This document shows, in pieces, positions 1-31,492 of a stretch of 31,492 bases of DNA. How positions within the stretch are numbered: position 1 is the stretch's first letter; the number at the start of each line of letters is the position of its first letter. The DNA is from a virus, in IMG/VR virus record IMGVR_UViG_3300037193_001033, positions 1 through 31,492 of that record. One strand, written 5' to 3'. The notes beneath the pieces are model-generated. The model saw only the letters and a list, made by a program, of their open reading frames with translations. It made no database searches and was not told the DNA's origin. A program made the translations under genes and the position numbers.

Positions 1-180
1 ATCGTTGAAAAAACGTTTTGTTTTCGCGTGTAACGCGTTGGATATGCGTTTGTGTATGAATACGTCATGTGTTGCGCGTTCGTTCGTTACACGCGCATAT
101 ACGCGTTATTCAACACGTGTTGACGTACAAACGTTGCATATACGTATACAAATGCGTGTTTGTTTCATGTAGATAAACGT
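1..180. other. Non-coding left end, ACGT/ACGCGT-rich
   Basis: I see no credible gene here. The sequence is built from short alternating words such as ACGCGT, CGCGTG, AACGTT and ACACGTGT, with almost no G or C runs. It is quite unlike the coding region that begins at 791. Its position directly upstream of the terminase genes is where cos or pac packaging sites and genome ends often lie in such phages, but I cannot identify a cohesive end. Whether base 1 is the physical genome end cannot be decided from the window. Confidence 0.5.
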
Positions 181-470
181 TTGTTGCATTACGCATGTAT
201 GTATGTGTGTATGTATTTACATATGTGTATGTGCATGTGTGTATGCATGATGCATGTGTGTATGTGCATGTAGGTATGTAATGACATATGCATGATGTGA
301 TGTGCATACGTACGTGTATGTGTATGTATGTACATATCAATCATGATATATGCATGATGTGTGATGCATGTATGTAAAGACATACGTGTATGTGCATGTG
401 TGTATGTGTGCATGATATATGTTCATGTGTGCATATGTTTCATCATGCATATGTCATGTGTTGATGTATG
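181..470. repeat. Low-complexity TGTATG/TGCATG repeat tract
   Basis: The + strand is dominated by T, G and A in alternating purine-pyrimidine order, with words such as TGTATG, TGCATG and ACATATG. Bases 219-245 recur at 380-406 as a 27-base direct repeat with one mismatch (T to C at the sixth base). A 14-base piece of the same unit lies at 258-271. ATGCAT and ACATAT dyads are frequent. Reading frames through the tract are Cys/Tyr/Val/Met/His-rich or Thr/His/Tyr-rich nonsense without ribosome binding sites. It could be a packaging-recognition, replication or terminal region. Long alternating purine-pyrimidine tracts are also known to favour Z-DNA. No function can be assigned. Confidence 0.7.
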
Positions 471-599
471 CGTCCTGCGACATATGCGACCCCACGTATG
501 CACCCCCTCCCGCGTCAACGAATCGCGCCCGCAACGTTCAGGAATTCAGATAATGTACGGGTTACCGACTTTCAACCTCTCCTTGAAGGTTCGCGCCTT

Positions 600-629
600 G
601 ACACGTGTCCTATGATGACGAAAGTCATC
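600..629. promoter_or_regulatory. Palindrome plus GAAA-loop hairpin upstream of late promoter
   Basis: GACACGTGTC at 600-609 is a perfect 10-base palindrome. Four bases later GATGAC (614-619) pairs with GTCATC (624-629) around a GAAA tetraloop (620-623). Both lie upstream of the 682-710 promoter, so they could be a protein-binding site (operator or terminase recognition) rather than part of the late transcript. The assignment is inference; only the symmetry is seen. Confidence 0.4.
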
Positions 630-681
630 TACGCACCATCCACCCGGCCTGTGTGGGCCCTGAGTCACCCTGAGTGCTGCC

Positions 682-710
682 TTGACTAGATTGCACTTCT
701 GGTGCATAAT
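682..710 (+). promoter_or_regulatory. Probable sigma70-type promoter of the late/packaging operon
   Basis: TTGACT at 682-687 (5 of 6 to the -35 consensus) is followed after exactly 17 bases by CATAAT at 705-710 (5 of 6 to the -10 consensus). Transcription would start near 716-718, at the base of the hairpin beginning at 720 and about 75 bases before the first gene. This is the best canonical promoter I could find in the window. It points into the structural genes. Confidence 0.7.
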
Positions 711-719
711 CGTATTGTT

Positions 720-762
720 GCCCGGTGGCATCGACAAGGGGACATGTCGACCACCGGGCTTT
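720..762 (+). promoter_or_regulatory. Strong 5'-leader hairpin (terminator-like or mRNA-stabilising)
   Basis: GCCCGGTGG (720-728) pairs perfectly with CCACCGGGC (751-759). Inside it TCGACA (731-736) pairs with TGTCGA (745-750) around an 8-base loop, with a 2-base bulge (729-730), giving 15 pairs in all. Only three T residues follow (760-762). The predicted transcription start sits just before the stem, so the mRNA would begin with this structure. It may stabilise the 5' end, act as an attenuator or antitermination target, or stop upstream transcription. Confidence 0.6.
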
Positions 763-790
763 CGCGTAGACACCTGACAAGGAGAAGACT

Positions 791-1249
791 ATGCCTGGAA
801 GAGGTCCGGCACGGACTGGCAAAGCTGTACGCAGGAACAAGAAGCCTGAAACCATAACTGTCAAGGCTCCTGCAAACGGGACGAAGTACGGGATGGAACT
901 GCCCAAGAACGTCCTGCGGGATAAGAACGGCGACGTTGTCCGCTGGCACCCGCAGACCAAAGCATGGTGGGCCGCATGGCGCACATCACCCCAGGCCACA
1001 CGTATGCTCACCGAGGTCGACTGGCAGTTCCTGCTGGACACCGCGCTGATGCACCACATGATGTGGGAAAATGGCCGCTGGGACTTCGCATCTGAGGTCC
1101 GGCTCCGTGTGGCGAAATTCGGCGCGACCCCCGAGGACCGTTTGCGTCTGCACCTCGAGATTGACGAGCAGATCGAGAATAACGGCACCATCGGCCGCGG
1201 CGAAGGAAACGTCACGTCCATCGATGAACGACGGAAGCGAATCGTCTAA
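791..1249 (+). CDS. terS: Terminase small subunit
   Basis: This 152-residue protein is the likely small terminase subunit, which recognises phage DNA and hands it to the large subunit for packaging. It has a basic N-terminus (residues 1-20, rich in Arg, Lys and Pro), then a Trp-rich segment around residues 52-80 (motifs WHPQTKAWWAAW and DWQFLLDTALMHHMMW), and a charged C-terminal half. That Trp-rich arrangement resembles the small-terminase genes that open many actinophage genomes. The start is supported by AAGGAGAAG just upstream (779-787). Its stop overlaps the terL start by one base (TAATG), so the two are probably translationally coupled. The call rests on recognition plus position, since this family is divergent. 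Confidence 0.8.
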   Translation: MPGRGPARTGKAVRRNKKPETITVKAPANGTKYGMELPKNVLRDKNGDVVRWHPQTKAWWAAWRTSPQATRMLTEVDWQFLLDTALMHHMMWENGRWDFASEVRLRVAKFGATPEDRLRLHLEIDEQIENNGTIGRGEGNVTSIDERRKRIV

Positions 1250-2958
1250 TGCCCCGCGAGCTAGTCAAGTCCGATCTTGCTACGCGGAAGCGGACCCTGG
1301 GCTGGCTCGCCGTCTGGTGGATTGAAACGCTGGTTGTCCACGGCCCTGGCGACGTTCAGGGTGAAGCCATCGTCCACACCGACGAGTATACGGGATTTAT
1401 TCTCGACTGCTACGCGCTGAAGCCGAATGGCCGCCGTTGCCACGAGTCCGCATTCCTCTCCCGCCCTAAGGGAACCAATAAATCCGGCCTTGCAGGCGAG
1501 CTGGTGCTTTTCGAAGCCCTGGGCCCCTGTCGATTCGCTGGTTGGGCTAAAGGCGGTGAAACGTACGAGTTCCTGGGCCACACATACACCTACAAAAAAG
1601 GTGAGCCCATGGGACGAGCTGTGCAAACGCCGTACGTCCGTATTATGGCTACTGAGGAGGATCAGACCGGTAACGTGTACGGTGTGGTGCGTTACAACCT
1701 CGACGAGGGCATTCTCGCCCAGCTGAAGGCTTACGGCATGATGGTGGGTAACACCAAGGTCAGCCTGCCCTTCGGAGGCGAGATTCTGCCATCGACCACG
1801 GGTGCTGCATCTAAGGACGGTGGTAAGGAAACGTTCGTTGTCTTTGACGAGTCGCACCTCTACACAACAGCGTCATTGCGCAATATGTACGCGACAGTTA
1901 CACGTAACTTGCCTAAGCGTGCCAATATCGCCGAGACCTGGTCCCTCGAGACTACCACGATGTACTCGCCCGGTCAAGAGTCAATCGCCGAGCAGACATT
2001 CGCCTTCGCCAAAATGATCCAAGAGTCTAAGGAAGCCGTTGAACGCGGCGACAAAAAGACTATGAAGCTCGATACCCTGCTGTACGACCACCGCTGGGGC
2101 GAGTGTGAGGACCTGGGCGATGACGAATCTCTCGCTGCGGCAATCATTGACGCATACGGCGATGCGATGGAATGGAACTCCGTCGAGGGCATCATGGGCA
2201 AGATCTTTGACCCACGCACGACTGAGGCCGAATCTCGACGGTATTACCTCAACGACATTGTTTCCGAGCAGAACTCGTGGATTCAGGTCCAGGAACTGCG
2301 TTCAAAGCTCGTTGATGTATTCGAGGTTCCTCCCAAGACCCTAATCACGATGGGCTTCGACGGTGCAACCACTGACGACGCAACGGCCCTGATCGGCTGT
2401 GTGGTCGATACCGGCGAACTGTTCCGGATCCGCATCGAGGAAAAGCCCGACATTCTCCTGCGAGACAAAGAGGGCAACGAGATAAAATGGGAAGTCAACT
2501 ACCAAGCTTTCGATGCCGCTGTCAAGTGGGCAATGAAGCATTGGCGCGTTGCAGGCTTCTTCGCTGATCCTCCGTACTGGCAAACGTACGTAGACCTTTG
2601 GGACGCCGAGTTCGGGGAGAAGCTGCTGGTGCAGGCTGGCCAGGCTTCCGCGATCCGCTGGTGGACCAAACGAGACTCGCCAATGTCTCTCGCCCTCGAA
2701 CGTCTCCACGAGGCTATCTGTAGCTCCGAGGAAACCAACGTTCGTATCCAACGTGACAAGACGATGATCCGACACTTCCTGAATGCAAGGGTGTGGGAAC
2801 GGCCTGCCGGCAACGTCATCGGCAAGGAATCGAAGAAGTCACCAAAGAAGATTGACGCATGTATGGCTGCGACTCTGGCATATGAGGCTCGAGCAGCATA
2901 CCTGCACCACGGCGACAAGCCGAAGGACACATTCGTACCACGACGCGTAGATAAGTAG
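1249..2958 (+). CDS. terL: Terminase large subunit (ATPase and nuclease)
   Basis: This 569-residue protein is the packaging motor and genome-cutting nuclease. Visible motifs are a Walker A-like loop at residues 72-80 (RPKGTNKSG), Walker B at about 196-201 (FVVFDE), and a RuvC/RNase H-type nuclease start at 368-379 (MGFDGATTDDAT) with candidate acidic ligands D371 and D376/D377. A further Asp lies at 440 (FADPPYW) and a late one at 536 (KIDACMAATLAYEAR). The length is usual for siphovirus TerL. It starts at the ATG that overlaps the terS stop and has only a weak Shine-Dalgarno, which fits coupling. The portal gene follows five bases after its stop. Confidence 0.95.
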   Translation: MPRELVKSDLATRKRTLGWLAVWWIETLVVHGPGDVQGEAIVHTDEYTGFILDCYALKPNGRRCHESAFLSRPKGTNKSGLAGELVLFEALGPCRFAGWAKGGETYEFLGHTYTYKKGEPMGRAVQTPYVRIMATEEDQTGNVYGVVRYNLDEGILAQLKAYGMMVGNTKVSLPFGGEILPSTTGAASKDGGKETFVVFDESHLYTTASLRNMYATVTRNLPKRANIAETWSLETTTMYSPGQESIAEQTFAFAKMIQESKEAVERGDKKTMKLDTLLYDHRWGECEDLGDDESLAAAIIDAYGDAMEWNSVEGIMGKIFDPRTTEAESRRYYLNDIVSEQNSWIQVQELRSKLVDVFEVPPKTLITMGFDGATTDDATALIGCVVDTGELFRIRIEEKPDILLRDKEGNEIKWEVNYQAFDAAVKWAMKHWRVAGFFADPPYWQTYVDLWDAEFGEKLLVQAGQASAIRWWTKRDSPMSLALERLHEAICSSEETNVRIQRDKTMIRHFLNARVWERPAGNVIGKESKKSPKKIDACMAATLAYEARAAYLHHGDKPKDTFVPRRVDK

Positions 2959-2963
2959 GAGCC

Positions 2964-4424
2964 ATGCAACTCTCAGTAGATGCGATGAAGACCCCAGACA
3001 CCGACGAGTGGTGGATCAAACGCCTTTCAATAGCTCTTGCTCAGCGTCTCCCCCGGATCGCTGGGCTGCAAGCTTGGTTTGAGGGTGATCCGCCCCTGGC
3101 ATATCCTGACAAGACAGGTGAGGCGTTCAACCGCCTGCAGAGGCTCGCGAGACTAAACCTCGCCGAACTCATTGTCAACGCGGTCCTGTACCGCATGAGC
3201 CCGCTCGCATTCCGCACAGGGGCCGACGGTGATGAGAACGGCGACCAGGAGGCCACCCGAATCTGGAAGCAAAACCGCATGAAGGTCACTTCCAACGAGA
3301 TTCTCGAGTGGATGCTTGCGTTGTCCGAGTCATACGGCTCTGTAGCCCAGGTACCCACACCCGACGGCATGCGAGCCCTGCTGAGGTCCGAGCATCCCAC
3401 ACAGTGCATCACCGAGGACGACCCGGACAACCCCGGGTACGCAATCGCTGCGTTGAAAATCTACCGCGACGATTTGACGAACAGTGACGTCGCTGTACTC
3501 TACCGGCGCGGTACAGACGGTAACATGGCGACAATGCGTGTCGCTCGCCACGTGGGCAATTCGATTCTTCCGGGCGTCCGTACGAACACAGTCAGCAAGG
3601 CATGGCAGATACGCCCTGGCTCCTGGCAGTGGGAGGATGAAGCCGAGGAACTCTTCGGTGAGACTGTGCCGATTCACAAGTTCCCGAACAGGAACGGCAA
3701 GGCTGAGTTCGAGAAGCACATCGCCACCCTCGAGCGTATCAACCACACCATCCTGCAGAGGATGATCATCATTGCCTTCCAGGCATTCCGTCAGCGCGCA
3801 GTCAAGGGGGTGCCGAACACCGATGAAGACGGTAAAGAGATTGATTACTCTGACATTTTCAAGAGTGATCCTGGCGCTATTTGGCTCCTTCCTGAAGTGG
3901 CTGAATTCTGGGAATCTGGCCAGGCTGATCTGGGTCCCGTGCTCATGTCCGTCAAAGACGATATTATCCATCTCGCGGTGTCGTCACAGACGCCCCTGTT
4001 TAGTGTGGTGCCTGACGCTGCCAATGGTTCGGCGGAAGGTGCTGCTCTTCAGCGTGAAGGACTGCTCTTCAAAGTGGACGATTGTATCTCACGAGCTGAC
4101 CACGCATTCGCAGCAATGATGGCTGATGCGTTCCTCGCCGAGGGTGACAGCGAACGTGCCAACATTGAGGACATTGAGGTCATCTGGGCTAGCCCCCGTC
4201 GGTCCTCGCTCACGGAACGCGCTGTGTCCGCTGTGCAGGCATTTGCCGCTGGCGCACCCTGGCGCACGACCATGTCCAAGTTCCTCGAGCTCACGCCCGA
4301 CGAGATCGCTAAGGCTGAGCAGGAGCGTATGGACGACATGTTCCTGCAGGCGATGCTCGGCCAGGACCCGAACAACAAGGTCAATTCCCTGCCAGGTACG
4401 ACGGACATTGCGAAACTCAAATGA
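2964..4424 (+). CDS. Portal protein (SPP1 Gp6-like)
   Basis: This 486-residue protein fits the portal, the dodecameric ring at one capsid vertex through which DNA enters and leaves and to which terminase docks. It sits directly after terL, five bases away, with AGGAGCC upstream of its ATG. The N-terminal part has the usual AYPDKTGEAFNRLQRLARLNL-type region followed by Ala/Leu-rich helices. Around residues 255-285 is a helical stretch (RINHTILQRMIIIAFQAFRQ) like the portal clip and stem helices. The C-terminal 80 residues are an acidic helical crown-like tail. Length and context match the Gp6-like portal family. No ATPase or protease motif is present. Confidence 0.9.
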   Translation: MQLSVDAMKTPDTDEWWIKRLSIALAQRLPRIAGLQAWFEGDPPLAYPDKTGEAFNRLQRLARLNLAELIVNAVLYRMSPLAFRTGADGDENGDQEATRIWKQNRMKVTSNEILEWMLALSESYGSVAQVPTPDGMRALLRSEHPTQCITEDDPDNPGYAIAALKIYRDDLTNSDVAVLYRRGTDGNMATMRVARHVGNSILPGVRTNTVSKAWQIRPGSWQWEDEAEELFGETVPIHKFPNRNGKAEFEKHIATLERINHTILQRMIIIAFQAFRQRAVKGVPNTDEDGKEIDYSDIFKSDPGAIWLLPEVAEFWESGQADLGPVLMSVKDDIIHLAVSSQTPLFSVVPDAANGSAEGAALQREGLLFKVDDCISRADHAFAAMMADAFLAEGDSERANIEDIEVIWASPRRSSLTERAVSAVQAFAAGAPWRTTMSKFLELTPDEIAKAEQERMDDMFLQAMLGQDPNNKVNSLPGTTDIAKLK

Positions 4425-4633
4425 GAATGATCCTTGAGGTCCTGTCTCTCGTTCTGATCCTCCTGGGGTTCGCAGTTATGCTCGCGGCTGTGTGGAAGCA
4501 CGAATGGTGGCTGTATCTCGCCATCGCAGGAAACGCAACAGTGATCGCCGGCGTTATCATCAGCGACGGTTTGACTCGATACGCAAGGAGGAGGACTCAT
4601 GGCAAACACAAATCGACTCCTCATGCTACTTGA
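4421..4633 (+). CDS. Small two-helix membrane protein between portal and MuF
   Basis: This 70-residue protein has two predicted membrane helices (about residues 5-25 and 29-50), separated by a short loop containing WKHEWW, and a basic C-terminal tail (YARRRTHGKHK). Its ATG overlaps the portal stop by four bases (ATGA), and its end overlaps the next gene by 35 bases, so it is embedded in the head operon. It has no recognisable family. A membrane protein is odd in a head-assembly cluster. It may be a small accessory or holin-like protein that was inserted between conserved head genes. The overlaps and a sensible membrane topology favour a real gene. Confidence 0.6.
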   Translation: MRMILEVLSLVLILLGFAVMLAAVWKHEWWLYLAIAGNATVIAGVIISDGLTRYARRRTHGKHKSTPHAT

Positions 4634-5600
4634 GGCTCAGACCCGCGGGTACTCGATGGCGACAATGTTCCTGCTGCGTCAGCTCGCCGCGTTGTGGTCG
4701 ACCTTTGACGAATGGTACGACGGTGACTTGGTTGCCGCTCGTGCTGCGAGGTCGGCCACACTGGTCGAGTCGGCTCAGCGTTCGGTGCGCACACAGACGC
4801 AGTCATACATGAGGTTCGTGTACCAGCAATACGACGACCTCGAGTTCCCATCTGCTGAGGAGATTGACGCGCAGAACGACCAGCTGATCGAACGGGCTGT
4901 AATCCCGCTTGACGAATGGAACCGTCCCGCTGAGCAATTCAGGTTTGAACGCTCCATCGGCAAGTCTGAGGAGGAAGCACTCCAGGTCGCACTCCAGCGT
5001 GTGGAAGATCTGGGTGACCTCGACATGCAGCTGGCAATGCGTAAGGAAGCCCACAACATCTTTGCTGCGTCGAAGATTACAGGCTACCGCCGTGTGCTGC
5101 ACCCGGAGCTTGCTGAATCGAAACAATCTTGCGGTTTGTGCATTGCTGCATCAACGCGCATCTACAAGAAGAAAGAATTGCTCCCGATCCATGATCACTG
5201 CCACTGCGGCGTCATGCCGATTGTCGGCGACGAGGACCCGGGCAACTTCTTCAACGAGACTGACCTCCAGGGGTTGTACGAGCTTGCCGGTGGTGAGACA
5301 AGTGCCCAGGCACTGTCACGCGTTCGGTACAAGATCGATGAGCACGGTGAGCTCGGGCCATACCTTGTAGAGGAAGGCTCGACCGTCAAGAGGTCTGCAG
5401 GCCGACGCACACCAAAGGCCGCAAAGATCACTCGTCAGCAGTCAGTCGAGGCACAGATCCGTTCGCTGAACGCCTCACTGCCCAGGCTAGTCGACCGCCG
5501 GCGTTCAGGTGAAGATGTGAATGAGGCCATCCAGTGGCAGCAGGAACGTCTGCGCATACTCAATGCCGAATCGGCCGAGATGGCAAGGAGGCGTCGATGA
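4599..5600 (+). CDS. MuF-like head morphogenesis / capsid maturation protein
   Basis: This 333-residue protein resembles the Mu gpF / SPP1 gp7 family, minor head proteins that bind the portal and help head assembly or DNA ejection. The diagnostic region is at about residues 175-205. It has C-x2-C (CGLC) followed by HDHCHCGVMPIVG, a Cys/His cluster shared by MuF domains and compatible with metal binding. The first 170 residues are helical and charged. The C-terminal 60 residues are Arg/Ala/Glu-rich. A strong AAGGAGGAGG lies nine bases before the ATG. In many actinophages the gene in this slot is annotated as a capsid maturation protease, but no catalytic triad is evident here, so I prefer MuF-like. 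Confidence 0.85.
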   Translation: MANTNRLLMLLEAQTRGYSMATMFLLRQLAALWSTFDEWYDGDLVAARAARSATLVESAQRSVRTQTQSYMRFVYQQYDDLEFPSAEEIDAQNDQLIERAVIPLDEWNRPAEQFRFERSIGKSEEEALQVALQRVEDLGDLDMQLAMRKEAHNIFAASKITGYRRVLHPELAESKQSCGLCIAASTRIYKKKELLPIHDHCHCGVMPIVGDEDPGNFFNETDLQGLYELAGGETSAQALSRVRYKIDEHGELGPYLVEEGSTVKRSAGRRTPKAAKITRQQSVEAQIRSLNASLPRLVDRRRSGEDVNEAIQWQQERLRILNAESAEMARRRR

Positions 5601-5863
5601 GTGGTATCGGCGAAGACTCTCATAAGGAAAAGCATGCAGCCCTCGAGGCTGCTGCCCAGGAATATGCCCGTGACGTATACGGGCCTGAATACATTGTTCA
5701 GGACTTCGTGATGATCGCCTTTGTGGTAAACATGGAGGAAGACAACGAAATCTCTGAATATGCGATGGCAAGCTCGAGTGCAGCCCTACATGTCAATGAA
5801 GGCCTGATTATCCGAGCTCGCGACATTTTGCTTGACGGGTGTGAAACACCCGACGAGCCCTAG
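5597..5863 (+). CDS. Hypothetical acidic head-operon protein
   Basis: This is an 88-residue acidic protein of unknown function. I chose the ATG at 5597 because it overlaps the previous stop in an ATGA junction and has AAGGAGGCG at 5585-5593 directly upstream. A longer reading frame from 5534 has neither. The sequence looks like a mixed alpha/beta globular domain (segment YIVQDFVMIAFVVNMEED) with an Asp/Glu-rich end. No motif is recognised. The last codons contain a perfect 7-base inverted repeat, CGGGTGT/ACACCCG (5836-5842/5846-5852). It has no T-run, so it is at best a weak terminator. Confidence 0.7.
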   Translation: MSGIGEDSHKEKHAALEAAAQEYARDVYGPEYIVQDFVMIAFVVNMEEDNEISEYAMASSSAALHVNEGLIIRARDILLDGCETPDEP

Positions 5864-5887
5864 AACCTATCGGATTACTTACCTCCG

Positions 5888-5896
5888 TGGTATAAT
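5888..5896 (+). promoter_or_regulatory. Extended -10 promoter before scaffold/capsid genes
   Basis: TGGTATAAT is a perfect extended -10 element (TGn plus TATAAT) in the 83-base gap between the 5863 stop and the scaffold start at 5947. No good -35 hexamer lies at the right spacing, which is normal for extended -10 promoters. Transcription would start near 5903. It would give extra mRNA for scaffold, decoration and major capsid proteins, which are needed in high copy. The function is inferred from the motif and position. Confidence 0.6.
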
Positions 5897-5946
5897 CCGT
5901 TGGATAGCCCCGACATGGAGCACCCCTTCCGACAAGGAGAAACACA

Positions 5947-6558
5947 ATGGCTATGCGCAAACCATTTTACCTTCGCTTTATTGACGAGGATGACTCGGAC
6001 AAGAACAAAGGCGGCGGTGGAGGTGGCTCCGACAAGGGCCACGAACATGGTTTTCCGAAGGACACGCCGCTGGTCGAGATGACCGTTGAGCAGCGAGAGG
6101 CATACTGGAAATTCCACGCACGCAAACATGAGGGTGTTGCTAACGCGCGTGCAGACTACGACCAGCAAAAGGCTCTCGCCGATAAGTGGCGTGATTACGA
6201 GAACAGCAACAAGACGCCTGACCAGAAAGCCGTCGATGCAGCAGCTGAAAATGCTCGCAAAGAGGAACGTGCGAAAGCCGCTCCGCGCATCGTCAAGGCT
6301 GAGTTCAAGGCTGCTGCTGCTGGCCAAGTACCGAAGGAACTGCTGGATGCATTTCTCGAGGACGTCAATCCACTGATCTATCTGAAGGACGACGGTGAAC
6401 TCGACACCGACAAGATTCAGAAGCGTGTGGATACACTCGCCCCGAAGAAGCAACTGCACGAACGCAAGCCGACTCATCAGGGCTACCGTCCAACCGACGG
6501 TGCCACTTCAGTTACTGCCGGACGAGACCTCTTCTCGTCCCGAAATAAGAAAGGTTAG
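5947..6558 (+). CDS. Capsid scaffolding protein
   Basis: This 203-residue protein is highly charged and mostly helical. It has a Gly/Asp/Lys-rich flexible stretch at about residues 17-35, and a long Ala/Lys/Glu-rich helical core (about 50-125) of coiled-coil character. The polar C-terminus (GYRPTDGATSVTAGRDLFSS) resembles the capsid-binding ends of phage scaffolds. It lies just before the decoration and capsid genes, the standard scaffold position. AAGGAG is seven bases before the ATG. Scaffolds act inside the procapsid and leave before DNA fills it. The call rests on composition and order rather than a strong signature. Confidence 0.8.
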   Translation: MAMRKPFYLRFIDEDDSDKNKGGGGGGSDKGHEHGFPKDTPLVEMTVEQREAYWKFHARKHEGVANARADYDQQKALADKWRDYENSNKTPDQKAVDAAAENARKEERAKAAPRIVKAEFKAAAAGQVPKELLDAFLEDVNPLIYLKDDGELDTDKIQKRVDTLAPKKQLHERKPTHQGYRPTDGATSVTAGRDLFSSRNKKG

Positions 6559-6561
6559 ACC

Positions 6562-6969
6562 ATGCCTCGTTTTCGCACTGAGCGGGAATACGTCGTAGGG
6601 GATATGACATGGCTGGGCTCGGGTCACGGACTCCGTAACGCCCGGACCGAGAAGCTTGACATCTCCGCGTTCACCCCTGCAACCCACTACCCGAACGGCT
6701 ACATTCCGTCCGGGCTCCCCGTCGCAAAGGTCGGTGGCGTTCTCGTCCCGTACGATGCCACGGAAGGCACTGTTACTGGTGCCGGTATTCTCGCCGGCTT
6801 CATTCTGACTGACCAGCCCCTGGGTGTTGCACCCGGTGCTACGGCAACCGAGGACTTCAATGTCCCGCTGCTCGACCATGGTCGCGTCAAGGTAGGTAAC
6901 CTGCCCATCACCTTCGTTCGGCCCGCAGCCGCCGCGAAGTCCGCCAACACCACGTTCGTCTTCATCTAA
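6562..6969 (+). CDS. Head decoration protein (lambda gpD-like)
   Basis: This 135-residue beta-rich protein lies between scaffold and capsid genes. Features of the gpD-like decoration family are the Gly/Pro/Val-rich body, the G-x-VLVPYDA segment (about residues 54-66), the turn GAGILAGFILTDQPLG and the closing FVFI. It should bind the outside of the expanded capsid and stabilise it. It starts three bases after the scaffold stop with AAAGG upstream. Pairing a gpD-like decoration protein with a gpE-type capsid protein (next gene) is the lambda arrangement, so each call supports the other. Confidence 0.82.
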   Translation: MPRFRTEREYVVGDMTWLGSGHGLRNARTEKLDISAFTPATHYPNGYIPSGLPVAKVGGVLVPYDATEGTVTGAGILAGFILTDQPLGVAPGATATEDFNVPLLDHGRVKVGNLPITFVRPAAAAKSANTTFVFI

Positions 6970-6983
6970 GGAGGTCGTAGAAA

Positions 6984-7997
6984 ATGCCCGTACTGTGGAC
7001 TGACGTTATCGACCCTGCGACCCTCACCGGCTACATGCGCGAGTCGCTTGCAGCATATGAGGCCCGTCAGGGTTCCCTCGAGGTTTTCCTCAACAACGAA
7101 ACCGTGCCGGACATCTCGGTGTCCTTCGACGTTGGGGCCTTCGGTCTCACGCAGACCGCACGGTTCCGCGCCTACGATGCCGAGCCGGAATACGGCAAGG
7201 AAGAAGGCGGCAAGCGGGTCATGATCGAGCTTCCGGCCATCGGCCAGAAGATTGCCATCTCGGAGTACCGTGCACTGCGCCAGCGCAACGCGTCCGATCA
7301 GGCAATGCTCGATTCCATCCTCAAGACCGCTGACCGCGTCGTTCGCGCTGTCGCCGACCGCATGGAACTCCTGCGCGGTGTGGTCCTCGACACCGGCGTT
7401 GCGACTGTGAACCAGTCCAACTTCGTCATCAGCGACAACTTCGGCCGCCCGGGTGGCCACACCGTGACTGCAGCAACTCTGTGGTCCAACGCTGCTGCTG
7501 ACCGCATCGATGACCTGCTCGCGTGGCAGGACACCTACCGCGGTACCAACGCTGTCAACCCCGGCGTGATTCTGATGAGCTCCACTGTGTACTCTCAGTT
7601 CCGCAAGGGCGATCAGTTCCAGAATGTCGTCACGGGTCGTCCCATGACCCAGGGTGACATTCAGTCGATCATGGCGGACGAGGGTCTTCCTCCCATCAAG
7701 ATCTTCGACCGTCGGGTGAACTTCGAGGGTGTCATGACTCCGGTCATCCCCGCCAACAAGGTTCTCCTCCTCCCCTCCGAATCGGACTCCGGTCAGCTCG
7801 GTGCTACCTACTGGGGCACCACGCTTACAGCTACCGACCTCGGCTGGGGCATCGCCGATGACGAGCAGGCAGGCATTGTTGCTGGTGTATACCGCAACGA
7901 GCAGCCTCCGGTTATCGCCGAAGTCATCTCGGATGCTATCGGCATGCCGGTCCTCGGCAACGCGGCTCTGAGCTTCTCCGCTCAGGTGCTTGCTTAG
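6984..7997 (+). CDS. Major capsid protein (lambda gpE-like, HK97 fold)
   Basis: This 337-residue protein is the major head shell subunit. It resembles the lambda gpE family (Phage_cap_E) in length, in the EVFLNNETVPDISVSFD start, in the long DQAMLDSILKTADRVVRAVADRMELLRG spine-helix region (about residues 108-135), and in the NPGVILMSSTVYSQF and GLPPIKIFDRRV strands. Expression signals are strong: AAGGAGG lies before the ATG, consistent with high output. It has no N-terminal protease domain or HK97-type delta domain, so a separate scaffold is needed, and one is encoded upstream. A GC-rich hairpin follows the stop. Confidence 0.93.
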   Translation: MPVLWTDVIDPATLTGYMRESLAAYEARQGSLEVFLNNETVPDISVSFDVGAFGLTQTARFRAYDAEPEYGKEEGGKRVMIELPAIGQKIAISEYRALRQRNASDQAMLDSILKTADRVVRAVADRMELLRGVVLDTGVATVNQSNFVISDNFGRPGGHTVTAATLWSNAAADRIDDLLAWQDTYRGTNAVNPGVILMSSTVYSQFRKGDQFQNVVTGRPMTQGDIQSIMADEGLPPIKIFDRRVNFEGVMTPVIPANKVLLLPSESDSGQLGATYWGTTLTATDLGWGIADDEQAGIVAGVYRNEQPPVIAEVISDAIGMPVLGNAALSFSAQVLA

Positions 7998-8011
7998 CCC
8001 ATGTTGGTGTG

Positions 8012-8039
8012 GGGGCGTCTTCGATCATGAGGGCGCCCC
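8012..8039 (+). terminator. Hairpin after major capsid gene
   Basis: GGGGCG (8012-8017) pairs with CGCCCC (8034-8039) around a 16-base loop, 14 bases after the capsid stop. It lacks a proper T-run (TCATCTGTCT follows), so it is more likely a partial terminator or an mRNA-stabilising 3' structure that raises capsid mRNA over the downstream genes. Confidence 0.45.
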
Positions 8040-8064
8040 TCATCTGTCTGAAAGGAGCAGTAAA

Positions 8065-8457
8065 GTGGGAAAGAAATTCAACGCGCATGTTGCCGTTCAT
8101 AAGAACCACGTGGAAACTGTTTGGTTTGCACCTGGCGACCCTGTCCCGGCGTGGGCTGCCGATCTCGTTGGCGATCACGTACTTGAGGGCAATGAGGACG
8201 ATTCAGTCGATGTTCGCCTCACGGACCCTCAGTACGAAGACGACGAGAACCCGACGCTCTGGCCCAATGACCTTCCACCGTCCCCCGAGTCCGCGGAAGT
8301 GGATGACGAGGAAGACGAGGACGCATCTGATGAAGACGCCGACGAAGTGGAAGACCTGGAATCGCTGACCAAGAAAGAGCTCATCGCCCTCGCTGAAGAG
8401 CGTGACCTCGACACGTCCGGAACCAAGGCCGATCTGGTCGAACGGCTCTCGAAGTAG
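8065..8457 (+). CDS. Acidic protein with C-terminal SAP/Rho-N-like helix-extended loop
   Basis: This is a 130-residue protein. I chose the GTG at 8065 because AAAGGAG (8051-8057) sits seven bases upstream. An in-frame ATG-less extension back to 7990 would overlap the capsid gene and lacks a ribosome site. Residues 1-60 form a small domain. Residues 70-102 are almost entirely Glu/Asp. The last 30 residues (SLTKKELIALAEERDLD, then TKADLVERL) match the SAP / HeH / Rho N-terminal-like fold that binds DNA or RNA. Genes with this ending commonly follow the capsid gene in actinophages. The role is unknown; a DNA-contacting head or connector accessory is possible. Confidence 0.8.
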   Translation: MGKKFNAHVAVHKNHVETVWFAPGDPVPAWAADLVGDHVLEGNEDDSVDVRLTDPQYEDDENPTLWPNDLPPSPESAEVDDEEDEDASDEDADEVEDLESLTKKELIALAEERDLDTSGTKADLVERLSK

Positions 8458-8466
8458 GAGGCCGCC

Positions 8467-8883
8467 ATGGCCAATCCACTTGGCTATGTTTCAACTGATC
8501 TGGTGCCCAAGTATGAGGAAGAACTCGATTTCGACAACCTCGACGAGTGGTACCAGGAAAAGGTGGATGAAGCTGTCCGCCTGCTCCTCCGTAAAGGCCC
8601 GAATCTCATAGCACGCATGGCAGCCTATAACCCGGCCACGGGTGCGGGTATCGATCCAGCCTTTGTCAAGGACAAAGTCATGGGATCGGTCATGCGCGTA
8701 TTGCGAGACCCTGAAGGCCTCAAGTCTGAAACGGAAGGCAACTACTCCTATGAACGTAACCCGATTGTGGCGTCAGGCAACATCTGGTTTACCAAGGAGG
8801 AACTTGCTGACCTCGGCATCGGTGCGGCTGTGTCACACATTCCGCGCACTGTGTTTGCCAAGACAAGGTACGGTTGGCCGTGA
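8467..8883 (+). CDS. Head-tail connector adaptor
   Basis: This 138-residue protein is the likely first connector (adaptor, HK97 gp6 / SPP1 gp15 type) that docks on the portal after packaging. It has an N-terminal helical half (EELDFDNLDEWYQEKVDEAVRLLL) and a middle segment with FVKDKVMGSVMRVLRDPEGLKSETEGNYSYERNP-type sequence. That segment is typical of actinophage adaptors, with a helix plus an extended arm. GGAGG lies before the ATG. It overlaps the next gene by four bases (GTGA). Confidence 0.78.
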   Translation: MANPLGYVSTDLVPKYEEELDFDNLDEWYQEKVDEAVRLLLRKGPNLIARMAAYNPATGAGIDPAFVKDKVMGSVMRVLRDPEGLKSETEGNYSYERNPIVASGNIWFTKEELADLGIGAAVSHIPRTVFAKTRYGWP

Positions 8884-9236
8884 GCGCCCTCACTCGCGGA
8901 CCTGACACTGTTACCTGCACTCCGCGAGTCGTTGTCGGAAAAGACCGAACGAACAGCAACGTGCTAGGCCCCGGCGTACCTGTCACCTTTACGGGTGTCA
9001 GCGTGCAACCCGCGGGCCTAGCCGCGTTCGGTCGAGCAGAAGATGACGGAAATATCAACGTAGACTACATCATCTACAAGGCTTTCACTCCGCCATGGAA
9101 TGGAGGCCCACACAGCATCGTACGCTGGAACGGTCAGGACTATGACCAGATCGGTGTGGTCAAACGTTTTGGACGCGGCAAACGCAGCAAGTACGAAGAG
9201 ATCAAACTCAAGGCACGTGGAACGGCGGTGAAATGA
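8880..9236 (+). CDS. Head-tail stopper / head closure protein
   Basis: This is 118 residues from the GTG at 8880, which overlaps the previous stop as GTGA. A TTG at 8874 in the same frame is the alternative start. The protein is beta-rich, with Val/Thr/Gly strands and a KRFGRGKRSKYEEIKLKARGT end. It sits second in the connector set, where the stopper (SPP1 gp16 / HK97 gp7-like) that plugs the head channel is expected. No catalytic motif is present. The call is mainly by order and size. Confidence 0.68.
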   Translation: MSALTRGPDTVTCTPRVVVGKDRTNSNVLGPGVPVTFTGVSVQPAGLAAFGRAEDDGNINVDYIIYKAFTPPWNGGPHSIVRWNGQDYDQIGVVKRFGRGKRSKYEEIKLKARGTAVK

Positions 9237-9583
9237 TGGCTGAAGTTTATAAGTGGGTTCCGAACGCAGTTGCTCGCATGGCGGGCGATTCTGACGAGAT
9301 GGACCGTGTCGCTCAAGACCTCTACAACATCGTGATCCGCCGTGCCATTGCCCACAGACTGACGGGCGATTACATGGATCACCTGTCAGTGAAAAACGTC
9401 CCAGGCAAGAAGGGCGTCCGAGACCGCGTTGTTGAGGCAGCTGACAAGGCTGCTTACTCCATCGAGTGGGGCCACACCGTGACTCGCAAGGACGGCACAT
9501 CTTACTGGCTCGAAGGACAGCACATACTTGGAGGCGCGATTGCTGAGCTTCCTGGTGAACGCGGAACGTCGAAGTACCCATGA
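9233..9583 (+). CDS. Neck / tail-completion protein (HK97 gp10-like position)
   Basis: This 116-residue protein begins with two consecutive ATGs (9233 and 9236), and either could be used. The first overlaps the previous stop. The N-terminus VYKWVPNAVARMAGDSDEMDRVAQDLYNIV is a helical stretch similar to small neck proteins of actinophages, and the C-terminal half carries a beta hairpin (YSIEWGHTVTRKDGTSYWLEGQ). It lies third in the connector group, between stopper and tail terminator, which is the HK97 gp10-like slot. Confidence 0.7.
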   Translation: MMAEVYKWVPNAVARMAGDSDEMDRVAQDLYNIVIRRAIAHRLTGDYMDHLSVKNVPGKKGVRDRVVEAADKAAYSIEWGHTVTRKDGTSYWLEGQHILGGAIAELPGERGTSKYP

Positions 9584-10020
9584 GCTACGTACGCATGACT
9601 GTAGACGTGGACCAGCTGTTCACACTGGTACTTCAAGACGCTATCGCAGACTTTGCTGCTGTGTACGGCACTGCTGACATGGAGGTCATGGGTCAGCAAG
9701 ACTTTGACTCCATCGCTCACATACCGTTTGTGGTTGTGAAGGCTCGCGATGGTCGCATGTTGGGTGGGCCCAACGCCTGGGAATGGGAAGTATTCGTTTC
9801 CATCGTAGCGCTCACCCGAGATGAAGCCGCGGATCTTGCCGACATGGTCTACCGCGCCATGCATGAATCGCATGACCGTAATGCCCGGTATCCGGGTGTG
9901 GGCGCTGTCACATCAGTTGAAGACGTGAGCATGCCCAGCAGGACGAGTACAACACTCACGCCGGCAGGCGACCTTACCCAGTACGATGGCCAGTTCCGCG
10001 TCATCGTACGCAAAATCTAA
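9580..10020 (+). CDS. Tail terminator protein
   Basis: This 146-residue protein is the likely tail terminator, which caps the finished tail tube and joins it to the head. It begins in an ATGA overlap with the neck gene and directly precedes the tube protein. Features fitting the gpU/gp24-like fold are an N-terminal helix (DVDQLFTLVLQDAIADFAAVYG), the central strand pair around PFVVVKARDG and WEWEVFVSIVAL, a helix rich in Asp/Glu/Ala, and a final strand GQFRVIVRKI. The assignment leans on order plus this pattern. Confidence 0.75.
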   Translation: MSYVRMTVDVDQLFTLVLQDAIADFAAVYGTADMEVMGQQDFDSIAHIPFVVVKARDGRMLGGPNAWEWEVFVSIVALTRDEAADLADMVYRAMHESHDRNARYPGVGAVTSVEDVSMPSRTSTTLTPAGDLTQYDGQFRVIVRKI

Positions 10021-10037
10021 TTCGGAAGGAAGAAATC

Positions 10038-10841
10038 ATGGGCTTCAATGCCAATGCTACTACCATTCCGGGCAAGGGCACCGTTCTCGTCGCTCCCCCG
10101 GATACTGCCGCGCCCGATTATGAAACCGTCGATCCCACGGGCGTTCTGTCCGGGGGTTGGGAAGCTCTCGGGCATACCTCGCGCGAAAACAACGTCTCGC
10201 TGTCCAAGGGCGGCGGTGACGCAACACAGCGTGGTTCCTGGTGGGATGACGCACTGCGTTCGACGTACGATCCGATCACCTGGTCGATCAACGTCAACTC
10301 CATCCAGATCGACCGGCTGACCCTCAGCCTGGCCTTCGGTGATGGCACTCACAATGGGACCAACGGTTCCTACGATGTGGGCGGCTCCATCACTCCCCAG
10401 AAGAAGGCACTCTTCATCCTGATTGTGGATGGCTCTTCTCGCATGGGCATCTACATTCCCAACACGACCGTCACCATCGGCGACGCACCGCAGCTTGCAG
10501 TGGACTCGTTCTTCGAGATTACCCTCACCGCACAGATGCTGAACTCGCCGACGACTGGCAACCGTTTCCGCTTCCTGCACCCGGGCCTGATTACCGTTGC
10601 TCCGACCCTCACCTCTGCTCTGCCCTCGGGCCAGGGTACGGGCCAGGTCGTCAACGTGGTTGGCACCGGCTTCGTGGGTGTCACGGGCGTTACCGTGGGT
10701 GGAACTGCTGCATCCTTCACGGTCACCGACACCAAGCACCTGGACATTACCCTGCCTGCAGGTTCGTCCGGTTCCGCACCGATTGTGGTCACCACGATCA
10801 ACGGTGCATCTTCGGCGCTCGCCTACACGCGCGCTGCGTAA
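10038..10841 (+). CDS. Major tail (tube) protein with C-terminal IPT/TIG Ig-like domain
   Basis: This 267-residue protein forms the tail tube. Residues 1-185 are the tube domain: a GAVLVAPPDT-like start, WEALGHTSRENNVSL, then beta strands ending near NRFRFLHPG. Residues 188-267 form an extra Ig-like domain of IPT/TIG type, with the signatures APTLTSALPSGQGTGQVVNV, GTGFVGVTGVTVGG and the Val/Thr-rich final strands. Such domains project from the tube surface and are thought to bind cell-surface sugars weakly. GGAAGGAAG precedes the ATG. A strong hairpin follows, consistent with high expression. Confidence 0.9.
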   Translation: MGFNANATTIPGKGTVLVAPPDTAAPDYETVDPTGVLSGGWEALGHTSRENNVSLSKGGGDATQRGSWWDDALRSTYDPITWSINVNSIQIDRLTLSLAFGDGTHNGTNGSYDVGGSITPQKKALFILIVDGSSRMGIYIPNTTVTIGDAPQLAVDSFFEITLTAQMLNSPTTGNRFRFLHPGLITVAPTLTSALPSGQGTGQVVNVVGTGFVGVTGVTVGGTAASFTVTDTKHLDITLPAGSSGSAPIVVTTINGASSALAYTRAA

Positions 10842-10845
10842 TACC

Positions 10846-10884
10846 CCTGTGTGGGGGCCTTCCGCGAGCCGGCTCCCACACAGG
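10846..10884 (+). terminator. Strong hairpin after tail tube gene
   Basis: CCTGTGTGGG (10846-10855) pairs perfectly with CCCACACAGG (10875-10884). The stem continues inward for four more pairs (one G-T), leaving an 11-base loop. It begins five bases after the tube gene stop. Only TTACAC follows, so termination may be partial, lowering expression of the chaperone and tape measure genes relative to the tube protein. Confidence 0.65.
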
Positions 10885-10920
10885 TTACACCCAGGCTCGC
10901 AATAAGAAAGTAGGCTCGCA

Positions 10921-11289
10921 ATGGCTACTAGTAAAGCACGTAAAGCTCCCGCCGACCGTCAGCCCAAGGCTGAAAAGAAAATCCGTCCTGAGGACGTGAA
11001 AGGCTGGCACCTGCTCAAGTCGATTGACGAAGTACCGGTGTGGGATCAGGCCCCACTCATGTCGCTCGTTCAGTCCTTGATCGGTGATGCAAAGGAAGGC
11101 GATGAAATTCAGGTGGCGATGGACGCCGCTATCTTGGGCGACATTGCCAAGGCGATGATTCCCTGGGCCAAGGACGAGGCCGAGTTCACCAAGTTCTGCA
11201 CCGGGCGTACCGCTCTGCAGGACGTGGCCAACCTCGCCATGGCTTGGACTTCTGTCCTGGGGGAAGAAGTGAGCTCCGGCGACAGCTAG
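10921..11289 (+). CDS. Tail assembly chaperone, short form (gpG-like)
   Basis: This 122-residue protein has a basic N-terminus (residues 1-25, Lys/Ala/Pro-rich) and a helical body (VPVWDQAPLMSLVQSL; LGDIAKAMIPWAKDEAEFTKF). By position and by the frameshift near its end it is the gpG-type chaperone that coats the tape measure protein during tail assembly. Ribosomes that do not slip at 11259-11265 terminate at the TAG at 11287-11289. The start follows AAGTAGG-type sequence, a moderate ribosome site. Confidence 0.85.
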   Translation: MATSKARKAPADRQPKAEKKIRPEDVKGWHLLKSIDEVPVWDQAPLMSLVQSLIGDAKEGDEIQVAMDAAILGDIAKAMIPWAKDEAEFTKFCTGRTALQDVANLAMAWTSVLGEEVSSGDS

Positions 11290-11702
11290 AGGAGAATCCC
11301 GACTGGGAAGGGGACTTGCTCGCGTTGTACGGATTTGATATCTGGGACGCAATTGATGGGCGAGTCCCCATCCGTCGGGCTTATGCTCTTCTAGGCCGCC
11401 TGCCTCACGAGCCTCAATCGATATGGCGCGCGAAGGAACTTGGTGGCTCGGAGCTCAAAGACTACAGCAAATACTTGGGTTGGAATGCTGGAGTCTACAC
11501 TCTCGCCGACTTGATCGACGCGGTGAACATCAACACTCGAACCCTGCAAGCAATCAACTCCCCCGAGGGTACACAACTGCCTGAGTTCAAACCCTACCCA
11601 AGGCCCGACTTTGAAGAGGTCGAAAAGCCTGCTGCTGCATCGTCGCTTGACGACTTCGCTGGAAAGCTATTCAATATGTTCGGTCCTGGTATTGCACCTT
11701 AG
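10921..11702 (+). CDS. Tail assembly chaperone, -1 frameshift product (gpGT-like)
   Basis: A -1 shift at GGGGGAA (11259-11265) joins 115 residues of the upstream frame to 145 residues of the second frame, giving about 260 residues. The second part (LLALYGFDIWDAIDGRVPIRRAYALLGRLP, then the helix QSIWRAKELGG) is typical of the actinophage T-domain. It has no ribosome site of its own and no plausible separate start near the junction. The order tube, G, GT, tape measure is conserved in long-tailed phages. The minor fusion helps recruit tube subunits to the chaperone-tape measure complex. Confidence 0.85.
11259..11265 (+). promoter_or_regulatory. Programmed -1 ribosomal frameshift site
   Basis: The zero-frame codons are CTG GGG GAA, so the heptamer reads G GGG GAA. 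After a -1 slip the P-site tRNA re-pairs fully (GGG to GGG), but the A-site Glu tRNA would meet GGA, so this is not the ideal XXXYYYZ. The shifted frame is open to 11702 and encodes a T-domain, while the zero frame stops 22 bases on. I did not find an obvious strong pseudoknot by eye downstream. Confidence 0.75.
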
Positions 11703-11711
11703 GAGGTTGCC

Positions 11712-14700
11712 TTGGCTACAAAATCAGCTGGTCGGGTGACGATCCGAGTTCTGCCCGACTCGACTAAATTCCGTGAGGACCTCAGGCTCTCACTGGATCG
11801 TGTCGAGAAGACAATGAAGGCCACGATTCCCGCAGAGCTTGCTGTGACTCGGGAGTCGATTCGTAAACTGCGTGAGCAGCTGCGTGACCTGCAAGTCCGA
11901 ATCAAGGTAGAACCGTACGTCACCAACGAACAGCTCAACGAACTAAAGGAGAGGCTCGAGGAGCTCGACCCATCAATTCTCGCAAATCTCAACACGATAC
12001 GTGCGCGACAGCAACTGGCTGTACTCACCAGACCGCGTACAGTGCCGATATTCGTTCGTGTGAACGCCGCGTCACTGGCGGTAGCCGCATCGACTCTCGC
12101 CGCTCTGTCGGGCGCCCGAGTGTTGGGCAACATCTTTGAAACGTTCTGGAACTCGATCAAGAATCTTGACCGGAACGCCCCACGCATCGGACTGATATCC
12201 TCAGGCATTCTTGGCCTGGGTGGTGCAGTCCTTGCACTCACGTCAAACATTCTGACCCTGGGCACATCGTTGGCTCAACTGGGTCAGCTGGCTGTACTCC
12301 TGCCTGCACTGTTCTCGGGTGCGGCTATCAGCATTGGTGTGCTGGTCGCCGCATTCAAGGACACGAAGACAGTACTCGCTGACCTGGCTCCGCTGTTCCA
12401 CGAATTGCAGGACAACATCTCGTCTCGTTTCTGGGAGCAGGCTGCTAACCCGATCCGTGAGCTGACCAACAACCTTATGCCCACACTGCGTAAGGAACTG
12501 GGAAGCCTCGCTGGTGCTTGGGGCAAGCTGTTCGCTGAACTGTCCCGTGAGCTTCAGAACAACGTGACGCCCAACAAGCTGTCCGTGATGATGGGCAACC
12601 TGACTCGTTCTATCGACATTGCGCGTCAAGCCATGCGGCCACTGGTCGAAGCGTTCACCACGCTGGGCTTGTTCGGTTCCGAGTACCTGCCCAGGCTGTC
12701 GAAGTGGCTCGTCGATCTGTCAAAGAGGTTCAATAACTTCATCCAGGCTGCTGAGGCTGACGGTCGACTGAAGCAGTGGGCTGAAACTGGCATCCGGGCA
12801 TTCAAGGATCTGGGCCGCGTTCTCTACGAGACGGGCCGCGTATTCGCCGCTCTTGCTCGTGCGGCTGAAACTGCGGGGGGTTCGACGTTTGCCGGGCTGG
12901 CTGACGGGCTGAAGAAGCTCGCCGATGTGATGAACAGCTCCAACTTCCAGGTGACGTTCGCCACTATCTTCGGTGGTGCTCACAGGTTGATGGAAGGAAT
13001 CATTGACGGACTGGCTCGCTTGGGTACCGGGCTGGCAAAGTTCGCACCCACGCTTGCTATCATCTTCACCGATGTTGGCAAGATCCTGGGTCAATTCCTG
13101 GATAACATCGGCACACTGCTTTCTGATCCGACACTGCAGTCGGGCCTCGAGGACTTCTTCTCTGGGTTCCTGACATTCATGACGGACCTGAAGCCTGCGA
13201 TGGAACCGCTGGGTCAGATCATCGGTACAATCGCCTCGGCTCTTGGCACACTGTTGGCTCAGATGGGTCCGCTGATTTCTGAAGTCGCCCAGGTTGTCGC
13301 CCCGATGTTCAAAGAGATTTGGGAAGCAATCAAGCCCCTTATCCCGGACCTGATCAAGCTGACCGAAACCCTCGTCGAAGAACTTGCCCCTGTGCTGATG
13401 ACCTTCATCAAGGAAGTTCTGCCTCCACTGATCCCCCTGATCGCCGAGCTCATTCCGATCATAGCGGACCTAGTGAAAGCTGCAGCTCCCGTTCTGATCA
13501 AGTGGTTCGAGGATCTGGGTTTGTTCCTTGAGTTCGCCGGACCCCACATGGCCACTGCGGCTAAGTGGCTGGGCGAAATGTCAACTGCGCTGAACGACTT
13601 CCCGTTCGCCATGTTCCAGCTCACGGGGGGTGATCCGCTAGGCTTCCTGCGGACCATCATGCAGATCGCCATCGACAACCCGGGCATCCCCGCATTCTTT
13701 ACGGTGCTGGGTACCGCGCTGGGTGGCATCTTCGACAAGATCGAGGCTTCGGCTGAGACTGTAACCTCGGTGATGACTGCATTCAACACAGGCATCATGC
13801 TGCTCACCGCACCGGGAGGCATTCCCGCGCTGGTGGGTGCGTTCGGTATTCTGTTCCAGGTTGAGGCCAGGTGGAACATTTTCTGGACTACTCTTGTCGG
13901 TGTGGTCGAAGGGCTGTTCCCCCGGGTGGGTGTACCTGTCAACAGGATTCTGCTGCAGGTGGCGCTCTACTTCCAGCAACTATTCAACAGCTTGCCCAGG
14001 TGGCAAGGCTTCTGGGGCAGCTTGCCTGCACCCGCGGGCTTAGCGATGGCTCTGGTTGCATCAGTGGTCAGGTTGAATCTGCCCAACGTTCTGCTGCAGT
14101 TCATGCTGTTCATCCAAAACACCAAGACGAACATCGACAACTTCTGGCGTACCCTGCAGATCAATGCAGCCATTGGCATGAGCCAGTTCGCCGGTGCGAT
14201 ATCTCGGGGCTTCCCGAGTGCGGTGACCTTTGTTGTTGGCGGCATGCTCAGCCTGGCGATCAACTTCGCTCGAGGCTGGGAGGCAATCCGCGCTATGGTC
14301 CCGGGCTGGTTCGCACGCATCGCGTTCGGTGTGGGCTTGGGTATCGCAGTTGTTGTGCAGCGTGTGACAGGTCTTCCCGGCCAGGTCACGGGTGCACTGC
14401 TGAGCTACGCGTGGCAGTTCGCATCTGCGGGCACCTCGCTGATCCAGTCGTTCGCGTCTGGTATCACTGGAGGTACCCCCTGGGTCGTGTCTGCTGCAAT
14501 GGCTGTCGTCAAGGCTGTCACTGACCTGCTGCCCGGTTCGCCTGCTAAACGTGGCCCTCTGTCTGGACGTGGCTATTCGCTTCTGCGTGGTCAACGAATG
14601 ATGGAAGACTTCAGTGAAGGTATCCGAAGCCGTACAGAGATGCTGAGGAAAACAACGGGCGATATCGTCACACATGCACAGCTGCCTGATTCGAGCACGT

Positions 14701-14864
14701 CATACGCGTCTGTACGCTCTGACGGAGGCATGTCGGGTGATCGTGCACTCGTGACAATCGAAGGCGACTACTACGGTGCCACACCGGAGAAGGTCGTTGA
14801 TGATTTCGACAAGAGGATGCGCCGGGCTAACCTGGCTGCACAACTTACAAAGGTGGTGAAGTAA
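11712..14864 (+). CDS. Tape measure protein (TTG start)
   Basis: This 1050-residue protein sets tail length and runs inside the tube. The start is a TTG, chosen because AGGAGG (11701-11706) lies five bases upstream and no ATG fits. The N-terminal 120 residues are charged helices (KFREDLRLSLDRVEKTM, LREQLRDLQVRI). Hydrophobic, membrane-spanning-like segments lie at about residues 155-220 and again at about 690-730 and 830-960. The last 130 residues contain the TMP-typical GSPAKRGPLSG motif and a soluble end. At roughly 1.5 angstrom per residue (established for tape measures) the tail would be near 150-160 nm. Confidence 0.92.
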   Translation: MATKSAGRVTIRVLPDSTKFREDLRLSLDRVEKTMKATIPAELAVTRESIRKLREQLRDLQVRIKVEPYVTNEQLNELKERLEELDPSILANLNTIRARQQLAVLTRPRTVPIFVRVNAASLAVAASTLAALSGARVLGNIFETFWNSIKNLDRNAPRIGLISSGILGLGGAVLALTSNILTLGTSLAQLGQLAVLLPALFSGAAISIGVLVAAFKDTKTVLADLAPLFHELQDNISSRFWEQAANPIRELTNNLMPTLRKELGSLAGAWGKLFAELSRELQNNVTPNKLSVMMGNLTRSIDIARQAMRPLVEAFTTLGLFGSEYLPRLSKWLVDLSKRFNNFIQAAEADGRLKQWAETGIRAFKDLGRVLYETGRVFAALARAAETAGGSTFAGLADGLKKLADVMNSSNFQVTFATIFGGAHRLMEGIIDGLARLGTGLAKFAPTLAIIFTDVGKILGQFLDNIGTLLSDPTLQSGLEDFFSGFLTFMTDLKPAMEPLGQIIGTIASALGTLLAQMGPLISEVAQVVAPMFKEIWEAIKPLIPDLIKLTETLVEELAPVLMTFIKEVLPPLIPLIAELIPIIADLVKAAAPVLIKWFEDLGLFLEFAGPHMATAAKWLGEMSTALNDFPFAMFQLTGGDPLGFLRTIMQIAIDNPGIPAFFTVLGTALGGIFDKIEASAETVTSVMTAFNTGIMLLTAPGGIPALVGAFGILFQVEARWNIFWTTLVGVVEGLFPRVGVPVNRILLQVALYFQQLFNSLPRWQGFWGSLPAPAGLAMALVASVVRLNLPNVLLQFMLFIQNTKTNIDNFWRTLQINAAIGMSQFAGAISRGFPSAVTFVVGGMLSLAINFARGWEAIRAMVPGWFARIAFGVGLGIAVVVQRVTGLPGQVTGALLSYAWQFASAGTSLIQSFASGITGGTPWVVSAAMAVVKAVTDLLPGSPAKRGPLSGRGYSLLRGQRMMEDFSEGIRSRTEMLRKTTGDIVTHAQLPDSSTSYASVRSDGGMSGDRALVTIEGDYYGATPEKVVDDFDKRMRRANLAAQLTKVVK

Positions 14865-15787
14865 TGCCCGCTTACCTGAGAGGTGTAACTACCGCTCCGG
14901 TTGCTCCACCACTCTTCAATCCCTGGTCCCGAGTACGCCACCTGTTCCATGGGTGGGACGGCTCGGTCTGGGATGTGAGTGATGGTCGCAATGGGGTGTA
15001 CCTCATGCCGCAGGGCATTGAAGGCATGGGTATGCCCCGTATCGAAAACTACATGACCGAGTCCCCTGTCGTTCACGGTTCAGAATGGCAGGGGTGGCGA
15101 GCCGAGGAACGAGACGTTCACTGGGCTATCGGGATCTTCGAAGATTCCTCGGTTGAGTGGCTGGAAATGAAGACGCTCTTTTGGAAAATCTTCCGTCCAG
15201 GTAAAACCATGCGATGGGAGGTCGTCCTTCCGAACAACGAACGGTACAGCCTCACTGTGCGGTTCAAGAAAGACGACACCTCGGTATACGCCCGTGACCC
15301 GGTCAAGCTGGGCTGGGCGATCTACGGCATTACATGTTTCGCTGAACAGCCATTCTGGGAAGGCACACCACAAAGCCGTATCTGGTATCCAGGCACTGAT
15401 GATGACTGGTATGGCGCAGGCGGGGGCTTCGGTCCCCCCTGGGAAATCTCATCGTTCGCTGACATTAGCCACGCGTTCATTGACAACCCGGGCGATGTGC
15501 CGGCATTCATGCGGTGGGAACTGAAGGGGCCGTTCACCTCGGCGACCGTCGGCCTCAATGGCAAGACGACAACCGTGGGTAGCACAACCGCTGGCCAGAC
15601 TGTCATCCTGGACACTGATCCCACAAACCTGACCGCTACGCGTGATGGTGTGGATATCATGGCATCCCTGGGTGCGTTCGAGTATGAGCCTGTGCCTGAG
15701 GGTACGGGAATTGAACTGGCCCTGGGCATGACAGGCACTGGGTCTATTGCCGCTCACTTCACGCCCAGGTATCTAAGGAGTGTGTAA
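14864..15787 (+). CDS. Distal tail (Dit-like) minor tail protein
   Basis: This 307-residue protein begins in a TAATG overlap with the tape measure stop. As the first gene after the tape measure it should form the distal tail ring on which the baseplate builds. Residues about 20-200 (WDGSVWDVSDGRNGVYLMPQG, VHGSEWQGWRAEERDVHW, ending in a YGITCFAEQPFWEG-like strand) look like the N-terminal domain of the siphovirus tail component family. The C-terminal 110 residues form a second beta-rich domain (GPFTSATVGLNGKTTTV), comparable to the galectin-like second domain of Dit proteins. No enzyme motif is seen. Confidence 0.8.
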   Translation: MPAYLRGVTTAPVAPPLFNPWSRVRHLFHGWDGSVWDVSDGRNGVYLMPQGIEGMGMPRIENYMTESPVVHGSEWQGWRAEERDVHWAIGIFEDSSVEWLEMKTLFWKIFRPGKTMRWEVVLPNNERYSLTVRFKKDDTSVYARDPVKLGWAIYGITCFAEQPFWEGTPQSRIWYPGTDDDWYGAGGGFGPPWEISSFADISHAFIDNPGDVPAFMRWELKGPFTSATVGLNGKTTTVGSTTAGQTVILDTDPTNLTATRDGVDIMASLGAFEYEPVPEGTGIELALGMTGTGSIAAHFTPRYLRSV

Positions 15788-16908
15788 TGAGCCTGTTCCA
15801 ACTTGACCTCTACAACAAGAGCCGGGTTTGGCAAGCCCCAGTCGGGTCATTCACCAGCCTCGAAGGTACGAAGCGGTTCGACAACATCTCGGACCTCGAG
15901 TTCACAGTACCGGCCACACACAATCGGCTTGGTTTGATGATGACCCCCGGCACCCGGGTCCGTTGCAAGCTGAGGGGTGAGACTCTTATCGAGGGTCCCA
16001 TCCGTTCTCATGCTGGCTCGGGCCCGGGTGTTCAGGGCGCATTCACGTTTGGTGTGGAAGATAACTTCCGTATCCTGCGGAACTTCCTGATCTACCAGCG
16101 TCCCGGGCAAGATATGGTTGACCAGGGGTTGTCATACCGGTACGAGATAACGGGTAATGTCGAGACGGTGTTCAAGGATCTTATTACCAAGAACGTTGTC
16201 AGCCGTAGCATCGAGCCGGTCATCGTTGCAACTAACCAGAACCGGGGAAGTGTCATCACGTCTCAGGCTCGTATGGCTAAGATTTACAACGAGATGTTCC
16301 CGTTCCTCGAGGCTCAAGGCTTCGGCGTTACGGTTACTGCTTCACCCGCGGGCTTGACTGTCGACTTGTATCAGCCCGGCACGTACGCAAACCCGCTGAC
16401 CGAATCGTCTCGTGTGATTCGTAAGTGGAAGTACAGGCTCGAAGCTCCTGACGTGACTCACGTCGTTGTCGGGGGTGAGGGTGAAGGCACTGCTCGAACC
16501 TTCATGTCCAAGACCGACACTGCTCGCCAGACTTTGTGGGGTGACAGGATCGAGGAGTTCCGGGATGCCCGGGATGCCAACAACCTGGACACGTACGAAG
16601 AACGAGCAGACGAGACCCTGTTCGAAGGCCGCGGTGCTGTTGGCATCGAGGTCCAGCTTGCGGAAACGAAGAACTTCCATTTCCATGGGTCCGATGGACT
16701 TCACGTGGGACAGCTCGTCACAGCGAAGGTTGCTGGCGGTGCTGTCAACGTGACAGATATCCTGCGTGAGATTGAGTTCAGCTACAACGTCGAAGACGGC
16801 CTGAAACTTACAGGCGTCATCGGTCATGAAACCGACCCCAATGTTCGGATGGCAAAAACCATTGCCAAACTTGCCGGATCGTTGGGCAAACTGAAAGCGA
16901 GTCAATAA
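15787..16908 (+). CDS. Minor tail protein, Gp37-like (tail hub / Tal N-terminal type)
   Basis: This 373-residue protein starts in a TAATG overlap with the Dit-like gene, with AAGGAG upstream. It resembles the siphovirus ReqiPepy6 Gp37-like family of actinophage tail proteins, the equivalent of the tail hub that closes the tube. Residues 1-110 give the opening beta barrel (FDNISDLEFTVPATHNRLGLM; GTRVRCKLRGETLIEGPI). The middle is alpha/beta, followed by VTHVVVGGEGEGTARTF and the YEERADETLFEGRGAVGIEVQL segment. A final barrel ends in FSYNVEDGLKLTGVIG. No C-terminal fibre or lysozyme extension is present, so adhesion functions are on separate genes. Confidence 0.8.
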   Translation: MSLFQLDLYNKSRVWQAPVGSFTSLEGTKRFDNISDLEFTVPATHNRLGLMMTPGTRVRCKLRGETLIEGPIRSHAGSGPGVQGAFTFGVEDNFRILRNFLIYQRPGQDMVDQGLSYRYEITGNVETVFKDLITKNVVSRSIEPVIVATNQNRGSVITSQARMAKIYNEMFPFLEAQGFGVTVTASPAGLTVDLYQPGTYANPLTESSRVIRKWKYRLEAPDVTHVVVGGEGEGTARTFMSKTDTARQTLWGDRIEEFRDARDANNLDTYEERADETLFEGRGAVGIEVQLAETKNFHFHGSDGLHVGQLVTAKVAGGAVNVTDILREIEFSYNVEDGLKLTGVIGHETDPNVRMAKTIAKLAGSLGKLKASQ

Positions 16909-17870
16909 TGGCTAACCAGCATTATGGTTACCCAGGGTCGGTGAACGCCGCAGCATCCGCTGTCTGGTTGCCGAACGTCGGTGCAGGCCAGTACTGCGTT
17001 GTCGGTGCCAACTCTGGCAAAGTAGTAACCAACTCCTCGGGTGACCGGGGACTTGCCGTCAGGGCCGGCACTGTTGTGGGTGACGGTATCCTTGACATCT
17101 TCGAAACAGACACGCAGCTCAACCTTGCTGCTGCGGGTTCGGGTAGCCGGTGGGACATGGTTGTCCTGCGCCGTACGTGGTCAGCCACACCGGGTGCTTC
17201 GACGTCTGTTTACACAGTCATCCAGGGCGGGCCTAACCCGACGCTTCCCACGAGACTGAATAACAAGGGCGTGCAGAGCGACCAACCAATAGCATTGTGC
17301 CGGGTACAAGCCGGGCAGTCTGCTGTTCAGGAGGTCGTGGACCTGCGCGTCTGGGCTCACAACGGGGGTTCGTACGCAGTCCATGACTTGGTGCGCAACT
17401 ACCTTGACGAGCCAGGCACTGAACTTACGATTGTGAACAAGCAGTGGATCCGTAAGGTAAACCCGAGCGCGACCAGCAACACGCTTGAATGGGTCGAAGG
17501 TCCGGGCATGAGCCAGATTCCGTTGTACGATGTGGGTGGCGCACCCATGGGCATGGCCTCTCCCCCGGCATCGATGAACAACTTCTTGATTCAGGCTGGC
17601 TCGAGCCTGGTGACCACCGACGCTAACGCCTACGGCAGGCTGACATTTCCTACGCCGTTTCCAACGGGCCTGGTGACTGTGATCCTGACTGGTGGCAACG
17701 ACCACGAGTTCGCTGACATGAACATTGCTCCCGCCGGTGCTAACTGGGGCGTGCGTCCCGCCAACAAAGACTACGTGGCATTCAACATCTGGGGTGCTGT
17801 GTCTGGCACGCGAACCAAGAACTGGCCGAACAGAACTATCCGTGTCAACTGGATTGCGATTGGATTCTAA
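16908..17870 (+). CDS. Minor tail / baseplate protein with fibre-type C-terminal domain
   Basis: This 320-residue protein is coupled to the preceding gene by TAATG. Residues 1-150 are a beta-rich domain (WLPNVGAGQYCVVGANSGKVV; SRWDMVVLRRTW; AVQEVVDLRVWA), repeatedly seen in actinophage baseplate-associated proteins. The C-terminal 95 residues (YGRLTFPTPFPTGLVTVILTG and a closing IRVNWIAIGF strand) resemble the small beta-sandwich at the ends of tail fibres, where receptor contact happens. A receptor-binding role is inferred. Confidence 0.7.
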   Translation: MANQHYGYPGSVNAAASAVWLPNVGAGQYCVVGANSGKVVTNSSGDRGLAVRAGTVVGDGILDIFETDTQLNLAAAGSGSRWDMVVLRRTWSATPGASTSVYTVIQGGPNPTLPTRLNNKGVQSDQPIALCRVQAGQSAVQEVVDLRVWAHNGGSYAVHDLVRNYLDEPGTELTIVNKQWIRKVNPSATSNTLEWVEGPGMSQIPLYDVGGAPMGMASPPASMNNFLIQAGSSLVTTDANAYGRLTFPTPFPTGLVTVILTGGNDHEFADMNIAPAGANWGVRPANKDYVAFNIWGAVSGTRTKNWPNRTIRVNWIAIGF

Positions 17871-18511
17871 TGGGACTCTTTCTGAAGGCTGTTGTAGTAG
17901 ACGACAACGGCGAGCCTCTGGCAAATACCATCGGGCAGCTCTACGACATAAACGACACGGCAAACGTTGCTCCTCTATCACCCACGACTCTGAACGGAAC
18001 GTCGTTCGCATCTAACCAGGTCGTCGCCAATGATGACGGTGTGGTGCCCGACTTCCTGGTCGCTGGCAAGATGCAGGTCAAATGGGTATCAGGCAGCCAC
18101 GAGATTGGCATGGTTGCTGCAGACCAGATTCCCGTGGGTGGTGTGCCCGGTCAGATCCTGACCAAGTCGACCACGACGGACTACGATCTGGAATGGGCTG
18201 ACCCTCGTGGTGTCGCACCCGGCGGTGTCGATGGGCAGGTCCTGCTGAAGGATGGCTCCGACCCGTACATGACCCGCTGGGGTGATGCGCCTGCAGGTAC
18301 TGGCGGAGGCGGCAGCACTGGGGGCGCTCTAACCTCGGGCGTCGTTGCGTTCGCTCGTCAGGACACACAGGGGAACTGGCCGCTGAGGCCAACCTCTGAC
18401 ACCAACGTGCTCGTGCTCTGGGTAGGTGTGGATGACTGGCCCACGGTTGTAACCACTGGTGTCAACGGCCCCCACCCTGGTGACATCTTCATCGAACGAA
18501 GGACAGTGTAG
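17870..18511 (+). CDS. Short tail fibre-like protein
   Basis: This 213-residue protein begins in a TAATG overlap. Two copies of a common tail-fibre repeat are visible. One is GQILTKSTTTDYDLEWADP at about residues 95-113, and the other is GQVLLKDGSDPYMTRWGDAP at about 121-140; both follow G-Q-x-L-x-K followed by a W-x-D/W-G-D turn. A Gly-rich hinge (TGGGGSTGG) then leads to a 60-residue end domain rich in Trp/Val. This looks like a shaft segment linking baseplate to the following beta-helix protein. The last base of its stop codon is shared with the next start. Confidence 0.7.
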   Translation: MGLFLKAVVVDDNGEPLANTIGQLYDINDTANVAPLSPTTLNGTSFASNQVVANDDGVVPDFLVAGKMQVKWVSGSHEIGMVAADQIPVGGVPGQILTKSTTTDYDLEWADPRGVAPGGVDGQVLLKDGSDPYMTRWGDAPAGTGGGGSTGGALTSGVVAFARQDTQGNWPLRPTSDTNVLVLWVGVDDWPTVVTTGVNGPHPGDIFIERRTV

Positions 18512-19620
18512 TGGATCCTGTAATCGTGCGGGATACTTCACAGTATCGCGTACTGACTCACACTGCCACCGGTTGGGTCGGGTATCCTGATGGGAACTGG
18601 GTCATTGAGAACACAGCTCCTGCCAGGGTACAAGACTCAACCGGCACAGTGAAGCCCACACCAGCGACTACGGGGACGTTCATATCTCGTGCTCGCACGG
18701 TGTACTCCGGGCCGTCTACCATATCGACGCCCAACCTGGTGTTCCGCGACATGGACTTCTATGTGAACATCAAACCCCAGGCAACAGGCCTGCAGTTCAT
18801 CAATTGCGGGTTCTACGGCAGTACTGCCTGGCCGTTCGCTGACACGGCGCTTGTCGACTGCACCTCTGGTGTGGAAGGACTTGCTACCACCAATGAGCCA
18901 TGGCGCGGCATTCCGTACTTCGAGGACTGTTCGTTCAAACCACAACGTTCCAGCTACCGGACTGACGGGATCATCGGTTCCTTCTGGCTTGTGCGCGCCA
19001 ACATTTGCAACGTCCGGGATGGTGCACGCATCAACTCAACGAGTGACAGCCGTCCTTCTCGGGCACGCATTGAGCAGAGCTGCATTCATGAGCTGGCTCA
19101 CTGGCATCCTGTGCCCGGCGGCGTCGTGTACGAGAGCCACTGTGTGAACATACTTGCCGGCGGTTACGTGCTGATCCAGGGCAACACTCTTGAGGGAACA
19201 GCTCATCGTGGTGACGACCGTAACTTCGTCGACCCTGACGCTGCGAACTTTGCGGGTGGCGACCTGGCTCACAGGAACCCGACGTTCAAGGATCACCTGT
19301 CCCAGGCTAATGGCCCCCACGCCATCGGCTCCGGGCTCCGCGTTCGTCAGACGAGGCAGCTGCCATTAGATGGCGCCATGGAAATCAAGAGGAACTGGTT
19401 CGCTCACGGACTGTACGGCGTACAGCTCACACAGGGAACGTACATCTTCACCGAGAACAGGTTCAGGCGTAACGGCTTCTACCTCCATGGCAGCCAGGCT
19501 GTGCAATACTACATCAAGCTCGACACCTCGGGTGAGTCCACAATCATTGGGCTCGGTAACAACATGTTCGAAGACAACGGTGAACTTCTCACAGCCAACA
19601 ATGGCGGAATCCAGTTCTAG
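18511..19620 (+). CDS. Right-handed beta-helix tail protein
   Basis: This 369-residue protein starts at a GTG overlapping the previous TAG (TAGTG). From about residue 60 the sequence cycles through short strands with alternating hydrophobics and Asn/Gly turns (LVFRDMDFYVNIKPQATGLQFINCGFYG; ILAGGYVLIQGNTLEG; NGFYLHGSQAVQYYIKLD; IIGLGNNMFEDNGEL). These are the hallmarks of a pectate-lyase-type parallel beta-helix as found in tailspikes. Whether it is an enzyme cannot be told; no conserved acidic catalytic cluster is obvious. It probably takes part in binding or degrading a surface glycan. Confidence 0.75.
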   Translation: MDPVIVRDTSQYRVLTHTATGWVGYPDGNWVIENTAPARVQDSTGTVKPTPATTGTFISRARTVYSGPSTISTPNLVFRDMDFYVNIKPQATGLQFINCGFYGSTAWPFADTALVDCTSGVEGLATTNEPWRGIPYFEDCSFKPQRSSYRTDGIIGSFWLVRANICNVRDGARINSTSDSRPSRARIEQSCIHELAHWHPVPGGVVYESHCVNILAGGYVLIQGNTLEGTAHRGDDRNFVDPDAANFAGGDLAHRNPTFKDHLSQANGPHAIGSGLRVRQTRQLPLDGAMEIKRNWFAHGLYGVQLTQGTYIFTENRFRRNGFYLHGSQAVQYYIKLDTSGESTIIGLGNNMFEDNGELLTANNGGIQF

Positions 19621-19629
19621 GAGAAATCA

Positions 19630-20691
19630 ATGGCAAACATTCTGAACAATGCCGCAGGAGGTGTCCTGGGTGCAGCGGTCACGACTGCGAACTCGGGAGG
19701 CGGCTCGGGTACACCCTGGGACTTCCTCGATGTGACAGGCCTGCTTGAGTTTGGGTCTGTTGCCTCACACGGAACACTTGGTTACCACCTGGTTGCCAAC
19801 GCAACTCGTGCTGGCTTTGGCTGGGGTGCGTCCTCGGTTGTGCCCAGCAAGACACAGTCATTCCGTGCATACCTCCGACTGGTGAACCTGCCCTCCTCCG
19901 AGATGCAGATCATCACCCCCTGGAACAACACCCAGTTCGTCGCGAGCGTGAACCTTGCAACTGACGGCAAGCTTCGTGTAGCCCAGCGTGGTGGTGCAAT
20001 CTTGCACACGTCCGTAGCTGCCCTTGCTCTGAACCAGTGGTACCGCATCGAGTTCTCCGTCGGTGTAGGTGTGGCTGCAAACGATGGGGTTGTCCGGTTC
20101 GCGTTCTACGTCCTGGACACGGGTACTCCTGTCGAGACGCTGTTCACCACGTCGACTGCTGACCTGGGAACCACCAACGTCGTTGGCTGGCGAATGGGCA
20201 AGCTCGGCACTACGGGCAACTGGGAATCTCACTGGGACTCCGTCGAACTCGACCCGGCAAGCACCACGCTGCTTGGCCCGTACGTGGCTTCGCTCGCGTC
20301 GATCAGGCCATCGTCCGTGCTGTCGAACCCCGGAGGCTGGTCGAACGTGGGTGGTGCCTCGGGCATATCCGCGGGTCTGGCTGATGAGCTGGACACGACC
20401 TACGCACAGACGCCCGCGTCACCCGTCAATGCACAGATAACGTTCACGATGAACGGCCGTCTTGCTGCGGGCACACCAACAGTGTCTGTCAGGCTGAGCG
20501 CGACTGCGACCACACCATCGACGTTTGTTGACGTGGCGCTGATGCAGGGCACGACTGTCATTGCGACCCGGAACTTCGGTCCGCTGACAACCTCGGCTAC
20601 TGATTACGGATTCACCCTTACCGCCGGCGAGGCAAGCAACATCACTGACCGGGGCGATCTTCGCGTTCGGGTAACCGGCAACCAGCCTTAG
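19630..20691 (+). CDS. Minor tail protein with LamG/concanavalin-like domain
   Basis: This 353-residue protein begins nine bases after the previous stop, with AGGAGAAAT upstream. Residues about 40-215 form a jelly-roll of the laminin G / concanavalin A-like type. Typical strands are FRAYLRLVNLPSSEMQIIT, then LATDGKLRVAQRGG, LALNQWYRIEFSVGV, GVVRFAFYVLD and NWESHWDSVELDP; the NQWYRIEFSV strand is especially characteristic. The C-terminal 120 residues are a second beta sandwich. Such proteins bind carbohydrates, so this is probably another receptor or wall-binding component of the tail tip. Confidence 0.75.
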   Translation: MANILNNAAGGVLGAAVTTANSGGGSGTPWDFLDVTGLLEFGSVASHGTLGYHLVANATRAGFGWGASSVVPSKTQSFRAYLRLVNLPSSEMQIITPWNNTQFVASVNLATDGKLRVAQRGGAILHTSVAALALNQWYRIEFSVGVGVAANDGVVRFAFYVLDTGTPVETLFTTSTADLGTTNVVGWRMGKLGTTGNWESHWDSVELDPASTTLLGPYVASLASIRPSSVLSNPGGWSNVGGASGISAGLADELDTTYAQTPASPVNAQITFTMNGRLAAGTPTVSVRLSATATTPSTFVDVALMQGTTVIATRNFGPLTTSATDYGFTLTAGEASNITDRGDLRVRVTGNQP

Positions 20692-20700
20692 GAGATGTAA

Positions 20701-23700
20701 ATGGCTGTCACCTTACAGGGTGCGTCATCCAGCTTTGAGAGTGCCAGCGCCACATCTGCAGTGATCCCGTATCCTGCTGGTGTGACCGCTGGCGAACTTC
20801 TCATCGCTGAGGTGGCTCACACTTCCGGCACGGCGCCTACGACAAACCCTGGTGGCTGGACACTGATTGCAAGCGAGGATGGGTTCCAAACTCCGTCCAT
20901 CGCATTGTGGTACAAGTGGGCAACGGGTTCCGAGACTGGCTCCGTCACATTCCCAACAACCACGACGGCTAACCGCGTCACGGGTTACATGCAGCGTTGG
21001 GCTGGTGTGGATGCGACCACGCCCATCGATGCTCCACCCGTTGGCGATCACGTTCCGTCGACCGCAGGAAATACGTACACGTCTCCAGCTTTGACTACGG
21101 TCACGGCTGGGGCATTGATCCTGCACGCAGTCGCGCTCAACTCTGCGACCTCCTCGGATATCAATGCTGCGACTGGCACGACAAAGATTATCGGCACGAC
21201 TGGTACGGGTCGTCGGTACAGCATCTTCCATGAAACTCAGGCTGCGGCTGGTTCAACAGGAACTCGCCTCTGGACACAAACAGACACGGCTGCATCTCTG
21301 CAGTGGACGAGCATTAGCGTTGCGCTCCGACCCTCTGCTGGCGGTGGGGGTGGCACTCCTCCTCCCTCGGGTGGCGGCGTATCTCCGACGCTTCACTTCC
21401 GCGTTGTGTCTATCAACACCACTGACCCTGCTCGCAGCGGTCTTGTCCAGGCTCGAGTCACGGGAGCATCATCACTCCGTCTGCGTTGTTCAACTGACGC
21501 CGCAGGCAATTCAGGTGTGGTGTATGGTCCCGCGACTGCGCCCGGCAACCTGGGTTGTACTCGACTGACAATCACCGGGCTCACGCCGAGCACGCGTTAC
21601 TACTACCGTGTCATGATGACCAACCCCGAGGGGACTGAGTTTGCCGACACGGCGAACCCTATTGGTCGACTGAAGACTGGGCCGGATGGTCCCGCTTCGT
21701 TCACGTTCGACTTCGGTTCCTGTAACACTGGCAACCATCAGGGTGCGTACAACGCTATCGCTGCTCGCAACGATGACATGTTCTTCCATGTTGGCGACCT
21801 GTATTACCACGACGGCTCGGGCACGTCACTGACCAACTTCCGTTCTCGTATGGGCACGGCGGTTACCGCATCGCAGAACCTGTTTGCTACGGTGAACATG
21901 TTCTATATCCCGTCCGACCACGACGGTATGAACAACGATGGTGCGAATGGCTCAGACCCGACAGCATGGACTAACTGGAACATCGCTCGCTCCGAGCACT
22001 TCCCTTGGCAACAGAGTTACCAAACCTGGGTCTGGGGTCGTGTCCGCTTCATCATGCTCGACACCCGTTCGTTCAAGTCTAACCCTGCGAACACTGACAA
22101 CTCCTCAAAGACTGCCTTGGGTACGACCCAGAAGCAGTGGCTGAAGGATACGATCAATGCGGCGACAGAACCTGTCATCGTGATCGGTCAGGACACTCCC
22201 TGGGTTACAGGTACGAGCGCGGGTGACGACGCCTGGGGCGGCTTCATGACGGAACGCAACGAGCTGGCATCATTCATCGATGGAACTAACAAGAACGTCG
22301 TAATGCTCGGTGGCGACATGCACGCCCTGGCTGCAAACGACGGATCTTCTTCCCCCGGTGGTGTGCCGATCTTCCATGCTGCACCGTTCAACCAGGCTGC
22401 CAGCCATAAGGGCGGACCCTACACCCAGGGACCATACCCGGCGGCAGGGCCTACGGTTCAGCAGTATGGCCGTGTCGTTGTCACAGACTCGGGCACGCAG
22501 ATATCGCTGGCATTCAATGGCTACACGCTCGATGGTGTATCCCGCTTGTCGCTGACGAAGAACTACACGGTGTCTGCCCCGCCGTCAACCTCTCGGGTGA
22601 ATGTTCACCGAGTTGCCGTTGACGTAGAGCCCAGTACTGTGATGGTGAATCTGCATCGTGTTGAGACCACGGTTGTTGCAACCAACGCTGCGCCCAGGAT
22701 CCACCGGATCGAGGTCCAGGCTGTTGGCTCTGCTGACCCGGGACCGAACATCAGGAACCTCGAGGCAGGTCTGCTTGTGCAGATGACTGCTGAGGCACCG
22801 GGTGATCCGTTGTCCTACACGTGGGACCAGGTTGCTGGCCCGAGCGTAACGCTCACCAAGTCTGGTGTGGGTGACAAGACTGCAGCGTACCATGTACCTG
22901 CTCTCCGAGCCGACGCTGACCTGGTGTTCCGTGTCGTTGCCAATTACCTGGGTGGCACATCATCTGGCTCGGGCATCACCCGGCATGGCGTAGCTCGTGT
23001 TCCGAACCTCATGGTAAACAGTGACGCATCATTGACCCCGATTGAGATTAGCTCCACACCGGGTACTGCTCCTGACCCAGGCGGTGGCGATCCCGATCCG
23101 GGCGGCGGTGGGGGCGTGATCGTCTCGCCAGGCCATCAGCCTCTGGGCGTACCAGGCAACTGGACGACGGTGCTGGCTGAGAACTTCGATGACCTCAACC
23201 GCGCGTTGTGGACACCATACTGGTTCTCGGAAGGTAGCCAAAGGAACGGCGTTGCAACCAACGCAGCAAACGTCGCTGTAGCCAACGGCGAACTGACGCT
23301 GACGCTGGCAAGTTCGGCAAGTGGTGCACTCATCTCGACTAACCCGAATGACTTCGAACCCGGGCACGTTGGGTTCACGTTCAATTACGGATTCGTTGAG
23401 GCGAGGATCTTCTTCCCGGGCTCGGGACCGACGGTGTACAACTGGGTTGACTTCTGGACTAACGGCCAGACATACCCGACCAATGGCCTGGCAAACATCG
23501 CCGAATCTGACTCGCTCACATCGGGTCGGCTGAAGGCACGGTATCACTCGGGCGCACCGGGTGCTGCGGTCATTCAGGACTCGGGGCCCATTCCCGGCAA
23601 CTGGGGAGGCAGCTGGCACATCTACGGTCTGCACCGCAGGCCTGGCCAGAATGACGTATACATTGATGGACAGAAGGTGTGGTCCTACCTGACGAATGAT

Positions 23701-24483
23701 GCCGGTGCTCCGCACTACATTGTCCTGAACGTAGGCAACTCTACTGGCAACAGTGTGTACGGCGATGCCTCTAAGGTCCGAGTCGATTACCTGCGTGTCT
23801 GGACTGATGGCACTGCTGCTCCCGCTGACGACGGCGTGCAGGCTGCGACTACCCTGAACTGGGGTCCTGTCGTTGCCGGCGACGAATTCAACTACACAGG
23901 TCCACCGGACTTCAACAAGTGGGGCATGTATGACGGTCCCGGTCACGGTGGGCAAGGGTTCCGTAGGCCTTCGGCGTTCAACGTCGCTGATGGCTTCCTG
24001 CGTTGTACTGGCTTGCCCGATGGAACAACCGGTGGTATGCGTGCGAAGTTTGCCATGCAAACCTACGGCCGTTGGGAATGCCGTATGCGTACGAACCAAC
24101 GAGACCCCAAGTACCACCCGGTACTTATCCTCTGGCCATTGTCAGGCTGGAACCACCCGATAACCTGTTGGGAAATTGACTACGCTGAAGGCTTTGGTAA
24201 CCATCAGCAAATCAACTTTGTCAATCACCACGGATGCCCGGGTCAGACTCTGGTAACCAGAAACATCGACACCACACAGTGGCACAACTATGCAGTGGAA
24301 TGGACGTCAACCCGGTTGCGTGGTTGGATCGACGGCGTTCAGTGGTACGACCTTACTAACACGGCACAGATTCCAAATGTTCCAATGTGGCAAACCATTC
24401 AGCTGGACTGGTTCCCTGTTGCGGGCCAGACCACAATTCTCTCAACCATGGACGTTGCCTGGTGTCGCGTCTACAATCTGTAA
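20701..24483 (+). CDS. Giant tail protein: PhoD-like phosphoesterase plus two GH16-like domains
   Basis: This is a 1260-residue multidomain protein. Residues 1-215 form a beta-rich N-terminal module, followed by a Gly/Pro linker. About 232-328 is a Fn3/PhoD-N-like domain and about 332-625 a PhoD-like metallophosphoesterase, with metal-site motifs DFGSCN (337-342), HVGDLYYHD (363-371), SDHDGMNND (405-413) and GGDMH (537-541). HR[VI] recurs at 636, 652 and 668. A PKD/REJ-like domain lies at about 680-755, then another Gly-rich linker. About 822-1045 is a degenerate GH16 domain and about 1051-1260 a GH16 domain with the full E-x-D-x-x-E motif (E1158, D1160, E1163). There is no signal peptide, as expected for a virion part. 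Bacillus PhoD cleaves wall teichoic acid and GH16 enzymes cut beta-glucans or galactans. I infer a surface-polymer depolymerase; the substrate is unknown. Confidence 0.82.
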   Translation: MAVTLQGASSSFESASATSAVIPYPAGVTAGELLIAEVAHTSGTAPTTNPGGWTLIASEDGFQTPSIALWYKWATGSETGSVTFPTTTTANRVTGYMQRWAGVDATTPIDAPPVGDHVPSTAGNTYTSPALTTVTAGALILHAVALNSATSSDINAATGTTKIIGTTGTGRRYSIFHETQAAAGSTGTRLWTQTDTAASLQWTSISVALRPSAGGGGGTPPPSGGGVSPTLHFRVVSINTTDPARSGLVQARVTGASSLRLRCSTDAAGNSGVVYGPATAPGNLGCTRLTITGLTPSTRYYYRVMMTNPEGTEFADTANPIGRLKTGPDGPASFTFDFGSCNTGNHQGAYNAIAARNDDMFFHVGDLYYHDGSGTSLTNFRSRMGTAVTASQNLFATVNMFYIPSDHDGMNNDGANGSDPTAWTNWNIARSEHFPWQQSYQTWVWGRVRFIMLDTRSFKSNPANTDNSSKTALGTTQKQWLKDTINAATEPVIVIGQDTPWVTGTSAGDDAWGGFMTERNELASFIDGTNKNVVMLGGDMHALAANDGSSSPGGVPIFHAAPFNQAASHKGGPYTQGPYPAAGPTVQQYGRVVVTDSGTQISLAFNGYTLDGVSRLSLTKNYTVSAPPSTSRVNVHRVAVDVEPSTVMVNLHRVETTVVATNAAPRIHRIEVQAVGSADPGPNIRNLEAGLLVQMTAEAPGDPLSYTWDQVAGPSVTLTKSGVGDKTAAYHVPALRADADLVFRVVANYLGGTSSGSGITRHGVARVPNLMVNSDASLTPIEISSTPGTAPDPGGGDPDPGGGGGVIVSPGHQPLGVPGNWTTVLAENFDDLNRALWTPYWFSEGSQRNGVATNAANVAVANGELTLTLASSASGALISTNPNDFEPGHVGFTFNYGFVEARIFFPGSGPTVYNWVDFWTNGQTYPTNGLANIAESDSLTSGRLKARYHSGAPGAAVIQDSGPIPGNWGGSWHIYGLHRRPGQNDVYIDGQKVWSYLTNDAGAPHYIVLNVGNSTGNSVYGDASKVRVDYLRVWTDGTAAPADDGVQAATTLNWGPVVAGDEFNYTGPPDFNKWGMYDGPGHGGQGFRRPSAFNVADGFLRCTGLPDGTTGGMRAKFAMQTYGRWECRMRTNQRDPKYHPVLILWPLSGWNHPITCWEIDYAEGFGNHQQINFVNHHGCPGQTLVTRNIDTTQWHNYAVEWTSTRLRGWIDGVQWYDLTNTAQIPNVPMWQTIQLDWFPVAGQTTILSTMDVAWCRVYNL

Positions 24484-24491
24484 GGAAATCC

Positions 24492-24899
24492 ATGAAGGCC
24501 CTGCTTATAAAGGCCGCGAAACATGGTGTTGCACAGGTGCTCGGCGTCATCCTCTTTCTGGGTGGCGCCGGCATCGGTGTCTCGCTACTCACGGCTCCTA
24601 CAATCATCAACCATAAAATCTTCGCCTACAACTTCCTTTGGGCGTCGCCAGTGACCTGGGGCGTCATCTTCCTGGTAGCGAGCATGCTGCTCGTTGTCAC
24701 TGTTCTCATGGACACTCGCTTGGCACAATTGCCTGCATTACTGTTGGGGGCCGTCTTCATTGTCTTTGGGTGTTTCACACTCTTGGCAGGCGTCACCCCC
24801 GTGGTGTGGGCTTTCGTCGCGCTCGGCTGGGTATCAATCTTTACCCAGATCGTGTGTTGGGCGGAGGACAAACGTGAAACATCAGCTGGTCATAACTAG
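24492..24899 (+). CDS. Four-helix membrane protein
   Basis: This 135-residue protein has four predicted membrane helices (about residues 14-36, 52-73, 79-99 and 101-122) and a short charged C-terminus. I chose the ATG at 24492, eight bases after the tail gene stop, with TAAGGAAAT just upstream. A longer frame from 24387 would lie inside the tail gene. Its last 26 bases overlap the next gene. No family is recognised. It is the first of three adjacent small membrane proteins, and a lysis, superinfection-exclusion or envelope role can be considered, but none is shown. Confidence 0.72.
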   Translation: MKALLIKAAKHGVAQVLGVILFLGGAGIGVSLLTAPTIINHKIFAYNFLWASPVTWGVIFLVASMLLVVTVLMDTRLAQLPALLLGAVFIVFGCFTLLAGVTPVVWAFVALGWVSIFTQIVCWAEDKRETSAGHN

Positions 24900-25335
24900 C
24901 CCGAACAACTCGGTAGCCGTTGCCATCTACGCGATGATGGCTTTCTTCGGCTTTCTCATGGTAATCGGGCTGAGTACAAACCGATACATCGTAAATGCTT
25001 GGGGTGAGGTAGCGGGCGGCGTATGGGCGTGCGTGCTGCTCACAAGCGGTGCTGCTGCACTCTACGCGTGTCTGACGGCGCCTAAACGTATCGACCCGAC
25101 ACGATCACTCATCATTGAAATGTGGGCGTCTGCTGCACTCTGTATCAACATGCTGACTCTCGAACTGTCGTTGCTTCCCTTCTGGGACAATGGCGCAATC
25201 CGAGATCGATTCCCAGTTACCACCCTGGGCTTGGGTCTGATCTTCTTCGTAGCCTTTGGCACGAGGGTGTTTCAGATCCTGCATGAACGTCGTCGCATCC
25301 GGGACTTCCGTAATGGACCAGCTCCGGCTGAATAG
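24874..25335 (+). CDS. Second four-helix membrane protein (GTG start)
   Basis: This 153-residue protein runs from a GTG with GGAGG six bases upstream (24863-24867). The longer open frame from 24694 has no such site. Four predicted helices lie at about residues 13-33, 48-68, 80-101 and 116-134, with a basic C-terminal tail (HERRRIRDFR). It overlaps the previous gene by 26 bases and the next by 23, a sign of tight coupling. It is similar in size and topology to its upstream neighbour but not obviously homologous. Function unknown. Confidence 0.72.
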   Translation: MKHQLVITSPNNSVAVAIYAMMAFFGFLMVIGLSTNRYIVNAWGEVAGGVWACVLLTSGAAALYACLTAPKRIDPTRSLIIEMWASAALCINMLTLELSLLPFWDNGAIRDRFPVTTLGLGLIFFVAFGTRVFQILHERRRIRDFRNGPAPAE

Positions 25336-25636
25336 AGACGCCGTGGAATGGGACAAGCTGGGGTTGTTCATCAGTTTGGTCACTCCCCTAGTACTCGGCG
25401 TGGGGGCTTGGATCATTGACGCCCTGAACAAACGGAAAAAAAAGAAGACCGATCCCGAGCCCATCACTCAGGGACTGCAGGTCGACTACGAAACCGATTA
25501 CGTAACACTGTTGAAGACAAGCTTAGCTGATGCTCGTGCAGAGATAGCTGAGCTCAAACAAGAAATCAAGACCCTCGAATCTAGGAGTGATAATGGCAAT
25601 TCAGACAGTAACCGAACGCAACGCGCTGGCGACTGA
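25313..25636 (+). CDS. Single-span membrane protein with coiled coil
   Basis: This 107-residue protein starts at the ATG at 25313, inside the previous gene's end. One membrane helix (about residues 16-37) is followed by a Lys cluster (RKKKK, 41-45), then a coiled-coil helix at about 65-91 (heptad Leu/Ile/Ala, Glu/Lys-rich) and a polar end. This layout resembles spanin-like or holin-accessory proteins, with the coiled coil probably on the cytoplasmic side if the Lys cluster stays inside. The Lys codons create an 8-A run (25436-25443) followed by G. That includes the classic slippery heptamer A AAA AAG in frame at 25438-25444. Confidence 0.68.
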   Translation: MDQLRLNRDAVEWDKLGLFISLVTPLVLGVGAWIIDALNKRKKKKTDPEPITQGLQVDYETDYVTLLKTSLADARAEIAELKQEIKTLESRSDNGNSDSNRTQRAGD

Positions 25637-25937
25637 CTACGCAACGGACGCAGCCTATGGTGCGGTCTACACCACGGCACCGTCTTCGTCTGCAGGCACC
25701 GAGCCGTCAGGTGGGTCTCCCGCCTATGCACGGAAAGCTCTGTCCTGGGGTGCTGCGTCTTCCGGTGTCGTCACTGCAACTGCAACCTTCGATATCCCTT
25801 CGGGTGCAACCATCGTTGGTATCGGCGTCCACACCGCAGTCACTGGCGGTACGTACCTTGACGGTGCGTCCATCACATCTCAGGCGTTCTCCTCACAGGG
25901 AACCCTGACTGTCACGTTCACCTACACCCAGAGCTAA
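25593..25937 (+). CDS. Small beta-rich tail-associated protein
   Basis: This 114-residue Ala/Thr/Ser/Gly-rich protein starts at ATG 25593, with AGGAG five bases upstream. It overlaps the previous gene by 44 bases. The N-terminal 45 residues (TERNALATDYATDAAYGAVYTT) look like a capping segment. The remainder (FDIPSGATIVGIGVHTAVTGG, then GTLTVTFTYTQS) is a single beta sandwich ending in a strong strand. It resembles small minor-tail proteins of actinophages and may decorate the tail tip. No enzyme motif is present. Its stop shares a base with the next gene's ATG (TAATG). Confidence 0.68.
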   Translation: MAIQTVTERNALATDYATDAAYGAVYTTAPSSSAGTEPSGGSPAYARKALSWGAASSGVVTATATFDIPSGATIVGIGVHTAVTGGTYLDGASITSQAFSSQGTLTVTFTYTQS

Positions 25938-26728
25938 TGAAAAAGCTCCTGTCCCTGGGTGCAGTCGTAGCCCTCATCCTGGGCTTCATGGTCGTGCTTG
26001 GTACTCCCGCGCAGGCAGCCTCTGCTTGTACGAACCTTGCCGCTGTGAAGCTCGGGTGGGGGGCTCCCGTCCTTGCAGACGAATTCAATTACACAGGTAA
26101 ACCTTTGTCCGAGCGCTGGGGCATGTACAACTCCCCCGGTCATCAGGGCAAGGGACTTCGCTCACCGTCTGCATGGAATGTCAACGGATCCGCCGCTGTC
26201 GTCACTGGCCAACCCAATGGAACTACGGGTGGCATGGCAATGAAGGGCTCAGGCCGAACGTACGGCAAGTACGAGGTCTGTATCCGTGTCAACGACCGAG
26301 ACCCAAAGTACCACCCTGTCGCACTGCTCTGGCCTTCAGACCGTGCGCACTACAACGCGAAGTGCTGGGAGATCGACTTCGCCGAGGGTATGGGCAACAC
26401 CGAGAAGATGAACTTCTTCAATCACTATGGGTGCCCAACCAAGCAGAGCTACGCAAGCAAGACCGTGGACCTTCGCGGCTGGCACGCGTTTGCACTGAAC
26501 TGGTCACCCGAGGGTGTGGTCGGCTACATTGATGGTGTGGAATGGTTCAGGGATACTGCGCCGTCACACATCTCGAACGTAAAGATGTTCCTGGCACTGC
26601 AGCTCGACTGGTTCCCGAAGTCGGGTGAGTCTACCAAGACAAGCCAGATGTTCATCGACCATGCTCGTGTGTATGCGGCTGGTGCTCCTGCACCGAAGCC
26701 GTCACCCCCGCCCACCTGTCCCGTCTAG
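25937..26728 (+). CDS. Secreted GH16 glycoside hydrolase, paralogue of the tail-borne GH16
   Basis: This 263-residue protein begins with a clear Sec signal peptide: KK at 2-3, a hydrophobic core at about 4-22, and a TPAQA cleavage box with likely cut after A27. The mature enzyme (about 37-246) is a GH16 domain with the complete catalytic motif E145-I-D147-F-A-E150, expected nucleophile E145 and acid/base E150. It matches the last domain of the 20701-24483 tail protein along its whole length, for example DEFNYTG, WGMY, NGTTGGM, RDPKYHP, CWEID and LQLDWFP. The end is a Pro-rich tail (PAPKPSPPPTCPV). It is coupled to the previous gene by TAATG and closed by a terminator. Exported glycosidase activity is well supported; the substrate is not known. 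Confidence 0.88.
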   Translation: MKKLLSLGAVVALILGFMVVLGTPAQAASACTNLAAVKLGWGAPVLADEFNYTGKPLSERWGMYNSPGHQGKGLRSPSAWNVNGSAAVVTGQPNGTTGGMAMKGSGRTYGKYEVCIRVNDRDPKYHPVALLWPSDRAHYNAKCWEIDFAEGMGNTEKMNFFNHYGCPTKQSYASKTVDLRGWHAFALNWSPEGVVGYIDGVEWFRDTAPSHISNVKMFLALQLDWFPKSGESTKTSQMFIDHARVYAAGAPAPKPSPPPTCPV

Positions 26729-26734
26729 CCAATT

Positions 26735-26763
26735 GCTGGGGGCCTTCGGGCCTCCAGCTTTCT
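26735..26763 (+). terminator. Rho-independent terminator with TTCG loop
   Basis: GCTGGGGGCC (26735-26744) pairs with GGCCTCCAGC (26749-26758) with one G-T, closing a stable TTCG tetraloop. The run CTTTCT follows. It begins six bases after the secreted GH16 stop. The next gene starts at 26774 with its ribosome site (TAAGGAGC) right behind the hairpin, so read-through or antitermination must supply it, because I see no promoter between. Confidence 0.75.
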
Positions 26764-26773
26764 AAGGAGCACC

Positions 26774-29590
26774 ATGGCTATTACACTTGAGGGGACACCT
26801 ACCCTTTACGAGAGTGCGGGAAATACTTCTGCGGTAATGTCGTACCCCTCGGGTATTGTCTCTGGCGAACTATTACTTGCCCACATGGCGGTATCGACCA
26901 ACGTCCATCCCACCACTGCACCTTCGGGCTGGACGTACATCGCAGGCCGTAATGGGGGTGACGCCACCTCCGGCCCATCCATCTCAGTGTTCTACCGCTG
27001 GGCTGATGGTAGCGAATCGGGTACTGTTTCCTTTTCTACGGGCACAACATCTAAACGCGTTTCCGGCATCATGGAACGCTGGTCGGGGGTAGATGCAACC
27101 ACACCATTCGATGTGTCGGCCGCCGGCGCCTCGGGCTTTACGGAAGGCCACACCAGCTCATCGATTACTACAGTCACCAATGGCGCGGTGGCGGTGTTCT
27201 CTATTGGCATCGGTGCTTCGGGCTCGGATATCACAGCCGCGACGGGCACTACCCAGATCAGCCAGACAACCGGCACGGGTCGACGGTTTGGGGTGTTCCG
27301 TGAGACTCGAGCTACTGCCGGAGCAATCGGCACACGCAGCTGGGTAAAGTCGGGCACCGGCTCTTTGAACTGGGCCAGCCTTGTCATGGCTTTGCGCCCT
27401 TCGTCGGGTCCTGCTGCTCCTGCTCTCGTTCAGCGAGTCGTGGGTATTCCGGAGACTAACCCTGACACTACTGTACGAATCACGGTCAAGACTACTGATG
27501 CCACGTCTGTTCGGCTAAAGCTGGGCACTGACTCGGGCGTCACCTCTGGTGTGGTGTTCGGCGGGGCTGTCACTCCATCCTCTGGCAATGCGACACTGAC
27601 CGCCACTGGGCTGACGGCTAACACACGATACTACTACCGAGTCGAGATGACAGACTCTGGCTCGAACACCTCGCTCGATACGGGCGCCGTGGGTCGAGTC
27701 AAGACTGCACCATCCGGCCAGGCATCGTTCTCGTTTGACTTTGCCTCCTGCTGTAACGCATCGGACTCTGACTCGATGGCCGCAATTGCAACACGCGGCG
27801 ACGATCTGTTCTTCCACCTGGGGGACATGTACTACGCCGATGCATCAGGTACGGGCGTGGCAAACATTCGAGACAAGATGAATGCGAAGATTACAGCGAC
27901 GAACCACGCTGCTGTCTTCTCGACTATGAACACCACATACACACCATCTGACCATGATGGTATGAACAACGACTCTAACGCAGGGTCTGACTCAACAGCC
28001 TGGGCTAACTGGAACACGGCACGCGCTGAACTCTGGCCGATGCCCGCAAGCTACTACAGCTTCGTGTGGGGTCGTGTCCGATTCATCCAGCTTGACCGCA
28101 GGTCGTTTGCCTCGAACCCGGCTAACACGGACAACTCGTCCAAGACCTCACTCGGCACAACGCAGAAGACCTGGTTCAAGAACCTGATTGACAGCGCGAC
28201 CGAGCCACTCATCGTCATCATTCAAGAAAGCCCATGGATTACCTCGGCTTCCTCTGGCGACGATGCCTGGGCAGGATACATCACTGAACGAGATGAGCTT
28301 GCAACTCACCTGTCTAACTCAGGTAAGAACATTGTGATGCTCGGTGGTGATGGTCACATGGTCGGTGCAGATGATGGTACAAACGCTCCAGGCGGTATTG
28401 TGATGCTGCATGGTGCACCATTGAATAACGCTGCAAGCCAGAAGGGTGGCCCGTATTCGACTGGGCTGTACCCCTCGTCTGGTACGTCAACCGTGCAACA
28501 GTATGGACGCGCGACGATCACTGACAATGGCAGCAGCATGGTGCTGAACTACGTTGGCTACAGCTCGGACAATACCTCACGCAAAACCCTCGAGGTAACG
28601 TACGATCTGGCCGAGGAATACGACGCGACTGGTAACCTCTCAGGTTCTGGTACGCTTACGTCGACTCGCACTCCGGCGTTTTCGATCACGGCTAACCTCT
28701 CAGGCTCGGGTACGCTGACAGGTACGCCCACACCCGCGTTCAATCGGTCTGCGAACCTTACCGGCTCGGGTACGTTGTCAACCAGTGTGATTGTCCAGGG
28801 GTTCTCTCGTACGGGATCGCTGTCCGGCTCGGGCACCTTGACTGGTACAGCCACACCGAACGTGAACGTCACAGGCAATCTGTCTGGTGGGGGTACGCTC
28901 ACCTCAAGCAGGATCGTTGGGTTCAGCAAGACAGGCAATCTGTCTGGCTCGGGCACACTGTCCAGCGCTGGTGAAACACTCACTGCATCTGCGAACGGTA
29001 CGCTGTCTGGTTCTGGCTCGTTGACCGAGGTTCACACCCAAGAAATATTCAAGACCGTAGCGCTGTCTGGGTCGGGTACGCTTACCGGCTCGGGCATGGT
29101 GATGAACTACAATGTCACCGCGCCGCTGTCGGGCGAAGGTACTCTGACTGTTGAGATAACCTCGATGGACGTGGACGTATCGTTCAACGGGTCGGGCTCG
29201 GGTGAGCTTGAGGGGTTCAGCACCCAGGATGTCCTGGGTAATCTGACAGGCTCGGGTCAGCTTAGCTCTATACACCTCATGGGTTATGCTCGCGAGGTTG
29301 AGCTGGGTGGCACTGGTACTCTCGTGGGTACTTCCCGCGGCCATCGGGTTGTGTCAGTCAACCTGGGATCAACTGGCGTTCTGGCGGTGTCTGTATTCGC
29401 CGACATACGCCCAACGGGTCATTTGTCGAGCATCGGTACGCTGAGCGCTGTCGGGCGCCATACAGGGTCTGCTAGCGTTGCCTTCACTGGGTCGGGTCAA
29501 TTGACTGGTACGCCGCTCGATTCGGGCGTCATCAAACTGTATGCTGACCTGACGGATCCCCGTTGGCAGTTCGACTTGGGAGAGCAATGA
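26774..29590 (+). CDS. Second PhoD-like tail protein with 15 C-terminal 20-residue repeats
   Basis: This 938-residue protein is a paralogue of the first 625 residues of the 20701-24483 protein. It has the same N-terminal module (MAITLEGT start; RWSGVDATTPFD), a Fn3/PhoD-N-like domain (about 218-312), and a PhoD-like domain (about 316-612) keeping DFASCC (322-327), HLGDMYYAD (348-356), SDHDGMNND (392-400) and GGDGH (524-528). In place of the GH16 part it has fifteen repeats of 20-21 residues (about 621-910) built on x-L-S-G-S-G-T-L, then a short end ending WQFDLGEQ. AAGGAGC precedes the ATG. The repeats probably make a fibrous beta-structured stalk. A virion location is inferred, as there is no signal peptide. 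Confidence 0.82.
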   Translation: MAITLEGTPTLYESAGNTSAVMSYPSGIVSGELLLAHMAVSTNVHPTTAPSGWTYIAGRNGGDATSGPSISVFYRWADGSESGTVSFSTGTTSKRVSGIMERWSGVDATTPFDVSAAGASGFTEGHTSSSITTVTNGAVAVFSIGIGASGSDITAATGTTQISQTTGTGRRFGVFRETRATAGAIGTRSWVKSGTGSLNWASLVMALRPSSGPAAPALVQRVVGIPETNPDTTVRITVKTTDATSVRLKLGTDSGVTSGVVFGGAVTPSSGNATLTATGLTANTRYYYRVEMTDSGSNTSLDTGAVGRVKTAPSGQASFSFDFASCCNASDSDSMAAIATRGDDLFFHLGDMYYADASGTGVANIRDKMNAKITATNHAAVFSTMNTTYTPSDHDGMNNDSNAGSDSTAWANWNTARAELWPMPASYYSFVWGRVRFIQLDRRSFASNPANTDNSSKTSLGTTQKTWFKNLIDSATEPLIVIIQESPWITSASSGDDAWAGYITERDELATHLSNSGKNIVMLGGDGHMVGADDGTNAPGGIVMLHGAPLNNAASQKGGPYSTGLYPSSGTSTVQQYGRATITDNGSSMVLNYVGYSSDNTSRKTLEVTYDLAEEYDATGNLSGSGTLTSTRTPAFSITANLSGSGTLTGTPTPAFNRSANLTGSGTLSTSVIVQGFSRTGSLSGSGTLTGTATPNVNVTGNLSGGGTLTSSRIVGFSKTGNLSGSGTLSSAGETLTASANGTLSGSGSLTEVHTQEIFKTVALSGSGTLTGSGMVMNYNVTAPLSGEGTLTVEITSMDVDVSFNGSGSGELEGFSTQDVLGNLTGSGQLSSIHLMGYAREVELGGTGTLVGTSRGHRVVSVNLGSTGVLAVSVFADIRPTGHLSSIGTLSAVGRHTGSASVAFTGSGQLTGTPLDSGVIKLYADLTDPRWQFDLGEQ
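28631..29503 (+). repeat. Coding tandem repeats, period about 60 bases (15 copies)
   Basis: This segment encodes residues 620-910 of the preceding protein. The conserved Leu/Phe of each unit falls at 622, 642, 662, 683, 703, 723, 744, 764, 785, 804, 824, 844, 864, 884 and 904. The first eight or so units keep LSGSGTL almost exactly; later ones drift (LGGTGTL, LGSTGVL, FTGSGQL). The DNA words vary in third positions (CTCAGGCTCGGGTACG, CTGTCCGGCTCGGGCACC), so the array is old or under protein-level selection rather than a fresh duplication. Confidence 0.85.
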
Positions 29591-29868
29591 ACACATATCT
29601 GCTGGGCTCTCGTGAGTTCCAGTCAATCATAGTTAGCAAGACCGTCAACGGGGCACTGTTCCCGGTCACCTCTGGTGTGGAATACGTCATTGTGCCCAAG
29701 GGCCAACCGTACAGCAACGGTGTGTGGAAGCCATGCGTCACCCTTGATGGTGAGATTGGGTTCTACACTGACGACATTGTTAGCCAGGGATACTACACGG
29801 TGGGCGTCCGCCTGACCAACAACACGGAAGCCCCCGTCGCACGTGCGGGTTTTATCCGCATCAAGTAA
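29587..29868 (+). CDS. Small beta-rich protein, possible tail component
   Basis: This 93-residue protein starts at the ATG that overlaps the previous stop (ATGA), and GGGAG lies upstream. The sequence alternates strands and turns (SGVEYVIVPKGQPYSNGVWKP, GYYTVGVRLTN, AGFIRIK) and looks like one Ig-like or beta-sandwich domain. It has no Cys-rich, catalytic or membrane features. Coupling to the repeat-bearing tail protein suggests it associates with it, perhaps as a cap or chaperone. The function is not recognised. Confidence 0.72.
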   Translation: MNTYLLGSREFQSIIVSKTVNGALFPVTSGVEYVIVPKGQPYSNGVWKPCVTLDGEIGFYTDDIVSQGYYTVGVRLTNNTEAPVARAGFIRIK

Positions 29869-29878
29869 GGAGAAGACA

Positions 29879-30010
29879 ATGCATGGTGTAGCATCGGGTC
29901 ACGAAGTCCCGCCCGAAGATTGGGACACAGTCGTCGCTGACGCTGAGAAGTTCCGCCTCGAGGCTGAGCTGTCTGAGCCGCGCATGGCTGGCAACGCGGA
30001 GAACGAGTAA
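29879..30010 (+). CDS. 43-residue acidic small protein
   Basis: This is a short open frame with AAGGAG seven bases before its ATG, and its stop shares a base with the endolysin ATG (TAATG). The product is acidic and mostly helical (EDWDTVVADAEKFRLEAELSE), with no membrane segment. The good ribosome site and the coupling argue for translation. It may mainly feed ribosomes to the endolysin start or act as a small regulator. No family is recognised. Confidence 0.6.
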   Translation: MHGVASGHEVPPEDWDTVVADAEKFRLEAELSEPRMAGNAENE

Positions 30011-30963
30011 TGGTTACTATCTCTCCCGCCCTGGACTGGACTGCGTTGGGTATTGCCTCGAGAAAGTATTTCCAGGTCTCGGGCATACCCACGCAGCTCC
30101 TTGTCCTGCACTCGGCTGAATGCCCCCTCCGTGGGGGGTTCGCGCAGTCGCTGACTAAATGGGCATCGTCAATCTATCCCGCTTACCCTGAAGCATCGTG
30201 GCATAGGTTCGTTGACCCCATCGTTCGCCTGCGCATGATCCCTGATCACCTGGGGGCATGGCACGCATCAGAAGCCAACGGTCTGTCCATCGGCTGGGAG
30301 CAGGCTGGGTACGCCCGGTACTCTCGCGCTGAGTGGACTACGACCGAGGGCATTCAGATGCTTCACAACCTCGCATACGACATGGCGGAGGTCGCCAAGC
30401 GTGACGGCATTCCTCCGGTGTGGCTGACTGACAAACAGGTACGCGATGTACTTGACCGTGGCGACCGTAAGACGAAGGGCTTCTGCACCCACAGGCAGAT
30501 TGACCCTGAGACTCGCACGGACCCGGGCAACGGGTACCCATACGAACTGCTCATGAACCAGGTCAAGATTTACATGGGTGTCACAGTGGCACCACCAAGG
30601 CCACCGGTTACGCCCACACCACCGAAGATACCGGCCACGAACTTTGTGCCGGATCCCCACTGGCGCGTTGACAAGGGTGACACCCTGGGTGTGATTGCCA
30701 AGTACTACAAGGTATCGCTCATGGACCTCGCGGGCTGGAACGGTATCAAGAACATCAACCAGATCAAGGTTGGCGAACGTATCTGGAAGCCCGGGGACGG
30801 GTACGGGACATGGACTGTCGAGCGCGGCGATACGCTGTCCTCGATTGTCAAGTGGTGCCAGAACAACTGGTCACGAAAGATTACATTGCAATCCATCTGC
30901 TATGCGAATGGCATCAACGATCCGAACAAGTTAGACGTTGGCGTAAGACTCAAAGTCGCATGA
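30010..30963 (+). CDS. Endolysin: amidase_2 domain plus two LysM domains
   Basis: This 317-residue endolysin is predicted to cut the bond between N-acetylmuramic acid and L-alanine in peptidoglycan. Residues about 25-190 form a zinc amidase_2 / PGRP-like domain with predicted zinc ligands H34 (VLHSAE), H161 (CTHRQID) and D171 (RTDPGNGYP), and E97 in SIGWEQAGY. A Pro-rich linker (about 194-207) leads to two LysM wall-binding domains, one at about 218-261 (VDKGDTLGVIAKYY, ending VGERIW) and one at about 268-316 (VERGDTLSSIVKWC, ending VGVRLKV). It has no signal peptide, so it needs the holin to reach the wall. GGAG is upstream of the ATG within the preceding short gene. Confidence 0.92.
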   Translation: MVTISPALDWTALGIASRKYFQVSGIPTQLLVLHSAECPLRGGFAQSLTKWASSIYPAYPEASWHRFVDPIVRLRMIPDHLGAWHASEANGLSIGWEQAGYARYSRAEWTTTEGIQMLHNLAYDMAEVAKRDGIPPVWLTDKQVRDVLDRGDRKTKGFCTHRQIDPETRTDPGNGYPYELLMNQVKIYMGVTVAPPRPPVTPTPPKIPATNFVPDPHWRVDKGDTLGVIAKYYKVSLMDLAGWNGIKNINQIKVGERIWKPGDGYGTWTVERGDTLSSIVKWCQNNWSRKITLQSICYANGINDPNKLDVGVRLKVA

Positions 30964-30976
30964 TGTAATTAGCGAC

Positions 30977-31105
30977 ATGAAGTTCTACGTACGTAGCGCA
31001 GAGGTCGGGTTCGCATTCGGCCTCTGCATCTTCATGTACCACGCATTCAGGGTAGTCTACACAATCAGTGTTGCCCACCGCTGGCACGATCTTCGCCGTC
31101 TATAA
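30977..31105 (+). CDS. 42-residue small membrane protein
   Basis: This short frame lies between endolysin and holin. It encodes one hydrophobic helix (about residues 9-32, VGFAFGLCIFMYHAFRVVYTIS) flanked by basic ends. The upstream sequence (GTAATTAGCGAC) has no good Shine-Dalgarno, which lowers confidence. The frame exactly fills the 156-base gap between two lysis genes, a typical site for an extra holin, antiholin or pinholin. Real but unrecognised is my best reading. Confidence 0.5.
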   Translation: MKFYVRSAEVGFAFGLCIFMYHAFRVVYTISVAHRWHDLRRL

Positions 31106-31119
31106 ACAAAGGAAAGATA

Positions 31120-31401
31120 ATGGCAGAAGTTGCAAACACTTCAAACATCAAGTTTCTTGATGCACTCGACCGCGCATGGCGCACGTTCTACGGTGCAGTA
31201 GGCGCTGACCTGCTGCTCGCAATTGCTCTCGGTCTTCAGCAGGCTATGGCTGAGGGCGACCCGTTCACCTGGGCATTCTGGGCAGGTGTGGGTGTGCTGC
31301 TGGTGAAGTCGATCATCACCGCGGTCATCTCCTTCATGCTGCGCTACGCTAAGGAACCCAAGGTTCCGACGGCAGAACCGCCCGTTGCATTGAACGAATA
31401 A
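31120..31401 (+). CDS. Holin
   Basis: This 93-residue protein has two predicted membrane helices (about residues 28-44 and 50-75), a polar N-terminus (MAEVANTSNIKFLDALDRAW) and a charged, Pro-containing C-terminus. Size, topology and position directly after the endolysin fit a two-span phage holin, which opens the membrane to release the endolysin at a set time. AAAGGAAAG precedes the ATG. It is the last gene before a strong terminator. Confidence 0.8.
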   Translation: MAEVANTSNIKFLDALDRAWRTFYGAVGADLLLAIALGLQQAMAEGDPFTWAFWAGVGVLLVKSIITAVISFMLRYAKEPKVPTAEPPVALNE

Positions 31402-31426
31402 CATATATACGACATGCAATAAAGAA

Positions 31427-31462
31427 GCCCCCTGGTGATAAATTCGCCGGGGGGCTTTTTTT
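31427..31462 (+). terminator. Strong rho-independent terminator ending the late operon
   Basis: GCCCCCTGGTG (31427-31437) pairs with CGCCGGGGGGC (31445-31455) over 11 pairs including two G-T, around a 7-base loop, followed by seven T residues (31456-31462). It is 25 bases after the holin stop and is the best terminator in the window, marking the end of the structural/lysis transcript. Bases 31463-31492 after it hold nothing that I can identify. Confidence 0.93.
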
Positions 31463-31492
31463 AGTGGGTAAATAAGATGCGAGGGGTTACGG

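Follow-up and report, generated by a model that had tools for sequence, protein, structure and literature searches.

A soil actinobacterial phage with a tail-borne GH16 domain and a separate GH16 gene carrying a predicted export signal

The stretch of viral DNA analysed here (the window, 31,492 bases of the IMG/VR virus IMGVR_UViG_3300037193_001033) belongs to a soil actinobacterial phage that carries an enzyme domain on its tail and, in addition, a separate GH16 gene with an export signal. We give about even credence to the reading that the product of this gene, P0001, is a secreted GH16 endoglycanase made late in infection, which would act on a cell-surface or matrix glycan and so free and disperse the progeny. 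What the sequence offers in favour of this is an export signal, a GH16 fold with intact catalytic residues, an exact insertion site and the fact that related phages repeatedly carry exported enzymes.

The main genes of the window are all read from the plus strand, starting with the terminase, which is followed by portal, capsid, tail, fibres, endolysin and a holin-like gene. The terminase and capsid are closest to those of actinobacteriophages, with 47.5% for Streptomyces phage Samy and about 45% for Arthrobacter and Gordonia phages. At the start of the record (1-790) the G+C content is lower, with 48% in 1-1000, and there is an odd Cys/Val/Met-rich reading frame at 361-615; these first 790 positions are possibly non-coding or an assembly edge. 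Two small membrane-protein genes at 24694-25636, between the GH16-bearing tail protein and a 115-aa gene, have counterparts in the related phages L047 and L048 and are possibly lysis-related. Many repeats of an LSGSGTLT-type motif come after the second PhoD-like fibre protein (26774-29590), and such repeats are also present on the fibres of L039 and L048 at the equivalent position. The features referred to below are as follows.

20701..24483, plus strand: tail protein with a PhoD-like phosphatase (aa about 250-620) and two GH16-like domains
23149..23820, plus strand: first GH16-like domain of the tail protein, motif degenerate (LANIAES), from alignment
23836..24480, plus strand: second GH16 domain of the tail protein, motif CWEIDYAEG, from alignment; 48% identity to P0001
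25590..25937, plus strand: structural gene of 115 aa (phrog_240), conserved and the landmark of the insertion; stop codon TAA overlapping the GH16 ATG
25937..26728, plus strand: predicted exported GH16 gene (P0001, 263 aa), from ORF and translation, Pfam GH16, AF2 fold and PDB matches
25937..26017, plus strand: predicted Sec signal peptide, aa 1-27, cleavage between AQA and AS, from sequence and hydropathy
25937..26727, plus strand: inserted segment, as compared with L039/L046 where the site is empty, CTA at both junctions, from blastn and sequence comparison
26042..26686, plus strand: GH16 catalytic domain, aa 36-250, from a 19-sequence alignment; structure match aa 33-250
26369..26386, plus strand: catalytic motif E145-I-D147-F-A-E150, from the alignment of 19 homologues
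26735..26758, plus strand: GC-rich hairpin of 10 bp downstream of the GH16 gene, possible terminator with a weak T tract (fold -22.3 kcal/mol, z -2.1)
26774..29590, plus strand: second PhoD-like fibre protein, after the GH16 gene (Pfam PhoD, E 5e-16; phrog_13624)
30010..30963, plus strand: endolysin with LysM repeats
L048, 8353-9900: exported protein with CBM96 and a probable phosphoesterase

P0001 is a GH16 protein by profile, fold and ExDxxE motif, and endoglycanase activity is predicted for it. The protein matches Pfam PF00722 at E 4.9e-6 and 26.6 bits, above the curated cut-off of 22, and a profile of 19 P0001 homologues finds beta-1,3-glucanases in the PDB at E 2e-14. The AF2 model (pLDDT 86.5) has the GH16 jelly-roll fold, and its best structural matches are beta-1,3(4)-glucanases, with 8va4 at Z 24.8 and an rmsd of 2.4 over 212 residues; the nearest solved structures are glucan-cutting enzymes, at about 20% identity. 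Within the alignment of the 19 homologues E145 and E150 are invariant, while D147 is replaced by N in two. The motif aligns to GEIDIAE of 3iln and GEIDILE of 4bq1, with E145 opposite the first Glu of the 4bq1 GEID, and the mutant structures of the 4bq1 protein are titled E269S. The preliminary description of this DNA had claimed a GH16 domain with an intact E-I-D-x-A-E motif, and on this point Pfam, the fold and the residues E145-I-D147-F-A-E150 agree.

The open reading frame of P0001 runs from an ATG to a TAG, and its N-terminus reads MKKLLSLGAVVALILGFMVVLGTPAQA followed by ASAC. By sequence rule and hydropathy it has what Sec export and signal peptidase I cleavage call for, namely a positive n-region (K-K), a hydrophobic stretch of 19 residues and an AxA site, which bears out the clear signal peptide claimed earlier for the product of 25937-26728. 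Within the first 45 residues hydropathy over 15 residues peaks at 2.93, a value topped in the window only by that of a 70-aa membrane protein. A relaxed PROSITE-type lipobox, AASAC, also matches at C31, such that lipoprotein anchoring may be an alternative to release; however, C31 comes 8 residues after the end of the hydrophobic stretch, and release through signal peptidase I therefore appears to be the better reading.

The GH16 gene is located on the coding strand between the tail genes and the endolysin. Its ATG overlaps the stop of the preceding 115-aa gene (TAATG), and this overlap together with the downstream hairpin makes cotranscription with the late genes likely, though the hairpin at 26735..26758 is absent from the terminator-scan output. 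A promoter of its own was looked for, and none was found. The codon usage of the gene is phage-like (GC3 0.68 versus 0.84-0.92 in bacterial homologues), which speaks for a long residence in the phage genome. An assembly chimera at this gene was ruled out by the codon usage.

The lipobox and the position of the gene bear on a different purpose for the enzyme, which is the control of superinfection. P0001 would then remove the receptor glycan on the infected cell and on the cells next to it, perhaps as a membrane-anchored lipoprotein, and thereby block later phages or the phage's own progeny. The related GH16 domain of the tail suggests a common glycan target, a relaxed lipobox pattern matches in P0001 while several bacterial relatives and phage L006 have a lipobox, and the phage surface lipoprotein Ltp, which blocks superinfection, provides a precedent (PMC3952083). 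However, Ltp belongs to a lysogeny module and is expressed from the prophage, whereas the P0001 gene sits in the late tail/lysis block; the distance of C31 from the hydrophobic stretch favours signal peptidase I, and the exported relatives in L003, L004, L005, L048 and L067 are without a lipobox. We regard superinfection control as an unlikely role, though one that deserves to be kept in view.

The preliminary description had further called P0001 a stand-alone copy of a tail domain. P0001 is indeed homologous to the domain that closes the tail protein (48% identity, E 3.8e-71). A recent duplication, however, is unsupported, since P0001 is about equally near to the exported GH16 enzymes of Micrococcaceae (50-52% identity) and to the tail domain, and a recent copy is excluded by this divergence; the tail domain itself is 57% identical to the Micrococcaceae enzymes. 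In the phylogenetic tree P0001 and the tail domain are paired (97/94) and nested among Micrococcaceae sequences, both on long branches, and dropping either of the two leaves the other one loosely placed. They have in common a two-residue insertion before the catalytic motif and read CWEID instead of CAEID; an insertion of about the same length is also present in one Nocardioides sequence. Taken together, the sequences make an old common origin of P0001 and the tail domain likely, and the long branch of P0001 could reflect a changed specificity or a relaxed constraint. In the other GH16-like domain of the tail, LANIAES in the window stands against an intact ENDIAE in the sister phage L039. The last GH16 domain of the L039 tail is of a different type (QGEIDFPEAG), which suggests domain exchange.

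The close homologues of P0001 are exported Micrococcaceae proteins, and this GH16 type is concentrated in that family, with 13 of 245 genomes as compared to 2 of 246 in Nocardioidaceae and none of 201 in a third family. P0001 thus apparently derives, by sequence, from exported GH16 enzymes of Micrococcaceae-like actinobacteria such as Arthrobacter. The exported GH16 proteins of Arthrobacter, Pseudarthrobacter and Sinomonas resemble it in having a GH16 domain of 50-52% identity and a signal peptide or lipobox, but differ from it in that GH16 is often accompanied by CBM96, by a phosphoesterase domain or by a long linker. L018, like P0001, is a stand-alone form. On reading the gene neighbourhoods of the bacterial relatives, no exopolysaccharide gene cluster common to them was seen.

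A search of INPHARED (50,697 phage records) gave no match to P0001, and for the L005 protein only weak partial matches outside GH16. A single-sequence scan of viral contigs with P0001 likewise gave no matches, such that alignment-based searches were needed. These brought together 24 viral contigs with this GH16 type, the window included, in which the protein is exported in 7, a tail fusion in 13 and stand-alone but unexported in 4, as sorted by their N-termini, with L076 seen in part and the start of L066 ambiguous. The exported ones are those of the window, L003, L004, L005, L006, L066 and L067, and PHROGs matches show phage genes adjoining the GH16 genes of L003, L004, L005, L066 and L067. 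The L004 and L005 proteins combine CBM96 and GH16 with a probable phosphoesterase, while that of L003 is a PF04185 phosphoesterase-GH16 protein, as L066 appears to be by sequence. C-terminal GH16 fusions to large tail proteins are common among these actinophage-like contigs (L007, L009, L068, L071, L074, L078, L080 and L082), although at the sensitivity used P0001 detected none of them in INPHARED. A constraint placing six Micrococcaceae-type phage sequences in a single clade was rejected (p-AU 1e-50), and phages thus acquired Micrococcaceae-type GH16 more than once. The preliminary description had considered a Sec-exported twin of a tail domain uncommon. This stands as far as the absence from INPHARED and the presence of exported and tail GH16 in one phage are concerned, but it has to be qualified for an exported GH16 as such, which is found in 7 of the 24 contigs. 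Searches of open-licence papers, few of them read in detail, brought up no phage described as combining an exported GH16 with one on the tail.

The same distribution helps to weigh a nutritional role, in which P0001 would be the product of an auxiliary metabolic gene, an exported glucanase that frees sugars from environmental beta-glucans for the infected host. The beta-1,3(4)-glucanases among the best structural matches would fit this, and the exported CBM96-phosphoesterases of sister phages could likewise free phosphate. Yet a short infection and a late-placed gene would leave little time for a gain in sugar, and the same GH16 type in 13 viral tail fusions argues for a role on surface glycans. 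We consider the nutritional role to be quite unlikely.

The place at which the gene sits is defined precisely by comparison with related phages. In L039 and L046 the end of the 115-aa gene, CAGAGCTAG, is directly joined to CCAATTGCTGGGG, whereas in the window the flanks CAGAGCTAG and CCAATTGCTGGGG are separated by exactly 791 bases (25937-26727). L045, L046 and L047 are empty at this site, with 49-52 bases to the next fibre gene. In L048 and L049, by contrast, a protein with a signal peptide, CBM96 and a probable phosphoesterase begins 7 bases past the 115-aa gene, and it is about 81% identical to the L005 protein, minus the GH16 domain. The phosphoesterase assignment of the L048 protein comes from a profile search in which purple acid phosphatases matched weakly (E 4e-5); Pfam gave no match for this domain, and Foldseek gave no significant match for the C-terminal domain, the model being of low confidence (pLDDT 49). 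Gain in the lineages of the window and of L048/L049 is the more parsimonious reading in this small sample. Nine regions of Micrococcaceae prophages with related tail genes were inspected, and an exported enzyme at this place was not seen in them.

These comparisons leave little room for P0001 as a virion component, assembled into or onto the tail, with a hydrophobic N-terminus that has another purpose. Its gene adjoins structural genes and it is homologous to a tail domain, but there is no tail-attachment domain in its 263 aa, the AxA signal peptide is canonical, and the gene is exactly absent from sister phages with otherwise similar tails, all of which renders this highly improbable. That it is a neutral or decaying passenger, captured without benefit to the phage, as its long branch and its presence in one lineage only might suggest, is likewise highly improbable given intact catalytic residues and export signal, phage-like codon usage and the recurrence of exported enzymes at the equivalent place in other phages.

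We infer secretion during infection, as well as the substrate, the timing and the benefit, and a late, secreted endoglycanase might work as follows. P0001 would be made along with the late tail and lysis proteins, its translation coupled to that of the structural gene just upstream, and the infected cell would probably release it to the outside before lysis. There it would cut a glycan on the cells or in the matrix around them, plausibly of the same class as that attacked by the tail GH16 domain on arrival. Progeny would be freed and dispersed, with less trapping in the matrix and less re-adsorption to debris; among possible benefits we rank progeny release and dispersal first, then superinfection control, then carbon scavenging. 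With respect to the target, GH16 is often paired with a phosphoesterase; several phages and host proteins have the two as a fusion, and the tail of the window carries a PhoD. For PhoD of B. subtilis an action on teichoic acids has been proposed (PMC4223295). This pairing and the teichoic acid proposal suggest, as a lead only, a phosphate-bearing glycopolymer as the target of P0001.

More tentatively, we entertain the wider possibility that for the soil actinophages of this group the infected cell serves as a platform for secretion. One fixed site behind a small structural gene would take up and exchange host-derived exported surface enzymes (GH16, CBM96-GH16-phosphoesterase, CBM96-phosphoesterase), which would complement or replace virion-borne versions, such that one glycan is attacked on entry by the tail and from the dying cell by the secreted enzyme. 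A site that recurrently captures exported enzymes of the host constitutes a natural comparison set (empty, GH16, phosphoesterase), which could be used to test the purpose of secreted phage enzymes and which points to a surface polymer that is important to these phages.

Phage depolymerases are usually described as parts of the virion or as soluble enzymes that are freed by lysis. The export signal of P0001 implies that it acts extracellularly ahead of lysis, on neighbouring cells and on matrix, and this would be a distinct stage of the phage cycle. Among the related systems are the soluble capsule and matrix enzymes of Bacillus phage phiNIT1 and its relatives, which include a poly-gamma-glutamate hydrolase and levanase/GH32 (PMC5977233, PMC4595243). 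Like P0001, they are phage-encoded, free, directed against extracellular matrix and not part of the virion. However, they belong to other enzyme families and hosts, and the phage GH32 enzymes were reported without a signal peptide (PMC4595243); the export signal and the tail-borne relative are features of P0001. The virion-type GH16 tail fusions (window 20701-24483; L007, L009, L068, L071, L074 and L078) have the same GH16 type, but they are C-terminal domains of large tail proteins and lack a signal peptide. The CBM96-phosphoesterase of L048 and L049 resembles P0001 in its insertion site behind the 115-aa gene, its signal peptide and its kinship to the same type of host protein, yet it is without a GH16 domain and is a probable phosphoesterase instead. 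Ltp, a small superinfection-exclusion lipoprotein that blocks DNA injection (PMC3952083), is likewise a phage protein exported to the host surface, though it is not a glycosidase, and the P0001 gene is found between tail genes and endolysin rather than in a lysogeny module. Soluble depolymerases encoded by phages and exported phage surface proteins are thus already known, and what the present phage brings together is an exported and a tail-borne GH16.
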